This document shows, in pieces, positions 1 to 64,000 of a DNA stretch of 64,000 nt. How positions within the stretch are numbered: position 1 is the first letter of the stretch; every line of letters begins with the position of its first letter. A model generated the notes under the pieces. It saw only the letters and a list, made by a program, of their open reading frames with translations, did not search any database and was not told the origin of the DNA. Origin of the DNA: Pseudobutyrivibrio ruminis AD2017 (GTDB taxonomy: Bacteria > Bacillota > Clostridia > Lachnospirales > Lachnospiraceae); contig NZ_AUJQ01000003.1 of the NCBI RefSeq assembly GCF_000424305.1, positions 310,001 through 374,000 of the forward strand, in the 5' to 3' direction. The position numbers were made by a program, and so were the translations under genes.

Positions 1-1
1 A

Positions 2-97
2 CCAGACCCAGAAATGGTTAAGGGCTACGACGAGTGGATTGCAGAATACAAGAAGGCGCTTAAAGCCGAGGCATGCGCCGTAGCGGAATGGCGATAG
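2..97 (+). CDS. C-terminal end of a probable FGGY-type sugar kinase (partial)
   Basis: An open frame enters from the left edge and gives 31 residues before TAG. The visible part ends in an amphipathic helix with the pattern YDEWIAEYKKAL, which resembles the last helix of FGGY carbohydrate kinases such as ribulokinase or xylulokinase. The next gene on the same strand is araD, so a pentulose kinase would fit a pentose pathway. All catalytic motifs lie outside the window, so the family assignment is inference from a short tail and context. Confidence 0.4.
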   Translation, partial: PDPEMVKGYDEWIAEYKKALKAEACAVAEWR

Positions 98-109
98 TGT
101 ACTAATTGC

Positions 110-346
110 TACGCGGCACTGAAGAACTCCGTGCTCCCGCAGGGCACCCCTCGTACTCGAGCTAGGCAACTTTCCGCTTCGCGGCTCCCTCCTAGCTCGG
201 CACGATACTTCCCTGCTCGCGCTCGCCAAGGTTGAGTTGCCGCTCAGATATTAGATGAGTCCGTAGGTAACAAGCTATTATATTTCTCAAGAGAGGCGTG
301 TTGCCGAACGGAGAAATATAATGCTTGTGACCGTAACGGACGGACT
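110..346 (+). repeat. GC-rich structured intergenic element with a 29-bp imperfect palindrome
   Basis: The gap between the kinase tail and araD is much richer in GC than its surroundings and is packed with inverted repeats. These are GTGC..GCAC (131-147), GAGCTAGG (159-166) with CCTAGCTC (191-198), and CCGC-TTC-GCGG (174-184). A long hairpin follows: AGTCCGT (258-264), GGTAACAAGC (266-275) and ATTATATTTCTC (277-288) pair with GAGAAATATAAT (311-322), GCTTGTGACC (323-332) and ACGGACT (340-346), with one mismatch and small bulges. No T tract follows, so it is not a simple terminator. It could be a leader RNA for araD, an mRNA-processing site or a dispersed palindromic repeat. The element at 23066 shares its core. 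Confidence 0.6.
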
Positions 347-358
347 AGGAGAGATAAG

Positions 359-1054
359 ATGTTAGAAGAGTTGAAGAAGCAGGTTTACGAGGCCAACATG
401 GAGCTTCCAAAGCGTGGTCTTGTAACCTATACATGGGGCAATGTTTCCGGAATCGATAGAGAATCTGGAATCTTTGCTATTAAGCCATCTGGTGTAGAAT
501 ATGAGGATTTGAAGCCAGAGGATATGGTACTTGTAAATCTTGATGGTGAAGTTGTTGAGGGCAAGTATAGACCAAGCTCTGATACAGCTACACACTTAGA
601 GCTTTACAAAAAGTATGATAATATTGGTGGCGTTGTCCACACTCATTCTACTTATGCAGTAGCATGGGCTCAGGCAGGCCGCGATATTCCTTTATATGGA
701 ACAACACATGCAGATTATTTCTGCGGAACAATTCCATGTACAAGAAACCTTACTGAAAAGGAAATCGATGAGGCATACGAGGTAAACACTGGTAAAGTAA
801 TCATCGAAACCTTCGAAGACAGAGGAATCAACTCAAAGTATGTGCCAGGTGTTATCTGCAAGAACCACGGCCCATTCACATGGGGCAAGGATGCAGACCA
901 GGCAGTGTACAATGCAGTTGTACTTGAAGAGGTTGCTAAGATGGCACTCTTCACCGAGCAGGTTAACCCACAGGTTAAGCCAGCTCCAGATTGTATCCGT
1001 GATAAGCATTTCAACCGTAAGCACGGCGCAAACGCTTACTACGGACAGAACTAA
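359..1054 (+). CDS. araD: L-ribulose-5-phosphate 4-epimerase
   Basis: Class II aldolase-fold epimerase that interconverts L-ribulose 5-phosphate and D-xylulose 5-phosphate, feeding arabinose carbon into the pentose phosphate pathway in the cytoplasm. The 231 residues match the family length. Visible motifs are GNVSG near residue 27, KPSG near 42, and the metal ligands H94 and H96 in [16 protein letters not shown] plus H170 in KNHGPF, matching the H95/H97/H171 site of E. coli AraD. The ATG follows an AGGAGAGATAAG ribosome site. The upstream partial gene may be the matching kinase. A strong intrinsic terminator follows at 1109. Confidence 0.95.
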
Positions 1055-1108
1055 TCCATATATATGAGCAAAAACTAACATAAAATCTATAAAGAAACTA
1101 ACATGCGT

Positions 1109-1136
1109 GGGCGGTTCTACAGGAACCGCCCTTTTT
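1109..1136 (+). terminator. Intrinsic terminator after araD
   Basis: GGGCGGTTC (1109-1117) pairs perfectly with GAACCGCCC (1123-1131), leaving a five-base loop, and is followed by TTTTT. Confidence 0.93.
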
Positions 1137-1154
1137 AGCGCGTGTTAAATGCAT

Positions 1155-1520
1155 GTTAAGTGTATGTTTGAAAATCTATTTTTCACTTAACAAAAAATCG
1201 GGCAAAAGTTAAGTGAAAATAGGAAATTAGATTTTACACTTAAAATTGCAAAATCCTGTTAAGTTTTCTGAGAAGAAAAATTTTTTCACTTAACTTTTGG
1301 GGATGATTTTGGGCTGCTGTTAGGATTATTTAAGTGTGTATTAGGTGTTTTTGATTTTCACTTAACAGGTAGTTAAGTGTGAAATGCTATCTTGTGAATA
1401 AACTTAACTATACTTCAAACTATTTAATCAAAGCTAAGTGAAAAAATTTTTTTCTTTCTCCCACTTAACCCGCTTTTCAATTTTTAAGTGGTAAATGGAA
1501 AATGGCGAAATTCACTTAAT
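1155..1520 (+). repeat. Array A: seven inverted-repeat units with GTTAAGTG/CACTTAAC arms
   Basis: This noncoding stretch holds seven units of 37-38 nt. Each has an 8-nt left arm (GTTAAGTG or a close variant), a 21-22-nt loop and a right arm (CACTTAAC or variant). Unit starts are 1155, 1208, 1258, 1329, 1372, 1433 and 1483; right arms start at 1184, 1237, 1287, 1359, 1401, 1462 and 1513. Linkers are 16, 13, 34, 5, 24 and 13 nt. Loops are AT-rich and differ between units. The array starts 19 nt after the araD terminator and stops 9 bp before the csoR -35 box. It aligns with the reverse complement of array B (40911-41277). It contains no plausible gene. Whether it acts as RNA hairpins or as DNA half-sites is unknown. 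Confidence 0.9.
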
Positions 1521-1529
1521 AAATAGGAT

Positions 1530-1588
1530 TTGACAAATACCCTGTGGGGGTATATTATCAGGGTGTAAGAGATACCCCTATGGGGTAT
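1530..1588 (+). promoter_or_regulatory. csoR-copA promoter with two CsoR-type operators
   Basis: TTGACA (1530-1535), a 17-bp spacer and TATTAT (1553-1558) form a promoter. A G-rich dyad, ATACCCTGTGGGGGTAT (1537-1553), fills the spacer. A second, perfect dyad, ATACCCCTATGGGGTAT (1572-1588), lies just downstream. Both match the TACCC..GGGTA pattern known for CsoR, and the next gene is CsoR, so autorepression relieved by Cu(I) is expected. Confidence 0.9.
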
Positions 1589-1613
1589 GTGAATTGAAAT
1601 AGGAGTTCTATTT

Positions 1614-1955
1614 ATGGAAAATACAGAAGATATCAAGGAAGAAGTTACTGTAGAAGCATGGGAATGCTGCTGTTCAGGTAAGCACAAAAGCCGTGATGAC
1701 AAGGAATATAAGGATTTAATGAATCGTCTTAAGCGTATCGAGGGCCAGGTGAGGGGCGTTGAGAATATGCTTGAAAAGGATGCATATTGTACTGATATTC
1801 TGATGCAGGTTTCTGCTATAACATCAGCACTTAACAGCTTTAACAAGGTGCTTCTGGCGAATCATGTAAAGACCTGCGTTGCTGATAATATCCGCGAAGG
1901 TAACGAGGATGTGGTGGATGAGCTTGTAGGTGTTTTACAGAAGCTGATGAAGTAA
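1614..1955 (+). CDS. csoR: Copper-sensing transcriptional repressor of the CsoR family
   Basis: All-helical DUF156 repressor that leaves DNA when it binds Cu(I). The 113 residues carry the family helix RLKRIEGQVRGVENML (from about residue 38) and the Cu(I) triad C59, H84 and C88, in YCTDIL and NHVKTC. A non-conserved N-terminal extension of about 30 residues has an extra ECCCSGKH cluster that might bind metal. The ATG follows an AGGAG site (1601-1605). copA starts 21 bp downstream, and the promoter has two CsoR-like dyads, so this is a self-regulated copper-efflux operon. Confidence 0.95.
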   Translation: MENTEDIKEEVTVEAWECCCSGKHKSRDDKEYKDLMNRLKRIEGQVRGVENMLEKDAYCTDILMQVSAITSALNSFNKVLLANHVKTCVADNIREGNEDVVDELVGVLQKLMK

Positions 1956-1976
1956 TCCGGTTAGAAAGGATATATT

Positions 1977-4523
1977 ATGGAACAATATAATGTTACAGGA
2001 ATGAGTTGTGCTGCTTGCCAGGCCAGGGTGGAAAAGGCAGTTTCGGCTGTGCCTGGTGTTGACAGTTGTGCTGTGAGCCTGCTTACTAATTCCATGGGAG
2101 TAGAGGGTAGTGCAGATGCGGCAGCTATCATAAAGGCAGTTGAGGGTGCAGGCTATGGAGCCAGTGTTAAAGCTCAGGCTTCGGATGCAGGCAACTCAAT
2201 TCCTAATTATGATAACGAATTAAAGGATACGGAAACGCCAAAAATCAGAAATAGACTGATAGCATCGGTGATTCTGCTGCTCCCACTTATGTATGTAAGC
2301 ATGGGGCATATGATGTGGGGATGGCCATTGCCAGGATTTTTAGATGGTAACCACATTGGCATGGGAATCTACCAGTTGATTCTTGCTGCCACAATCATGG
2401 TCATCAATCAGAAGTTCTTTATCAGTGGATTTAGAGGACTTATTCACGGTGCACCGAATATGGATACACTGGTTGCTTTAGGTTCAGCTGCATCCTTTAT
2501 TTATAGCGTGTATGCACTTTTTGCAATGACAACAGCACAGTTGGATGGAGAATCAACAAGAGTAATAGAGCTGATGGATGAGTTTTATTTCGAATCTGCA
2601 GCCATGATTCTTACTCTTATTACTGTAGGAAAATTGCTTGAGGCTATTTCCAAGGGAAGAACCACAAACGCTCTAAAGGATTTGATGAAGCTTGCGGCAA
2701 AAACAGCTGTTGTCATAAAGAACGGCCAAGAGACAGAGGTTCCTATTGAGCAGGTAAAGATAGGAGACAGATTTGTAGTTAGACCAGGGGATAACATACC
2801 TGTTGACGGCGTGGTAGTTGAGGGAAGCAGCGCTGTTAATGAGGCAGCCCTTACTGGCGAGAGCATTCCTGTAGATAAGACAGTTGGCGATACAGTATCA
2901 GCAGCTACCAGCAATGAAAGTGGCTACATGGTCTGCGAGGCTACCCGAATAGGAAAGGACACAACACTTTCTCAGATTATTCAGATGGTTAGCGATGCAG
3001 CAGCTACCAAGGCGCCTATTGCAAAGATTGCAGACAGGGTGTCGGGGGTATTTGTACCAGCTGTTATAGCCATTGCTATTGTCACATTTATTATATGGCT
3101 TCTTGTGGGACAGCCTGTAGGCTACGCCCTCGCAAGGGCTATATCGGTTCTTGTAATCAGCTGTCCATGTGCGCTGGGACTTGCAACACCGGTTGCCATT
3201 ATGGTAGGCAACGGCATGGGGGCTAAAAATGGCATCATGTTTAAGACTGCAGTATCACTAGAGGAAACTGGAAAGACTCAGATTATAGCACTTGATAAAA
3301 CAGGAACCATCACAAAAGGCGAGCCAAAGGTTGTAGGAATATTCGAGGCTGAAGGCGTTGATGATGTGGATTTACTTAGAGTAGCATTTGCCCTTGAAAG
3401 CAAATCGGAGCATCCTCTTGCAAAAGCCATTGTAGAAAATGGTCTTGAAAATGGAATGGAGCCAGCAGAGGTCACAGGCTTTGAAGCATTGTCAGGTCAT
3501 GGCATCAAGGCTGAACTGGATGGTGAGATAACTGTTGGCGGTAACCTGGAGCTTATAAAGAAATACGTAAATATAAGTGACGAGATAGTAGGCCTAGCCG
3601 ACAGGCTTTCAGAAAAAGGAGAGACACCTTTATTCTTTGCAAAGGGCGGTACTTATCTTGGAATTATTTCTGTTGCAGATGTAATAAAGGATGATTCTGC
3701 AGAGGCAATAGAGCACCTTAAGAATCTGGGCATTCATGTAGTAATGCTTACAGGTGACAATGAAAAGACTGCACAGGCTATTGCCAAGGAAGCTGGAGTT
3801 GATGAAGTTATATCAGGTGTTAAGCCAGATGGCAAGGAAGAGATAATTAGAAAGCTTCAGGAATATGGCAAGGTTGCCATGGTAGGAGATGGAATAAATG
3901 ATGCGCCAGCCCTAACACGTGCTGATATTGGAATAGCCATCGGCGCAGGCACTGATGTGGCAATAGATGCTGCTGATGTGGTAGTGGTAAAAAGTAGATT
4001 AAGCGATGTGGCTGCAGCCATAAGGCTTAGCAAGGCCACACTTAGAAACATCCACGAAAATTTATTCTGGGCATTCTTCTACAATGTAATCGGAATACCT
4101 CTTGCAGCAGGTGCTTACATCCACGCCTTCGGCTGGACTCTCAACCCAATGTTTGGAGCAGCTGCAATGAGCCTTTCAAGCTTTTGTGTTGTAACAAACG
4201 CCCTAAGATTAAATCTGTTTAAAATGCATGACAGCTCAAATGACAAACCAATGAAAAACACTTTAGGCCACCACATGCTTATTAATAACAATGTAACAAA
4301 CAAGGAGGAAAACAATACTATGGAAATTACAGTTAATGGAATGATGTGCCAGCACTGCGAAGCACATGTAAAGGAAGCTCTTGAAAAGATTTCAGGAATC
4401 GAAGAGGCTACAGCAAACCACGAGGCCAACCTTGTAACCCTTAAAACTTCAGCCGACGTAGCCGAAGCAGATATCAAGGCTGCCGTAGAAGCTGCCGGCT
4501 ACGAATACGTAGGCATCAAATAA
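1977..4523 (+). CDS. copA: Cu(+)-exporting P1B-type ATPase with N- and C-terminal metal-binding domains
   Basis: Copper-efflux pump of the plasma membrane, 848 residues. In order: an HMA domain (residues 1-70, GMSCAACQ with C11 and C14), membrane segments from about residue 90, the actuator loop with TGES near 293, the CPC metal site near 396-398, the phosphorylation motif DKTGT near 439, MVGDGINDAPAL near 635, and final membrane helices ending near 745. A linker of about 30 residues then joins a second HMA domain (GMMCQHC) that looks like a complete CopZ chaperone. The linker DNA holds AAGGAGG followed by an in-frame ATG (see 4320). Such a C-terminal HMA is uncommon for CopA. Regulation is by CsoR. 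Confidence 0.96.
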   Translation: MEQYNVTGMSCAACQARVEKAVSAVPGVDSCAVSLLTNSMGVEGSADAAAIIKAVEGAGYGASVKAQASDAGNSIPNYDNELKDTETPKIRNRLIASVILLLPLMYVSMGHMMWGWPLPGFLDGNHIGMGIYQLILAATIMVINQKFFISGFRGLIHGAPNMDTLVALGSAASFIYSVYALFAMTTAQLDGESTRVIELMDEFYFESAAMILTLITVGKLLEAISKGRTTNALKDLMKLAAKTAVVIKNGQETEVPIEQVKIGDRFVVRPGDNIPVDGVVVEGSSAVNEAALTGESIPVDKTVGDTVSAATSNESGYMVCEATRIGKDTTLSQIIQMVSDAAATKAPIAKIADRVSGVFVPAVIAIAIVTFIIWLLVGQPVGYALARAISVLVISCPCALGLATPVAIMVGNGMGAKNGIMFKTAVSLEETGKTQIIALDKTGTITKGEPKVVGIFEAEGVDDVDLLRVAFALESKSEHPLAKAIVENGLENGMEPAEVTGFEALSGHGIKAELDGEITVGGNLELIKKYVNISDEIVGLADRLSEKGETPLFFAKGGTYLGIISVADVIKDDSAEAIEHLKNLGIHVVMLTGDNEKTAQAIAKEAGVDEVISGVKPDGKEEIIRKLQEYGKVAMVGDGINDAPALTRADIGIAIGAGTDVAIDAADVVVVKSRLSDVAAAIRLSKATLRNIHENLFWAFFYNVIGIPLAAGAYIHAFGWTLNPMFGAAAMSLSSFCVVTNALRLNLFKMHDSSNDKPMKNTLGHHMLINNNVTNKEENNTMEITVNGMMCQHCEAHVKEALEKISGIEEATANHEANLVTLKTSADVAEADIKAAVEAAGYEYVGIK
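4320..4523 (+). CDS. copZ: Possible independently translated CopZ copper chaperone nested in copA
   Basis: Inside the copA linker a consensus ribosome site, AAGGAGG (4302-4308), lies 11 nt before an ATG at 4320 in the same frame. Starting there gives 67 residues, METIVN-like opening (MEITVNGMMCQHCEAHV), the size and fold pattern of a free CopZ with a CxxC copper site and the C-terminal Gly-Tyr typical of the family. The cell may therefore make both the fusion and a soluble chaperone. Alternatively, a former copA-copZ pair fused by loss of the copA stop and the site is a relic. The sequence alone does not decide. Confidence 0.55.
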   Translation: MEITVNGMMCQHCEAHVKEALEKISGIEEATANHEANLVTLKTSADVAEADIKAAVEAAGYEYVGIK

Positions 4524-4540
4524 TCCCCGCCCCACAGGCA

Positions 4541-4558
4541 CTGCCACCCGTTGGGCAG
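4541..4558. terminator. Weak hairpin between convergent copA and the minus-strand operon
   Basis: CTGCC (4541-4545) pairs with GGCAG (4554-4558). There is no clear T tract on either strand, so a terminator role rests mainly on its position between convergent genes. Confidence 0.3.
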
Positions 4559-4564
4559 CGATTA

Positions 4565-5179
4565 CTAAAGTGTAGACAGCAGCGACAGCTTTGATTCGGT
4601 GTTGGTGTCGGAGGCGATGATGCCTAAGTAGATGGGTTCGGTGTAGCCTGCCTCTGAAAATGGCGAAAAGCCTGAGATGTCGATGGCATAAGCCTTGCCG
4701 GCATCATCACGTATAAATAATGGCTCGAATTCATCTAAAAGCGATGGGTTGTTAGCCTTGATGAATTCCTCTGGGTCTAACAGGTAGTCGGAGCTATTTG
4801 CGTTGTCCAAGGCGAAGGAATCGCCTATGATGATGTCTAGCTTTTCAGCGCTGATGGCAGACATAAGCTTCATGGAAGAAGCGTAGGCGTATTGCAGATT
4901 CTCGCCGGATGGGTCTTCTGTAATGAGAAGATCACGGTAGCTGCTGATGATTAGACCACTTTGGGATTCTAATTCATCTGTCATGCCTTCGTCTACGGCT
5001 ACATTTACGTAGGCTACATATAAATCAGCTGAATTGCTGTTTTTTATAGTTTTGATAATAGAAAAAATAGCGCAAATCAAAACTACAGTTACGATTATGT
5101 GGATTTTGTAGTAATCCCATATGTACTGTAGTTTTTGTTTTGCGCTTAATTCTTTAAATGATGTATTTCTTTCTTTCAT
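4565..5179 (-). CDS. Single-pass membrane protein of unknown function, next to yesL
   Basis: About 204 residues: a charged cytoplasmic N-terminus (KQKLQYIWDYYKIH), one membrane helix (VTVVLICAIFSII), then an extracytoplasmic domain of about 150 residues rich in Asp, Ser and Leu. I do not recognise a catalytic family. A GTG at 5206 is also possible, but the ATG at 5179 avoids a 23-bp overlap with the upstream gene. It is the last gene of a minus-strand operon lacI-yesL-this gene that diverges from an ABC sugar operon. Small proteins of this layout often accompany YesL, which suggests a sugar-transport accessory role (inference). Confidence 0.75.
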   Translation of the reverse strand: MKERNTSFKELSAKQKLQYIWDYYKIHIIVTVVLICAIFSIIKTIKNSNSADLYVAYVNVAVDEGMTDELESQSGLIISSYRDLLITEDPSGENLQYAYASSMKLMSAISAEKLDIIIGDSFALDNANSSDYLLDPEEFIKANNPSLLDEFEPLFIRDDAGKAYAIDISGFSPFSEAGYTEPIYLGIIASDTNTESKLSLLSTL

Positions 5180-5183
5180 AATA

Positions 5184-5804
5184 TTATTCTTCGTTTCGTT
5201 CTTCACACTGGATTAAGATGTTCTTCATAAGCATGGCAGAAAACAATGCACATGTGCCAACTCCAAAAATGATAAGTGGTGTGCATACGTAGTAGATGAG
5301 ATAAGCCATGATTACGTATATGCCAGCCATTATAACAGTGCAGAAGATGAATCTCATTCCAAGCATGATGGAATTCTTGAACATGTTGATTATCGTATTT
5401 TCGAAGCGGGCGTTAAGTGGAAAAACCCATAAAAGTACGATGATGTATGCGATGCAGGCTACCAAAAGGATGGCGCTGACAAGTGTCCAGAATGCTGATG
5501 TAAAGCATAGATGGTACATTACATAAGCATCAACAGCAAGCACTACGCCAAGTACAGTCATAATGATTCCGATGATAGTGCTTTTCAAAAATTCATTCTT
5601 GAAGCTTGAAAAGAAGGCCTTAGTAATATAGCCCTCCTCATCGCGAGCAATCTTTCCAGTGCAATAGCAAAGGGCAGTAGTGGAAGCACCAATTGTAAAA
5701 ACAGGTATGCAGCAAACGAACCAAAGAATGTTAAGCCAAACGCTGTATACAACCTTTGTCAAAAATCTAAGGACTGGTCCGTCATAGTTCAATAAATTAC
5801 GCAT
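5184..5804 (-). CDS. YesL family membrane protein (DUF624)
   Basis: Hydrophobic protein of 206 residues with about five membrane helices and the family opening (LNYDGPVLRFLTKVVYSVWLN). A motif near residue 40 (GASTTALCYCTGKI) is typical of DUF624. These proteins sit beside LplB/YtcP-type ABC sugar transporters in Firmicutes; their biochemical role is not settled. The ATG at 5804 has an AGGAG site. It is flanked by the LacI regulator upstream and a small membrane protein downstream, so it probably belongs to the regulon of the divergent sugar operon. Confidence 0.88.
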   Translation of the reverse strand: MRNLLNYDGPVLRFLTKVVYSVWLNILWFVCCIPVFTIGASTTALCYCTGKIARDEEGYITKAFFSSFKNEFLKSTIIGIIMTVLGVVLAVDAYVMYHLCFTSAFWTLVSAILLVACIAYIIVLLWVFPLNARFENTIINMFKNSIMLGMRFIFCTVIMAGIYVIMAYLIYYVCTPLIIFGVGTCALFSAMLMKNILIQCEERNEE

Positions 5805-5822
5805 AAAAAACTCCTATATGCA

Positions 5823-6878
5823 TTAATTTCTAGTAGACGCTCTATAAATAAGATTTGTCTCTGTGTAAACAGTTCTGTAGTTCAAATCAGGCTGTTCGAT
5901 ACGTGACAACAGCAGGTTTGCTGCTGTGTAGCCGATGGCCTGTGAGTGTATGTGGCAGGTGGTAAGAGCAGGTGTCATTACCTTTGATTCGGCGGAATCG
6001 TCGAAGCCACAAATCATAAGATCATCTGGGTAAGATTTACCCATAATCTTTAGGCAATTTACAATATCTATAGCAACGAAATCGTTGGCGCAGATTAGAA
6101 GCTCTGGATATTCGTCAAGCTGTGAGAAGACGTTGTACAAGCAAGAAAAGTAATCTGGGCCGTGCTTGTGAATATCTACCAAACAGAATTTTTCATCTAT
6201 AGAAAGTCCGTTTAAATACATTGCATTTCTGAATGCCATGTATCTTTCGAAGAATGAGCGACAGTGATTAGCCTCTCCTACGAACCCTATCTTTTTAACG
6301 CCTCTAGCCTTCATGTCAGAAATAAGCTGATAGATTCCAGAAGAGTTGTCCATCATAAGGACGTCACCAGCAAGCTGTTTTTCGTGGCTTTCCACAGGGC
6401 CATCTACGAATAAAAGTGGAAGATCAAGGCACCCTAACATCTCGCAGTATTTAAGGTTAAACATTTCAACGCAGATGATTCCAACCGTGCGCTCCTTATT
6501 AAAGCTGGCTGGAAAAGTCAGGTCTCTAAGGTTGTCACTTGTGACTCTGTGCATGGTCATGCTGTAGCCCAAGCCTGTGATTTCGTGCTGGAACTTGTCC
6601 AACATAGTAGATGCAAAGTGTGAGTTATCAAGGAAGTTTCCTATGAAAAGGGCAAATTCCCCAGTTTTTAATGGCTCTTTTGCAGGAGCGCTTCCTAATA
6701 TATCAGAAACTGAATTAGCATATGAAAATTGCTTGTATCCCATTTCGACAGCTTTTGCCAAAACCTTTTCCCTAGTGGCGTCAGCAAGGATACCGGTATT
6801 GTTGATAGCCTTTGATACAGTGTTTCTAGAAACCCCTAATGCATCGGCAATATCTTGAATAGTAACTTTGTTTGCCAT
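5823..6878 (-). CDS. LacI family transcriptional regulator, likely controls the sucrose/fructan operon
   Basis: 351 residues with the LacI-type helix-turn-helix at the N-terminus (VTIQDIADALGVSRNTVSKAINN, residues about 5-27) and a periplasmic-binding-protein-like sensor domain. A motif near residue 275 (ICANDFVAIDIVNCL) and another near 298 (MICGFDDSAES) are typical of sugar-sensing LacI proteins. It starts with ATG after an AGGAG site. It diverges from an ABC transporter, GH32 and fructokinase operon, so its effector is probably sucrose, fructose or a related sugar (inference from context). yesL and a membrane protein follow it in the same operon. Confidence 0.92.
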   Translation of the reverse strand: MANKVTIQDIADALGVSRNTVSKAINNTGILADATREKVLAKAVEMGYKQFSYANSVSDILGSAPAKEPLKTGEFALFIGNFLDNSHFASTMLDKFQHEITGLGYSMTMHRVTSDNLRDLTFPASFNKERTVGIICVEMFNLKYCEMLGCLDLPLLFVDGPVESHEKQLAGDVLMMDNSSGIYQLISDMKARGVKKIGFVGEANHCRSFFERYMAFRNAMYLNGLSIDEKFCLVDIHKHGPDYFSCLYNVFSQLDEYPELLICANDFVAIDIVNCLKIMGKSYPDDLMICGFDDSAESKVMTPALTTCHIHSQAIGYTAANLLLSRIEQPDLNYRTVYTETNLIYRASTRN

Positions 6879-7145
6879 TATAATCTCCTGTATTAAAATG
6901 AAATGTAAAAACTAAAAAAATAATTAATTCAAAAGTAAATTGTTACGGCATAATTATAAAATGTAAAAATATATTTGTCAAATGTAAAAATGTATGTGAA
7001 AATTGTTACAAAAACGCCCCGAAATAGTTGTTATATTTTTACAAATAAACAAAAATACATTGACACAAATGTAAAACATGGTATAGTTTATGCATAAACA
7101 ACTTGTGCAAACGCACAAATAAATGTGACATATTTAGGAGGATGA
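6879..7145 (+). promoter_or_regulatory. Divergent regulatory region of the sucrose/fructan locus
   Basis: AT-rich spacer between the LacI gene and the transporter operon. A plus-strand promoter reads TTGACA (7060-7065), 16 bp, TATAGT (7082-7087). Just after it a perfect 16-bp dyad, TTGTGC-AAAC-GCACAA (7103-7118), sits where a repressor would block transcription. The 8-mer ATGTAAAA occurs four times (6903, 6961, 6982, 7069), and two of the copies are 21 bp apart. AGGAGG (7137-7142) serves the first permease. Confidence 0.7.
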
Positions 7146-8057
7146 ATGGAAAAGGAAGGAAAATTGCATAACACCCTGACATATGTTATGCATCACTGGA
7201 GATTATATGTGTTCTTTTTAGGACCAGCACTGTTACTTACAATCATATTTAAGTACCTGCCAATGGGCGGTATATTGATTGCATTTGAAAAGTATAGCCC
7301 TTTTAAAGGCTTCTTTGGAAGTGAGTGGGTAGGATTAGAATATTTTAAACAGTTCTTATCTTCACCAGACTTTATGTCTTATCTTGTTAATACATTAAAG
7401 CTTAGTGTATTTGGGTTATTATGGGGCTTCCCAGTACCAATCATTTTAGCTCTTCTTCTTAATAGAATAGAGAGCAGCAAGATAAAGCAGAAGATTCAGC
7501 TTGTTTTATACATGCCAAACTTCATTTCAGTTATCGTACTTTGTGGTATGGTAAGAATTCTTCTTTCAGTTACAGGACCAGTTAATATGATGTTTAATAC
7601 AACAATTAACTTCCTCACATTACCAGAAGCATTTAGACCAATCTACATTATAAGTGGTATCTGGCAGGGAGCTGGTTGGGCATCAATCATGTATACAGCA
7701 TCACTTGCAAATGCCAGCCAGGAATTAAAGGAAGCAGCTCAGATCGATGGAGCTAACATCTTCCAGCAGATTAAGGCAGTTGAGTGGCCAGCAATCAAGG
7801 ACATGGTTGTTATCCAGTTCATTTTACAGGCAGGTAACATCATGAGTATCGGATTTGAAAAGGCATATGCACTTCAGACAGATCTTAACCTTGGTGCTTC
7901 AGAAATCATTGCAACCTATGTATATAAGAAAGGTTTGCTTGACGGAAACTACAGTTATTCAACAGCGGTTGGTTTGTTCAACACAGTAATCAATCTCATC
8001 TTACTTATCTCAGTTAATAAGATTGTAGAGAAGATGAACGATGGACAGGGACTGTAA
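7146..8057 (+). CDS. ABC sugar transporter permease, LplB type
   Basis: 303-residue inner-membrane subunit with six predicted helices. The EAA loop, EAAQIDGANIFQQIKAVEWP (about residues 198-217), docks the ATPase. The N-terminus (HHWRLYVFFLGPALLLTIIF) is typical of the LplB/YtcP group of carbohydrate importers. It is the first gene of a five-gene operon. No ATPase gene is present, so a shared MsmX-like ATPase encoded elsewhere probably powers it (known for this group). Confidence 0.93.
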   Translation: MEKEGKLHNTLTYVMHHWRLYVFFLGPALLLTIIFKYLPMGGILIAFEKYSPFKGFFGSEWVGLEYFKQFLSSPDFMSYLVNTLKLSVFGLLWGFPVPIILALLLNRIESSKIKQKIQLVLYMPNFISVIVLCGMVRILLSVTGPVNMMFNTTINFLTLPEAFRPIYIISGIWQGAGWASIMYTASLANASQELKEAAQIDGANIFQQIKAVEWPAIKDMVVIQFILQAGNIMSIGFEKAYALQTDLNLGASEIIATYVYKKGLLDGNYSYSTAVGLFNTVINLILLISVNKIVEKMNDGQGL

Positions 8058-8070
8058 TCAGGAGGAAGAA

Positions 8071-8982
8071 ATGGAAACAAAGAAAAAGAAAAAAAGTGCG
8101 TTTTCCAGATATTCAGCTGGTGACAAAGCATTCTTAATCGTAGGATATTTAATTTTAGCATTATTCGTATTTGCGATAATCGTTCCTATGGTATACATCG
8201 TAATAGCATCCTTCATGGATCCTATCACATTACAGAATACAGGTATTACTTTTGACTTAGATAAATGGACTCTTACAGCTTATGAAAGAGTTATTTCAAA
8301 CGGACAAATTTGGGTAGGCTTTAAAAATGCAGTGATTTATTCATTAGTGTTTACCTTCCTATCAGTAGCTGTAACAATGCTCTGTGCCTACCCAATGTCA
8401 TTACAAGACTTTAAGGGAAGAAAAATATTTAACGTAATCTTCATGATTACAATGTTCTTTGGCGGTGGTTTGATTCCTACATATTTGCTCATCAGTAACT
8501 TAGGCCTACTTGATAGCATGTGGGCAGTAGTTCTTCCAGGAGCTTTCTCAGTATGGAACATGATTATCGCTCGTACATATTATAGAGGAATCCCAGGCGA
8601 GCTTAGAGAAGCTGCCGAGGTTGATGGAGCTAACGAGCTTACATTATTCTTCAGAATTCTTCTTCCTGTATGTACACCAGTTATCGCAGTTCTTTGCTTA
8701 TGGCAGTTCGTAGGAATGTGGAACAGCTACTTCGATGCAATGATTTACTTAAACACAGCATCCAAGCAGCCACTTCAGCTTGTACTTAGAGCTATTCTTA
8801 TTCAGAACCAGCCAGATGCAGGTATGATTGCAGATATGCAGTCTACAGCTGAAAGAGCAAGACTTGCAGAGCTACTTAAGTATTCAACAATTATTATTTC
8901 AAGTTTACCACTTCTTGTAATGTATCCATTCTTCCAGAAGTATTTCGATGCTGGAATTATGGTGGGTTCAGTAAAGGGTTAA
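8071..8982 (+). CDS. ABC sugar transporter permease, YtcP type
   Basis: 303 residues starting at ATG 8071, chosen because GGAGG (8061-8065) lies six bases upstream; an upstream in-frame ATG at 8041 overlaps the previous gene and lacks a site. The basic N-terminal stretch (KKKKKSAF) is followed by six membrane helices, and the EAA loop reads EAAEVDGANELTLFFRILLP near residue 185. The ending (FFQKYFDAGIMVGSVKG) is a signature of this permease family. It pairs with the upstream permease to form the channel. Confidence 0.94.
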   Translation: METKKKKKSAFSRYSAGDKAFLIVGYLILALFVFAIIVPMVYIVIASFMDPITLQNTGITFDLDKWTLTAYERVISNGQIWVGFKNAVIYSLVFTFLSVAVTMLCAYPMSLQDFKGRKIFNVIFMITMFFGGGLIPTYLLISNLGLLDSMWAVVLPGAFSVWNMIIARTYYRGIPGELREAAEVDGANELTLFFRILLPVCTPVIAVLCLWQFVGMWNSYFDAMIYLNTASKQPLQLVLRAILIQNQPDAGMIADMQSTAERARLAELLKYSTIIISSLPLLVMYPFFQKYFDAGIMVGSVKG

Positions 8983-8997
8983 ATCGTTTTTGCTAGT

Positions 8998-9014
8998 AAC
9001 GGCACAGAGCCGTT
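8998..9014 (+). other. Intercistronic hairpin before the binding-protein gene
   Basis: AACGGC (8998-9003) pairs with GCCGTT (9009-9014), followed by no T tract. Hairpins here often stabilise mRNA of the highly expressed binding protein (inference). Confidence 0.45.
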
Positions 9015-9038
9015 CTATATATAGGAGGAGAGAAAAGA

Positions 9039-10703
9039 ATGAAAATGAAAAGCGCAAAGAGAGTTGTTGCAGCAGCTCTAGCCGTAACAATGGCATCTAC
9101 AATGTTTGCCGGTTGCGGTTCAAAGGGAAACAATGCAAGTAACGCTGATAAGGTTGATATGGAAAACCTTAAGTTCCCACTTGCAGAGACAGTTACTATT
9201 ACAGGTACAACAAGCTATCCTGTAGGAACTGAAGAAGATCCAAACAAGCGTACAATCTTCAAGAGATTAGAGGAAGAGACAAACGTACACGTCGATTGGA
9301 CAGCAATTTCATCAGACCAGTGGGGTGACAAGATTTCACTTAACATGGCTAATGCAAACACTCTTACAGATTTCGTATTTACAGCAGGCTTCGGCGACAA
9401 CGACTTAATCAGATATGCTGACCAGGGCGTTATCGTTCCAGTTGAAGAATACATTGATAACTACATGCCAAACCTTAAGGCAGTATTTGATAAGTACCCA
9501 GAGTACCGCACAATGTGTGAGGATGCTGATGGACACATCTGGGCACTTCCATGGATTGAGCAGCTTGGTTCTGAGAAGACTGCAATCCAGACAGTTGGTA
9601 ACAACATGACATTCATCAACCAGAAATGGTTAGATTTCCTTGGACTTGAGACACCTACAACAGTAGATGAGTTCGAGCAGGTATTACTTGCTTTCCAGGA
9701 GCACGCTCCAGAGCTTCAGAAGGAATTCGGTATTGATGGTGACATCATTCCAATGTCTTGTATCGTAAACGACCAGGATCCAAACCTTCTTATCAACGGT
9801 TTTGGCGATGGTATCGGTGATGTTGATATGGGACAGCACATTGCAGTTACAGATGACAAGAAGGTTATTTGTACAGCAACAACAGATGGCTTCAGAAAGG
9901 GTGTTGAATGGTTACACAAGCTCTACGCTGAAGGACTTATCGATCCAGAGTGCTTTACACAGGATTGGTCAACATACGTTGCAAAGGGTAAGTCACACAG
10001 ATACGGCGTTTGCTTCACATGGGACGTAGCTAACATCGATAACATTCAGGACTATGTTCCACTTAAGGCTCTTAAGGCTGATACAGTAAACGTAACTCCA
10101 CAGAACGGTTCATTCACATCAGGTTTTGATAGAGGCCGTTGTGTTGTAACAAGCGTATGCAAGAACCCAGCTTTCGTTTGCGCATGGCTTGATAAGATGT
10201 ATGATCCATTCCAGTCACCACAGAACAACTGGGGAACATACGGTGAAGATGATGATTTCGATATCTTCGAGCTTAGCAAGAACGCTGATGGCGAGAAGAT
10301 GCTTAAGCATGCACCACTTGGCGATGCTTCTCCAGTAGAAGTTCGTGAGGCTGAGTGCGTTGGTGGTCCTCTTGCAGTACTTGATGAGTACTATGGAAAG
10401 TATGTAACATGCCCAGATGATGCACAGTATCGTCTTGATTGGATCAAGGATTACTACACAGATGATATGCACTGCAAGTATGTTTACCCACGCGTATTTA
10501 TGTCAGCAGAAGACACAGAAAAGCTTTCAGCAATCCAGACAGATTTAGTATCATACTTAAACTCAAGCAAGGCTGAGTTCATCAGAGATGGTATTACAGA
10601 TGATTCATGGAATGCATACATTAACCAGGTTGATAGCTACGGCTTAGACCAGTACCTTGAAATCTATCAGAAGTATTTCGATGATTTCTATTCAGGAAAA
10701 TAA
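9039..10703 (+). CDS. Extracellular sugar-binding lipoprotein of the ABC transporter
   Basis: 554 residues with a lipoprotein signal peptide: basic start, hydrophobic core, lipobox FAGC with the lipidated cysteine at 26. The mature part is a large binding protein of the LplA/LipO type, which are longer than MalE-like proteins and pair with LplB/YtcP permeases. It captures the sugar outside the membrane. Its neighbours GH32 and fructokinase point to sucrose or short fructo-oligosaccharides. Start ATG follows AGGAGG-AG at 9022-9029. The ligand cannot be read from sequence. Confidence 0.93.
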   Translation: MKMKSAKRVVAAALAVTMASTMFAGCGSKGNNASNADKVDMENLKFPLAETVTITGTTSYPVGTEEDPNKRTIFKRLEEETNVHVDWTAISSDQWGDKISLNMANANTLTDFVFTAGFGDNDLIRYADQGVIVPVEEYIDNYMPNLKAVFDKYPEYRTMCEDADGHIWALPWIEQLGSEKTAIQTVGNNMTFINQKWLDFLGLETPTTVDEFEQVLLAFQEHAPELQKEFGIDGDIIPMSCIVNDQDPNLLINGFGDGIGDVDMGQHIAVTDDKKVICTATTDGFRKGVEWLHKLYAEGLIDPECFTQDWSTYVAKGKSHRYGVCFTWDVANIDNIQDYVPLKALKADTVNVTPQNGSFTSGFDRGRCVVTSVCKNPAFVCAWLDKMYDPFQSPQNNWGTYGEDDDFDIFELSKNADGEKMLKHAPLGDASPVEVREAECVGGPLAVLDEYYGKYVTCPDDAQYRLDWIKDYYTDDMHCKYVYPRVFMSAEDTEKLSAIQTDLVSYLNSSKAEFIRDGITDDSWNAYINQVDSYGLDQYLEIYQKYFDDFYSGK

Positions 10704-10730
10704 TATTAAATAGTAAGGAAGAGAAGATAT

Positions 10731-12257
10731 ATGAACAGTCAAACTTTGAGAGAGGCCAGAAAATACGAGGAGGCCTTTGAAAAGTTAATTCCAGCGGAGC
10801 AAAGACCAAAATTTCATTTGTCTCCACGAGTAGGTTGGATGAACGATCCAAACGGATTTTGCATCTATAATGATGAGTATCATTTGTTTTATCAGTATCA
10901 TCCATATGATGCACATTGGGGACCAATGCATTGGGGTCATGCAGTCAGTAAGGATTTGCTCCACTGGGAGTTCCTTCCTGTAGCACTTGCACCAGATGAA
11001 TACTACGACAAGGATGGCGTTTTCTCAGGAAGCGCAATCACATTAAAGGATGGAAGACATTTGCTCATATACACGGGAGTAATGAAACGCACTGTGGAAA
11101 ATGGACAGATGAAGGAATTTCAGACACAGTGTGTTGCAATAGGTGATGGCCTAGATTATGAAAAATACGAAAATAATCCAGTAATTAATTCGGATTTGAT
11201 TCCAGAAGGTTCAAGCAAGACAGATTTCAGAGATCCAAAGATTTGGGAAAAAGCTGATGGAACTTACAGATGTCTTGTAGCAAACCGTCCAGCAGATGGA
11301 AGTGGTCAGTTACTCTTATTCAAGAGTGACGACTGCATCCACTGGGATTTTGAAAAAGTATTTGCTGAAAACAAGGGACGTTACGGTCTCATGTGGGAAT
11401 GCCCAGATTTCTTTACATTAGATGGTAAGGGTGTTCTTCTTACAAGTCCACAGGATATGCTTCCTGAAGGCTTTGAATTCCACAATGGTAATGGTAACCT
11501 TTGCATTATCGGTTCATACGATGATGAAACAGATACCTTTACAGAGGAAAATGTTCAGGCTGTTGATTACGGTATCGATTTTTACGCTATGCAGACAATC
11601 CTTACAAAGGATGGCCGTCGCGTAATGATCGGCTGGATGCAGAACTGGGACACAGCAGGTGCTCATGATGCCAGAGAGCCATGGTTTGGTCAGATGACAC
11701 TTCCTAGAGAAGTTACAATCAAGGAAGGCAGATTATGTCAATGGCCTATAAAAGAGCTTGACGAGATGCGTACAAATAAGGTAGAGTACAAAGATGCATT
11801 AGTTGAAGCAACAAAAGACCTTAAAGATAGTGATAGCGAATCTATCAAAGGTGGTGTTTCATTTGATGGAATCAAGGGTAGATGCCTTGATATGGAACTT
11901 GAGGTTAAGCCAAAGGATATTGACGCAATGTTTGACAGATTTGTCATTTCAATTGCTGCAGACGACAAGTTCCACACAGATATTGTACTCCGTCCAAAGG
12001 AAAATATTGCAAAGATTGACAGAAAGTTCTCTGGAAGTAGACGCGCAATAGTGCATCAGAGACGTGCTCATATTCCATGGACAGACGAGACAATTAAGGT
12101 TAGAATTGTCATGGACAGATACAGCATGGAGGTATTCTTCGAGGAAGGTAAGTATGTTATGACAGCATCACTTCCAACAGATGTATCCTGCGATGGAATC
12201 TATTTCAATACTAACGAAGATGCTATCGTTAGCATCACAAAATATGATTTAAATTAA
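10731..12257 (+). CDS. Glycoside hydrolase family 32 (sucrose / fructo-oligosaccharide hydrolase)
   Basis: 508 residues with the GH32 five-bladed propeller motifs: WMNDPNG (nucleophile D39), FRDPK near residue 165 (transition-state stabiliser) and WECPD near 222 (acid/base glutamate), followed by the C-terminal beta-sandwich. There is no signal peptide, so it acts in the cytoplasm on sugar imported by the ABC system. Because import is by ABC and not PTS, the substrate is probably unphosphorylated sucrose or kestose, although the family also contains sucrose-6-phosphate hydrolases. Fructokinase is next. Confidence 0.95.
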   Translation: MNSQTLREARKYEEAFEKLIPAEQRPKFHLSPRVGWMNDPNGFCIYNDEYHLFYQYHPYDAHWGPMHWGHAVSKDLLHWEFLPVALAPDEYYDKDGVFSGSAITLKDGRHLLIYTGVMKRTVENGQMKEFQTQCVAIGDGLDYEKYENNPVINSDLIPEGSSKTDFRDPKIWEKADGTYRCLVANRPADGSGQLLLFKSDDCIHWDFEKVFAENKGRYGLMWECPDFFTLDGKGVLLTSPQDMLPEGFEFHNGNGNLCIIGSYDDETDTFTEENVQAVDYGIDFYAMQTILTKDGRRVMIGWMQNWDTAGAHDAREPWFGQMTLPREVTIKEGRLCQWPIKELDEMRTNKVEYKDALVEATKDLKDSDSESIKGGVSFDGIKGRCLDMELEVKPKDIDAMFDRFVISIAADDKFHTDIVLRPKENIAKIDRKFSGSRRAIVHQRRAHIPWTDETIKVRIVMDRYSMEVFFEEGKYVMTASLPTDVSCDGIYFNTNEDAIVSITKYDLN

Positions 12258-12277
12258 AATAATTAGAGCGAGGGATT

Positions 12278-13243
12278 ATGAGTAAAACATTAGACGTAGT
12301 TGCTTTAGGCGAGCTATTAATTGATTTCACTGAAAACGGGTTAAGTGAGCAGGGTAACCCACTTCTTGAGGCTAACCCAGGTGGTGCCCCATGTAACGTG
12401 CTTGCAATGCTTCAAAATTATGGTAAGTCCACAGCATTCATTGGCAAGGTAGGAAATGACAATTTCGGACATGTATTAGCGGATACAGTTAAGGAACTTG
12501 GCATTGATATTTCAAATTTGAAATTCGATGACGAAATTCACACAACACTTGCTTTTGTACACACCTACGAAGATGGAGATAGAGATTTCTCGTTCTACAG
12601 AAACCCAGGTGCTGATGTTAGATTAAGCGCAGAGGAGATAAATCCAGAGCTTATTAAGAGTGCTAAAATTTTCCATTTCGGTACACTTTCAATGACACAT
12701 TCAACTGTGGAAAACGCAACAATAAAGGCTATCCAGCTTGCAAAGGATAACGACTGCTTAGTCAGCTTTGATCCTAACTTGCGTCCACCACTTTGGAGCG
12801 ATTTAAGCGTTGCAAAGGAAAAGATGGATTACGGTTTTAGTAAATGCGATATATTAAAGATTTCTGATGATGAGATTACATTCTTTACAGGCGAGGCTGA
12901 CGTCTTAAAGGGTGCACAGCTTATCAAGGAAAGATACGGAATTAAGCTTGTTTGTGCAACACTTGGTAAGGATGGTAGCTACGCACTTTACAGAGATAAG
13001 GTTGTTAAATGCGATCCATTCCTTAATCCAAACACAATCGAAACAACAGGCGCTGGCGATACATTTATGGGTTCAGTACTCAACTCAGTACTTGAGGTTG
13101 GTATCGACAATTATGATGAGGACAGCCTTTTAGGAATGCTTACAGTAGCAAACGCCGCAGCTTCTATTATCACAACAAAGCGCGGAGCCTTAAAGGTAAT
13201 GCCAAAAGAGGACGAGATTAAGGAGTTTATTAAAACAAGATAG
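12278..13243 (+). CDS. scrK: Fructokinase, PfkB family
   Basis: 321-residue ribokinase-fold sugar kinase. The N-terminal motif GELLIDFTENG and GGAPCNV (about residues 36-42) bind sugar; the C-terminal signature TTGAGDTFMGSVL near residue 255 carries the catalytic aspartate and anion hole. It would phosphorylate fructose released by the GH32 enzyme to fructose 6-phosphate. Last gene of the operon; tandem hairpins follow at 13274 and 13332. Confidence 0.93.
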   Translation: MSKTLDVVALGELLIDFTENGLSEQGNPLLEANPGGAPCNVLAMLQNYGKSTAFIGKVGNDNFGHVLADTVKELGIDISNLKFDDEIHTTLAFVHTYEDGDRDFSFYRNPGADVRLSAEEINPELIKSAKIFHFGTLSMTHSTVENATIKAIQLAKDNDCLVSFDPNLRPPLWSDLSVAKEKMDYGFSKCDILKISDDEITFFTGEADVLKGAQLIKERYGIKLVCATLGKDGSYALYRDKVVKCDPFLNPNTIETTGAGDTFMGSVLNSVLEVGIDNYDEDSLLGMLTVANAAASIITTKRGALKVMPKEDEIKEFIKTR

Positions 13244-13273
13244 TTTGTTTTTGAAAATGAATTACTTGCCCTA

Positions 13274-13389
13274 CGGACAAATGTCCGCCACAGACAAATT
13301 TTTTGTTGTAAGTGAATAGGTTTTATAGTATAGTATCAGAGATGGTTACTTTAGTAGGGTAAAGTGAAATCTCTGATACTTTTTCTTTT
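13274..13389 (+). terminator. Operon terminator after scrK (two hairpins)
   Basis: A small hairpin CGGACA-AA-TGTCCG (13274-13287) is followed by a strong one: AGTATCAGAGAT (13332-13343) pairs perfectly with ATCTCTGATACT (13369-13380) and then TTTTTCTTTT. The second is the likely intrinsic terminator. The 25-nt loop is unusually long. Confidence 0.88.
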
Positions 13390-13454
13390 ATATAAATCTC
13401 TGAAAATGTGCTATTATATTTAGGAAAAAGTAAGATATTAAGGAAGGTATCCAC

Positions 13455-14774
13455 ATGGATCTTTTTGATTACATGCGACAGGAAGCAAAGAAAAAAGAAT
13501 CGCCTCTTGCAGCAAGACTTCGTCCTACCACTTTAGATGAGGTGGTTGGGCAGCAGCACATTATTGGCAAGGACAAGCTTTTATATCGTGCCATAAAGGC
13601 CGACAAGCTTTCTTCAATCATATTCTATGGGCCACCAGGTACAGGAAAGACTACTCTTGCACAGGTTATAGCCCACACCACATCAGCAGAATTCACATCT
13701 ATCAATGCCACTACATCTGGAAAAAAGGATATGGAAGCAGTGGTTGAGGGTGCCAAGCAAACTCTTGGAGCTTATGGCAAGAAAACCATATTATTCATAG
13801 ACGAGATTCACAGATTTAATAAAGGACAACAGGATTACCTGCTACCATTTGTTGAGGACGGCACAATCATATTGATAGGAGCCACCACAGAGAATCCTTA
13901 CTTTGAGGTAAACGGCGCGCTTCTTTCCCGTTCCATTATATTTGAGCTTAAGCCACTGGATGCCAGCGATATAAAGACTCTTATTATGAGAGCTCTTACA
14001 GATAATGAAAAGGGCTTAGGCAGCTATGATGCCATCATAGATGATGACGCTTTGGAATTCTTGGCAGATATTGCAAACGGAGATGCCAGAAGCGCTCTTA
14101 CTGCTATAGAGCTAGGCGTTCTTACTACAGACAGATCTGAGGATGGTAAGATTCACATCACCATCGATGTTGCCAGCGAATGTATCCAAAGAAGAGTTAT
14201 CAAATACGATAAAGATGGCGATAATCATTATGACACCATCTCTGCTTTTATTAAAAGTATGAGAGGTAGCGACCCAGATGCGGCAGTATATTATCTGGCA
14301 AGAATGCTATACGCAGGAGAAGATCCTAAATTCATAGCAAGACGTATCTGTATATGCGCATCAGAGGATGTTGGAAATGCAGACCCACAGGCTCTTGTGG
14401 TAGCCACATCAGCATTCCTTGCAACAGAACGCATTGGCATGCCAGAATGCCAGATTATCTTATCTCATGCAGCCACCTATGTGGCCTGCGCACCAAAGTC
14501 AAATGCAGCCTACGGAGCCATTGACCTTGCGATGCAGGAGGTAAAAAACAACACTACCAGACCAATCCCAACCCATCTCCAGGATGCCCACTACAAATCA
14601 GCAGGCAAGCTTGGACATGGCATTGGTTATGAATATGCACACGATTTCCCAAATCATTTTTCACACCAAAGGTATCTGCCTGAGGGACTTGAAATCGGTG
14701 ATTTCTACAAGCCAGGGAACTTGGGCTATGAAAAGCAAATTAAAGATTATTTAGAATACATAAGAACCCACTAA
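13455..14774 (+). CDS. rarA: Replication-associated recombination protein A (AAA+ ATPase)
   Basis: 439-residue RarA/MgsA/WRNIP1-family clamp-loader-like ATPase that acts at stalled replication forks. Visible are the family opening (LAARLRPTTLDEVVGQQHI), Walker A GPPGTGKTT near residue 59, Walker B DEIHRF near 115, sensor motif GATTENPYFEV and the C-terminal tetramerisation region with MQEVKN. Length matches the family. AGGAAGG precedes the ATG. Confidence 0.96.
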   Translation: MDLFDYMRQEAKKKESPLAARLRPTTLDEVVGQQHIIGKDKLLYRAIKADKLSSIIFYGPPGTGKTTLAQVIAHTTSAEFTSINATTSGKKDMEAVVEGAKQTLGAYGKKTILFIDEIHRFNKGQQDYLLPFVEDGTIILIGATTENPYFEVNGALLSRSIIFELKPLDASDIKTLIMRALTDNEKGLGSYDAIIDDDALEFLADIANGDARSALTAIELGVLTTDRSEDGKIHITIDVASECIQRRVIKYDKDGDNHYDTISAFIKSMRGSDPDAAVYYLARMLYAGEDPKFIARRICICASEDVGNADPQALVVATSAFLATERIGMPECQIILSHAATYVACAPKSNAAYGAIDLAMQEVKNNTTRPIPTHLQDAHYKSAGKLGHGIGYEYAHDFPNHFSHQRYLPEGLEIGDFYKPGNLGYEKQIKDYLEYIRTH

Positions 14775-14792
14775 GAAAGAGAGAGGACCAAA

Positions 14793-16082
14793 ATGAAAAA
14801 GTACACTGAAATGACCCCAGAAGAATTAGCAGCAGAGAAGGAGCTACTCAGAAAAGAGTATGTTGCATGGCAGGCAAAGGGCCTTAAGCTTGATATGAGC
14901 CGCGGCAAGCCATCACTTGAGCAGCTCAACCTTTCTATGCCACTATTCGATATCCTTGATGGAAAGTCACTTATGAAGTGTATGAATGGTGTAGAAACTA
15001 GAAACTACGGCCAGCTTGAAGGTATCGTAGAGGCACAGCATCTTATGGCAGAAATTATGGATTGCCAGCCAGAACAGGTTATTGTCTGCGGTAACTCATC
15101 ACTTAATATCATGTTTGATACAGTTGCTCGTGGTTACATGTTTGGTTTCGATGGATGCACACCATGGTGCAAGCTTGATAGAGTAAGATGGTTATGCCCA
15201 GTTCCAGGTTATGACAGACATTTTGCTATTACACAGCATTTTGGATTTGATATGATTAACGTTCCTATGAACGAGGACGGTCCAGATATGGATGTTATCG
15301 AAGGCTTAGTTGCGGCAGATGACAGCATTAAGGGTATCTGGTGTGTTCCAAAGTATTCTAATCCACAGGGTATCGTATATTCGGATGAGGTTGTCAGACG
15401 TATGGCAAACCTTAAGCCAGCAGCTAAGGACTTCAGAGTATTCTGGGATAACGCATATGCGGTACATCACCTTTACAAGGAAAAGAGCAAGATTTTAAAT
15501 ATCCTTCACGAGTGTGAGGAAGCAGACAATCCAAATCTTGTATTTGAATTTGCATCTACATCTAAGATTACATTTGCAGGCGGCGGTATCGCTGCAATCG
15601 CTTGCAATCACAACAACCGTGAAGAACTTAAGAAGACACTTACAGTTCAGACAATCGGATTTGATAAAATCAACATGCTTCGCCATGCTAGATACTTCCA
15701 GGATGTGGAATCAGTATCTAAGCACATGGAGAGACATGCAAAGATTCTTCGTCCTAAGTTTGAGCTTGTTATTAAGACAATGGAAGAGGATTTAACAGGT
15801 CCTGGATGCGGTTCATGGATTTCACCAAAGGGTGGATATTTCATCACATTTGAGGCTCCAAAGGGAACAGCTACTCGTATCGTAGATTTAGCATCAGAGG
15901 CAGGTGTTAAGCTTACACCAGCCGGAGCACCATTCCCATACCACATGGATCCAGCTGATTCAATCATCCGCTTTGCTCCATCACTTCCACCAATCGAAGA
16001 GCTAGAGCAGGCAGCTAAGATATTTACAGTATGTGCGCGTATCGCATATCTTGAAAAGCTTATTTTAGCTAAGATGGAATAA
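14793..16082 (+). CDS. Aspartate aminotransferase, PF12897 type
   Basis: 429-residue fold-type I PLP enzyme of the Asp_aminotransf family (PF12897), the aspartate aminotransferase form common in gut Firmicutes and Actinobacteria and distinct from classic AspC. Seen: the substrate-side motif MSRGKPS near residue 37, the NSSLN loop, the NPQG motif (YSNPQGIVYS), the PLP lysine in STSKITFAGGG and an arginine near the C-terminus (IRFAPSLPP). It would interconvert aspartate and oxaloacetate with glutamate. It starts 18 bp after rarA and may share its transcript. Confidence 0.88.
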   Translation: MKKYTEMTPEELAAEKELLRKEYVAWQAKGLKLDMSRGKPSLEQLNLSMPLFDILDGKSLMKCMNGVETRNYGQLEGIVEAQHLMAEIMDCQPEQVIVCGNSSLNIMFDTVARGYMFGFDGCTPWCKLDRVRWLCPVPGYDRHFAITQHFGFDMINVPMNEDGPDMDVIEGLVAADDSIKGIWCVPKYSNPQGIVYSDEVVRRMANLKPAAKDFRVFWDNAYAVHHLYKEKSKILNILHECEEADNPNLVFEFASTSKITFAGGGIAAIACNHNNREELKKTLTVQTIGFDKINMLRHARYFQDVESVSKHMERHAKILRPKFELVIKTMEEDLTGPGCGSWISPKGGYFITFEAPKGTATRIVDLASEAGVKLTPAGAPFPYHMDPADSIIRFAPSLPPIEELEQAAKIFTVCARIAYLEKLILAKME

Positions 16083-16099
16083 TATAAAAATACCTATTC

Positions 16100-16164
16100 A
16101 TCCTCCCATCTACTTATGGTAGAATAACCATTAGTAAGCTCATATGAGCAATTGATGGGAGGAT
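16100..16164 (+). promoter_or_regulatory. Leader hairpin that would bury the pfp ribosome-binding site
   Basis: ATCCTCCCATC (16100-16110) is an exact 11-bp complement of GATGGGAGGAT (16154-16164), which contains the pfp Shine-Dalgarno. A smaller stem, ATGGT (16116-16120) with ACCAT (16127-16131), lies in the loop. If transcribed, this would limit translation initiation unless opened. Confidence 0.65.
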
Positions 16165-16169
16165 ATATC

Positions 16170-17381
16170 ATGGGTAACGCAATCGTCGCACAGTCAGGTG
16201 GTCCTACTGTTGCAATCAATGCCAGTCTTGCTGGTGTCATTGAGGGAACACTCGCCTCAAAATACGATAATATCTACGGTTCCTTAAACGGAATTCTCGG
16301 TATCAAAGATGACAATGTCATCGACCTTGGAAAAATCGCAAATTCTGATCCAAACTTTATTAAACAACTCAAAACTACACCTGCTATGTTTTTAGGTTCA
16401 TGCCGCTTTAAGCTTCCTAGCGTTGAGTCAAATGACCCTATCTACAAGCATCTCTTTGAACAGTTCGATAAGTACAATATCGACGCATTTTTCTATATCG
16501 GCGGAAATGATTCTATGGATACCGTTGATAAGCTTTCTGCATACGCAAAACAAATCGATTCACACATCAGATTTATTGGAGTCCCTAAAACAATTGATAA
16601 TGACCTTTGTGTCACAGACCATACACCAGGTTTTGGTTCGGCAGCTAAATATATTGCTACTACTACAATGGAAGTAGTATATGACGCTAAGATTTATAAT
16701 TCACCTAGTGTAACTATTATTGAGGTAATGGGACGTGATGCAGGATGGCTTACAGCAGCTACATCACTTGCCAGAAATGAATACTGTGCAGGCCCTGATT
16801 TAATCTACTTACCAGAGGTGCCATTTAATACAGAGATTTTTGTTAACGATTTGTCTCGTCTTCTCAAGGAAAAGACAAACATCGTTGTTGCAGTTTCAGA
16901 GGGTATTCGTGATGCTGAAGGAGAATATATCTCAGCATCAACAGGAACACTTGATAACTTTGGGCATGCTCAGCTTTCAGGTGCTGGAAAGACTCTTGAA
17001 TATCTTGTTAAGGACAGACTTGGTTGCAAGTGTCGTTCTATCGAGGTAAATGTACTTCAGCGTGCAGCAGCTCACATCAGCTCACTTACAGATATTGAAG
17101 AAGCGGTAGAGCTTGGTAAGCATGGTGTTAAGTATGCTGAGGATGGAGTTACAGGTGCAATGGTTATCTTAAAGCGCACAAGCAACGCACCATATACTGT
17201 TGAATACGATTACGCTAAGATTCATGATATTGCAAATGAAGCAAAGGAAGTGCCTAAGGAGTGGATTAATTCAACTCACAACTGGGTTACTGATGAAATG
17301 ATTGAATACTTAAAGCCTTTAGTTCTTGGGGAGCCAAAGCTTGAGTATAAAGATGGATTACCTGTATATGTGACAATGTAA
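16170..17381 (+). CDS. pfp: Diphosphate-dependent 6-phosphofructokinase
   Basis: 403 residues from ATG 16170, chosen because GGGAGG (16157-16162) is correctly placed and the protein then begins MGNAIVAQSGGPT, as in the family. It phosphorylates fructose 6-phosphate with PPi, reversibly, in glycolysis. The motif GGNDSMDT replaces the GGDGS of ATP enzymes, and PKTIDNDL gives the catalytic aspartate; both are hallmarks of PPi-dependent PFKs. The ribosome site lies in a predicted 11-bp hairpin, so translation may be controlled. A hairpin-rich element follows the stop. Confidence 0.93.
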   Translation: MGNAIVAQSGGPTVAINASLAGVIEGTLASKYDNIYGSLNGILGIKDDNVIDLGKIANSDPNFIKQLKTTPAMFLGSCRFKLPSVESNDPIYKHLFEQFDKYNIDAFFYIGGNDSMDTVDKLSAYAKQIDSHIRFIGVPKTIDNDLCVTDHTPGFGSAAKYIATTTMEVVYDAKIYNSPSVTIIEVMGRDAGWLTAATSLARNEYCAGPDLIYLPEVPFNTEIFVNDLSRLLKEKTNIVVAVSEGIRDAEGEYISASTGTLDNFGHAQLSGAGKTLEYLVKDRLGCKCRSIEVNVLQRAAAHISSLTDIEEAVELGKHGVKYAEDGVTGAMVILKRTSNAPYTVEYDYAKIHDIANEAKEVPKEWINSTHNWVTDEMIEYLKPLVLGEPKLEYKDGLPVYVTM

Positions 17382-17387
17382 AAAAAG

Positions 17388-17467
17388 GCTTCCCCCTTTG
17401 GGGGAAGCTGTCACCGAAGGTGACTGATGAGGGCTGTATCTACAAATGCTCCTCATCAGTTATTTTT
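17388..17467. repeat. Compact three-hairpin intergenic element acting as bidirectional terminator
   Basis: Between convergent pfp and proC lie GCTTCCCCC-TTT-GGGGGAAGC (17388-17408), GTCACC-GAA-GGTGAC (17410-17424) and ACTGATGAGG (17423-17432) pairing with CCTCATCAGT (17451-17460), then TATTTTTTT. An A run precedes it, so it can end transcripts from both sides. The first two hairpins closely resemble short palindromic repeats I have seen scattered in gut Clostridia genomes (memory, not a search). Confidence 0.8.
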
Positions 17468-18262
17468 TTACAATTCTCTAGATTTATCAATACAAACCCT
17501 TTCAGCTTCTATAACTGCATTTCTAAAGCCAAGTGCTTCAAGAGTAGCTACAGCTTCGATGGTAGTGCCACCTGGAGAACAAACCTGATCCTTAAGTACG
17601 CCAGGATGTTCCCCAGTTTCAAGAACCATTTTGGCAGAACCAAGTACAGCCTGTGCTGCAAATTTATAAGCCTGTGCACGTGGCATGCCTTCTGCTACGG
17701 CGCCATCTGCAAGTGCCTCTATAAACATAAATACATAGGCAGGTGAAGAACCGCTGATTCCTACAACTGCATCCTGTAATTTCTCAGGAACAATTTCAGC
17801 CTTACCAAATGATTCGAATAGCTTAAGAACGTCCTTGGCTTCCTCATCAGAAACCAGCTTGTTAGGGCTAAGTGCGCTCATTGCCTCACCAACAAGAGCA
17901 GGAGTGTTTGGCATAACTCTAATCAGCTTAAGCTCTTTGCCAAAAAGCTCTGAAAGCTTCTCTAGTGACTGGCCGGCAGCAATGCTTACTACAAGCTTGT
18001 TACTGTAATCCATATCCTTAATACCATCAATGGCATGAGGAAGATACTGTGGCTTAACAGCAAGAAAAACAATATCTGCAAATTCAACAACATCTCTGTT
18101 GTTAGTGCTAGTTTTTACGCCAAACTCATCACTTACCTTATCAAGAGCAGCCTGAAAAATATCACTGGCCATTACAGCTTCCGCATCTACCATGCCAGCG
18201 GAAATAATTCCACCCATCATGGCAGAACCCATGTTACCTGTTCCAATAAATCCGATTTTCAT
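17468..18262 (-). CDS. proC: Pyrroline-5-carboxylate reductase
   Basis: Final step of proline synthesis, NAD(P)H-dependent. From ATG 18262 the protein starts MKIGFIGTGNMGSAM, the Rossmann dinucleotide motif; a TTG nine bases upstream sits too close to the AGGAGG site. Other signatures: AVKPQYLP near residue 70, the RVMPNTPALVG segment near 118, and the C-terminal QVCSPGGTTIEAV catalytic/signature region. Length 264 is normal. Single gene, convergent with pfp. Confidence 0.95.
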   Translation of the reverse strand: MKIGFIGTGNMGSAMMGGIISAGMVDAEAVMASDIFQAALDKVSDEFGVKTSTNNRDVVEFADIVFLAVKPQYLPHAIDGIKDMDYSNKLVVSIAAGQSLEKLSELFGKELKLIRVMPNTPALVGEAMSALSPNKLVSDEEAKDVLKLFESFGKAEIVPEKLQDAVVGISGSSPAYVFMFIEALADGAVAEGMPRAQAYKFAAQAVLGSAKMVLETGEHPGVLKDQVCSPGGTTIEAVATLEALGFRNAVIEAERVCIDKSREL

Positions 18263-18302
18263 GTTAGTCAATACCTCCTACTTTGCTATTATTTGTACTG
18301 AA

Positions 18303-18593
18303 TCAAAAAATATCGAATAATCCCTGTATAACATCTATTATATTTTGCATTTCATTTAGTGGTAAAGTCCCAAGCTTTTTATAGAAACGTGTATTTAAAT
18401 CAATATATCTTAGCTGTTCTGTAATAAGTAAATCTTTAGAAAATGAATTTTTAATATGAGTGATAGATTCGCTAAAGTTGTTACTTAAAGGAATCACAAT
18501 GCAAACTTCATTTTCATTAATTATATCACGGCTAACAACTAATAAATGGTTTTTTATGCCTTCAACTTTAATAATTTCTCCTTGGCTTACCAC
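18303..18593 (-). CDS. PemK/MazF-like endoribonuclease toxin
   Basis: 96 residues of the PemK/MazF fold: an N-terminal strand with QGEIIKVEGIKNHLLVVSR, a middle VIPLSNN strand, and LLITEQLRYIDLNTR, which corresponds to the conserved Q-(L/I)-R-x-(I/V)-D motif. The family cuts mRNA. It overlaps the end of the AbrB-like gene upstream by 7 bp, the usual antitoxin-toxin order. The N-terminal strand pair is shorter than in E. coli MazF, so activity is not certain. Confidence 0.82.
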   Translation of the reverse strand: MVSQGEIIKVEGIKNHLLVVSRDIINENEVCIVIPLSNNFSESITHIKNSFSKDLLITEQLRYIDLNTRFYKKLGTLPLNEMQNIIDVIQGLFDIF

Positions 18594-18838
18594 AATTCAC
18601 TACCTCTGCTTTCGCCCCACTCTATCTCAGGACCAAAAGAAAGCTGTAATCCTGTTTCATCCATTCTTTCTTCAAGTGTCTTATGCGTAAATTGTTTTTT
18701 GGCAGGTTGTAGAGTTAATTTACCATTATCAATAACGGCATCCAATGCATCACCTATTTTAGCATTCATTAATTCCATGATTTCTTTTGGCAAAATAATC
18801 CCCTGACTATTTCCCCATTTTTTAATGGCAACTTGCAT
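18587..18838 (-). CDS. MazE/AbrB-type antitoxin
   Basis: 83 residues from ATG 18838, preceded by AGGAGG; an ATG further upstream has no ribosome site. The N-terminus MQVAIKKWGNSQGIILPKEIM is the swapped-hairpin AbrB DNA-binding domain of MazE. The acidic C-terminal tail (FGPEIEWGESRGSE) would bind and block the toxin. It should repress its own promoter, where a dyad lies at 18858. Confidence 0.9.
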   Translation of the reverse strand: MQVAIKKWGNSQGIILPKEIMELMNAKIGDALDAVIDNGKLTLQPAKKQFTHKTLEERMDETGLQLSFGPEIEWGESRGSELW

Positions 18839-18857
18839 ATCGACCCTCCTATAGTTA

Positions 18858-18880
18858 TACAATGTATATACTATATTGTA
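18858..18880 (-). promoter_or_regulatory. Candidate operator/promoter of the toxin-antitoxin pair
   Basis: TACAAT (18858-18863) and ATTGTA (18875-18880) flank a GTATATAC core, giving an AT-rich dyad 20 bp upstream of the antitoxin start. Autoregulation by the AbrB-like protein is expected for this family. Confidence 0.55.
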
Positions 18881-18968
18881 CACGCTATGCATTCATAAGT
18901 AAATAAAGAAAGCATCATTGCTGATGCTAATTAAAAATTTCTATTTTGTTGTTGGTTTTTAATGATAT

Positions 18969-19265
18969 TACTATCTAGTCATAGGTTTTTTATGCGAGAT
19001 AGTAGTGCTTGAATGGATATTTACTATCTGGATTGTATTTTTTGTTACAGATAGTAAATGATTATGGTGTTATTACTATCTTTATAAAGGTTTTATTATA
19101 CAGGTAGTAATTGTTAATTAATTTGTTACTATCTATTTTTTGTTTTTCATGTCAGATAGTAATTATGCTATATCATACTACTATCTACTGGCGAATATTT
19201 TTTGTAGATAGTAAGTTTAAGAATTTACACTACTATCTGAAATTGTTTTTTATTGTTAGGTAGTA
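18969..19265 (+). repeat. Array C: six inverted-repeat units with TACTATCT/AGATAGTA arms
   Basis: Six units of 35-36 nt, each TACTATCT, a 19-20-nt T-rich loop and AGATAGTA (AGGTAGTA in units 3 and 6, which still pairs in RNA by G-U). Left arms start at 18969, 19022, 19074, 19127, 19179 and 19231; right arms at 18997, 19049, 19102, 19154, 19206 and 19258. Every linker between units is exactly 17 nt, so the period is 52-53 bp, about five helical turns. Every loop has a T tract on the plus strand. No gene is visible. The array ends 2 nt before the stop of the minus-strand gene at 19268. The architecture matches arrays A and B but the arm sequence differs. Confidence 0.9.
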
Positions 19266-19267
19266 GA

Positions 19268-19552
19268 TTATATTACATTCAACCACAATCTGCTTAAATC
19301 GCGTTCCTCCAGCAAAGTGAGAGCGTGTCTAGCCTTGGAATATTGAATTCTGCTGATTGAAATAATATAAAACTGACGAGCACCATTGTATTTTCTACGA
19401 AGGAAAAATGGAATGGGCTGGAAAGATTTAGAAAACGCTACTGATTGCTCTAAAAGCAAATCAGATGTGCGATTAGATACCTGTCTGTTAGTTGTACGGC
19501 ATAATACAACATCTTTACAAACGTTTTTAGATAGTTTTGGTTTCTTTTTCAT
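19268..19552 (-). CDS. Small basic protein of unknown function beside array C
   Basis: 94 residues, rich in Lys, Arg and Ser, with a Lys-rich N-terminus (MKKKPKLSKNV) and a C-terminal half that reads like a short helical domain (ARHALTLLEERDLSRLWLNVI). An AGGA lies about 10 bases before the ATG. I recognise no family, and there is no membrane segment. It is isolated, and its stop is next to the last hairpin of array C. It could be a real small DNA- or RNA-binding protein, a remnant, or a chance frame. Confidence 0.4.
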   Translation of the reverse strand: MKKKPKLSKNVCKDVVLCRTTNRQVSNRTSDLLLEQSVAFSKSFQPIPFFLRRKYNGARQFYIISISRIQYSKARHALTLLEERDLSRLWLNVI

Positions 19553-19735
19553 AATACATTATCCTAACTAGCTTCTAAAAAAGCTTGTTGATTCATCCCT
19601 ACACTAATACGTTAGCAAATATAACTATTTATAGCAATAGTATTCACAATAAAATCATCTTTTTTAAAGCCATAGATTGTAGTAAAATATGTCCCATAGA
19701 GAATAATTAATTATTGATTAGAAAAGAGGTCTTAG

Positions 19736-19942
19736 ATGTACGATTTAACAGGAAAAACAATATTAGAAATAAAAGAATATGTTAATTCTCTCAGCAACGA
19801 GGAATTAGATAAGTTTATTGACGAGGTAGATTTTGCAGATTATGACTTCGATTTAGAGGCCATTGATTTGCTTACAAGCTCACGTCTTTACGACTACATT
19901 CAGTACTCACACAATGGAGAGGCTACTATATCATTTGACTAA
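19736..19942 (+). CDS. Small acidic protein of unknown function, first gene before the GH5 enzyme
   Basis: 68 residues, strongly acidic (ELDKFIDEVDFADYDFDLEAIDLL), no cysteines and no signal or membrane segment. AGAGG (19725-19729) precedes the ATG with good spacing, and the stop lies 14 bp before the GH5 gene, so the two are probably co-transcribed. No known family recognised. Confidence 0.65.
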   Translation: MYDLTGKTILEIKEYVNSLSNEELDKFIDEVDFADYDFDLEAIDLLTSSRLYDYIQYSHNGEATISFD

Positions 19943-19956
19943 TTGGGAGGATTACA

Positions 19957-21252
19957 ATGGTTAGTAAGAAGCAGAAGTTTTGGACAGTCATACTAGTAAT
20001 AGTTCTAGTAATAGTTATAGTAGGTGGCGTTTTTGGAATCAGCTTTGTTAAGGGTAAGGTTACTTTCCCTTGGCAGCTTCAAACTGGCGAAGCTAAGACT
20101 GAACAGGTGAAGGAGCCTGCAAAAGAAGAGCCTAAGCTTGTTATAAAGGAAAAGAAACAGGACGAATCCGCTAAGAAGGAACAAGAGCTTAAGAAAGCCA
20201 AAGAAGAGGCAGAGGCAGCAGCAGAAAAAGAAACAGAAAAAACTGAAGAAGAGCCTGCTGATAATCTTCTTAACGATATAAAGCTTAAATATTATGGCAA
20301 GCTTGCTGTTGAGGATTCTCATCTTGTAGATGCAGATGGCCATGAGGTTCTTCTTATGGGCGTCAGCACTCATGGAATTAACTGGTATCCAGAATATGCT
20401 TCAGCAGAGACTATCAAATCCTTAAGAGATACCTGGGGTATCAATGTCATCAGACTTGCTATGTACACAAGCGACTATAATGGTTATTGTGTTGCAGGTA
20501 AGGAAAACCAGGAAAAGCTTAAGGACATTATTGATGATGCAGTAGAGGCTGCAACTGAAAACGATATGTATGTCATTATTGACTGGCATACATTAAATGA
20601 TGCAGACCCTAACGAATACAAGGCTGATGCTATTCAGTTCTTCGGAGAGATGGTTCGTAAATACGAATCAAACGAAAATGTAATCTATGAGATTTGCAAT
20701 GAGCCAAATGGAGATACCACTTGGGATGATGTTAGAAAATATGCTAACGAGGTTATTCCGGTCATCAGAAATGTTGATAAGGATGCTATCATTTTAGTGG
20801 GAACACCTAAGTGGGCTACCGATTTAGATTCAGTTTTAGATAAACCACTTGATTTTGATAATATCATGTACACATATCATTTCTATGCAGGCACTCATCA
20901 TAAGGCTGAAAGAAACGCTCTTAGAGATGCGTTGGATGAAGGTCTTCCAGTTTTCATTTCAGAATATGGTTTGGTAGATGCTGATGGAGATGGAGACTTG
21001 AATGAGAAAGAGGCTGATTATTGGTATGATATGATTCGCAAGGAATATGGTGTATCTTCTTGCATGTGGAATCTTTCAAACAAGGATGAAGGTTCTGCCA
21101 TGATTAATGCAGATTGCGATAAGCTTTCAGATTTTACAGAAGAAGACCTTTCTGAATCAGCAATGTGGTTGATTGACCAAATTTCACAGCTTAAGCACAG
21201 TGATTTAGAAGAAGGTGTGGATTGGATCACACCTGAGAATAATAATAGATAG
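19957..21252 (+). CDS. Membrane-anchored GH5 endoglucanase-type glycoside hydrolase
   Basis: 431 residues. A single N-terminal membrane helix (residues about 9-30) is followed by a charged Lys/Glu/Ala coiled-coil-like spacer (about 45-100) and a GH5 barrel (about 107-420). Catalytic residues are visible: acid/base E249 in IYEICNEPNG and nucleophile E336 in VFISEYG. HHTL-type substrate residues are represented by IIDWHTLND near 208. After the nucleophile a DADGDGDLNEKE loop (341-352) resembles an EF-hand. The enzyme would face outward on a spacer, cutting beta-1,4-glucan close to the cell. Exact substrate unknown. The SD GGGAGG lies at 19945-19950. Confidence 0.9.
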   Translation: MVSKKQKFWTVILVIVLVIVIVGGVFGISFVKGKVTFPWQLQTGEAKTEQVKEPAKEEPKLVIKEKKQDESAKKEQELKKAKEEAEAAAEKETEKTEEEPADNLLNDIKLKYYGKLAVEDSHLVDADGHEVLLMGVSTHGINWYPEYASAETIKSLRDTWGINVIRLAMYTSDYNGYCVAGKENQEKLKDIIDDAVEAATENDMYVIIDWHTLNDADPNEYKADAIQFFGEMVRKYESNENVIYEICNEPNGDTTWDDVRKYANEVIPVIRNVDKDAIILVGTPKWATDLDSVLDKPLDFDNIMYTYHFYAGTHHKAERNALRDALDEGLPVFISEYGLVDADGDGDLNEKEADYWYDMIRKEYGVSSCMWNLSNKDEGSAMINADCDKLSDFTEEDLSESAMWLIDQISQLKHSDLEEGVDWITPENNNR

Positions 21253-21265
21253 GAGATATTTAGCA

Positions 21266-23059
21266 ATGACAACTAATGAGAAAATCGCAGCTTTGCGAGA
21301 TTTAATGAAAGAGAGAGGTATCGATATGTACCTCATCCCAACAGACGATTTTCATTCATCAGAATATGTAGGAGAGCATTTTAAAGCACGTAGCTTTATT
21401 ACAGGATTTACAGGTTCAGCTGGTACAGCTGTAATCACACTTACAGAAGCACATCTTTGGGCAGATGGTAGATATTTCGTTCAGGCTGCAAAGCAGATTG
21501 CTGGTTCAGAGGTAATCTTAGAGCGCATGGGCGAGCCAAACGTTCCAGAGGTTAACGAATTTATCGAAAACAACTTTCCATCAGGTGGTTGTCTTGGATT
21601 TGACGGAAGATGCGTTTCAGCTAAGAATGCTGCAAGATATTTTGAGATCGCTCAGGAAAAGGGCGGCGAGCTTGCTACCACAGAAGATTTAGTAGATATG
21701 ATTTGGGAGGACAGACCTGCACTTCCAAAGGCTACTACATGGGTACTTGCAGATGAATTCTCTGGCGAGACTATGCAGTCAAAGGTTAGCCGCATCAGAG
21801 AAGAAATGAAAAAGAAGAAGGCAGATGCACATCTTATTACATGCCTTTACGATATTGCTTACATCATGAACCTTAGAGGAAATGATATCGACAACGTACC
21901 AGTTTTCCTTTCATTCCTTCTTATTACAGATGACAGCATCATCTTATTTACAGATACAACAAACTGGCCAGAGGAAGCTATGAGCTACCTCAACGAAAAC
22001 GGCGTTAAGCTTTATCCATACGATATGGTATATCACTACATGCAGAGCGCTGATATGGCAGATAGAAGAGTACTTCTTGATGAGAGCATTGTTAACTACA
22101 ACCTTGTTAAGGCTCTTAAGGGCTCAGCTAAGATTATCGATGGAAAGAACCCATCAGAGCTTATGCGTGCTATCAAGAACGAAACAGAAATCAAGAACAC
22201 ACGCATTGCCCACATTAAGGATGGCGTAGCTTGTACAAAGGCTATCAAATACATCAAGGAAAACGTTGGCAAGATTCCAATGACAGAAATCACAGCTTCT
22301 GACTACTACGAGGCTAGACGTAAGGAGCAGGAAAACTATGTAGACCTTTCATTTGGCACTATTTCTGCTTACGGACCAAACGCTGCAATGATGCATTACA
22401 GTGCTAAGCCAGGTTCTGAAGCAACCCTTAAACCAGAGGGATTCTTGCTTGTTGATTCAGGAGCCCACTACCTTGAAGGTACTACAGATATCACTAGAAC
22501 TATCGCACTTGGCGAGCTTACACAGCAGATGAAGGAATACTATACAGTAGTTCTTCGTTGCCACTTAAGACTTATGGCTGCAAACTTCCCTAAGGGAGCT
22601 ACAGGTGCAAACCTTGACATCCTTTCACGTGGACCAGTTTGGGATATGGGACTTGATTACAGATGTGGTACAGGCCACGGTGTTGGTCACATCCTTAACG
22701 TACACGAAGGACCTAACAACTTCCGTTGGAGAACTGTTAATGGTGGACCATCAGCAGAAATCCAGCCAGGCATGATTACAACAGACGAGCCAGGTCTTTA
22801 CATTGAAGATGGCTTCGGTATCCGTATCGAAAACGAGCTTCTTTGCGTACCAGGTGAGACTACAGAATACGGTGAGTTCCGTCATTTCGAGGCAATCACA
22901 TACTGCCCATACGAATTGGATGCAGTTATTCCAGAGATGCTTACAGAATACGAAAAGAAGACTCTTAACGACTACCACGCAATGGTTCGCGAAACACTCA
23001 AGCCATACCTCACCGACGAAGAAAACGCATGGCTCGCAAAAGAAACTCGTGCAATCTAA
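21266..23059 (+). CDS. pepP: Xaa-Pro aminopeptidase (aminopeptidase P, M24B)
   Basis: 597 residues from ATG 21266, preceded by AGGAG (21251-21255); a longer upstream frame overlaps the GH5 gene. This is the long, three-domain form of aminopeptidase P: two creatinase-like N-terminal domains (GFTGSAGTAVIT, LWADGRYFVQA) and a C-terminal pita-bread catalytic domain. Metal ligands are seen in VDSGAHY, GTTDITRTI, GTGHGVGHILNVHEGP and the ENE segment. It releases N-terminal residues before proline in the cytoplasm. Followed by a long hairpin element. Confidence 0.93.
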   Translation: MTTNEKIAALRDLMKERGIDMYLIPTDDFHSSEYVGEHFKARSFITGFTGSAGTAVITLTEAHLWADGRYFVQAAKQIAGSEVILERMGEPNVPEVNEFIENNFPSGGCLGFDGRCVSAKNAARYFEIAQEKGGELATTEDLVDMIWEDRPALPKATTWVLADEFSGETMQSKVSRIREEMKKKKADAHLITCLYDIAYIMNLRGNDIDNVPVFLSFLLITDDSIILFTDTTNWPEEAMSYLNENGVKLYPYDMVYHYMQSADMADRRVLLDESIVNYNLVKALKGSAKIIDGKNPSELMRAIKNETEIKNTRIAHIKDGVACTKAIKYIKENVGKIPMTEITASDYYEARRKEQENYVDLSFGTISAYGPNAAMMHYSAKPGSEATLKPEGFLLVDSGAHYLEGTTDITRTIALGELTQQMKEYYTVVLRCHLRLMAANFPKGATGANLDILSRGPVWDMGLDYRCGTGHGVGHILNVHEGPNNFRWRTVNGGPSAEIQPGMITTDEPGLYIEDGFGIRIENELLCVPGETTEYGEFRHFEAITYCPYELDAVIPEMLTEYEKKTLNDYHAMVRETLKPYLTDEENAWLAKETRAI

Positions 23060-23065
23060 AAACTA

Positions 23066-23149
23066 GCTTGTAGTGAACAAGCACTAAATGTTTTGAACGA
23101 AGCATCCTAGCTGAGTGAAAAATATTTAGGGCTTGTTCACGTAACAAGC
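23066..23149 (+). repeat. Long imperfect palindrome between pepP and polA
   Basis: GCTTGT (23066-23071), GTGAACAAGC (23073-23082) and CTAAAT (23084-23089) pair with ATTTAG (23124-23129), GCTTGTTCAC (23131-23140) and ACAAGC (23144-23149), giving about 22 bp of stem with one mismatch and a small bulge. There is no T tract. Its right arm matches the araD-upstream element at 12 of 16 positions (23131-23146 against 323-338), and both left arms contain AACAAGC, so the two look like members of one repeat family. Confidence 0.75.
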
Positions 23150-23179
23150 GTAAAATTTAGAAAGACTAGGACTAATGTT

Positions 23180-25870
23180 ATGAAATTATTATTAATGGAT
23201 GGACATAGTATTGCAAACAGGGCCTTCTATGGAGTCCCAGACCTTACAAATAGCGCCGGAGAACACACCGGCGCCATTTTTGGTTTCTTGAATATGATGT
23301 TCAAATTTATAGAGGATGAACAGCCAGACCATTTCGCTGTTGCATTCGACGTACATGCACCAACCTTCCGTCACAAGATGTTTGATGCATATAAGGGCAC
23401 ACGTAAGCCTATGCTTCCAGAGCTGAAGGAGCAGATTCCTCGTATCCAGGAAATGCTTAAAGCTATGGGAATTCCTGTTATTACAAAGGAAGGCTGGGAA
23501 GCAGATGACATCCTTGGCACACTGTCTCGTATGGGTGAAGAGCGTGGCTTTGATGTCACTATCGTATCAGGAGATAGAGATTTACTTCAGCTTGCTACTG
23601 ATAAAGTAAAGATTGCTCTTGTAAAGACTAAAGAAGTTATCAACTATTACGCTAAGGACTTTGAGGAAGCCTATGGAGTAACACCAAAGCAGTATATCGA
23701 TGTTAAGGCTCTTATGGGAGATTCTTCTGATAATATTCCTGGTGTTGAAAAGATAGGAGAAAAAACTGCCTTTAAGTGGATAGCTGAATATGGTTCTATT
23801 GAAGCATGTCATGAGCATGTGGATGAAATGAAAAAATCCAAGGTGGTTGAAAAGTTTATTGAGCAGTGGGATCAGGCTGTCCTTTCAAAGGAGCTTGCAA
23901 CTATTAGCCTTGAGGCTCCTATTGAGCTAGATGAAGGCAGCACAAAGCTGGATAACATATTTACGGAAGAGGCATACCTTCTTTGTAAGAGATACGAGCT
24001 TAAAAAACTTTTGCCTAGATTTGAAAGCACTACCACTTCAAAGGTTCAGGACACCACTTCAGAAACCTTTAAGAGGATATCTGACCTTTCAGATGTGGAA
24101 AACTTCTTTACAGACTTAAAGAAGAGTGGAAAAGACTTCATCGGTGCTAACATCATGGCAGGTGCTGATAAGACTATCAAGGGTGTGGCCTTATCAGTAG
24201 GAGAATCTACTATATATGTAGATTGCGCAGGCTTTATTACACCTGATTACGTTGCACACAAGCTTATGGAAGTAAGTGCAGCAGGTGTTAAGCTATGCTT
24301 CTGGGATTTAAAGAACGCTATGCATATTATTTATGCACTGCTTAATGATGAAGAAAAAGCTGCTGTTTATAACAATGGCGGTAAGGCAGTTATTTTCCCA
24401 TCAGCCTGTGATGTAGGAGTAGCAGCATATCTTCTTAATCCTACAAAGAATGATTACACTGCAGATGATGTAGCAGGCGAAGTGCTTTCTATTATCATTC
24501 CAGCTGCAGCAGATTTATTTGGAAAGAAAAAGTTAGAGGCTGCATTAGAGGATGACAGCTTGCTCAATGCTGTTACAACTTATGCTTGCTACAACGCATA
24601 CGTTGCCTTCGCATCCTTTGAAAAGCTTATTGCAGAAATAAAAGAAGAAGGAATGCTTAATATCTATGATGATATCGAACTTCCTTTAGTATATACACTC
24701 TTTGATATGGAAATTGCAGGTATCGCCATGGATGTAAAAGCTCTTTCAGAATTTGGTGATAAGCTTGCAGTTAGAATCGCAGAGCTTGAAAAAAGTATTT
24801 ATGAACAGGCCGGTGAAGAGTTTAATATCAACTCTCCAAAGCAGCTTGGAATCGTACTTTTTGAGAAGCTTGGAATTCAGGGGGGAAAGAAAACAAAGAC
24901 AGGTTATTCAACAGCTGCCGATGTTTTGGAAGAACTTTCCTCCACAAATCCTATAATATGTGATATATTAGAATACAGACAGTTGGCAAAGCTTAAAAGC
25001 ACATACGCTGATGGCCTTGCAAATTGCGTAGATTCAGATGGCAGAGTTCGTTCTACATTTATGCAGACTGTTACTGCAACAGGACGAATCAGTTCTACCG
25101 AGCCTAATCTTCAGAACATTCCAATCAGAATGGAACTTGGACGAGAGATTAGAAAGGTATTCCATCCAAAGGACGGTTATGTTTTCTTAGATGCGGATTA
25201 CTCTCAGATTGAGCTTAGGGTGTTGGCACATATGTCTGGTGACGACAATCTGATAGGTGCATTTAAGGCAGGACAGGACATTCATCGTTCCACAGCATCA
25301 CTAGTGTTTTCTACACCATTTGATGAAGTTACGGATTTGCAACGTCGCAGGGCAAAGGCGGTTAACTTTGGTATCGTTTATGGTATCAGTGCTTTTGGAC
25401 TTGCTAAGGATATAGATGTAAGCAGAGGAGAAGCCCAGGAATACATTGACAATTATTTCCTTGCATATCCTAAGATGCATGTATTTCTTGAAGGGTTGAA
25501 GGCAGAGGCAAAAGAAAAGGGATACGTAACTACCATGTATGGCAGACGTCGACCAATTCCAGAGCTTTCATCTTCTAACTTTATGACCAGACAGTTTGGT
25601 GAGAGAGTAGCGATGAATTCACCTATCCAGGGAACAGCTGCAGACATCATCAAAATAGCCATGGTTAAGGTGCATGATAGATTGCTTAATGAGCATCTGA
25701 AATCCAAACTGTTGTTACAGGTACACGATGAGCTTTTGGTTGAGACCTTAGAATCAGAGCGTTCTCAGGTAGAGGAGCTTATCCGTGATGAAATGGAAAA
25801 TGCAGCAGCCCTTTCAGTAAAACTAGAAATAGATATGAATGCTGGAAAAAACTGGGCTGAGGCTCATTAA
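23180..25870 (+). CDS. polA: DNA polymerase I
   Basis: 896 residues: N-terminal 5'-3' nuclease (residues 1-290; MDGHSIANRAFYG, GWEADDILGT, VSGDRDLLQL, GDSSDNIPGV), a middle exonuclease-fold domain (about 300-480) and the family A polymerase (about 490-896; ATGRISSTEPNLQNIPIR, DADYSQIELRVLAH, RRRAKAVNFGIVYG, VHDELLVE). The middle domain lacks the DxE proofreading motif and the expected exo II/III aspartates, so 3'-5' proofreading is probably absent, as in many Firmicutes. Used in Okazaki maturation and repair. Confidence 0.97.
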   Translation: MKLLLMDGHSIANRAFYGVPDLTNSAGEHTGAIFGFLNMMFKFIEDEQPDHFAVAFDVHAPTFRHKMFDAYKGTRKPMLPELKEQIPRIQEMLKAMGIPVITKEGWEADDILGTLSRMGEERGFDVTIVSGDRDLLQLATDKVKIALVKTKEVINYYAKDFEEAYGVTPKQYIDVKALMGDSSDNIPGVEKIGEKTAFKWIAEYGSIEACHEHVDEMKKSKVVEKFIEQWDQAVLSKELATISLEAPIELDEGSTKLDNIFTEEAYLLCKRYELKKLLPRFESTTTSKVQDTTSETFKRISDLSDVENFFTDLKKSGKDFIGANIMAGADKTIKGVALSVGESTIYVDCAGFITPDYVAHKLMEVSAAGVKLCFWDLKNAMHIIYALLNDEEKAAVYNNGGKAVIFPSACDVGVAAYLLNPTKNDYTADDVAGEVLSIIIPAAADLFGKKKLEAALEDDSLLNAVTTYACYNAYVAFASFEKLIAEIKEEGMLNIYDDIELPLVYTLFDMEIAGIAMDVKALSEFGDKLAVRIAELEKSIYEQAGEEFNINSPKQLGIVLFEKLGIQGGKKTKTGYSTAADVLEELSSTNPIICDILEYRQLAKLKSTYADGLANCVDSDGRVRSTFMQTVTATGRISSTEPNLQNIPIRMELGREIRKVFHPKDGYVFLDADYSQIELRVLAHMSGDDNLIGAFKAGQDIHRSTASLVFSTPFDEVTDLQRRRAKAVNFGIVYGISAFGLAKDIDVSRGEAQEYIDNYFLAYPKMHVFLEGLKAEAKEKGYVTTMYGRRRPIPELSSSNFMTRQFGERVAMNSPIQGTAADIIKIAMVKVHDRLLNEHLKSKLLLQVHDELLVETLESERSQVEELIRDEMENAAALSVKLEIDMNAGKNWAEAH

Positions 25871-25894
25871 AAAAGAAAAGGAGAACTAAGAGTT

Positions 25895-26608
25895 ATGTTT
25901 CCAAGAAAAGAAATTAAGTCAAACGCAAGAGCAGCACTTAAGGCTAATTATTGGCCAGTAGTAGGTATCCTGTTTTTAGGATCAATTCTCAGTGGATTGA
26001 TCGTTTGTGTTGCACAGGTACCTAATACAGTAGCAACTGTTCAGGCAACACTAGCAGGAGTAGATTATGTGCCAACAACATCTGCATTCACTTCATTGTT
26101 ATCAATTGTTGGTGGATTATTATCAATCCTATTTGAAGTAGGTATTGCATGGTTTGCTTACAGAGTATACAGCGGTGAGGCTCCTGATGTAGCAGACTTA
26201 TTTGTTGCATTCCGTGATGGAAGATTCGGTAGAGTATTAGGCGGTATGATTTTAGTAGGAATTTATACATTCCTTTGGTCTTTACTTTTCATCATTCCTG
26301 GTATTGTTAAGGCATATCAGTATTCAATGATGCCATATCTTCTTGTTGATAGACCAGACCTTACAATCAAGGAGTGCTTCGCAATGTCTAAAAAGATGAC
26401 ATCAGGCTTCAAGTGGAGCTTATTCGTACTTGAGTTAAGCTTCATCGGATGGGCAATTCTTGCTGTATTTACACTTGGTATTTTAGATCTTTTCTTCGTT
26501 ACACCATACTTAACACTTGCACTTGCTGGTGCTTATGATTATTTAAAGAGAACAAGAATGGATGACGGTGTTTCTGCAACAGAGCAGGCAGTTGAAGGAG
26601 AATTTTAG
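25895..26608 (+). CDS. DUF975 family integral membrane protein
   Basis: 237 residues with a basic N-terminus (RKEIKSNARAALKANYWPVVGILFLGS) and five or six membrane helices; the central ending MMPYLLVDRPDLTIKECFAMSKKMTSG is the DUF975 signature. Function unknown. Good AAAGGAGAA site. It lies between polA and coaE on the same strand with short gaps. Confidence 0.88.
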   Translation: MFPRKEIKSNARAALKANYWPVVGILFLGSILSGLIVCVAQVPNTVATVQATLAGVDYVPTTSAFTSLLSIVGGLLSILFEVGIAWFAYRVYSGEAPDVADLFVAFRDGRFGRVLGGMILVGIYTFLWSLLFIIPGIVKAYQYSMMPYLLVDRPDLTIKECFAMSKKMTSGFKWSLFVLELSFIGWAILAVFTLGILDLFFVTPYLTLALAGAYDYLKRTRMDDGVSATEQAVEGEF

Positions 26609-26616
26609 AGTAATAA

Positions 26617-27207
26617 ATGAAATTTATAGGAATTACAGGGGGCATCGGCGCTGGCAAAAGCACGGTGCTCTCTTTACTAAAGGAAAATTTTAATTGTAAG
26701 GTTTTGCTGGCAGATGAAGTGGCAGCAAATTTAATGAGGGCAGGAAAGGAATGCTTTGAGGCAGTGGTGGCCCTGCCATGGCCTGAAAGTATTGTGGGAC
26801 CCGATGGTCAAATTAATCGCCCATTGATGGCAAAGCTCATGTTTGCCGATGATGAGCTTAGAGTCAGTGTGAATAATATCGTTCATCCTGCAGTTGAAAA
26901 GGAAGTACTAAATCAAGTAGAGGAAGAACGAAAAAAGCACAATATAGAGTATTTTTTCTTTGAAGCTGCATTGCTCATAGAATGTGGATATGGTAAACTT
27001 GTTGATGAGATGTGGTATATATATGCCGATGAAAATGTAAGGACAAAGCGCCTTATGGAATCACGCGGTTATGGGGTAGAAAGAATAAAAAATACTATCA
27101 TGTCTCAGCGCAGTGATGCCTCTTTTAGAGAGCATGCTGACAGGGTTATTGATAATAGTGGTGATAAGGAGCAGACACTGCTTCAGCTTCGCCATATATT
27201 AGGATAG
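26617..27207 (+). CDS. coaE: Dephospho-CoA kinase
   Basis: 196-residue P-loop kinase that phosphorylates dephospho-CoA in the last step of CoA synthesis. P-loop GGIGAGKST (residues 8-16), LLADEVA (CoA-side motif), the HPAVEKE helix and the RxxxR lid (RLMESRGYGVERIKN, SQRSDA) are all present. Length normal. Only 8 bp after the DUF975 gene, with a weak ribosome site, so translational coupling is likely. polA-coaE linkage is seen in many Firmicutes. Confidence 0.95.
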   Translation: MKFIGITGGIGAGKSTVLSLLKENFNCKVLLADEVAANLMRAGKECFEAVVALPWPESIVGPDGQINRPLMAKLMFADDELRVSVNNIVHPAVEKEVLNQVEEERKKHNIEYFFFEAALLIECGYGKLVDEMWYIYADENVRTKRLMESRGYGVERIKNTIMSQRSDASFREHADRVIDNSGDKEQTLLQLRHILG

Positions 27208-27229
27208 AAAATTCCGAGGAGAGTAGTTT

Positions 27230-29302
27230 ATGGAGACGAAGGATATTGTATTTGGGCTTGATATTGGTACTAGAAATGTTATTGGAACAGTAGGTTATCT
27301 TGAAGGGGACGAATTTCACGTTATCGCGCAGGATTTAAAGGAGCATGATACTCGCGCTATGCTTGATGGTCAGATTCATGATATCGGCCGTGTTGGTGCT
27401 ACCTGCGATGATGTTAAAAAGGAGCTTGAGGCCAAAACAGGTCTTAATCTTACAGAAGTATGTATAGCTGCCGCTGGTCGTGTACTTCGCACAGTCACCA
27501 CTCATGTGGAGATGGACTTCCCAGAGGAAACAGTTGTTACTGGGGAAGATTTGCATACACTTGACATGATGGGTATTGAGCAGGCAGGCAAGGAGCTTAA
27601 AGGCGACGAAGATAAAAAATACAAATTCTTCTGCGTTGGCTATTCTACTGTTAGGTATTATTTAAATGGCGATGTTTTTACATCTCTTGAGGATCACAAG
27701 GCTGATATGATAGGAGAGGACATCATCGTAACATTCCTTCCAGAGGATGTTGTTGATGGACTTTATTCGGCAGTTGGAAAGGCCGACCTTTCCGTTGCTA
27801 ATCTTACATTGGAGCCTATCGCAGCTATCAATGTAGCAATCCCTCAGAATTTCAGAATGCTTAATATAGCACTTATAGATGTAGGCGCAGGTACATCCGA
27901 TATCTGTGTCACAAAGGACGGAAGCATCATCGCTTACGGCATGATACCTATGGCAGGTGATGAGCTTACAGAAGTATTAGTACACGAATTTTTAGTTGAT
28001 TTCGCCACAGCAGAAACCATCAAACGTGCTTCCACAGAAGGTGGCGATATTACTTACGAAGATATTATGGGAATCAGCCATACCATCAAATCTGAGGATG
28101 TATGGAAACTGACAGACCCAGTTATGGAAAAGATTGCCAAGGAAGTTTCGACAAAGATTCAGGAGCTTAACGGTGGCAAATCAGTATCTGCAGCATTTGT
28201 TGTAGGTGGAGGCGGCAAAATCCATAGCTTTACAGAAGCACTTGCCAAGGATTTAAAGATAGTGCCAGAGCGTGTAGCCCTTCGTGGAGAAGAGGTTATG
28301 AAGAACATCATCTTCGAGGAAGAGGATGTTAAAAAGGATTCACTTCTTGTTACACCTATTGGTATCTGCCTCAATTATTATGAGACAAAGAACAACTTCA
28401 TCATGATTCACTTCAACGGTGAAATGATGAAATTATACGATAATGGACAGCTTACTATTGTGGATGCAGCTATGCAGGCCGGCTTTTCTGCTGACCAGCT
28501 CTTCCCAAGACGTGGCCGTGAAATCAACTTCACAGTCAATGGCGTATCCCGCATGATTCGCGGTAAAGAAGGTGAATCAGCTGTTGTTACAATGAACGGC
28601 AGGTCTGTTGGTATCAACACACCTTTGGAATTCAACGCAGATGTTACAGTAGTGCCATCTACAGTTGGTGAAGGCGGAACTGGTACAATCGCTGATTTAT
28701 CAGAATTCACAACAGATTATCTGTACTTCACTGTATGTGGTCACAGAGTAAAATGTCCTAAGTTTGTAGAGGTTAACGGTTCCATGGAACCACCTACCTA
28801 CGTTATTAAGGAAGGGGATGTTATTGAAACACGCCCATTCTATACAGTAGGTCAGCTGGCAGAATTCATGGATGTTACCATAGATGACAGATACGAGATT
28901 CTTGTAAACAATCGTCCATCAGGCTACGATTCATTAGTTTATGAGAACTTCGTTATTGATTGGACAACCACTTCCAAGGTTGCTTATGAAGGAGATTATA
29001 TTGTAGAGGATGGCGAGGGATTGCCAGAGGACTACGAGGCTCCTGAAATAGATGATGCACCTGTTAAGGATGCAAGAACTAAGATTAAGATTGAGACAGT
29101 GGATTTGCCAGTTAAAATCAACGGCAAGAACATGGTACTGTCTGGCAAGAAGGACTACATCTTTGTAGACATCTACAATCTTATCGACTTCGATCCTAAC
29201 GCAGGAAACGGCCGACCACTTATCATCAGAATCAACGGTGAGAAATGTGGTTATTCTGATGAACTGCATGCTAATGATGAGGTGGAGTGTTTCTGGAGCT
29301 AA
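27230..29302 (+). CDS. FtsA-like actin-fold protein with long C-terminal extension
   Basis: 690 residues. The first 380 or so are an actin-type ATPase of the FtsA/PilM group: FGLDIGTRNVIG (phosphate 1), IDVGAGTSDICV (phosphate 2) and FVVGGGGKI (adenosine motif). The family insertion domain lies between. The remaining 300 residues are not part of normal FtsA (about 400-420 residues) and look like repeated small beta domains (HFNGEMMKLYDNGQLTIVDAA, INGEKCGYSDELHANDEVEC). No membrane anchor helix is obvious. It may act in envelope or division assembly in Clostridia; the exact role is not known to me. Confidence 0.8.
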   Translation: METKDIVFGLDIGTRNVIGTVGYLEGDEFHVIAQDLKEHDTRAMLDGQIHDIGRVGATCDDVKKELEAKTGLNLTEVCIAAAGRVLRTVTTHVEMDFPEETVVTGEDLHTLDMMGIEQAGKELKGDEDKKYKFFCVGYSTVRYYLNGDVFTSLEDHKADMIGEDIIVTFLPEDVVDGLYSAVGKADLSVANLTLEPIAAINVAIPQNFRMLNIALIDVGAGTSDICVTKDGSIIAYGMIPMAGDELTEVLVHEFLVDFATAETIKRASTEGGDITYEDIMGISHTIKSEDVWKLTDPVMEKIAKEVSTKIQELNGGKSVSAAFVVGGGGKIHSFTEALAKDLKIVPERVALRGEEVMKNIIFEEEDVKKDSLLVTPIGICLNYYETKNNFIMIHFNGEMMKLYDNGQLTIVDAAMQAGFSADQLFPRRGREINFTVNGVSRMIRGKEGESAVVTMNGRSVGINTPLEFNADVTVVPSTVGEGGTGTIADLSEFTTDYLYFTVCGHRVKCPKFVEVNGSMEPPTYVIKEGDVIETRPFYTVGQLAEFMDVTIDDRYEILVNNRPSGYDSLVYENFVIDWTTTSKVAYEGDYIVEDGEGLPEDYEAPEIDDAPVKDARTKIKIETVDLPVKINGKNMVLSGKKDYIFVDIYNLIDFDPNAGNGRPLIIRINGEKCGYSDELHANDEVECFWS

Positions 29303-29314
29303 AAATAGGAGGGG

Positions 29315-29390
29315 CCCAGCTTGCTGGGAAGAACCTGTTTTTTACGGCAGGTCCATTGCCGTAGGCAATTTGCATGGACCTTGCCTTCCC
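29315..29390 (+). repeat. Nested hairpin element between the ftsA-like gene and walJ-like gene
   Basis: CCCAGC-TT-GCTGGG (29315-29328) is followed by GGGAAG (29326-29331) pairing with CTTCCC (29385-29390), enclosing GGTCCAT (29350-29356) with ATGGACC (29374-29380) and TTGCC-GTA-GGCAA inside that. Strongly folded, GC-rich, no clean T tract. Confidence 0.6.
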
Positions 29391-29437
29391 GTTAAAAGGG
29401 AGTAGATAGAATTATTTATAGAAAGATTATAGTTATA

Positions 29438-30238
29438 ATGGATTTTTTTAGTATTGCAAGCGGTAGTAGCGGAAATTGTATTTGTGTAGGTGACGACCAT
29501 ACACACGTTATGATTGACGCGGGAATATCTGGAAAGCGCATTGAAGCTGGTATGAACAAATACGATTACACAACAGCTGATATGAACGGACTTTTAATAA
29601 CACATGAGCATTCAGACCATGTGTCAGGTGTAGGCGTTATTTCTCGCAAATATCATATTCCAATCTACGCTACTGCTGGCACTATTTCTGCTATACGTTC
29701 AATGAAAAGTTTAGGGGCTATCGATGATAGCCTCTTTCATGTGATTAAACCTGATGAGGATTTCACTCTAGGTTCTCTTAAAATTCACCCATTCCATATC
29801 AGCCACGACGCGGCTGACCCAGTTGCATATCGTATAGAAAATGATAAATCAAAGGTTGCAGTCTGCACTGACTTAGGGTATTATGACAACAATATAATTG
29901 ACAACCTTACAGGGCTTGATGCAATGTTGCTTGAAGCAAACCATGATATTCACATGCTAGAGGTGGGAGCATATCCTTATCCACTTAAGCAAAGAATATT
30001 AGGAAAATACGGACATTTATCAAATGAAGCCAGTGGTAAGCTGCTTAGTCAGGTACTTCATGATAATGTGAAGCATGTCTTTTTGGGACATCTTAGCCAT
30101 GAGAACAATTACCCTGATTTGGCTTACGAAACAGTCCGTCTGGAGGTAACAATGGACGAACGCACCCCATACACCGGCGCCGACTTCAACATCACCGTAG
30201 CTTCACGTAGCGAGGTATCCGAACGAGTGGTTATGTAA
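29438..30238 (+). CDS. Metallo-beta-lactamase fold hydrolase of the WalJ/YycJ type
   Basis: 266 residues. The N-terminus MDFFSIASGSSGNCI and the metal motif THEHSDHVSG (near 55-64) with later HISHDA and HLSHENN are characteristic of WalJ/YycJ proteins, which are predicted nucleases linked to cell wall or DNA repair phenotypes in Firmicutes. Cytoplasmic. Only GAAAG precedes the ATG, a weak site, but the start agrees with the conserved opening. Structured elements flank it on both sides. Confidence 0.88.
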   Translation: MDFFSIASGSSGNCICVGDDHTHVMIDAGISGKRIEAGMNKYDYTTADMNGLLITHEHSDHVSGVGVISRKYHIPIYATAGTISAIRSMKSLGAIDDSLFHVIKPDEDFTLGSLKIHPFHISHDAADPVAYRIENDKSKVAVCTDLGYYDNNIIDNLTGLDAMLLEANHDIHMLEVGAYPYPLKQRILGKYGHLSNEASGKLLSQVLHDNVKHVFLGHLSHENNYPDLAYETVRLEVTMDERTPYTGADFNITVASRSEVSERVVM

Positions 30239-30255
30239 GGTTTGTCAATGAGCAT

Positions 30256-30391
30256 GTTAATAGGCTACACAACCTAGGCAAGCGCGAGAAGGAGGGCCCC
30301 ATGTAGTTAAGGAGGGACCCTTTAGGGAGGTTCCCTTGACTGCAATGGGAGGTGGCCTTCGGGAGCATGAAAAACTAAGCTGCCTATTAAC
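30256..30391 (+). repeat. 136-bp structured element bounded by an inverted repeat
   Basis: GTTAATAGGC (30256-30265) and GCCTATTAAC (30382-30391) are perfect complements. Inside, GTAGTTAAGG (30303-30312) pairs with CCTTGACTGC (30334-30343) using two G-U pairs, and GGGACC (30314-30319 region) faces GGTTCCC (30329-30335). The interior is GC-rich. It sits 37 nt before the ACT-UPF0210 pair. It may be a structured leader RNA or a miniature insertion; no direct repeat was identified at its ends. Confidence 0.6.
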
Positions 30392-30427
30392 AGGCGGACT
30401 AGACTTGTATTAAAGGAAGGAGAATCA

Positions 30428-30703
30428 ATGGAGAATAAGGTTATTATTACAGTTGTAGGTAAAGATACAGTGGGAATTATCGCCCGTATCTGTACATATT
30501 TGGCAGACAATGGGGTTAATGTATTAGACATTACTCAAACTATTGTAAAGGGCTTCTTTAACATGATGATGATTGTGGACATTAACGCAGCCACAACAAG
30601 CTTCGGTGATCTTCAAAGCGAATTGGAAAAGCTCGGGGACGAAATTGGCGTTCAGGTAAAGGCACAGAAGGAAGAGATTTTCGAAAAGATGCACCGCTTA
30701 TAG
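30428..30703 (+). CDS. ACT domain protein (UPF0237)
   Basis: 91 residues forming one ACT domain: [31 protein letters not shown] is the beta-alpha-beta ligand-binding half. The conserved family UPF0237 is almost always next to UPF0210, as here (10-bp gap). ACT domains bind amino acids; the ligand is unknown. GGAAGGAG precedes the ATG. Confidence 0.92.
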
Positions 30704-30713
30704 GAGAATAATC

Positions 30714-32078
30714 ATGGTAAATATAAAAGAAGTCATCGAGACAAATAAGATGGTGGAGGAGCAGACTCTTGATGTCCGCACAATCACCATTGGTATCAGC
30801 TTATTAGAATGCATTGATGCAGATTTAAAGCTATTAAATGAAAAGATTTATAACCGTATCACTACAGTTGCCAAGGACCTTGATAAGGTAGCCAAGGAAA
30901 TTGAAAGAGACTACGGTATTCCTATTGTAAATAGACGTATCTCAGTAACTCCTATAGCTCTTATAGGTGGCGCAGCTTGCAAGACTCCAGAGGATTTTGT
31001 TAGCATTGCTCACACACTTGATAAGGCAGCAGAAGCAGTAGGAGCTAATCTTATTGGTGGCTATTCAGCACTAGTTTCAAAGGGTATGACAACTGCAGAT
31101 GAAATGCTTATTCGCTCTATCCCACAGGCTTTATGTGAGACAGAAAGAGTATGTAGCTCTGTTAACCTTGCTTCAACAAAGACAGGTATCAACATGGATG
31201 CTGTTCGTTTGATGGGAGATATTCTTCTTCAGGTTGCAGACCGTTCAAAGGACAGAGATTCAGTAGATTGTATGAAGCTTGTAGTATTCTGCAACGCTCC
31301 AGATGACAATCCATTCATGGCAGGTGCTTTCCACGGTGTGACAGAAGCAGATGCAATCATCAACGTTGGTGTTTCTGGTCCTGGTGTTGTTAAAAAAGCT
31401 CTTGAAGCAGTTAGAGGTGAAAGCTTCGAGGTTCTTTGCGAGACTATTAAGAAAACAGCGTTCAAGGTTACTCGTGTGGGACAGCTTGTAGCACAGGAGG
31501 CTTCAAAGCGTCTTAACATTCCTTTCGGTATCATAGATTTATCTTTGGCACCAACTCCAGCAGTTGGAGATTCAGTTGCAGATATCTTATGCGAAATCGG
31601 ACTTGAATATGCAGGTGCTCCAGGTACAACAGCAGCTCTTGCAATGCTTAACGATCAGGTTAAGAAGGGCGGCGTTATGGCTAGCTCTTACGTAGGTGGA
31701 CTTTCAGGTGCATTCATTCCTGTATCAGAGGATCAGGGGATGATTAATTCTGTTGAGGCTGGTGCAATCACTCTTGAAAAGCTTGAGGCTATGACTTGCG
31801 TATGCTCAGTAGGTCTTGATATGATTGCCATCCCTGGTGACACTCCAGCTACTACAATCTCAGGTATGATTGCAGACGAGATGGCACTTGGTATGGTTAA
31901 CCAGAAGACAACAGCTGCACGTCTTATCCCAGTTATCGGTAAGGGCGTTGGTGATACAGTAGAATTTGGTGGATTATTCGGTTATGCACCTATCATGCCT
32001 GTTAATCAGTTCTCTTGCGCAGACTTTATCAACAGAGAAGGACGTATTCCAGCACCTATCCATTCATTCAAGAATTAA
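30714..32078 (+). CDS. UPF0210 / PFL family protein
   Basis: 454 residues matching the conserved UPF0210 family, annotated PFL family because of distant similarity to pyruvate formate-lyase folds. Signatures visible: [29 protein letters not shown], and [25 protein letters not shown]-like segment near 320-345 (read here as [11 protein letters not shown]). Function unproven. It is translated from GGAG just after the ACT gene, and the two probably form a complex. A terminator follows. Confidence 0.92.
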
Positions 32079-32123
32079 AAGTTTAGTTCTTAGAAATTTA
32101 ATATTTAGTTTATTGTATTTGGT

Positions 32124-32166
32124 AAAAGTAATAGTTACTATTTTATTAGTGACTATTACTTTTTTA
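32124..32166 (+). terminator. Intrinsic terminator after the UPF0210 gene
   Basis: AAAAGTAATAGT (32124-32135) pairs perfectly with ACTATTACTTTT (32152-32163), followed by further T residues. Confidence 0.88.
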
Positions 32167-32181
32167 ATTTTAAGGTGAAAA

Positions 32182-33807
32182 ATGGATAATACATTGGACT
32201 ACCTCAAGTGGTATAAGGATGTTTCATTTGAGGAGAAGGAATTAACAGAGATTGATAATTTTATATTGTGCAGACTGGTTTATCTGTTGATGCCAGATAT
32301 GGTAATCCGTGAACCCAGAAAGTTTAGGGATGTTATTGATGAGGTAAAGAAAACAACAGGTATTCATGGCACATTTTACGGCAGGGATTTTGTGGTGGAT
32401 ATGGCAGCCGATTCAAAAAGATTTGGTGACATCTATCTAAGCTGTCATGCAGATATTTTGGACGAATCCTTAAGCGCCCAGTTTGCAGCCATGACCTTTG
32501 ATTTAACGGAAGATTTAAGGTTTGTAGCGTATCGTGGCACCGATGACACCATGGCAGGCTGGAAGGAAGATTTTATGATAAGCTTCACAGAAACGGAAGC
32601 TCAAAAGAAGGCTCTTGCCTATCTTCGTGACAGTATGGATGGCAAACATCAGATAATTGTGGCAGGCCACAGCAAGGGAGCAAATCTGGCTCTTTATGCA
32701 TCTACCCACATAGAAGATGAATATCAGCCTTGGATAAAATACGTATATATGAACGATGGTCCTGGACTTTGCCCAGAGGTGTGCGATAAGGCCTGTGTTC
32801 AGAAAATAGCGGACAAATCACTTCGCTTCATCCCAGAGTATTCAATATTTGGAAAGCTTTTTGAGGAAAAGGATATTCCTGTTAAGATTTTAAAAAGCAC
32901 CGAGGAAGGTGTTATGCAGCATGATTGCCTTACATGGGCGGTGGACCATGGAAAACCGGTGGTTTCGGAAACCAATCATCCAGGCAGCGTGTTTATCAAT
33001 CAGGTGTTAGATCAGTGGATTGAAAGCGTTAACGATGAAAAGCGTACCACCTTCGTAAACAATCTTTTTAATTCTATCGATAAGGCTGGAATTAAAACAA
33101 CAACTCAGGTAGTACAAAAGGGCCCATTTGCTGTAGAAAAGATTTTGATTGAGCTACTATCATTGGATAAGAGCACTGTTAAAACCTTTATGAAGCTGCC
33201 GATTACAGCAGCCCTTGATAAAGCACCAGACGGCAAGAAGGCCAAAAAGGTAAAGGAAGGCATAAAGGCAAAGGAATGGATTCCTTATGCCATAATGATA
33301 CTAACAAGCATTCTGTTGTTTATTGTTCCGGAATATATCATGCAGGCAGCTATCAGTCTGATTCTTTTTGCAGTAATCGTTTTTGAAATAGGCGTAACCA
33401 TCAGACATTTGATAAAGGCTAAATGGAATCTGCAGGAGGAATCTGCCAGAGTCTATATCTGCATTGTTATGATAGGAATATACGCCATGCTTTTAGTAAA
33501 GGAGGACGCCCTGTTTTTGATAGGAAGCGTGGTAATTGGAGTATCATTTTTGGCCTGGGCCTATCGTAATGCCATTGCATTCAGGAATCTTTGCGCAGAC
33601 ACTGACAAAAAAGAACGAAGACCTGAAAAGGTTAAGCTTGTGATAGAAATTGTATTTTTGATAATTTTAGCAGGGTTCATTCTGATAGCTCCTAAGGATA
33701 CATTAGCATGGTACATGGTGTTCTTGGGAATAGTCCTGTTTGTTGATGGAATTGTAAACATTGGAATGATTATAAACAGATACCTGAACTCGAAGCGTAC
33801 TATTTAA
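32182..33807 (+). CDS. Mbeg1-like (DUF2974) alpha/beta-hydrolase fused to a membrane domain
   Basis: 541 residues. Residues 1-310 form a Mbeg1-like lipase-fold domain; FVAYRGTDDT near 114 and the nucleophile elbow VAGHSKGAN near 159 (GHSKG, serine nucleophile) are visible. Residues 360-541 hold about six membrane helices in three pairs, separated by short charged loops, somewhat like DUF308/HdeD proteins. The substrate is unknown; lipase activity has not been shown for most members. The starting ATG follows a modest AAGGTGA site. Confidence 0.82.
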   Translation: MDNTLDYLKWYKDVSFEEKELTEIDNFILCRLVYLLMPDMVIREPRKFRDVIDEVKKTTGIHGTFYGRDFVVDMAADSKRFGDIYLSCHADILDESLSAQFAAMTFDLTEDLRFVAYRGTDDTMAGWKEDFMISFTETEAQKKALAYLRDSMDGKHQIIVAGHSKGANLALYASTHIEDEYQPWIKYVYMNDGPGLCPEVCDKACVQKIADKSLRFIPEYSIFGKLFEEKDIPVKILKSTEEGVMQHDCLTWAVDHGKPVVSETNHPGSVFINQVLDQWIESVNDEKRTTFVNNLFNSIDKAGIKTTTQVVQKGPFAVEKILIELLSLDKSTVKTFMKLPITAALDKAPDGKKAKKVKEGIKAKEWIPYAIMILTSILLFIVPEYIMQAAISLILFAVIVFEIGVTIRHLIKAKWNLQEESARVYICIVMIGIYAMLLVKEDALFLIGSVVIGVSFLAWAYRNAIAFRNLCADTDKKERRPEKVKLVIEIVFLIILAGFILIAPKDTLAWYMVFLGIVLFVDGIVNIGMIINRYLNSKRTI

Positions 33808-33860
33808 TTTTACAAAATCGAATATTGGTGATAGAATATAAATGTAAGTTAATAGATTAC

Positions 33861-33891
33861 TTGACTTGGAGTTAACTCCAGGTGATACAAT
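33861..33891 (+). promoter_or_regulatory. MerR-type promoter with 19-bp spacer before the DUF3737 gene
   Basis: TTGACT (33861-33866), exactly 19 bp, TACAAT (33886-33891). The spacer starts with a perfect dyad, TGGAGTTAACTCCA (33867-33880). An over-long 19-bp spacer centred on such a dyad is the hallmark of MerR-family activation. No MerR gene lies in the window. Confidence 0.88.
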
Positions 33892-33929
33892 CTTTCTTGT
33901 ATTAATGAAAGATAGTTCGGAGGTATAGA

Positions 33930-34814
33930 ATGAAAGAATATAGACAGCAGTTTTTTAAAGGGGAGAGAGCACTTTTCGCAGAGGATGGTGCAAAGATCTA
34001 TGATTCTGTTTTTGATGATGGAGAATCTCCTTTAAAGGAAAGCAAGAATATAGAGGTTTACAATTCACAGTTTAAATGGAAATATCCAATGTGGTATTCA
34101 AATAATATCAACGTAACAAACTGCAACTGGTTTGAGATGGCCCGTTCTGGAGTTTGGTACACAAATAACATCACTGTGAAGGATTCGCTTATTACAGCAC
34201 CTAAGAATTTCCGCAGATGTGATGGGGTAACACTTGATAATGTTGATTTAACAAACGCTGAGGAAACCTTCTGGATGTGTAAAAACATCAAGCTTAACAA
34301 TGTAACTGCAAAGGGACATTATTTTGCTATGAATTCACAGGGAATCGAAATCGATAACCTAAGATTAGATGGAAACTATTCATTTGATGGAGCAAGCAAC
34401 GTTACTATTCGTAATTCAGTGCTTTTATCAAAGGATGCTTTCTGGAATACAGAAAACGTAACAGTTTACGATTCTTACATTTGCGGCGAATATCTTGGCT
34501 GGAATGCGAAGAATCTTACATTTGTAAATTGTATTATCGAAAGTCTTCAGGGACTTTGCTACATCGACAATCTTACAATGAAAAACTGCAAGCTTATTAA
34601 TACTACACTTGCATTTGAGTATGCTAAGAATATCGATGCTGAAATTACAAACAAGATCGACAGCGTATTTAATCCTGAAAGCGGAACAATCCAAGCTGAG
34701 GAAATCGAGGAGCTGATTGTGGAAAAGGATATGGTAGACCCATCTAAGACAAAGATTGTTTGTAATGCAGTTGGCAAGACAGAAGAAATCGTAGAATGGA
34801 GAAGAGACCGTTAA
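33930..34814 (+). CDS. DUF3737 family parallel beta-helix protein
   Basis: 294 residues with a repeating pattern (N-IKLNNVTAKG, N-VTIRNSVLL, N-LTMKNCKLI) of about 20-22 residues, which folds as a right-handed beta-helix. It begins MKEYRQQFFKGERALF, the DUF3737 opening. No signal peptide, so cytoplasmic. The function is unknown; in other genomes it is commonly induced by MerR regulators, which fits the promoter here. Its stop overlaps the next start by one base (TAATG). Confidence 0.92.
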   Translation: MKEYRQQFFKGERALFAEDGAKIYDSVFDDGESPLKESKNIEVYNSQFKWKYPMWYSNNINVTNCNWFEMARSGVWYTNNITVKDSLITAPKNFRRCDGVTLDNVDLTNAEETFWMCKNIKLNNVTAKGHYFAMNSQGIEIDNLRLDGNYSFDGASNVTIRNSVLLSKDAFWNTENVTVYDSYICGEYLGWNAKNLTFVNCIIESLQGLCYIDNLTMKNCKLINTTLAFEYAKNIDAEITNKIDSVFNPESGTIQAEEIEELIVEKDMVDPSKTKIVCNAVGKTEEIVEWRRDR

Positions 34815-35965
34815 TGGGAAAATATGATTTTGATACACCGGTAAATCGTCGTGGCACTGATTCACTAAAGTGGGATGTGGAGGAAAATGAGCTTCCTATG
34901 TGGGTGGCAGATATGGATTTTCAGACTGCCCCAGAAATCAGAGAAGCTATTGCAGATAGACTTGCCCACGGCGTATTTGGTTATTCGGACATAACAGATG
35001 AATGGTATCAGGCTTACCAGAACTGGTGGAAGAATAGACATGGATTTGAAATCGAAAGGGAGTGGCTTATCTTTTCAACAGGCGTAATCCCATCTATTTC
35101 ATCAATTGTTAGAAAGCTTACCACACCAAACGAAAAGGTCATCATTCAGACACCTGTTTACAATATCTTCTTCAACAGTATTGTAAACAACGGCTGCAGA
35201 CCACTTGAAAGCCCTCTTATTTACAAGGATGGCAACTATGAAATGGACCTTGCAGATTTGGAAGAAAAGATGGCAGACCCACAGGCTAGCCTTATGATTC
35301 TTTGCAATCCTCATAACCCTGTTGGAAGAATATGGAATAAGGAAGAGCTAGCAAAGGTAGGCGAGCTTGCAAAGAAGTATGGTGTTACAGTTATTTCAGA
35401 TGAAATACATTGCGACATCACTATCCCTGGCAAGTCTTATGTGCCGTTTGCTTCAGTTTCAGAAACTTGCAAGGATGTGAGCATCACCTGCATCGCACCT
35501 ACTAAATGCTTTAACATTGCAGGTATGCAGACATCAGCCGTTGTAGTGCCAAATCCATTCTTGCGTCACAAGGTATGGCGTGGCCTTAACACTGATGAAG
35601 TGGCAGAGCCTAATTCCTTTGCTCAGGTTGTTACAGAAGCAGCCTTTAATAAGGGCGGACAGTGGCTTGATGAAATGCGTGAATACGTATTTACGAATCG
35701 AAAAATCGCCGAGGATTTCATTGAAAAGGAAATTCCAAAGCTTAGTATAGTTCATGGCGAGGCCACATATCTTCTTTGGATAGATATTAGCAAGCTTGGA
35801 AAAGACAGTGCAGATGTGGCTGCAGCTATTCGAGCCAAAACAGGTCTTTACATCACTGAAGGCATCGAATACGGCGAAGCCGGTCGCTACTTCCTACGCA
35901 TGAACGTAGCCTGTACCCGCGCGACACTTGAGGACGGGCTTAATCGACTAAAAAACGGAATCTAA
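34814..35965 (+). CDS. MalY/PatB family PLP aminotransferase (cystathionine beta-lyase type)
   Basis: 383 residues from ATG 34814, which overlaps the stop of the DUF3737 gene and so is translationally coupled. MalY/PatB signatures: MWVADMDFQTAPEI, FGYSD, CNPHNPVGRIW, VISDEIHCDI and the PLP lysine in TCIAPTKCFNIAG. These enzymes cleave cystathionine or cysteine, giving homocysteine or H2S, pyruvate and ammonia. The coupling to a MerR-controlled gene suggests induction by the same signal, perhaps an electrophile or thiol stress (inference). Confidence 0.92.
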   Translation: MGKYDFDTPVNRRGTDSLKWDVEENELPMWVADMDFQTAPEIREAIADRLAHGVFGYSDITDEWYQAYQNWWKNRHGFEIEREWLIFSTGVIPSISSIVRKLTTPNEKVIIQTPVYNIFFNSIVNNGCRPLESPLIYKDGNYEMDLADLEEKMADPQASLMILCNPHNPVGRIWNKEELAKVGELAKKYGVTVISDEIHCDITIPGKSYVPFASVSETCKDVSITCIAPTKCFNIAGMQTSAVVVPNPFLRHKVWRGLNTDEVAEPNSFAQVVTEAAFNKGGQWLDEMREYVFTNRKIAEDFIEKEIPKLSIVHGEATYLLWIDISKLGKDSADVAAAIRAKTGLYITEGIEYGEAGRYFLRMNVACTRATLEDGLNRLKNGI

Positions 35966-36025
35966 TTTTACATAGATTTTACATAAAAATGTCCATATAT
36001 TTTACTTTCAAATACTATTTTTACA
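35966..36025 (+). promoter_or_regulatory. PhoP-box-like direct repeats before the Na/Pi transporter
   Basis: TTTTACATA occurs at 35966 and again at 35977, exactly 11 bp apart; TTTACT (36001) and TTTACA (36020) follow on the same strand. Tandem TTWACA-like hexamers at 11-bp spacing are the known recognition pattern of PhoP in Firmicutes, and the gene downstream moves phosphate. Confidence 0.7.
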
Positions 36026-36058
36026 AATGTAAAGAATAGGTATGAGAAAGGAAAGTGT

Positions 36059-37837
36059 ATGGACTTTTTTAGTTTTTTAAACATGGTTGGTGGTTTATCG
36101 TTGTTTTTGTATGGAATGCATATTATGGGAGATGGTCTTTCCAAGATGGCTGGCGGAAAGCTTGAAAGCATTTTAGAGAAGCTGACCACCAAAAGAATTT
36201 TTGCTGTGCTTTTAGGAGCTGGCGTTACAGCGGTAATTCAATCATCATCTGCAACAACTGTAATGGTGGTAGGTTTTGTAAATTCAGAGATAATGAAATT
36301 ATCCCAGGCTGTTGGAATTATCATGGGTGCCAATATCGGAACCACAATCACATCCTGGATGTTGTCACTTACTGGAATTGAGGGCAGTACAATTTGGCTT
36401 AAGCTTTTAAAGCCATCATCATTTTCTCCAGTGCTTGCAGCTATCGGTATAATCTTTGTGCTAGGAGGCAATGCAGAATCGAAGAAGAAGGATGTGGGAA
36501 GCATATTATTGGGGTTTGCAATCCTGATGTTTGGAATGGAAACCATGAGTGGTGCCGTATCAGGACTTGCTGACAATCCATCCTTTGCAGGACTTATGAC
36601 AGCCTTTAGTAATCCAATTCTAGGTATGGCAGTTGGTGCAATTATTACAGCTATTATTCAAAGCTCATCGGCATCGGTTGGTATCCTTCAGGCTCTATGT
36701 GCAACAGGGGCAGTCCATTATGGGGTAGCACTGCCTATAATAATGGGGCAGAATATCGGAACCTGTGTCACCTCCATTATTTCATCAATTGGAGCGAGCA
36801 AGAATGCTAAAAGAGCAGCGATGATTCATTTGTATTTCAACCTTATTGGAACCTGTATTTTCATGATGGTATTTTATGGCCTACATACTTTTGTGGATTT
36901 TGCATTTTTGAATGATTCAGCAAATGCTGCAGGAATCGCACTTATCCACAGTATGTTTAACATTGGCGCAACCATCCTGCTGTTTCCATTTGCGGATTAC
37001 CTGGTCAAGCTTGCAACAATAACAATTCCAGATGGTAAAGAGCTGGAAGCTGCTACAAATGTAGTTGCTATCGATGAAAGATTTCTTGGCAATCCAGCAT
37101 TTGCTATGGAGCTTTGTAGGAAAAAGGTAAGAGAAATGGCTGAGCTTTCAAAGGATTCCATGGGATTAGCCTTAGAAGTTCTTCAAAGCTATGATTCCAA
37201 AAAGGCAAAAGAGGTCAAAAGATTAGAAGGTGTTGTGGATAATTACGAAGATGTTTTGGGCTCATATTTAGTAAAGCTTGCCGGTGGTAATATTTCTACA
37301 GCTGATAGCCAAAGCATGTCTTTAATCCTTCACAGCATCAGTGATTTTGAAAGAATATCAGACCACGCTACTAACATTGTAAAAACTGCAAAGGAGATGT
37401 ATAAGAAGGATTTGTCCTTTAGCAAAAAAGCGAAAAAGGAAATCGAAACATTAAGTATGGCAATAAATGACATCTGCAATCTTACAGTACAAAGCTTTTC
37501 AGATGACGATATTGAAATGGCATCTCATGTAGAGCCTTTAGAAGAAGTAATCGACACATTAACAAAACAAATCAAAGAAAATCACATCAAAAGACTCAAA
37601 AAAGGAAAATGTACAATTGAGATGGGGGCTATTTTAGAAACCATCCTGACAGACTTTGAAAGAGCATCTGACCATTGCTCCAACATAGCAGTGGAGATGA
37701 TAACCATCTACGATAATGACTACAGCACTCATGAGTATTTTAAGAGCTTTACATCCGAAGAAAGAGAATCCTTCGACAAGGAATATAAAAAATTACTACA
37801 GCAGTACCCAATCGGGAAGCAGAATGCTATGATGTAA
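36059..37837 (+). CDS. Na+/phosphate cotransporter with PhoU-like tail
   Basis: 592 residues. The first 340 are two inverted NptA/PNaS repeats with eight or so helices; the paired QSSSATTVMVVGFVN and QSSSASVGILQAL motifs (near 60 and 201) are the substrate-site signatures, with GANIGTT and GQNIGTC after them. Residues about 350-580 form a PhoU-like helical domain (ISDFERISDHATNI and FERASDHCSNIA motifs). Imports, or possibly exports, phosphate across the membrane. Upstream 11-bp repeats suggest phosphate-starvation control. AAAGGAAAG site. Confidence 0.94.
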   Translation: MDFFSFLNMVGGLSLFLYGMHIMGDGLSKMAGGKLESILEKLTTKRIFAVLLGAGVTAVIQSSSATTVMVVGFVNSEIMKLSQAVGIIMGANIGTTITSWMLSLTGIEGSTIWLKLLKPSSFSPVLAAIGIIFVLGGNAESKKKDVGSILLGFAILMFGMETMSGAVSGLADNPSFAGLMTAFSNPILGMAVGAIITAIIQSSSASVGILQALCATGAVHYGVALPIIMGQNIGTCVTSIISSIGASKNAKRAAMIHLYFNLIGTCIFMMVFYGLHTFVDFAFLNDSANAAGIALIHSMFNIGATILLFPFADYLVKLATITIPDGKELEAATNVVAIDERFLGNPAFAMELCRKKVREMAELSKDSMGLALEVLQSYDSKKAKEVKRLEGVVDNYEDVLGSYLVKLAGGNISTADSQSMSLILHSISDFERISDHATNIVKTAKEMYKKDLSFSKKAKKEIETLSMAINDICNLTVQSFSDDDIEMASHVEPLEEVIDTLTKQIKENHIKRLKKGKCTIEMGAILETILTDFERASDHCSNIAVEMITIYDNDYSTHEYFKSFTSEERESFDKEYKKLLQQYPIGKQNAMM

Positions 37838-37895
37838 ATTTAGGGGTTGCATTTTTGCCACGATTGTAGCATTATAGTGAAGGAAATTTTATATT

Positions 37896-37978
37896 GAAAC
37901 GGGAGCTTGTAAACAGGCTGAGAGGAAGGTGTGACCTTCGACCGAGAACCTGATTTGGATAATGCCAACGTAGGGACG
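37896..37978 (+). ncRNA. TPP riboswitch (THI element)
   Basis: All conserved segments are present in order: GGGAGC (37901-37906), the T-loop segment CAGGCTGAGAGG (37914-37925), a variable P3 hairpin with GAAGGT..ACCTTC, then ACCTGATTTGGATAATGCC (37938-37956) and AACGTAGGGA (37957-37966 region). This is the thiamine pyrophosphate aptamer. It precedes thiE-thiD-thiC and is followed by a terminator at 37999, so TPP should cause premature termination. Confidence 0.97.
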
Positions 37979-37998
37979 CCGATTAATTATGATATTAC

Positions 37999-38037
37999 GC
38001 GGAAGCTATTTGAGAAATCAGGTAGCTTCCGCTTTTT
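37999..38037 (+). terminator. Riboswitch-controlled terminator of the thi operon
   Basis: GCGGAAGCTA (37999-38008) pairs perfectly with TAGCTTCCGC (38023-38032), followed by TTTTT. It lies just after the TPP aptamer and 25 bp before thiE, the standard expression platform. Confidence 0.93.
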
Positions 38038-38062
38038 GTTTTATCGTAAATTAGGAGGAATA

Positions 38063-38692
38063 ATGGATTTTAATAGCGAGCTTTATTTTATTACGGACAG
38101 TACACCTTATGAATTAGATGAGTTCCTATTCCGTGTAGAAGAGGCGCTAAGGGGTGGCGTTACCTTGATGCAGCTTAGGGAAAAGAATAGAACTACTAGG
38201 GAGCATATTGAGCTAGCCACAAAGGTGCATGAAATCAGCAGGAAATATAATGTGCCGCTGATTATTGATGACAGAGTGGATGTAATGTTAGCTGTTGATG
38301 CAGAGGGTGTGCATCTTGGAGCAGAGGACATGGAATGGTCCACAGCAAGAAAAATAATTGGTGACAATAAGATATTGGGGGCTACCGCCAAAAAGGTAGA
38401 TGTTGCAAAGGCGGCCTATGAAGCAGGGGCTGATTACTTAGGGGTTGGGGCAATCTATCCAACAACTACAAAGGTAAAGACGATTATTACATCAGTTGAA
38501 ACCTTGAATGATATCGTAAATGCGGTACCAATTCCAGTTAATGCTATTGGCGGATTGAATCCTTCTAACATGGATGTATTAAAGGGAGTAAATATCGCAG
38601 GCGTATGCGCAGTGTCAGCTATCATGAAGGCTGATTCGCCAAAGCTTGCGGCAGAAAATATGCTTAAGAAGTTTAGGGAGATTAAAGGATGA
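38063..38692 (+). CDS. thiE: Thiamine-phosphate synthase
   Basis: 209-residue TIM barrel that joins HMP-PP and thiazole phosphate. The start at ATG 38063 has AGGAGG (38053-38058); a longer frame beginning at 37931 runs through the riboswitch and is not real. Motifs: LYFITDS, GVTLMQLREK, IIDDRVDVMLAVDAEGVHLG, the triple-threonine pyrophosphate loop YPTTTK, and VNAIGGLNPSN. Overlaps thiD by 4 bp. Confidence 0.95.
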   Translation: MDFNSELYFITDSTPYELDEFLFRVEEALRGGVTLMQLREKNRTTREHIELATKVHEISRKYNVPLIIDDRVDVMLAVDAEGVHLGAEDMEWSTARKIIGDNKILGATAKKVDVAKAAYEAGADYLGVGAIYPTTTKVKTIITSVETLNDIVNAVPIPVNAIGGLNPSNMDVLKGVNIAGVCAVSAIMKADSPKLAAENMLKKFREIKG

Positions 38693-39480
38693 AGGTAGTT
38701 TTATCAATTGCTGGAAGTGACAGCAGTGGGGGCGCAGGAATTCAGGCGGATTTAAAAACAATGACAAGCCTGGGTGTGTATGGCATGACTGCGATTACCG
38801 CTTTAACAGCCCAAAATACAATGGGTGTTGATGCCGTGGTAGAAACAAGCCTTGATATGCTGGAGGCACAGATAGATTCCTGCCTGTCAGATATAAAGGC
38901 AGATGGAGTTAAAATCGGCATGCTTCCATCAGCAGAGCAGGTGTTGGTGGTGGCAAGAAAGCTGAAGGAATATGATGCAAAAAACGTGGTAGTAGATCCT
39001 GTTATGGTTGCCACCAGTGGCAGCGTTCTTATGAAGGATGAGACCCATGAAATAATGGCAAAGTATCTGTTTCCACTTGCCAGGGTTATCACCCCAAATA
39101 TCCCTGAGGCGGAGGCTCTTTCGGGAAGAACAATAAGAACAAAGGATGATATGGAATGTGCCGCTATAGATATTGGAACTGCCTATAGATGCGCAGTATT
39201 AGTTAAGGGCGGACACAGCATTTTTGATGCAAGCGATGTGCTTTTTGATGATGGACTGATTACCTGGTTCAATGGAAAAAGAATCGATAATCCAAACACC
39301 CATGGTACGGGCTGTACATTGTCCAGTGCCATAGCCTCACATCTTGCCCTCGGGTACAATCTGAAGGATTCCATATCAAGGTCTAAACACTATATCGAAA
39401 CTGCTATTGGAGCCGGCTTAGATTTGGGACAGGGGTCAGGCCCACTGAATCATATGGCTTCATTATGCGCTATATATTAA
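38689..39480 (+). CDS. thiD: Hydroxymethylpyrimidine/phosphomethylpyrimidine kinase
   Basis: 263-residue ribokinase-fold kinase making HMP-PP in two steps. Motifs: [19 protein letters not shown] at the N-terminus, the conserved [22 protein letters not shown] segment, VKGGH, and [13 protein letters not shown] with the catalytic-site cysteine and anion hole. ATGA overlap with thiE indicates coupled translation. Confidence 0.95.
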
Positions 39481-39487
39481 TGCGAGC

Positions 39488-39507
39488 AGATTGGGTTTAC
39501 CCAATCT
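39488..39507 (+). other. Intercistronic hairpin between thiD and thiC
   Basis: AGATTGGG-TTTA-CCCAATCT is a perfect 8-bp stem just before the thiC ribosome site. No T tract; it may protect or process the mRNA. Confidence 0.5.
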
Positions 39508-39526
39508 TGAAAGAAAAGGAGAAGAA

Positions 39527-40834
39527 ATGAGAGAATACACAACACAGATGGATGCTGCCCGTAAGGGAATAATAACAAGTGAAATGATGCAGGTGGCATT
39601 AAAGGAATATCGCACATCAGAGGAAATTAGGGAATTAGTTGCAAAGGGACAGGTAGTCATCCCAGCCAATGTTAATCATAAATGCATTAACCCAGAGGGC
39701 GTTGGCAGCATGCTTCGCACTAAGATAAATGTAAATCTTGGCGTAAGCCGCGACTGCAAGGATTACAACATTGAAATGGAAAAGGTTATGGCTGCAGTAG
39801 ATATGGGGGCTGAGGCTATTATGGATTTATCCAGCCACGGAAACACCCAGCCTTTCAGAAAGAAGCTTGTAGAGGAATGTCCTGCTATGATTGGCACAGT
39901 TCCAATCTATGATAGTGTTATTCATTATCAGCGCGATTTGGCTACACTTACAGCCAAGGACTTCATTGATGTTGTACGTCTTCACGCTGAGGATGGCGTT
40001 GATTTCGTTACTCTTCATTGTGGAATAACAAGAAAGACAATAGAGCAGATTAAAAAGCACAAAAGAAAAATGAACATCGTATCACGTGGCGGTTCTTTGG
40101 TATTTGCATGGATGTGTATGACAGGTGAGGAAAATCCTTTCTACGAATATTACGATGAAATCTTAGATATCTGTCGAGAGTATGATGTGACAATTTCTCT
40201 TGGTGACGCATGTCGTCCAGGCTGTCTTGCAGATGCGTCAGATGTTTGCCAGATAGAGGAATTGGTTCGACTTGGTGAGCTTACAAAGCGCGCTTGGGAA
40301 AAGGATGTACAGGTTATGGTTGAAGGCCCTGGCCACATGCCAATGGATGAAATCGCTGCAAATATGAAAATTCAGCAGAAGATTTGTATGGGAGCACCAT
40401 TCTATGTACTTGGGCCAATCGTAACAGATATTGCACCAGGCTATGATCATATTACATCAGCTATCGGTGGTGCCATCGCAGCTCAAAACGGCGCAGCCTT
40501 CCTTTGCTACGTAACACCAGCAGAGCATTTAGCTCTTCCTAATGTAGATGATGTAAAGCAGGGAATTATCGCTTCTAAGATTGCGGCCCATGCAGCAGAT
40601 ATTGCAAAGCATATTCCTCACGCAATGGACCAGGATAATGCCATGGCCGAGGCTAGACAGTGCTTTGATTGGGACAAGCAGTGGGAATGTTCATTGGACC
40701 CAGAAACTGCTCAGGCCATCCGTGCCGACCGTTCACCAGAATTTGATGACACATGCTCTATGTGTGGCAAGTTCTGCGCAGTCCGCAGCATGAACAAGGC
40801 TTTAGCAGGAGAGTATATTGATATATTAGGATAA
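39527..40834 (+). CDS. thiC: Phosphomethylpyrimidine synthase (radical SAM)
   Basis: 435 residues from ATG 39527, preceded by AAAGGAGAAG; an in-frame ATG at 39491 lacks a site. It converts aminoimidazole ribotide to HMP phosphate. The C-terminal [4Fe-4S] motif [11 protein letters not shown] (CxxCxxxxC) is intact, and [18 protein letters not shown] and [11 protein letters not shown] are family signatures. It is the shorter form without the extra N-terminal domain, common in Clostridia. No thiazole-branch genes (thiG, thiH, thiS) are in the window. Confidence 0.96.
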
Positions 40835-40910
40835 TTTCTATGTTGTATTTAAGTCAGAGCGTGAGTATTTTTTGAATTGGATGCAATAACACTGATAAAT
40901 AGAGTTTTTT

Positions 40911-41277
40911 GTTAAGTGAAAATAGGAATAGTTGATATCCCACTTAAAAAATGGAAAGTGTGTTAAGTGAATATAAGAAAAATAAAAATTCACTTCAAAA
41001 AGCATAAAAATATTTAGGTATAATTAAGTTTATATGGGAAAACTATATTATCACTTAATAAGGTGATTGAGCTTTATAAGTTTAAATCTAATATGAATGA
41101 AATAAACTTAAGAAATTCAAAAGTTACAACTAAAAAGTTAAGTTTATAATATTTATTTTTTAATACACTTAACAGGATTTTGCATTTTTAAGTGAAATTT
41201 TTATTTTGTTTAATACACTTAACTTTTAAGCGATTGCGAGATAAGTGAATTATGAATTCATCTGTTTTTCACTTAAC
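40911..41277 (-). repeat. Array B: seven inverted-repeat units, diverged inverted copy of array A
   Basis: Plus-strand unit starts are 40911, 40962, 41023, about 41076, 41137, 41187 and 41240; each unit is about 36-38 nt with arms related to GTTAAGTG/CACTTAAC and a 20-22-nt AT-rich loop. Linkers are 13, 24, 16, 24, 13 and 16 nt. Read on the minus strand, the linkers (16, 13, 24, 16, 24, 13) match array A (16, 13, 34, 5, 24, 13) except around unit 4. The segment 41166-41194, reverse complemented, equals 1237-1265 at 27 of 29 positions. It fills the space between convergent thiC and the cytidylate-kinase-like gene and has no ORF. Confidence 0.9.
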
Positions 41278-41308
41278 TGCAATAGATATAAGTGACAAAT
41301 GATAAAAG

Positions 41309-41348
41309 GAACATTATCTTAGATGTTTAAATAAGATAATGTTCCTTT
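41309..41348. terminator. Strong bidirectional terminator
   Basis: GGAACATTATCTTA (41309-41322 region) pairs with TAAGATAATGTTCC (41332-41345 region), 14 bp, followed by TTTAT on the plus strand and preceded by an A-rich run. It should end the minus-strand kinase transcript. Confidence 0.85.
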
Positions 41349-41371
41349 ATATTGTCATTAAAAACAGTTTA

Positions 41372-41941
41372 TTATTTAGCTAGGGCTTCTAAGAGGGCTA
41401 CACAATCTTCCTCACTAAGGTGAGTAGAATTAATTACAATGTCGAAGGAATCAGGAGAGCCCCATTTTCCGCTGGAGTGTGTGGTGAAGAATTTCTCACG
41501 TTTCTTGTCGAATTTCTTCATTACATCTTCTGCTTTATCTTTTTCATTCTTTTCTACAGTGATAGAACGATTCAGTCTGTAATCATCATCAGCTGTAATG
41601 AAAACCTTCAAGCATTTTTTATCTTTAAGAATCTCGCTTGCGCATCTTCCTACGAATACGCAACCAGGCTTCTCAGCAGCTTCACGGATAATATCAACCT
41701 CTGTATTGTAAATCTGCTCTTCCATTGAAAGGTGCTCATTACCAGGGGCCTTGAAGATAGGTTTGATAGGAGTCTGCTCATCCATGCCGGAAACCTGATC
41801 GTAAGATAATCCCATGCGCTTACAGGTTTCAACGACAACGCCACGGTCGTACAGGCGATAGCCAAGACGCTTAGCCAATGCTTCGGCAATATTATGGCCA
41901 CCACTACCATATTTACGTTCAATAGTAATATATTCGTACAT
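41372..41941 (-). CDS. Cytidylate kinase-like P-loop protein
   Basis: 189 residues from ATG 41941 (site GAGGAGG); an upstream in-frame start is less well placed. It opens with ITIERKYGSGGHNIAEALAKRLGYRLYD, the cytidylate-kinase-like family (PF13189) P-loop variant, followed by VFVGRCASEIL. It belongs to the large clostridial Cmk2 group whose substrates are untested, not to the housekeeping Cmk. Single gene, ended by the 41309 hairpin. Confidence 0.88.
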   Translation of the reverse strand: MYEYITIERKYGSGGHNIAEALAKRLGYRLYDRGVVVETCKRMGLSYDQVSGMDEQTPIKPIFKAPGNEHLSMEEQIYNTEVDIIREAAEKPGCVFVGRCASEILKDKKCLKVFITADDDYRLNRSITVEKNEKDKAEDVMKKFDKKREKFFTTHSSGKWGSPDSFDIVINSTHLSEEDCVALLEALAK

Positions 41942-42253
41942 AAAAGAGCCTCCTCTCAATAGTGTTTCGTTATAATGTTTACATTACACCACAATATAAG
42001 ATTATTATAGTAGATTTCAGAATATTCATGCGGCAATTCACCATTTTTTCATTTTTTATTCATAAGTCCTGTGGGTTTGACAAATCAAACCAAAGTAATT
42101 ATGATGACAAGGGATTTAAGATTTTATTCAAAGCCAGCCTGTTCAGGCTAGTTTAGTATCCCAAAAGGTGAGAATTGATTCTTGAAAAGGTCTATATTTT
42201 ATAAGGTTTTATTTTGGTATAATTTTTTATAGACACGAAAGGATTAATTAAAG
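41942..42253 (+). promoter_or_regulatory. Intergenic region upstream of the metal ABC operon
   Basis: This 312-bp gap separates divergent genes. A TATAAT (42218-42223) lies 31 bp before the first gene and is a plausible -10, but no convincing -35 was found at 17 bp. A small dyad AGAAT-TG-ATTCT (around 42170) and a short AGCCT..AGGCT hairpin (around 42135) are present. I see no clear Zur, MntR or Fur box and no gene. Confidence 0.4.
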
Positions 42254-43249
42254 ATGAAAATTAAAAATTTAATAGGTTTAATGACAGCTACTGTATTTAT
42301 GATGGGAGCTTTTGCAGGTTGTGGCACAAATAGCACTGAATCAGCGTCGTCAGCTGCATCAAAGGATGGCATATCTGTTGTTACTACCATTTTCCCAGAG
42401 TACGATTGGGTGAAGGAGATAGTAGGAGACGCCACAGGAGTAGAGGTTACTAATCTACTTGATAACGGTGCGGATCTTCACAACTACCAGCCTACAGCAG
42501 AGGACATCAAAACAATTGCTACATGCGATTTATTCATATATGTTGGCGGTGAGTCTGATGAGTGGGCAGAGGATGCCATTAAGACATCTGTTAACCCAAA
42601 TCAGAAGGTAATCAACCTTATGGACGTGCTTAAGGACAGCATCAAAGAAGAGGAAGTTGTAGAGGGGATGCAGGCTGAGGAAGAGGAAGAGTCCGAAGGT
42701 GAAGAAGAGGTTGAATATGATGAGCACGTTTGGCTTTCTCTTAAGAATGCAGCAGTATGTGTAGCTGCTATTGAAGAGGCCATGTCAGAAATAGACACAG
42801 CAAATGCCAATACTTACGCAGCTAACGCAGATGCCTATATCACTGAAATCAAAAATCTTGATAATGAATATAGAGATATGGTAGATGCAGCTTCAACAAA
42901 GACAGTATTGTTCGGAGACCGTTTCCCATTTAGATACATGGTAGACGACTACGGACTTGATTATTTCGCAGCATTCGTAGGTTGCTCAGCAGAAACAGAA
43001 GCAAGCTTTGAAACTATCAAATTCTTAGCAGAAAAAGTTGATGAGCTTAACCTTAAGACAGTCCTCACTATCGAAAACTCAGATAACAAAATTGCCGACA
43101 CCATTATCTCAAACACGAATTCAAAGGATGCTAGGATTCTTGCCATGGATTCCATGCAGTCATCCACATCCGCAGACTACGAAAACGGCGTGACATATTT
43201 AAGCATCATGAAAAACAATCTAAAGGTATTAACTGAAGCGTTAAACTAA
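42254..43249 (+). CDS. Metal-binding lipoprotein of a Zn/Mn ABC importer
   Basis: 331 residues with lipobox FAGC (lipid cysteine at 23) and the cluster A-I metal-binding fold of ZnuA/TroA. Likely ligands are the His in LHNYQP and the His in YDEHVW. The usual third histidine region reads LFGDRFPFRYM, with no histidine, so coordination may differ. In place of the His-rich loop of ZnuA there is a highly acidic stretch (AEEEEESEGEEEVEYDEH, near 140-158). Zinc or manganese are both possible. Three-gene operon with the ATPase and permease that follow. Confidence 0.9.
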   Translation: MKIKNLIGLMTATVFMMGAFAGCGTNSTESASSAASKDGISVVTTIFPEYDWVKEIVGDATGVEVTNLLDNGADLHNYQPTAEDIKTIATCDLFIYVGGESDEWAEDAIKTSVNPNQKVINLMDVLKDSIKEEEVVEGMQAEEEEESEGEEEVEYDEHVWLSLKNAAVCVAAIEEAMSEIDTANANTYAANADAYITEIKNLDNEYRDMVDAASTKTVLFGDRFPFRYMVDDYGLDYFAAFVGCSAETEASFETIKFLAEKVDELNLKTVLTIENSDNKIADTIISNTNSKDARILAMDSMQSSTSADYENGVTYLSIMKNNLKVLTEALN

Positions 43250-43258
43250 GGAGACATT

Positions 43259-43900
43259 ATGGCAGTATTAACAGCGAAGGGACTTGCTGTGGGTTATGAA
43301 AACCAGGCAGTTCTAGATAACATTAATTTTGAAATAGAAGCGGGAGACTACTTTTGCATAGTAGGTGAAAATGGCTCAGGAAAGACCACACTTATGAAGA
43401 CTATTTTAGGCCTGCAGTCACCTGTGGCAGGCTCCATAGATTTTGGTGATGGCCTTATGAAAAATGAGATTGGCTATCTGCCTCAGCAGTCTGTAGCTCA
43501 AAAGGATTTCCCTGCATCTGTGTTTGAAATTGTACTTTCAGGTTGTCAGAACAGTCTTGGAAAAAGATTTTTCTATACAAAGGAACAGAAAAAGCTGGCA
43601 CTTTCTAACATCAAAAAGATGGGAATAGAGAAGCTGAAAAACAGATGCTACCGTGAGCTTTCAGGTGGCCAGCAGCAGCGTGTATTGCTGGCGCGAGCAT
43701 TGTGTGCAACCAAAAAGGCCATCCTTTTGGATGAGCCAGTGGCTGGCCTGGACCCAACCGTTACCGAGGAAATGTACGAGCTTATTAAGCAGCTGAATGA
43801 TGATGGCATGACAATTATAATGATTAGTCATGACCTTGCAAATGTAAGCAAGTACGCCAATAAGGTTTATGACGTAAATGAAGGAGGCTTGACATGCTAG
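43259..43900 (+). CDS. ABC transporter ATP-binding protein (metal import)
   Basis: 213 residues with Walker A GENGSGKTT (near 38-46), Q-loop YLPQQS, signature ELSGGQQQRVLLARAL and Walker B AILLDEP. It groups by context with ZnuC/TroB-type ATPases. Its stop overlaps the permease start by 7 bp. Confidence 0.93.
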   Translation: MAVLTAKGLAVGYENQAVLDNINFEIEAGDYFCIVGENGSGKTTLMKTILGLQSPVAGSIDFGDGLMKNEIGYLPQQSVAQKDFPASVFEIVLSGCQNSLGKRFFYTKEQKKLALSNIKKMGIEKLKNRCYRELSGGQQQRVLLARALCATKKAILLDEPVAGLDPTVTEEMYELIKQLNDDGMTIIMISHDLANVSKYANKVYDVNEGGLTC

Positions 43901-44727
43901 ATACATTAATAGAATATTTAAGCTTTCCATTTGTAAGATATGCCCTTGTAGTGGGAGTGCTTATAGCCCTTTGCTCATCACTGCTTGGAGTTACACTGGT
44001 GCTTAAAAGATATTCCTTCATAGGAGATGGTCTTTCACATGTGGCTTTTGGAGCCCTTGCTATTGCAACAATATTTAATCTTACCAACAGAATGATAATT
44101 GTTTTACCAATCACTATCGTATTTGCAATATTACTTCTTAGAAAGGGACAGAACGCAAAGATAAAGGGCGATGCAGCTATAGCCATGCTTTCTGTTGGCG
44201 CTTTGGCATTTGGTTATATGCTGATGAATCTGTTTCCAAGCTCTTCAAACGTATCAGGAGATGTGTGCACTACTTTGTTTGGTTCAATGTCTATTTTGAT
44301 GCTTACAAAGACTGATGTGTGGGTTTGTGGAATACTTGCTATCATTGTAACCGTGCTGTTCATAATTTTATATAACCGAATCTTTGCAGTAACCTTCGAC
44401 GAGGATTTTGCTAATGCTGTAGGCACAAAGGTTAATTTTTACAATCTGTTGATTGCTACAGTTATTGCTGTAATCATTGTCCTTGCAATGAATTTGGTGG
44501 GCTCGCTTTTGATATCAGCCTTAGTCATCTTCCCAGCACTTTCTGCAATGAGCATTCTTAAGAATTTTAAGAGCGTAACAATTTTCTCGGCAGTATCTTC
44601 TATGATATGCGCACTACTTGGAATTCTTATTTCCATCCTTGCAGGTACACCGGTTGGCTCAACAATCGTAGCCTGTGACGTGGCATTATTTGGAATTTGT
44701 TATTTGATTGGAAGAATCAGGGGGTAA
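43894..44727 (+). CDS. Metal ABC transporter permease (ABC-3 family)
   Basis: 277 residues with eight or nine membrane helices and the ABC-3 signatures LLGVTLVLKRYSFIGDGLSHVAFG and NLVGSLLISALVIFPALSA. This family moves Zn or Mn. It completes the binding protein-ATPase-permease set. Confidence 0.93.
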   Translation: MLDTLIEYLSFPFVRYALVVGVLIALCSSLLGVTLVLKRYSFIGDGLSHVAFGALAIATIFNLTNRMIIVLPITIVFAILLLRKGQNAKIKGDAAIAMLSVGALAFGYMLMNLFPSSSNVSGDVCTTLFGSMSILMLTKTDVWVCGILAIIVTVLFIILYNRIFAVTFDEDFANAVGTKVNFYNLLIATVIAVIIVLAMNLVGSLLISALVIFPALSAMSILKNFKSVTIFSAVSSMICALLGILISILAGTPVGSTIVACDVALFGICYLIGRIRG

Positions 44728-44730
44728 GCT

Positions 44731-44838
44731 GTGAAAAGAAAAATAGCATTTATATTATTAGTTATCAAGGGCACCTTCACAACATACGAAGAAGATGGTG
44801 GAACCTACATTACAATAAAGGATTCTGTCATGGAATAA
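44731..44838 (+). CDS. Very short reading frame after the metal permease, possible lipoprotein remnant
   Basis: A GTG at 44731, three bases after the permease stop and with GGGGG upstream, opens 35 codons. The peptide starts like a signal (MKRKIAFILLVIK when GTG is read as Met) and then runs directly into GTFTTYEEDGGTYITIKDS, which looks like the end of a small beta-rich domain. This suggests either a real tiny protein or a lipoprotein gene with an internal deletion. A terminator follows its stop. Confidence 0.4.
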   Translation: MKRKIAFILLVIKGTFTTYEEDGGTYITIKDSVME

Positions 44839-44843
44839 ATAAT

Positions 44844-44875
44844 AGCTTCTCTCGTTTAGGGAGAAGCTTATTTTA
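44844..44875 (+). terminator. Terminator of the metal ABC operon
   Basis: AGCTTCTC (44844-44851) pairs with GAGAAGCT (44861-44868), followed by TATTTTAT. Confidence 0.8.
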
Positions 44876-44900
44876 TGGAAAATTATTATTTAACGATTTT

Positions 44901-44932
44901 ACACTTTAACTTGTTAAAGTGATGTGATAGAA
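44901..44932 (+). promoter_or_regulatory. Promoter-overlapping dyad before the TrpXYZ-like operon
   Basis: CACTTTAAC-TT-GTTAAAGTG (44901-44920) is a perfect 9-bp inverted repeat, followed by TAGAAT (44927-44932) as a likely -10. The dyad covers the -35 position, typical of a repressor site. The region is too short for a T-box leader. The arms resemble the array A/B arms with one extra base, which may be chance. Confidence 0.6.
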
Positions 44933-44970
44933 TAATTTGTAAATTAACGGAGAAGGCCAGGAGGAACATT

Positions 44971-46023
44971 ATGAAAAAAAGATTATTATCATTAATGATG
45001 GTTATGACTTTTGCCCTTTCAATGGTGGGTTGTGGAAATAAAGCTACATCTACAGATGACGCTGCTAAAGTAGAGACACCTGCAGATGGAAAGGCATATA
45101 AGGTAGGCATTATTCAGTACGTGGATGATGCATCGTTAAATCAGATTGTTGCAAATGTGGAAAGCCAGTTAGATGCAATCGGCAAGGAAAAGGGCTGCAC
45201 ATTTGATTACAGTAACTATTATTATAATGGCCAGGCTGATGCCACTACTATCAATCAGATAGTGACAGAGCTTATCAATGATGAGGTTGATGTGCTTGTT
45301 CCAGTAGCAACACCTACAGCCATGATTTGCCAGTCTGCAACAGAGGACAATCAGATACCTGTAGTTTTTGCAGCAGTATCTGACCCAGAGGCAGCAGGTC
45401 TTGTTGCATCTAACGACAAGCCAGGTGCTAACGTAACTGGTACATCAGACGGTCTTAATACAGAGGCAGTTTTCGATTTAATCTTTGAGCAGGACAGAGA
45501 CATCCAGAAGGTTGGTCTTCTTTATGATAAGAGCCAGGATGCATCTGCAGGTCCTATCAAGGAAGCTAAGAAGCTTCTTGATGCAGCAGGTGTTGAATAT
45601 GTTGAAAAGACAGGAACAACTAACGATGAGGTTATGCTTGCAGCAGATGCTTTGGTAGCTGAGAAGGTGGATGCAGTGTTCACTCCTACTGATAATACAA
45701 TCATGAAGTGTGAGCTTGCTATCTATGAGAAATTCATCGATGCAGGTATCCCTCACTATTGCGGTGCTGATTCATTTGCACTTAACGGTGCTTACTTAGG
45801 ATATGGCGTAAATTACGCTACACTTGGCAAGGAAACAGCTAACATGGTTGCAGAAGTATTGGTAGATGGCAAATCTCCAGCAGAGCTTCCAGTTAAGCTT
45901 CTTGATAATGGTACAGCTACAGTTAACACAGAAACAGCAGCTGCCCTCAATCTAGATTATGCCAAGCTTAAGGACATGTGCGACGGCTTCGTTGAAGTAC
46001 AGACAGCGGAGGAGTTTGAGTAA
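44971..46023 (+). CDS. Substrate-binding lipoprotein, ABC_sub_bind (TrpX-like) family
   Basis: 350 residues with lipobox MVGC (lipid cysteine at 21) and a type I binding fold: YKVGIIQYVDDASLN at the mature N-terminus and VLVPVATPTAMICQSAT, VVFAAVSDPEAAGLV, YCGADSFALNGA. This PF04392 family includes TrpX of streptococci and serves tryptophan, tyrosine or other small ligands. Its stop overlaps the permease start (TAATG). The ligand is not readable here. Confidence 0.9.
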   Translation: MKKRLLSLMMVMTFALSMVGCGNKATSTDDAAKVETPADGKAYKVGIIQYVDDASLNQIVANVESQLDAIGKEKGCTFDYSNYYYNGQADATTINQIVTELINDEVDVLVPVATPTAMICQSATEDNQIPVVFAAVSDPEAAGLVASNDKPGANVTGTSDGLNTEAVFDLIFEQDRDIQKVGLLYDKSQDASAGPIKEAKKLLDAAGVEYVEKTGTTNDEVMLAADALVAEKVDAVFTPTDNTIMKCELAIYEKFIDAGIPHYCGADSFALNGAYLGYGVNYATLGKETANMVAEVLVDGKSPAELPVKLLDNGTATVNTETAAALNLDYAKLKDMCDGFVEVQTAEEFE

Positions 46024-46967
46024 TGTCTAGTATTTTTACAGTTTCGATTTTCATGAGTGCATTGGAGCTAGGGTGTATATACGCCCTAGTTGCATTGGCA
46101 CTTTTTATTTCTTTTACAATTCTTAATATCGCAGATCTTACTACAGATGGATGCTTCACCTTAGGCTGTGCAGTGGGAGCGATGGTGTCTCTTGCAGGCC
46201 ATCCATTCTTAGCCCTTTTTGCTGCTATGCTTGCCGGTGTTTGTGCAGGCTTTGTAACAGCTTTCCTTCAGACCAGACTTGGGGTAGAATCTATTCTTGC
46301 AGGTATCATCGTAAACACAGGATTATACACAATTAATATTGCTGTAATGGGATTTTCTTCCATTGCAAATCTTTTTGGCTGCGACACAGTATTCTCTCTT
46401 GGAAAGGATACACTAGGCGCAGGCTTCATTGGAGATTGGTACAAGGTTGCCATCGTAATTGCAATCGTTGCTATCATATCAATTGCCCTTTGGTGGTTCC
46501 TTGGTACAACTCTTGGAATGTCCATCAGAGCCACAGGCGATAACGCTGATATGGTAAAATCATCTTCGATTAACCCAACACTGACAATCACAGTTGGACT
46601 TTGTATTGCAAACTCACTGACAGGTCTTTCTGGTGCACTTATTGCGCAGTACCAGAAATCTGCAGATATTAATATCGGTACAGGTATGGTAACAATCGCC
46701 CTGGCATCTCTTATCATCGGCCAGACCTTGATTGGTAACAAGGGTAGCATTCCAAGACGTATCATTGGAACAATCCTAGGTTCCATTTTGTATCGTTTTA
46801 TTGTAGCAATTGCTTTAAGACTTTCAGTTCCAGCGGAGGCATTGAAGCTGGTTTCTGCTATAATAGTAGCTGTTGCCATTGCAGCACCTTATGTAAAAAG
46901 AAAGCTCGCCCTCAAAAAGCGCGAGTTTGCCAACTATAGAGGAAATGCCAGAAAGGAAGGTGTATAA
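46023..46967 (+). CDS. ABC transporter permease (TrpY-like)
   Basis: 314 residues with eight or more helices and the BPD_transp_2 pattern shared with branched-chain amino acid and ribose permeases (LGCAVGAMVSLAGHPFLALF, LTGLSGALIAQYQ, IASLIIGQ-like motif ALASLIIGQTLIG). Ends in a positively charged tail. One-base TAATG overlaps on both sides show tight translational coupling. Confidence 0.92.
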   Translation: MSSIFTVSIFMSALELGCIYALVALALFISFTILNIADLTTDGCFTLGCAVGAMVSLAGHPFLALFAAMLAGVCAGFVTAFLQTRLGVESILAGIIVNTGLYTINIAVMGFSSIANLFGCDTVFSLGKDTLGAGFIGDWYKVAIVIAIVAIISIALWWFLGTTLGMSIRATGDNADMVKSSSINPTLTITVGLCIANSLTGLSGALIAQYQKSADINIGTGMVTIALASLIIGQTLIGNKGSIPRRIIGTILGSILYRFIVAIALRLSVPAEALKLVSAIIVAVAIAAPYVKRKLALKKREFANYRGNARKEGV

Positions 46968-47767
46968 TGCTTAAGCTTGATAACATATCAAAAACCTTCA
47001 ACCCTGGTACAGTTAATGAAAAGGTTGCACTTGAAAACCTTAGCCTGGATTTGGCAGATGGAGATTTTGCTACTATCGTAGGTTCAAACGGTGCCGGCAA
47101 ATCTACCATGTTTAACGCCATCGCAGGTACCTTTATTGTAGATGAGGGAAACATTTATCTGGATGGAGAGGACATCACCTTTAAGAAGGAATATGTGAGA
47201 AGCCAGGACATCGGTCATCTTTTCCAGGATCCATTAAAGGGCACAGCACCTCACATGACCATCGAAGAAAACATGGCACTTGCTTATCTTAGAGCATCTC
47301 ATTCCACCGGCAAGCTGTTTTCAAGAATCAGCGCTAAGGATAAGGCTAAGTTTAGGGAGCAGTTAGCTTTACTTGGTATGGGATTAGAGGATAGAATGAA
47401 GCAGCCGGTTGGTTTACTATCAGGTGGCCAGCGTCAGGCACTGACACTTCTTATGGCCACATTCGTAACACCAAAGCTTTTGCTTTTGGATGAGCACACT
47501 GCAGCACTTGACCCTGCCACAGCAGAAAAGGTTTTAGAGCTTACCAAATCAATCGTTAAGGAACGTGGCATCACCTGCCTTATGGTTACTCACAATATGC
47601 ATCAGGCTTTAGAGGTTGGAAACAGGACACTGATGATGAATGGTGGACGCATTGTTTTTGATACAGCAGGAGAAGAACGTGCCCAGCTTACGGTGTCAGA
47701 TTTATTAGAAAAATTTAAAATTAAATCTGGTGAAGAACTAGATAATGATAGAGTACTTTTAAGTTAG
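46967..47767 (+). CDS. ABC transporter ATP-binding protein (TrpZ-like)
   Basis: 266 residues: Walker A GSNGAGKST (near 38-46), Q-loop LFQDPLKGTAPHMT, signature LSGGQRQALTLLMA and Walker B LLLLDEHTAALDPAT. The Walker B is followed by HTAALDP, a variant seen in this TrpZ-like group. Last ABC gene; aspartate kinase starts 15 bp after its stop. Confidence 0.92.
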   Translation: MLKLDNISKTFNPGTVNEKVALENLSLDLADGDFATIVGSNGAGKSTMFNAIAGTFIVDEGNIYLDGEDITFKKEYVRSQDIGHLFQDPLKGTAPHMTIEENMALAYLRASHSTGKLFSRISAKDKAKFREQLALLGMGLEDRMKQPVGLLSGGQRQALTLLMATFVTPKLLLLDEHTAALDPATAEKVLELTKSIVKERGITCLMVTHNMHQALEVGNRTLMMNGGRIVFDTAGEERAQLTVSDLLEKFKIKSGEELDNDRVLLS

Positions 47768-47782
47768 TCAGGAGGAAATGTA

Positions 47783-49105
47783 ATGAAAAAGGTTGTAAAA
47801 TTTGGCGGTAGCTCACTTGCTGATGCAAAACAGTTTAAAAAGGTGGGCGACATTATCAGAGCAGATGAAAACAGAGTTTTCGTAGTTCCATCAGCTCCTG
47901 GTAAGAGAAATAGCAAGGATACAAAGGTAACAGATATGCTTATCGGCACATACGAGGATGCATCAAAGGGCAAGGATGTTACTACTAATCTTGCAGCTAT
48001 TAAAGCCAGATATGATGAAATAATAGAAGGACTTGAGCTTAAGAACTTTAGCTTGGATGAGGATTTTAAACAGATTGCTGCTGATATAAAAGAAGACCTA
48101 TCATTAGATTATCTTGCAAGCCGTGGCGAATATCTTAACGGCAAAATCATGGCAGAATATTTAGGCTACGATTTCATTGATGCAAAGGATGTTATTTTCT
48201 TCAACGAGGAAGGACAGCTTAATTCATATAAAACAGAAAAGGCAATGGCCAAGACATTGGAAGAGCACCCACGTGCTGTCATCCCAGGCTTTTACGGATG
48301 TGGTAAGGACGGAAAAGTAAAGACATTTTCCAGAGGCGGATCAGATGTTACAGGTTCTATCGTTGCAGGTGCTGCAAAGGTAGATGTATACGAGAACTGG
48401 ACTGACGTATCAGGCTTCTTAATTTGCGACCCAAGAATCGTAAAGAATCCAGTTGGTATGCAGACTATCACATACCGCGAGCTTCGAGAGCTTTCATACA
48501 TGGGCGCATCAGTGCTTCATGAGGACGCCATCTTCCCAGTTCGTTCTGCAGGTATTCCAATCAACATCAAAAACACTAACAAGCCAGATGATGACGGAAC
48601 ATGGATTGTTGAAAGCACAGGCCAGCGCAACGAATACGTTATCACAGGTATCGCTGGTAAGAAGGGCTTTTGCACAGTGCTTATCACAAAGTCACTTATG
48701 AACTCAGAGGTTGGTTTCTGCCGCAAGGCTCTTTCAGCCTTTGAGGACAACGGAATCAATATCGAGCACATGCCATCAGGTATCGACACCATGACAGTTG
48801 TTGTTCATGAGGATGAATTCATCAACAAGGAGCAGGCAGTTGTTTCAGCTATCCACAGAAACTGTTCACCAGATTCTATCGAAATCGAATCTGACCTTGC
48901 TCTTATCGCAGTCGTTGGACGTGGTATGAAGAGCACACGTGGTACTGCAGGTCGTATCTTTGCAGCCTTAAGCCATGCTCACGTAAATGTCCGCATGATT
49001 GATCAGGGCTCTTCAGAGCTTAACATCATCATCGGTGTTGAGAACCAGGATTTCGAAGTAGCTGTAAAGGCCATCTACGATATATTTGTAACAACTAAGC
49101 TTTAA
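47783..49105 (+). CDS. lysC: Aspartate kinase
   Basis: 440-residue monofunctional aspartokinase, first step toward lysine, methionine and threonine. The N-terminal kinase motif VVKFGGSSLAD, the SRGGSDVTGSI segment and GIPINIKNT are present, followed by two C-terminal ACT domains (near 305-440) for feedback inhibition. Strong AGGAGG site. It may be cotranscribed with the ABC genes upstream, which would link it to amino acid uptake. Confidence 0.95.
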   Translation: MKKVVKFGGSSLADAKQFKKVGDIIRADENRVFVVPSAPGKRNSKDTKVTDMLIGTYEDASKGKDVTTNLAAIKARYDEIIEGLELKNFSLDEDFKQIAADIKEDLSLDYLASRGEYLNGKIMAEYLGYDFIDAKDVIFFNEEGQLNSYKTEKAMAKTLEEHPRAVIPGFYGCGKDGKVKTFSRGGSDVTGSIVAGAAKVDVYENWTDVSGFLICDPRIVKNPVGMQTITYRELRELSYMGASVLHEDAIFPVRSAGIPINIKNTNKPDDDGTWIVESTGQRNEYVITGIAGKKGFCTVLITKSLMNSEVGFCRKALSAFEDNGINIEHMPSGIDTMTVVVHEDEFINKEQAVVSAIHRNCSPDSIEIESDLALIAVVGRGMKSTRGTAGRIFAALSHAHVNVRMIDQGSSELNIIIGVENQDFEVAVKAIYDIFVTTKL

Positions 49106-49111
49106 TTAAAG

Positions 49112-49150
49112 GTGCCTATCATAGTGAAAAAATGGTAGGCACTTGTTTTA
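49112..49150 (+). terminator. Intrinsic terminator after lysC
   Basis: GTGCCTATCAT (49112-49122) pairs with ATGGTAGGCAC (49132-49142) with one G-U pair, then TTGTTTTA. Confidence 0.88.
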
Positions 49151-49160
49151 TGAATTTTAC

Positions 49161-49197
49161 TGGAAACGTTTCCAAAAATAAATTTATAGTGTACAAT
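49161..49197 (+). promoter_or_regulatory. LacI/CcpA-type operator and promoter of the GH31 gene
   Basis: TGGAAACGTTTCCA (49161-49174) is a perfect 14-bp palindrome centred on CG, the form of LacI-family and cre sites. TATAGT (49185) or TACAAT (49192) can serve as -10. It differs from the TTAAACGGTTAA sites of the neighbouring maltodextrin operon, so another LacI protein or CcpA is likely involved. Confidence 0.7.
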
Positions 49198-49233
49198 AAG
49201 AAAAAATACTGCGGAAGAAGGGAAAATTTTTTT

Positions 49234-51486
49234 ATGGAATATGGTAAGTTTGCGGGAGTAAATGTTGTTGATAATTGTGTGGCATTGCAGTTTGAAAAGC
49301 AGACTGTAAATGTGGAGATTATCACAGATGAAATAATAAGGATTAACGTTCCCGTTTGTATGAAGGATTATAAATCTGTTGCAGTAGAAGGCAGCGTGGC
49401 TGTCCCAACAGATTTTGATGTGGAAGAGCTTGAAGGTAATGCGGGAGTAAGAATCAAGACAAAGGAAGTTACTCTGGAAATCGGTGATGATTTCAAGTTT
49501 GAATTCTCAGACAGATATGGCGATGAAATTCTTTCCAGCTTTAACGGCGAGCGAAAGATTTTTGGCGGCATATCAGAGGAAGCGCTTAATCTTTTGATTG
49601 CTGAGGGGCATCTTTTTAATGCAGACCAATTTAAAACTCACGAGGTTGAGCAGCTTTTCAAGCTAAATGCCAGCGAAAAGTTCTATGGAATGGGCGACAA
49701 GACAGGCTTTTTAAACAAGCGTGGTTACTGCTACGAAAACTGGAATTCAGATATTCCACAGCTTCACCATGAGAATATGCCAACACTTTACAAATCTATT
49801 CCGTTTGTTATTGGCAAGGGTAATGGCTACACCTATGGTTTGTTTTTTGATAACACATTCCACAGCTATATAGACCTTGGAAAAGAAAGCACTGAATACT
49901 TCTGGTATGGAGCAGACGGTGGTAATCTTGATTTCTATTTCATGGCAGGCGAGCGCATGACTGATATTGTAGAGCACTACACATATCTTACTGGTCGTGC
50001 ACCACTTCCACAGCTTTGGACATTGGGCTATCATCAGTGCAGATGGGGCTACGAAAGTGCTAAGGATATCAGACGTGTTGCAAAGGGCATGAGAGAAAAT
50101 CAAATCCCTTGCGAGACGGTTCAATACGACATTGATTACATGGACGGCTATCGCGTATTCACTTGGGATGATAAAGAATATGAGCCAGCCGGTCAGCTTA
50201 TAAAGGAGCTTAGCGAAGATGGCTTCAAGGCTGTCTGCATTATTGATCCAGGCGTAAAGGTGGACAAGGGCTACAGCGTTTACGACGAAGGAATCAAAAA
50301 GGATTACTTCGCCCACGATAAGGATGGGGAAGTTTATGTAAACGAGGTATGGCCAGGCGACGCTGTTTATCCAGATTTTGGACGCGCTGATGTGCGTAAA
50401 TGGTGGTCAGACAATCACAAGTTCCTTACAGATATCGGCATGCAGGGAATTTGGAATGATATGAACGAGCCTGCAAGCTTTAGAGGCCCACTTCCACTTG
50501 ATGTACAGTTTTCAGTGGATGACAGACTCACCAATCATGCTGAGGCCCACAATGTATACGGCCACTACATGAGCATGGCTACCTACGAGGGAATGAAGGA
50601 GCTTACTGGCAAGCGTCCACTTGTTATTACTAGAGCCTGCTATGCTGGAACACAAAAGTATTCTGCTGTATGGACTGGAGATAATCAATCTGTATGGCCA
50701 CATTTACAGATGCTTATCCCTCAGCTTTGCAACCTTGGAATGAGTGGATTTACTATTGCAGGAACTGACATCGGTGGATTCGGCGGAGATACCAAGCCAG
50801 AGCTTTTATGCAGATGGATTGAAGCAGCCGTATTCTCAACCTTCTTCAGAAATCACTGTGCCAAGGGCCACAGAGACCAGGAGCCATGGCACTTTGGTCA
50901 GGAGGTTGTAGACATCTACAGAAAATACGTTAAGCTTCACTATAGATTTTTGCCTTACATCTATGATTTACTATTCGAAAGCCAAATAACAGGTCTTCCA
51001 GTAATGAGACCTTTAGTTTTGCACTACGAGGATGATGAAAACACCTTCAATCTCAATGATGAATTTCTTGTTGGTGAGAACATGCTGGTGGCACCAGTCG
51101 TAGAGCAGGGCGCTACTAAGCGCATGGTTTATTTACCTGATGGAAATTGGATTAGCTACTGGGACGGCAAGAAATACCAGGGCAACCAGCACATCATCGT
51201 AGATGCTCCAATCGACGTGCTCCCAATCTTCATCAAGGAAGGCAGCATCATCCCTATGTACGATGATGTCCAGTACGTTGGCGAAAAGCCTTACGATACA
51301 GTAAATCTTCTTGTAGCTGGCGACAGCGCCTGGGGCTCACACTACCAGGATAACGGTGAAGATTTTGAATACCTGGATGGCCAGTACAACCTGTACAGCT
51401 TCACCTACGAAGACGGCAAGCTTGATGTGGACATGCTTCACGAAGGCTACGAGAAATATAAGGATATTAAGGTTGAAAAGCTTTAA
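49234..51486 (+). CDS. GH31 alpha-glucosidase
   Basis: 750 residues from ATG 49234 (weak AGAAGGG site); an earlier frame start lies inside the lysC terminator. It has an N-terminal beta-sandwich, then the GH31 barrel with nucleophile motif GIWNDMNEPASF near residue 405-416 and the acid/base aspartate in WTGDNQSVW near 482. FRNHCAKGHRDQEPW is another GH31 signature. No signal peptide, so it acts in the cytoplasm, probably removing glucose from maltose or isomaltose-type oligosaccharides. The neighbouring operon imports maltodextrin. Confidence 0.94.
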   Translation: MEYGKFAGVNVVDNCVALQFEKQTVNVEIITDEIIRINVPVCMKDYKSVAVEGSVAVPTDFDVEELEGNAGVRIKTKEVTLEIGDDFKFEFSDRYGDEILSSFNGERKIFGGISEEALNLLIAEGHLFNADQFKTHEVEQLFKLNASEKFYGMGDKTGFLNKRGYCYENWNSDIPQLHHENMPTLYKSIPFVIGKGNGYTYGLFFDNTFHSYIDLGKESTEYFWYGADGGNLDFYFMAGERMTDIVEHYTYLTGRAPLPQLWTLGYHQCRWGYESAKDIRRVAKGMRENQIPCETVQYDIDYMDGYRVFTWDDKEYEPAGQLIKELSEDGFKAVCIIDPGVKVDKGYSVYDEGIKKDYFAHDKDGEVYVNEVWPGDAVYPDFGRADVRKWWSDNHKFLTDIGMQGIWNDMNEPASFRGPLPLDVQFSVDDRLTNHAEAHNVYGHYMSMATYEGMKELTGKRPLVITRACYAGTQKYSAVWTGDNQSVWPHLQMLIPQLCNLGMSGFTIAGTDIGGFGGDTKPELLCRWIEAAVFSTFFRNHCAKGHRDQEPWHFGQEVVDIYRKYVKLHYRFLPYIYDLLFESQITGLPVMRPLVLHYEDDENTFNLNDEFLVGENMLVAPVVEQGATKRMVYLPDGNWISYWDGKKYQGNQHIIVDAPIDVLPIFIKEGSIIPMYDDVQYVGEKPYDTVNLLVAGDSAWGSHYQDNGEDFEYLDGQYNLYSFTYEDGKLDVDMLHEGYEKYKDIKVEKL

Positions 51487-51504
51487 AACTAACTAATAAA
51501 ATAT

Positions 51505-52305
51505 TTAGACACATAGATTATGATTTTCAATTGGAACTCTGTTGGCGGCCTGTTCATAGGCGGTGTAAAGGAGTTCCAATTTTTCTTTGGTGGTATCTGG
51601 TTCGAAGCAGATATTGTATTTCTTTGGTATAAATGGTAATAGGGCTTCGCTTGATACTAAAACATTTTTTAAATTTATATTCTTGATATCATCAGGTGAT
51701 GAAACAAATAAAACATCTTCAAAGAAATCTGTGATGAATTCTTTCTTCTCAGCATTGTTTGTATCCAGTAGGACATATTGATACTTTTCCCCAGAAAACT
51801 GCTTATTAGCGGCTGCTTTTAGTCGCTCTAGATTAGTGTTTATCTGGAAGAAAAGTGGGTCGTTAATGTAGCAGTCAAGGGCAAGTAGTGGTGCAAAGTT
51901 GCAATCGCCAATTGCAGAAAAAGTGCTTTTATCTAAATCGTAGCAGATAAGTGCATCTGCCTGCCCGTAGTTTTCAAAGCGTGAAGGTGGAATCAAAAAC
52001 ACATCATAGTTTTTATCTCCAAGGAACTTTGTGACAGTCTTCATTACCTGCATTTCATCTGCAGCCTTTAAAACAGAATCAGTATCAGAAATAGCAAAGC
52101 CAACCTGATTTTTTCTTTTTGAAGCCAGAGCCTTTGCAGCCTGATTAGGGGAGTAGTTTAGTAGATTGATTACTTGCAAAACTCTCTTCCTTGTTTCATC
52201 AGATATTTTTAAATCAGTTCTTCCATTTACCACGTATGAAACTGTAGCGACAGAAACTCCCGCCTCTTTTGCAACATCCCTGATGGTAACTTTTTTGTTT
52301 GCCAT
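51505..52305 (-). CDS. LacI family repressor of the maltodextrin operon (short form)
   Basis: 266 residues. The N-terminal helix-turn-helix (VTIRDVAKEAGVSVATVSYVVNG) and hinge helix (NQAAKALASKR) are intact. The sensor domain is about 70 residues shorter than normal LacI proteins (330-340), with the inter-lobe and C-terminal parts reduced. It diverges from the maltodextrin operon, and the same TTAAACGGTTAA sequence lies in its own leader and twice in the operon leader. Autoregulation and control of the operon follow (inference). Ligand handling may differ because of the short sensor. Confidence 0.9.
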   Translation of the reverse strand: MANKKVTIRDVAKEAGVSVATVSYVVNGRTDLKISDETRKRVLQVINLLNYSPNQAAKALASKRKNQVGFAISDTDSVLKAADEMQVMKTVTKFLGDKNYDVFLIPPSRFENYGQADALICYDLDKSTFSAIGDCNFAPLLALDCYINDPLFFQINTNLERLKAAANKQFSGEKYQYVLLDTNNAEKKEFITDFFEDVLFVSSPDDIKNINLKNVLVSSEALLPFIPKKYNICFEPDTTKEKLELLYTAYEQAANRVPIENHNLCV

Positions 52306-52317
52306 TTCTTGCCTCCA

Positions 52318-52488
52318 TTTAACCGTTTAATCGGTTGATAAATCAATTATGGGAATCTTTCCTCCAATTGTCAATAACAACCTATTGACAGTGTAGAAAA
52401 AAGAGTGTAGTATCTAATTAATTTAAACGGTTAAGCAGGCATTAAAACGGGCTTGCTTATATTTTTACAAATCAATTTAAACGGTTAA
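52318..52488 (+). promoter_or_regulatory. Maltodextrin operon promoter with three LacI operators
   Basis: Promoter TTGACA (52385-52390), 17 bp, TAGTAT (52408-52413). The 13-bp site TTTAAACGGTTAA occurs at 52422-52434 and 52476-52488, downstream of the promoter, and inverted at 52318-52330 next to the repressor gene. Two of the copies are 54 bp apart on the same face spacing. Confidence 0.88.
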
Positions 52489-52507
52489 ATAACAGGAGGG
52501 TATTATT

Positions 52508-53305
52508 ATGAAAAAAAGAATTGTGACAATGCTATTAGTAGGATGTATTGGAGTTAACGCAGTGGCTTTGACAGGCTGTGGAAATAGTGAAAGCTCTGCT
52601 GCTGAGGCACAGGTGGAAGCAACATCTGATGAGACTTCAAATCAGCACACTGTAACCTACTATGATTCAGATGGAACTACAGTCCTTGACACAAAGGTGG
52701 TAGAGCACAAGGCTAACGCCGAGGATTTCACACCTGAGAAGGAGGGCTATACATTCGTAGGCTGGTTCGCAACTCCAAAGCTTACAAGAGAATTTGATTT
52801 TAGCAGAGCTATCACAGAGGACACACCACTGTACGCAGGCTTTGTAAGCTATGTTGAGGATACACGAAGCTTCGCCATCGTTGGCTCTGGCGAAAGTGAG
52901 CTTTTAAAGGAATCTAACTGGGGTGAGGTTATATCTGATGACCACAGACTTACAAAGGAGGACAACTCTGAGGCAAACCAGTACACAATCACAGTTGAAC
53001 TTCAGGAGGGGGATCAGTTCCAGTTTGCAGTAGATGAAACATGGGCAGATCAAAGAGGCTATGGTTATCTAGAGTCTGGCATGCTTGATGGCAAAACATA
53101 CTTTAAAAATGCAGGCGGTCTTGGAGATACACCAGCAGAAAAATCTAACATAGAGGTTGCAGTAGCTGGTACATACACATTTACTCTTACAACTTTCCCA
53201 GGTGAGGATGTTTATGATGAAGCAGATCAGTACTACACAGAAGAAACAAAGGAAAATTTCAATTCTAATCCATACGACAAGATTACATGGACATACACCG
53301 AGTAA
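52508..53305 (+). CDS. Secreted lipoprotein with a Listeria-Bacteroides repeat and a possible glucan-binding domain
   Basis: 265 residues: signal peptide with lipobox LTGC (cysteine at 24), a Ser/Glu-rich linker, an InlB B-repeat-like module (VTYYDSDGTTVL..GYTFVGWFATP..TPLYAGF, about 48-112), and a C-terminal beta-sandwich of about 150 residues (FAIVGSGESELLKESNWG..TITVELQEGDQFQFA) that resembles starch-binding modules of SusE/SusF or pullulanase type. First gene of the maltodextrin operon, so it probably holds alpha-glucan at the cell surface (inference). Confidence 0.8.
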   Translation: MKKRIVTMLLVGCIGVNAVALTGCGNSESSAAEAQVEATSDETSNQHTVTYYDSDGTTVLDTKVVEHKANAEDFTPEKEGYTFVGWFATPKLTREFDFSRAITEDTPLYAGFVSYVEDTRSFAIVGSGESELLKESNWGEVISDDHRLTKEDNSEANQYTITVELQEGDQFQFAVDETWADQRGYGYLESGMLDGKTYFKNAGGLGDTPAEKSNIEVAVAGTYTFTLTTFPGEDVYDEADQYYTEETKENFNSNPYDKITWTYTE

Positions 53306-53314
53306 AGGAGATAT

Positions 53315-54949
53315 ATGAATAAACACGCATTACTACACATTCCCGAATCCAGATATTGCTTTCCATTATCAAAGGAAGAGGTTGTTATCAGACTTAGAAC
53401 TGCAAAGGAAGATGCAGATGCAGGACTTAAGGTAAGGCTTATTTATGGGGTTAAATACGATTACCAAAAAGAGCGTTTTACAGTAGAGGTTCCTCGCAAA
53501 TATGATGACGAGCTGTTTGCATATTACGAGATTCAGTTAAAGATAAGGGACACACGATTTGTATACATATTCGAGCTTGAGGAAAATGGAAAAAAGCAGT
53601 ACTTCAGTGAGGATGGCTTAACAGACAGCTACAATTATGAAGAAAGCTATTACAATTTCTTCCAGCTACCTTACATCAATGAAAATGATGTTATGCCATT
53701 AGTTGATTGGATGCCAGGCACTGTGTTCTATCAGATTTTTATAGACAGATTTTGCATTGGGGACGAGAACAAAGATATGTCCTACATCGATATGAAGTGG
53801 GGCAGCAAGCCTACTCCAAAAAGCCATGCAGGCGGGGATCTGCGAGGAATTATTAAGCGCTTGAATTACCTGAAGGATTTAGGAATTTCGGCACTTTACC
53901 TTAATCCTATTTTCCTATCAGATTCAAATCATAAATACGATATTATCGACTACAAAAAGATTGACCCACAGTTTGGAACTAATGAAGATTTTGTGGAGCT
54001 GGTAAAAAAGGCACACAGCTTGGGTATCAGGGTGGTGCTTGACGCAGTATTCAATCATTGTAGCTATAAGATGGAGCAATTTCAGGATGTAATTAAAAAT
54101 GGAAAAGCTTCTGAGTATTTCGACTGGTTCATAATCGACGGAGATAAGGTTGATATCAAAAAACGAAATTATGAATGCTTTGGTTACTGCGATTACATGC
54201 CAAAATTAAATACAGCAAATCCTGAGGTTCAAAGCTTCCTTTTAGATATTGCCACTTACTGGATTGATGTGGCAGATATTGATGGTTGGCGATTAGATGT
54301 TGCCGATGAGGTATCTCACGACTTCTGGAGAATGTTCAGAAGAGCAGTGAAGGCCAAAAAAAGTGATGCGGTAATCATTGGAGAAAACTGGCATGATGCA
54401 TATCCTTCACTTCAGGGTGACCAGCAGGATAGCATTATGAATTACGCATTTACGAAGATTTGCTTGGATTATTTCGCTAATGAAAGCTGTGATGCCCGAA
54501 AGACTGCACAACACCTAAACGGCATCTTGATGCGAAATATGAAGCAGGTAAATTACATGATGCTAAATCTACTTGATTCACACGACACAGATCGCTTCTT
54601 TACAATGTGTAAAAAGGATAAGAAAAAGCTTGAGGCGGCATTGGCCCTTACCATGTTTATGCCAGGAACACCATGTATTTACTATGGTACCGAGCATGCA
54701 ATGGAGGGCGGATACGATCCTGATTGCAGACGCTGCTTTGATTGGGATGAAAGTAAATGGGATATGAAATTTTTCAATAAGGTGAAGGAGCTTATCGCCC
54801 TAAAGAAAAATCCGGTTTTACAATATGGCGACGTATCTATTACTGAAGAAAATGGCTCATTAATTGTAAAAAGACGCTATAATGGAAATGTTGCAAAACT
54901 AAAAATCGAAAGTCCTACCGTATATACGATATCTTTTGAAAATAACTAG
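53315..54949 (+). CDS. GH13 neopullulanase / cyclomaltodextrinase-type alpha-amylase
   Basis: 544 residues with an N-terminal beta domain (1-120) and a GH13 barrel. Conserved regions: DAVFNHCS near 246, DGWRLDVADEV near 323 (nucleophile Asp), IIGENWHDA near 352 (acid/base Glu), NLLDSHDTDRF near 419 (third Asp). No signal peptide, so it degrades imported maltodextrins in the cytoplasm together with the upstream GH31 enzyme. Substrate range within the subfamily cannot be fixed from sequence. Confidence 0.92.
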   Translation: MNKHALLHIPESRYCFPLSKEEVVIRLRTAKEDADAGLKVRLIYGVKYDYQKERFTVEVPRKYDDELFAYYEIQLKIRDTRFVYIFELEENGKKQYFSEDGLTDSYNYEESYYNFFQLPYINENDVMPLVDWMPGTVFYQIFIDRFCIGDENKDMSYIDMKWGSKPTPKSHAGGDLRGIIKRLNYLKDLGISALYLNPIFLSDSNHKYDIIDYKKIDPQFGTNEDFVELVKKAHSLGIRVVLDAVFNHCSYKMEQFQDVIKNGKASEYFDWFIIDGDKVDIKKRNYECFGYCDYMPKLNTANPEVQSFLLDIATYWIDVADIDGWRLDVADEVSHDFWRMFRRAVKAKKSDAVIIGENWHDAYPSLQGDQQDSIMNYAFTKICLDYFANESCDARKTAQHLNGILMRNMKQVNYMMLNLLDSHDTDRFFTMCKKDKKKLEAALALTMFMPGTPCIYYGTEHAMEGGYDPDCRRCFDWDESKWDMKFFNKVKELIALKKNPVLQYGDVSITEENGSLIVKRRYNGNVAKLKIESPTVYTISFENN

Positions 54950-54963
54950 GGGGTATATCTATT

Positions 54964-56418
54964 ATGAAAAGAAAAATTGCCTTGGCATTAATTGGGATGA
55001 TGGCGCTCACTACCCTTGCAGGCTGTAAGAGTGAATCCAAGGAAGCCACTAAGGAGGCTGCTTCTCCTACTAATACCATTTTCACCGGAGAATTAGAGGA
55101 AAATGTAACCATCCAGGTTTTGGAAAATGATACAGCTATCTCTAAGGGATATTTTGATGAGCTTATAAAGGCTTTTAACAAGGAATATGAAAAGTACGGC
55201 ATCACAGCGGTAGATGCCAACATGGATCAGTATTTGGATTTGGCAAACGATGGCCCTTACGGCTACGGCCCAGATGTTTTGTATCAGGCTAATGATGTAA
55301 TTATGCAGTACGCTGAGGGCAAGCACATCTATCCACTTCCAGTGGAGCAGTTGGATTGCTACAGCCAGATACCAGAGGCTGCCTGGAAAGCATATCAGGT
55401 GGATGTTGAGGGTAACACCTACACCTGCGGTGTTCCTGTAAATGTTCAGGCACCAATGCTTTACTATAGAACCGATTTACTTCCAGAGGATTGGAAGAGC
55501 AATTGGGATGATAACAAAAATGATGTTCCGGACATGGTAGAAAACTGGAACGACATGTATGCCTATTCAAAGGAAATCCATGAAGCCAATCCAGATAAAT
55601 ATGGCTATATGAAATCCTTATATGATGTGTATTTCTCCAGCGGATTCTTATTCTCTTATGGCGGATATATCTTCGGAGATAACAACACAGACACTAATGA
55701 TATAGGCTTTGCAGCAGGTGATGCCAACAAGGGTGCATGGGTATTAAGCCAGCTTGCCAGCAACATGAACGAGGATTGCATCGACGATACTATCACCACA
55801 AACGCATACAGCAAGCTTGCAGATGGTACATACTTTGCTACACTTTCTACACCAGATACCTATACAACCTTCTATGACAGCCTGGTTGAAGAATACGAAA
55901 ACGATGGAATGGCTGAGGATGAAGCAAAGGAAAAGGCCACAGAAAATCTTGTTATGACAGCCCTTCCAAAGCTGCCTGAAAGTGGAGATTTATCAGAGGA
56001 AAATCCATCATTGATTGATACAAAGACAATGGGTGGAGTAAATGGATATGCTATCAGCTCTTATACCAAGTGTCCAAACGCTTGTCTTGCCTTTGTTGAT
56101 TTTGCAACCAACTACGAAATGATAAAGCTTAGAAATGAAAAGCTTGGAATTGCTCCAGCAAGAGAGGATGTAGCTGAAGAATTAGGTGGATTATCTAAAC
56201 AGATGTATGAAAACCTTGAAAAGGGCAATGTTGTATTAATGCCATCTATCAAGGAGGTGGGCCAGATTTGGACACCAGGCCAGACCTTCTTTACTGATTT
56301 GGCAAAGGATAGCTTCAGACCTGAATCAGAAAAGAAATTCAAGGATTTAGATGCATTAAAAGCAGGACTTGAGGATATGTGCAATCAGATAAGTGATGCA
56401 ATACATACCTTGGAATAA
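54964..56418 (+). CDS. Maltodextrin-binding lipoprotein (MalE-like)
   Basis: 484 residues with lipobox LAGC (lipid cysteine at 21). The mature protein is a cluster D sugar-binding protein; VTIQVLENDTAISKGYFDELIKAF opens it, and QVDVEGNTYTCGVPVNVQAPMLYYRTDLLP is typical of MalE-like proteins. It delivers maltodextrin to the MalF/MalG-like permeases that follow. Confidence 0.9.
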   Translation: MKRKIALALIGMMALTTLAGCKSESKEATKEAASPTNTIFTGELEENVTIQVLENDTAISKGYFDELIKAFNKEYEKYGITAVDANMDQYLDLANDGPYGYGPDVLYQANDVIMQYAEGKHIYPLPVEQLDCYSQIPEAAWKAYQVDVEGNTYTCGVPVNVQAPMLYYRTDLLPEDWKSNWDDNKNDVPDMVENWNDMYAYSKEIHEANPDKYGYMKSLYDVYFSSGFLFSYGGYIFGDNNTDTNDIGFAAGDANKGAWVLSQLASNMNEDCIDDTITTNAYSKLADGTYFATLSTPDTYTTFYDSLVEEYENDGMAEDEAKEKATENLVMTALPKLPESGDLSEENPSLIDTKTMGGVNGYAISSYTKCPNACLAFVDFATNYEMIKLRNEKLGIAPAREDVAEELGGLSKQMYENLEKGNVVLMPSIKEVGQIWTPGQTFFTDLAKDSFRPESEKKFKDLDALKAGLEDMCNQISDAIHTLE

Positions 56419-56429
56419 GAGGAAAGACT

Positions 56430-57725
56430 ATGAGAAAGTTTTTAGATAGCTCATGGCGCGTTAAGCTTTCTGCCATAATTATGGGAAGCGGACAGCTGAT
56501 GTATGGCTGTGTGGCTAAAGGAATTATTTATATTTTAATAGAAATAGGTTTTATTGCATACATGGTGATAAGAGGCTTCTCTGATATAGCAGGCTTCTTC
56601 ACATTGGGAACCACAAAGGCAGATGCCTGGCTTGGAACTGTGGGAGACAATTCCGTAGTAATGCTTTTGATGGGAATACTTGCATGGATTGTGGTTGCAG
56701 CATTTATCTACCTGTATGTATTAAATATCAAAAGTGCTTGCGATATAGAAGAGCGTGTAAGCACGGGGAGAGCGCCAAAGAGGTTTATAGACGAATTAAA
56801 GGAATTATTAGATAGAAAGTTTTATATCACTGTGCTAGTGCTACCAGTAGTGGGAGTGTGTATCTTCAATATCTTACCAATTATATTTATGATACTCATT
56901 TCTTTTACTAACTACGGCGGAAGCATTGTGCCACCAGAGCTTGTAGATTGGGTAGGCATTGATAATTTCAAAAAGATTCTTACCCTTTCAAAGTTTGCTC
57001 CAACCTTTGCAAGGATTTTAGGCTGGAACATCCTTTGGGCAGTAGTTTCAACAGCTCTTAATTATTTTGCAGGACTAGGCCTTGCACTTTTATTAAACAA
57101 AGATTGCGTAAAGGGCAAAGCCTTCTTTAGAGCCTTCCCAGTTCTGGCCTATGCCATCCCAGGATTTATTACACTACTTGCCTTTAAGTTTATGTTTTCC
57201 TATGGTGGACCAATCAATCAGATGATAAAGGCAACTGGCGCAGCCCCAATCGGCTTCCTTGATTTGGATGCAAAATGGATGGCCAGATTAATAGGAATAC
57301 TTGTAAATTGCTGGATTAGCGTACCATCAATTATGCTGCTTGCCACAGGGCATCTTTCAAACCGAGATATGTCTTTATACGAGGCAGCCAGAATCGATGG
57401 AGCAACACCATTTCAGCAGTTTAGAAAGCTGACAATGCCATTTATGCTTTTTGCAACAACACCTGTTTTATTAGGACAGTTTATCGGTAATTTCAACAAC
57501 TTCGGTATCTTTTACTTCCTCAGAGGAGGATTATACATGGATGGATATTTCCTAGCCAGCGATACAGATTTGCTTATCAATTGGCTCTATAATCTGTCCA
57601 TAGATAACAATTACTACTGCATTGGCGCGGCTATTTCATTGATTATATTTATCATTACATCAGCCATCTCGCTTGCAGTATATGTTAAATCACCATCCTA
57701 CAGAGAGGAGGATACCTTCCAATGA
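56430..57725 (+). CDS. Maltodextrin ABC permease, MalF-like
   Basis: 431 residues with about eight helices; two extra N-terminal helices (from MGSGQLMYGCVAKGIIYILIEIGF) precede the core, as in MalF-type subunits. The EAA loop YEAARIDGATPFQQFRKLTMP lies near 315-335. Its stop overlaps the MalG start (ATGA). No ATPase gene is present, so a shared MsmX-type ATPase is expected. Confidence 0.93.
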   Translation: MRKFLDSSWRVKLSAIIMGSGQLMYGCVAKGIIYILIEIGFIAYMVIRGFSDIAGFFTLGTTKADAWLGTVGDNSVVMLLMGILAWIVVAAFIYLYVLNIKSACDIEERVSTGRAPKRFIDELKELLDRKFYITVLVLPVVGVCIFNILPIIFMILISFTNYGGSIVPPELVDWVGIDNFKKILTLSKFAPTFARILGWNILWAVVSTALNYFAGLGLALLLNKDCVKGKAFFRAFPVLAYAIPGFITLLAFKFMFSYGGPINQMIKATGAAPIGFLDLDAKWMARLIGILVNCWISVPSIMLLATGHLSNRDMSLYEAARIDGATPFQQFRKLTMPFMLFATTPVLLGQFIGNFNNFGIFYFLRGGLYMDGYFLASDTDLLINWLYNLSIDNNYYCIGAAISLIIFIITSAISLAVYVKSPSYREEDTFQ

Positions 57726-58561
57726 TGAAAAAGTTAAGCGTTGGAAAAATCATTGATGCTACCTGGACCTATGCATTACTTTTAATTGTAGCCTTTATAT
57801 TTTTCTTCCCTTGCCTTTGGATTGTACTTGCATCATTCTCAAAGTCAGGAAGTATATATTCATTTGATGGGTTCTTCCCAAAAAGCTACAGCGTAGCCAC
57901 CTTTAAGAAATTATTTACAGATACCACAATGTACAACTATCCAAGATGGTTTTTGAATACATTGTTTGTTGCTGTTGGCAGCTGTTTACTTGGCACCTTT
58001 CTCACAATTCTTACTGCCTATACAATGTCTAGATTTGAGTTTAGGGCCAGAAAAACAATGATGAAAACTACCATGATTCTTGGCATGTTTCCATCCTTCA
58101 TGGGAATGACTGCTGTATATATTCTGATGACTCAGTTTGGACTGATCAATCGACTGTGGGGATTGATTTTGATTTATGCAGCAGGTGCGCCTATGGGATA
58201 TCTTACACAAAAGGGCTTCTTCGACACCATACCAAAGGCTATCGATGAAGCAGCCAAAATAGACGGTGCCAATTCTGCACAGATTTTTTGGAAAATCAAT
58301 CTACCACTATCAAAGCCAATTATCGTATATACGGCATTAACTTCTTTTACATGGCCATGGTCAGATTTTATTTTGCCAAAGCTATTATTAAAGGAAAAGG
58401 ATTTGTATACGGTGGCTGTTGGACTGATGAGTCTAGATGAAACAGAATTCGCCAGATTCGCCGCAGGAAGCGTATTTATCGCAGTGCCTATCGTAATTCT
58501 ATATTTCGCCCTAGTTAAAAACATGGTAGACGGAATTGCAGAAGGCGCCGTCAAGGGATAA
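57722..58561 (+). CDS. Maltodextrin ABC permease, MalG-like
   Basis: 279 residues with six helices. The EAA loop reads EAAKIDGANSAQIFWKINLPLSKP near 178-201. C-terminus KNMVDGIAEGAVKG is the MalG/GanQ-type ending. Last gene of the operon, closed by a bidirectional terminator. Confidence 0.94.
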   Translation: MMKKLSVGKIIDATWTYALLLIVAFIFFFPCLWIVLASFSKSGSIYSFDGFFPKSYSVATFKKLFTDTTMYNYPRWFLNTLFVAVGSCLLGTFLTILTAYTMSRFEFRARKTMMKTTMILGMFPSFMGMTAVYILMTQFGLINRLWGLILIYAAGAPMGYLTQKGFFDTIPKAIDEAAKIDGANSAQIFWKINLPLSKPIIVYTALTSFTWPWSDFILPKLLLKEKDLYTVAVGLMSLDETEFARFAAGSVFIAVPIVILYFALVKNMVDGIAEGAVKG

Positions 58562-58599
58562 AAAAAACTAGCTGTTAATTTAACAGCTAGCTTTTTTTT
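58562..58599. terminator. Bidirectional terminator between the maltodextrin operon and the DUF2798 gene
   Basis: CTAGCTGTTAA (58568-58578) pairs with TTAACAGCTAG (58580-58590), with an A run on the left and TTTTTTTT on the right. Confidence 0.93.
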
Positions 58600-59065
58600 A
58601 TTTTGTATCTTTCTTCTCACGGAAGATTGTACGGAAGATAAGTCGTACGAATGGTCCGCAGTAGAAAAGCTGATATAAAATAGCCATTGGGAAGTTCATA
58701 GCCCATGTCTGTACCCATGTACCGAAGGTCTTAGTGTCCTTGAAAAGGATAGTAGCAACAAGGCTCATGATAGGGCACATGATGCAGCAGATGCAGATTG
58801 AAATAGCATAAGTGATGAACTGTGGGCGATCCTTAGTAGGGTCCATTACTGTAAATGCAAGCCCTCTGGCAATCTTACCAACGATAAAGAATTCTAATAC
58901 GAATGCGATAGGCACCATGATTGGAAGCTCGTGTAAAGCTGCTAAGAAAGTGGCACCGCTAACACCACCCATGTTAAGTGCTACATTGTAAACCACCATT
59001 CCGTAAACCATGATAGTGGCCATAATAATTGTAAAAATTACGTCCTGAAATTTGTTTTTAGGCAT
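58598..59065 (-). CDS. DUF2798 family membrane protein
   Basis: 155 residues with four helices arranged in two similar halves (FTIIMATIMVYGMVVYNVAL; CIMCPIMSLVATILFKD), the DUF2798 pattern. Function unknown. ATG 59065 with a GGAGG site. Single gene, convergent with the maltodextrin operon. The 177-bp gap to the next gene holds a small AATTGC-TTC-GCAATT hairpin (59167-59181) and nothing else clear. Confidence 0.85.
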   Translation of the reverse strand: MPKNKFQDVIFTIIMATIMVYGMVVYNVALNMGGVSGATFLAALHELPIMVPIAFVLEFFIVGKIARGLAFTVMDPTKDRPQFITYAISICICCIMCPIMSLVATILFKDTKTFGTWVQTWAMNFPMAILYQLFYCGPFVRLIFRTIFREKKDTK

Positions 59066-59242
59066 AAAAAATCCTCCTTCTGATAATAAATAACTACATA
59101 AGAATAAATGTGTTGTTCGTTATCATCCGGAGGATGTGTCGTTTCCAATAAAACCATAATTTCTTAAATTGCTTCGCAATTGTATCATAATATTTACCAA
59201 AATGTAAGTGTAAAAATTGTGAAAATTGTAGGCAATATGATT

Positions 59243-60484
59243 TTAAGGATTGATTGGCATTAAAATGTTTACATGAAAAACATCATCATCGGCGGAAATA
59301 GTAAGGTTTCCATTGTATTTTTCAGCCAGATATTTAATACTCTTTAAACCGTAGCCATGTAGATGAGGCTGGTCCTTTGTGGATTCAGGCAACCCGTTAT
59401 GGAAGGAAAGTGTATTGTCGTAATAATTATCTACAAGAATGTGAACAAAATCATTTCTGCGGCGCACGGTAAGAGAAATCATTCGTTTATCCTTGTTTTC
59501 AAGGGCTGATACAGCTTCGATAGCATTTGATAAAAGATTTCCAAACATAGCGTAAATGTCAGCTGTGTCCATGTATGAAAGCAGCTGGCCATCAGCCATG
59601 CAGGTAAGTTCGATATCATTGTTAGCGCAGTATAATGACTTTTCAGTAAGTATAGTATCCAGCGCATGATTGTAGGTAGATATATCCGCATCGAAGGTTG
59701 AAAGGAATTTTTCAGCCTGGGATTTGAAGGAGCCTACCTCATCAGCGTTTCTTCTAAGGAAATATTTTAAATCGTGGCAGTACATGTTCAGCAGTTCCAT
59801 GTTCTGCATGGAATCGTCATAGTGCTGCTTATCATTTGCAATGATTTGCTCTAACACTGACATCTCCATCTCTATCTGAGTCTTTTCAAATAATCCAAGC
59901 TGTAGCACCAGTGCAAGCAAGGAGCAGATGATAGAATAGATGGATGTCACAAAAATCAGATCCGAGTCTGAGGAATAATTCATTCGGTAGGAATTAAGTA
60001 GCGTGCAGGAAAACATTGCAATCAAGGACACGATGGTGAGCTTGAACTGGTTATCTCGCAGTTCAAAATCCTTTCCAAAGCGTCTGGTTATTAAAAAATA
60101 TTCACATACTAAAATGGTTATGTAAATCACCATTGTATATGCAAGGGATGTCATAATCCCTGGAATATAATTGATTCCTAGTGTTAGCAGTGAATAGGAT
60201 AGATGCTGTATTGCAAGGCCTGCGGTACTCCAGTATAAGGCCGATATAGGATTAAGCTTGTAGCAAAACAATACCGCAAATACGATAACAACAAACTGCA
60301 GCATATATGCCAGATTATCAAGAACAAATAAATCCCACATAAAGTTCATTCCAACAAGAACACTGCCGCAAAGCAGCACTCTAAGAACGAAGAGTGAACG
60401 TTTTTCCTGCAATAAAAGCAGAATACCTATGGATGCTAAAAGCTCTATTAAAACTACGAAAGGCGATAGATGAAAGGCTATCAT
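59243..60484 (-). CDS. AgrC-like sensor histidine kinase (GHKL type)
   Basis: 413 residues: six or seven N-terminal membrane helices (1-200), a coiled segment with the phosphoacceptor histidine in MYCHDLKYFLRR near 235, and a GHKL ATPase domain (MFGNLLSNAIEAV N-box near 315, HGYGLKSIKYLAEKY G-box near 385). This is the layout of AgrC/ComD peptide sensors. It overlaps the response regulator stop by 4 bp. No signal peptide gene (agrD/agrB) is visible nearby, so the stimulus is unknown. Confidence 0.92.
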   Translation of the reverse strand: MIAFHLSPFVVLIELLASIGILLLLQEKRSLFVLRVLLCGSVLVGMNFMWDLFVLDNLAYMLQFVVIVFAVLFCYKLNPISALYWSTAGLAIQHLSYSLLTLGINYIPGIMTSLAYTMVIYITILVCEYFLITRRFGKDFELRDNQFKLTIVSLIAMFSCTLLNSYRMNYSSDSDLIFVTSIYSIICSLLALVLQLGLFEKTQIEMEMSVLEQIIANDKQHYDDSMQNMELLNMYCHDLKYFLRRNADEVGSFKSQAEKFLSTFDADISTYNHALDTILTEKSLYCANNDIELTCMADGQLLSYMDTADIYAMFGNLLSNAIEAVSALENKDKRMISLTVRRRNDFVHILVDNYYDNTLSFHNGLPESTKDQPHLHGYGLKSIKYLAEKYNGNLTISADDDVFHVNILMPINP

Positions 60485-61188
60485 AATTGTCCTCCTAGAT
60501 AATTTGTTACTTCATTTATAAAAATCTTTTTTTTAGGGCGGCTGATTGGCAAAACATTTGGTCCAACCTTCACGTCATTCCCCTCGATACTGGTTACATA
60601 TTTCAGATTAACAAGGTAGCTGTTGTTGCAGCGTCTAAAGTGGTAAGGATGGAGTATTTCTTCCACCTCGCTGATGGCACCTCTGGTATCGAAAACACCA
60701 TCCATGGTGTGATAATAAAGTCTGTGTGACAAAACCTCCACGTAGTAGATTCTATCTGTTGAAAAGGTATGGATTTCTCCCTTTGATGCAACAGTAATAT
60801 TCTTTTTAGACTGCTGCTTAATAATCGCAAGAACCTTTGGCATCTTCAGGCTAAAAGCATTTTCTGATAATGGCTTTAGGATGTAATCCAAAGCATTTAC
60901 CTCATATCCTGCAATGGCGTAGTGGGCCAGATTGGTAAGGAAGATGAGTAGCACATCTGAATCCAGCTCTCTAAGCTTGTGCGCGGCATCCATTCCATTC
61001 ATGCCGTCTAATTCTATATCCATAAATACTATTTGATATTGATGATTGTAGCTTTCTAAAAAATCCTCAGCACGGTTAAAAACAGCAATGTCGTACTGTT
61101 CCCCACGTTGCTTGAAAAAAATATCCGCTATATTACAAAAAGCTTTTTCATCCTCTATATCATTTTCTATAAGAGCTATGTTTAGCAT
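60481..61188 (-). CDS. LytTR-type response regulator (AgrA-like)
   Basis: 235 residues from ATG 61188, which has GGAGG before it; a longer upstream frame lacks one. The receiver domain has its phosphoacceptor at D57 (VFMDIELDGMNG), with LLIFLTN and the KPLS lysine motif. The C-terminal LytTR DNA-binding domain starts near 140 (IYYVEVLSHRLYYHTMDG, NSYLVNLKYV). It diverges from a GH3 gene whose promoter holds repeats at LytTR spacing, so that gene is a likely target. Confidence 0.94.
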   Translation of the reverse strand: MLNIALIENDIEDEKAFCNIADIFFKQRGEQYDIAVFNRAEDFLESYNHQYQIVFMDIELDGMNGMDAAHKLRELDSDVLLIFLTNLAHYAIAGYEVNALDYILKPLSENAFSLKMPKVLAIIKQQSKKNITVASKGEIHTFSTDRIYYVEVLSHRLYYHTMDGVFDTRGAISEVEEILHPYHFRRCNNSYLVNLKYVTSIEGNDVKVGPNVLPISRPKKKIFINEVTNYLGGQL

Positions 61189-61267
61189 AGATTCCTCCAA
61201 GAAAGTGTTAATACATAACTTGCAGTTCATATTATAACATACAAAAAGGCCTAAAAAATCGCCTCGG

Positions 61268-61338
61268 ATGACAAAGAAGGGACTCTAAATGACAGGATAG
61301 GACATTTGATTGAAACTGAAAATTGGCAAGGCTACAAT
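61268..61338 (+). promoter_or_regulatory. GH3 promoter with direct repeats at LytTR spacing
   Basis: TTGAAA (61310-61315), 17 bp, TACAAT (61333-61338). ATGACA occurs at 61268 and 61289, 21 bp apart, and the -35 hexamer lies another 21 bp on. LytTR regulators bind direct repeats about two helical turns apart upstream of the -35. Confidence 0.7.
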
Positions 61339-61371
61339 GCACTCATCAAACAAAAAATGGAGGAATGATTT

Positions 61372-64000
61372 ATGTTATCAATCAACATGACTGATGTAAT
61401 CAATGTCCTAAAATTGATTGCACCACATCTTATTGCACTGGCGATTGTTGTTGTAGCATTCATTGTTTGCATGATTATTGCAGGCAAGAAGGAAAAGCAC
61501 ACACGCTTTTTTATGCGTAGACAATCACTTACAGCATTTTTGCTTGCAATAATTACTATCGTCAACTTGATTTGCTTCGGACCAATGTCTAACATGATCA
61601 CACTTGCAACAGGCAAGGGTGAGGTTTCAGACAAGACAATCGACGAAGCCAGAGAGCTTTCAAAGGAAGTTGCGGGTGAGGGAATCGTACTTCTTGAGAA
61701 TAAGGGTGCTCTTCCAATGGAGTCAGGTAAGAAGCTCAACGTATTCGGTTGGTCTTCAACAAATCCATATTATGGTGGAACAGGTTCCGGCGGATTTTCA
61801 GCTGATTTTGAAACAACATCTCTTTTAGATGGACTTCATGAAGCTGGCTTTGAAACAAATGAAGAACTTTCAGATTTCTATACAAGCTACAGAACAGACA
61901 GACCTGAAATCGGTTTGTTTGGACAGGACTGGACACTTCCAGAACCAGCTCTTTCAACATATCCAAAGGAGCTTTTGGAAAATGCAAAAGAGTATTCTGA
62001 CACAGCACTTATTGTAATCGCACGAAGCGGTGGCGAGGGAGCCGACCTTCCAAAGGATGTTACAAGCGGTGTTACTTACAATGAAAACTCAGAGGATTAC
62101 AAGGACTTTGAAAAGGGTCAGCACATCCTTCAGTTAGATAAGTCAGAACGCGACCTTTTCGATGAAGTTTGCTCAGATTACGACAATGTAATCGTTGCTT
62201 ACACAGGTGCAAACACATTTGAGATGAACTTTGTAGATGAATATCCAAGCATCAAGGGATTAATTTGGTGCCAGGGCTTAGGACAGGGTGGTTTCCCAGC
62301 TCTTGGAAGCATCTTAAACGGTGATGTTAACCCATCAGGTAAAACATCAGACACATTTGCACGCCACATCGACAATGCGCCTTGGTTCAATAACTTCGGT
62401 GATTATGCATTCGATAATGTGGATGAGTTCACTTATGATTCAGGTGATCCAATTCTTGGAGTTTCAGCTCCACACTTTGTAAATTACGTAGAAGGTATTT
62501 ACGTTGGCTATCGTTTTTACGAAACAGCCGCTGTTGAAGGTTTAATCGACTATGATAAAGAGGTTCAGTACCCATTTGGTTACGGATTGTCATACACAAC
62601 CTTCAAGCAGGAAATGGGAGAATTAAACATAGATGCTGACGGTAATGTTACCGTTGATGTAACTGTTACAAATACAGGCGATGTTGCAGGCAAGTCTGCA
62701 GTAGAGCTTTATGACACACCACCTTATACAAACGGTGGAATTGAGAAGTCTGCAGTAAATCTTATCGCATTTGATAAGACAGACATCTTAGGACCAGGAG
62801 AGTCACAGACAATCACACTTGATTTTACAGAGGAATCACTTGCTTCATACGACGACAAGGCTGAGAAGGCGTATGTATTAGAGGAAGGCGATTATGTCAT
62901 TTCTCTTAGAGAGGATGCCCATACTGTTATCGATGAGAAGACTCTCAACATTGCTAAGACTATTGTCTACGGGGAAAATAATAAACGTTCGACAGACCAG
63001 GTAGCAGCTACAAATCACTTTGATACAGCTATCGGAAACGCAACATATTTATCACGTGCAGATCATTTTGCAAACTATGAAGAAGCTACAGCAGCACCAA
63101 CTAACTTCTCTATGACAGATGAAGCTAAGGCTGAATACGTTTGCAATCTTAACTATGATCCAAACGCATTGAACGATTCAAATGACGAAATGCCTACAAC
63201 AGGCGCAAAGAACGGACTTAAGTTAGAGGACCTTAGGGGCGCTGAGTATGATGATCCAAGATGGGAAGATTTATTAGACGAGCTTACAGTATCTGAAATG
63301 GCTTCACTTGTAGGACTTGGCGGATATCAGACACTTGAGGTTCCATCTGTAGAAAAGGCTAGAACAACAGATTGCGATGGACCTGCTTCAATCACAAACA
63401 ACTTTACAGGCAAGTTCTCAATCGGTATGCCATCATCAGTAACACTTGCATGTACATTCAATAAGGAACTTGCATTAAGCTATGGCCGCATCATGGGTAA
63501 GATGTGTGATGAGATGGATGCTTCAGGTTGGTATGCTCCAGCTATCAACACACATCGTGCAGCACTTGGCGGACGTGAATTTGAGTATGTATCAGAGGAT
63601 GGACTTCTTTCAGGTACACAGATTTCACAGGAAGTTATCGGTGCTAAGGAATTTGGTGTATACAGCTATATCAAGCACTTTGCAATGAATGACCAGGAGA
63701 CAAACAGATGGAACATGATTTCAGTTTGGGCTCCAGAACAGGCAATCAGAGAAATCTACCTAAAGCCATTCGAAATTGCTGTAAAGCAGGGTGGCGCACA
63801 GGCAGTTATGAGCTCATACAGCTACATCGGACCACACTGGTCAGGTGCAAACGATAGCCTTCTTAACAAGGTACTCCGTGATGAGTGGGGATTCCGTGGA
63901 ATGGTAATCACAGATTACTTCCTTGGAGCAAACTTCATGGATGCTGATGCCGCTATCAGAAATGGTAACGACCTTATGCTTGTTGCTTACGAAATGGGAA
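61372..64000 (+). CDS. Membrane-anchored GH3 glycosidase with permuted domain order (partial)
   Basis: At least 876 residues, cut by the right edge. GGAGG (61359-61363) precedes the ATG. Two N-terminal helices (about 14-38 and 52-73) flank a basic loop (KKEKHTRFFMRRQ), placing both ends of the enzyme outside. The order is then reversed relative to classic GH3: the alpha/beta sandwich first (VSDKTIDEARELSKEVAGEGIVLLEN, FGWSST, IVIARSGGEGADLP), a fibronectin type III-like domain (VTVDVTVTNTGDVAGKSAVELY, near 423), then the TIM barrel with catalytic aspartate D848 in GMVITDYF. Reversed GH3 enzymes are known from Butyrivibrio beta-glucosidases. The likely substrate is a beta-glucoside. Confidence 0.93.
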   Translation, partial: MLSINMTDVINVLKLIAPHLIALAIVVVAFIVCMIIAGKKEKHTRFFMRRQSLTAFLLAIITIVNLICFGPMSNMITLATGKGEVSDKTIDEARELSKEVAGEGIVLLENKGALPMESGKKLNVFGWSSTNPYYGGTGSGGFSADFETTSLLDGLHEAGFETNEELSDFYTSYRTDRPEIGLFGQDWTLPEPALSTYPKELLENAKEYSDTALIVIARSGGEGADLPKDVTSGVTYNENSEDYKDFEKGQHILQLDKSERDLFDEVCSDYDNVIVAYTGANTFEMNFVDEYPSIKGLIWCQGLGQGGFPALGSILNGDVNPSGKTSDTFARHIDNAPWFNNFGDYAFDNVDEFTYDSGDPILGVSAPHFVNYVEGIYVGYRFYETAAVEGLIDYDKEVQYPFGYGLSYTTFKQEMGELNIDADGNVTVDVTVTNTGDVAGKSAVELYDTPPYTNGGIEKSAVNLIAFDKTDILGPGESQTITLDFTEESLASYDDKAEKAYVLEEGDYVISLREDAHTVIDEKTLNIAKTIVYGENNKRSTDQVAATNHFDTAIGNATYLSRADHFANYEEATAAPTNFSMTDEAKAEYVCNLNYDPNALNDSNDEMPTTGAKNGLKLEDLRGAEYDDPRWEDLLDELTVSEMASLVGLGGYQTLEVPSVEKARTTDCDGPASITNNFTGKFSIGMPSSVTLACTFNKELALSYGRIMGKMCDEMDASGWYAPAINTHRAALGGREFEYVSEDGLLSGTQISQEVIGAKEFGVYSYIKHFAMNDQETNRWNMISVWAPEQAIREIYLKPFEIAVKQGGAQAVMSSYSYIGPHWSGANDSLLNKVLRDEWGFRGMVITDYFLGANFMDADAAIRNGNDLMLVAYEMG

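Follow-up and report, generated by a model that had tools for sequence, protein, structure and literature searches.

Mirror-symmetric arrays of inverted half-sites dispersed in Pseudobutyrivibrio genomes, a possible binding platform for a DNA-lining protein

The window analysed here, a 64-kb stretch of Pseudobutyrivibrio DNA taken at its full length, contains two arrays of at least four inverted-pair units, designated A and B, and no others; ten shuffles of the window in 2-base blocks produced no array of this size. Array A has a class II aldolase gene and a terminator-like stem on one side, and on the other a promoter-like site and the gene for a metal-sensitive repressor (CsoR-type by Pfam), this site being one of 3 found in the stretch against 2.5 expected. 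Array B, which runs in the opposite orientation, is flanked by convergent thiC and cytidylate-kinase-like genes. The features, in window coordinates, are:

1109–1131, + strand: intrinsic-terminator-like stem (context), between the class II aldolase gene and array A
1155–1520, unstranded: array A, 366 bp, seven inverted-pair units, pseudo-palindromic, steps of 53-50-71-43-61-50 bp
1155–1191, unstranded: unit A1, GTTAAGTG-N21-CACTTAAC
1208–1244, unstranded: unit A2, GTTAAGTG-N21-CACTTAAA
1258–1294, unstranded: unit A3, GTTAAGTT-N21-CACTTAAC
1329–1366, unstranded: unit A4, TTTAAGTG-N22-CACTTAAC, about one helical turn off the standard place
1372–1408, unstranded: unit A5, GTTAAGTG-N21-AACTTAAC
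1409–1432, unstranded: 24-bp linker of the 61-bp step of array A, a version of a partly conserved linker motif, TAAA-N3-TTTTAGGTAAA or its complement
1433–1469, unstranded: unit A6, GCTAAGTG-N21-CACTTAAC
1483–1520, unstranded: unit A7, TTTAAGTG-N22-CACTTAAT
1530–1558, + strand: promoter-like TTGACA-N17-TATTAT (context), just outside array A and upstream of the CsoR-type gene
40911–41277, unstranded: array B, 367 bp, seven units, orientation opposite to A, steps of 51-61-52-62-50-53 bp
40911–40948, unstranded: unit B1
40962–40998, unstranded: unit B2
41023–41059, unstranded: unit B3
41075–41112, unstranded: unit B4, degenerate, TATAAGTT ... AACTTAAG
41137–41173, unstranded: unit B5
41187–41223, unstranded: unit B6
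41240–41277, unstranded: unit B7

This layout had been anticipated in the original prediction, which described two arrays of seven units spanning 366 and 367 bp; the count is borne out, with the fourth unit of B (41075) degenerate, and the linkers given for A (16, 13, 34, 5, 24 and 13) agree. The near identity of 1237–1265 to the reverse complement of 41166–41194 is likewise reproduced, at 27 of 29 positions. The listed units also show the arms that A2 shares with B6, A5 with B3 and A7 with B1, as well as a G-C to A-T change on both sides between A5 and B3. The prediction was to fall if A matched reverse-complemented B no better than it matched shuffled sequences with the same arms. The true alignment scores 91.0, and 300 arm-keeping shuffles of B give a mean of 18.1 (sd 9.4) and a maximum of 51.5; counted by identities alone the same comparison discriminates poorly, the true value of 240 lying between the shuffled mean of 219.9 and the maximum of 241. 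A and B can accordingly be regarded as inverted, diverged copies of one element, but A is not the special partner of B, as better-scoring copies of it exist elsewhere: array A scores 178.5 against L024, on the same contig, and 135.5 against L026.

Within the source genome (2.9 Mb, 21 contigs) the family has 13 array copies, A and B among them, all intergenic. These 13 places were obtained by grouping the 28 matches returned by a BLAST search with array A and the matches to the unit pattern TTAAGTG-N5-35-CACTTAA, of which there are 30, compared with 3 for the reversed control; 29 of the 30 have an inner length of 21 or 22 bases. Each array holds 5–8 units in 253–416 bp, chance extra units added by the finder in L024, L030 and L031 having been left out of the counts. 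The unit is GTTAAGT(G/T)-N21/22-(C/A)ACTTAAC, and units usually follow one another in the step order [53]-50-61-52-61-50-[53] bp, with the extra 53 on one or both sides, an order that makes the element mirror-symmetric. A full element thus carries 14 to 16 half-sites, TTAAGTG(AAA) or TTAAGTT(TATT), set as inverted pairs 21–22 bp apart, and it ends in an inverted half-site, sometimes imperfect, as does a MITE with its terminal inverted repeats. The same architecture is found in other Pseudobutyrivibrio species, and an alignment of 28 of the 39 arrays collected from several genomes matches throughout the element, with flanks agreeing between same-locus copies only. The half-site fits what we take to be the attC box consensus; attC sites of an integron were rejected on finding no ORF of at least 70 aa within any of the 39 arrays scanned, although in 4 of them a picked ORF overlaps an array end by 4 to 36 bases. 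The 24-bp linkers of the 61-bp steps (for example window 1409–1432) have a partly conserved, palindrome-like motif of their own, by eye approximately TTAACCTAAA-N4-TTTAGGTTAA, possibly a second type of site.

The units are also arranged with regard to the turn of the helix, a phasing that is well supported but not overwhelming. Over the 13 arrays of the source genome the coherence of unit centres reaches 0.88 at 10.25 bp (jittered null 0.42 ± 0.03), and over 22 arrays of other genomes it reaches 0.85 at 10.30 bp (null 0.39 ± 0.02), the null treating related arrays as independent; at 10.5 bp the values drop to 0.20 and 0.26, respectively, and weaker alias peaks stand at 8.7 and 12.5 bp (approximately 0.70 and 0.75 in the source genome). 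For steps below 80 bp (longer ones, such as 96–105, and overlapping units of 20 inner bases being excluded), lengths fall mostly at 39–43, 50–54, 61–64 and 71–75 bp, or about 4, 5, 6 and 7 helical turns, and those that fit no class well are 32.5 bp, seen twice, and 46–49 bp, seen three times. For one architecture alone, random step sets reach a coherence of at least 0.90 in 1.5% of cases, or in 8.7% if they are mirror-symmetric, so the strength of the phasing lies in the variants, whose departures from the standard steps are mostly of about 10 or 21 bp: 52 to 42, 61 to 72, 61 to 40, 52 to 63, 53 to 64 and 53 to 75. DNA wrapped left-handed on protein, as in nucleosomes, shows a period below 10.5 bp, and the array period, being below that value, would suggest left-handed wrapping here.

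The original prediction interpreted each array as a structured RNA of seven hairpins and took the A5/B3 change as evidence that base pairing is selected. Both arrays do fold better as RNA than any of 100 shuffles (z −4.1 for A and −6.2 for B), but a chain of inverted half-sites gives such values anyway, and the best predicted folds are mostly long-range rather than seven hairpins. A set of 189 units with perfect cores was drawn from five genomes, counting orthologous and duplicated copies. Standard pairing is found at the outer stem position of 63 of them, where shuffled partners give 92.6 ± 5.9, and at the inner position of 99, where shuffling gives 110.6 ± 5.7; in the source genome alone the figures are 23 of 72 (36.9 ± 3.4 shuffled) and 32 of 72 (41.0 ± 3.6). 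Variable positions at the stem edges therefore pair less often than shuffled ones, selection for pairing is not borne out, and given this deficit over 189 units the A5/B3 change is not representative. The commonest non-pairs are G...A and T...C, a result to be expected when each half-site can take either form, TTAAGTGAAAA or TTAAGTTTATT, independently. In Rfam the window at the gathering threshold gives only a TPP riboswitch elsewhere, and 6 of the 13 source loci give no match at E 0.1. RNA hairpins are hence rejected by the pairing test despite significant folding scores, and we consider that reading very unlikely; conservation of the arms as separate half-sites, retention of linker lengths and helical phasing point to a function in DNA and not RNA.

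That the arms are conserved as half-sites is seen from orthologous arrays. Thirteen pairs were compared and 11 cross-species pairs pooled, omitting L097/L040, which are the same stretch of one genome, and L029/L056, whose uncertain orthology led to its exclusion in advance. Differences affect 10 of 898 positions in half-site cores (1.1%), 182 of 1614 in inner spacers (11.3%) and 143 of 1017 in linkers (14.1%), and they number 6 of 152 for the base inside the core, 12 of 150 for the outer base and 236 of 1213 for the flanks; because L024, L028, L031 and L033 are each used twice, the pair counts are not independent. Gaps, taken in both directions as deleted/inserted, number 0/1 in linkers, 9/1 in spacers, 4/3 in cores and 107/275 in flanks, the last in part because 4 of the 11 pairs differ by a complete terminal unit (about 53 bp) that one member lacks. 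With L029/L056 added, cores differ at 36 of 976 positions and spacers at 257 of 1758. Half-sites and their spacing are conserved above the rest, as in a protein-binding array. The earlier claim of a homologous, dispersed and functional-looking element is supported in that arms are more conserved than loops; its further statement that loops drift faster than arms and linkers stands for the arms and fails for the linkers, which between species differ more than the loops do. A repeat decaying without present function might account for the shortened or missing copies of several species, yet half-sites that change about ten-fold less than spacers and linker indels that are almost nil between orthologues make it extremely improbable.

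The genes beside the arrays share little. Of the 26 proteins encoded directly beside the 13 source arrays, 17 were scanned with Pfam, representing 11 arrays; those at L035 and L036, the product of the patatin-like gene and a few more lay outside the scan. It identified an aldolase, the CsoR-type repressor, ThiC, a cytidylate kinase, an ABC-2 permease, a Fer4-domain oxidoreductase, a BD-FAE hydrolase, HSP20, flagellin, FlgN, HAD, DUF4317, a class II tRNA synthetase, DUF3237, UvrB and a peptidase S41; one 264-aa protein has no Pfam match. Among these 17 there is no recurrent partner gene, their functions being unrelated, nor any transposase, resolvase/recombinase or partition gene. Settings vary as well: the genes on either side of L024 share a strand, the left one encoding an ABC-2 permease, and at L053 both genes are of this type; L031 and L033 lie between divergent genes; and other arrays adjoin flagellin and a FlgN-like gene, UvrB or the class II tRNA synthetase. 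Unrelated neighbours in mixed orientations argue against a regulon. An array of operators for a regulator of the flanking genes would be in keeping with the operator-like half-site logo and inverted pairs, and with the position of A between a terminator-like stem and the promoter-like site of the CsoR-type gene. Against this, B is between convergent genes and upstream of neither, although other arrays do lie upstream of a gene; one copy separates two same-strand permease-type genes; the scanned neighbours have no common function; and, with all 30 perfect-unit matches inside the 13 arrays, operators of this form do not occur singly. We judge control of neighbouring genes to be an unlikely role.

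The original prediction proposed a search of other Lachnospiraceae genomes; as far as the searches extend, the family is not general to Lachnospiraceae and is seen only in Pseudobutyrivibrio. A three-half-site pattern found 26 stretches in a collection of 84,980 species, 24 of them in Pseudobutyrivibrio, one in Clostridium ihumii and one in Shewanella, and neither of the last two has a four-unit array. A single-unit pattern run on 116 genomes of 83 genera matched 14, comprising 11 of Pseudobutyrivibrio and 3 others with one or two units each, and a sequence-only model of 149 positions detected the element in 11 of the 29 Pseudobutyrivibrio genomes, or in 8 of 21 when only those of good quality are counted. 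In a three-gene tree of 25 genomes the array-bearing G000, G006, G011, G014, G018, G019, G021 and G025 form one clade with G015, which has none (support 0.998); the array-bearing G023 had too few genes to be included. G001 and G004 fall outside the clade, and their element matches are thin (one contig, C233, in the former and a best E of 1.8e-6 in the latter). Two further candidates were tried and rejected: a viral origin, as the three viral contigs that match the three-half-site pattern have no array of at least four units, and origin-linked placement, as the G011 copies among the matches listed, at approximately 97, 254, 653, 658, 927, 928 and 1743 kb of a 2.70-Mb contig, form no clear pattern around dnaA at 818 kb.

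Copies differ between relatives. Eleven source loci were compared, the patatin-like gene being named from reading its sequence. At the aldolase locus (array A; 26 genomes) an array is at the same place in the source genome and G014, and that of G011 is farther downstream; at the thiC locus (array B; 26 genomes) arrays occur in the source genome (G000), G023 and G014, species with diverged genes. At the patatin locus (20 genomes) the array is complete in the source genome, is down to a single unit in G018 and comprises three units in G006, at the edge of a contig. The HAD locus has no array in any of 9 relatives, with one half-site left in G018 and none in G023, G014 or G025, and none was seen in the 3 relatives found for the S41 locus or in the 3 for L035. 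At L036, where four relatives were read, G023 has two units (about 112 bp) more than the source genome and the other three have no array. The UvrB locus (L033), likewise shared by species whose genes have diverged, bears arrays also in G014, G023, G025 and G018, the first two with one unit more than the source genome. G018 is the only relative with an array at L032, and G023 the only one at the BD-FAE locus. At the flagellin locus there is an array in G025, and G006 has a five-unit remnant (L217) with several altered half-sites, perhaps an array that is no longer conserved. The unit losses at the patatin, HAD, L036 and L033 loci can be read as deletions between half-sites, and the remaining array-less loci have different flanks, making any insertion footprint unreadable. 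For most of the 11 loci, close relatives either lack the copy or have a reduced one, so none of the copies seems to be essential by itself.

This turnover is where the main rival has its force. The arrays could be non-autonomous mobile elements, MITE- or REPIN-like, each serving as the site of a transposase or recombinase encoded elsewhere, which spread and were later lost. They are discrete, with flanks that agree only between orthologous copies; they are present in many intergenic copies, one of them between same-strand genes (the left one an ABC-2 permease); at several loci (thiC, patatin, HAD and BD-FAE among them) a copy present in one species is missing from its near relatives; and their ends are inverted half-sites. 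Set against these points, none of the 11 loci offers a clean empty site with target duplication, array-less ones showing what look like deletions, or different or rearranged flanks; no transposase is encoded among the 17 of 26 source neighbour proteins scanned; the pattern-matching viral contigs lack arrays; and insertion alone does not explain half-sites that stay conserved in orthologues. Mobility is the lesser prospect, doubtful as a full account though a serious contender, and as copies differ between close species it does not exclude a binding platform, with which it may coexist.

The reading we prefer, with moderate confidence, is that the arrays are a DNA binding platform for a putative protein that lines one face of the DNA or wraps it, probably in an architectural role. 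Such a sequence-specific protein would contact TTAAGT in the major groove and make an inner contact to A/T-rich bases, and would bind the inverted pairs as dimers. With the pairs in one phase of about 10.25 bp, the bound proteins would line up on one face, so that seven or eight dimers could form a nucleoprotein complex of about 370 bp in which the DNA is probably wrapped or bent, serving to anchor or bridge the chromosome or to mark a domain. An architectural role is likeliest, in preference to control of neighbours, given that the neighbours are unrelated and the settings convergent, divergent and same-strand; architecture is favoured over mobility because half-sites and linker lengths are fixed in orthologous copies. 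A rigid, phased and mirror-symmetric arrangement that is apparently under selection predicts a dedicated protein lining or wrapping these sites. A bolder form of the binding platform, which we think rather improbable, would be a clade-specific chromosomal spool, in which 14–16 like protein contacts per element, in one phase at about 10.25 instead of 10.5 bp, keep about 370 bp wrapped left-handed round one protein assembly. Such spools, maintained by selection at about a dozen sites between genes, would, if real, be the bacterial equivalent of a centromere or positioned nucleosome.

Known systems offer partial parallels. The plasmid centromere parC, bound by ParR, is a repeat array that a protein lines or wraps, as is proposed for the arrays, which differ in their alternating inverted half-sites, their many chromosomal copies and the absence of a partition gene among the scanned neighbours. 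The matS and parS sites are dispersed, clade-wide, chromosome-organising single short sites for one protein, whereas the present elements are long arrays with no clear chromosomal pattern among the G011 copies listed. The res sites of the Tn3 family consist of inverted half-sites with subsites placed at whole helical turns. The arrays depart from these in having no recombinase or resolvase gene among the 17 of 26 neighbour proteins scanned. A res site measures 114 bp with sites I to III, and resembles the arrays in its dimer half-sites with variable centre and its several sites in a row (PMC9943657); the arrays, by comparison, are dispersed and mirror-symmetric, and fit as many as 8 similar sites into about 370 bp in place of three subsites with a crossover site. 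REP and REPIN sequences with their RAYT transposases are dispersed, extragenic inverted repeats that persist in a lineage, as the arrays are (PMC3116915, PMC8049555). REPs, however, are described as occurring hundreds of times, as singlets or doublets (PMC3116915), unlike 13 copies of a 5–8-unit array with no stem covariation and with helical phasing, and the REP tag GTAG or CGTC (PMC3733652) is not part of the array half-site logo. No family like the arrays was found in the literature, of which subscription journals are thinly covered, or in Rfam (the window and 6 of the 13 source loci), in agreement with the original prediction; the literature matches listed for the motif strings, and the one paper found for extragenic palindromes in Butyrivibrio, are unrelated. 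Dispersed bacterial palindromes are usually interpreted as RNA hairpins or mobile debris. Identifying the predicted protein would reveal a new system, chromosome-organising or mobile, in this genus of the rumen.

Some further observations concern the wider family and the window itself. Longer or differently spaced arrays, with up to 12 units and step runs such as 103-43-51-52, are present at L053 (4881–5527), L111 (2482–3128), L061 (4089–4583), L056 (1609–2048) and L112 (2802–3138), at an ABC-2 permease locus, a flagellin/FlgN locus and others, and may represent a second subtype. In G011, L100 (2826–4285) has two near-alike arrays 1,094 bp apart around one 193-aa ORF, with short flanking sequences common to both on either side, as if array and flanks had been duplicated together. 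In the window, the TPP riboswitch lies at 37889–37994 on the + strand, upstream of a same-strand run of ORFs that includes thiC. Upstream of the aldolase gene at 359, positions 250–350 are predicted to form a hairpin of −41.1 kcal/mol (z −6.8), and positions 300 to 370 have more than 100 short matches across Pseudobutyrivibrio genomes and no Rfam match at E 1; this palindrome looks like a second, unrelated dispersed family.
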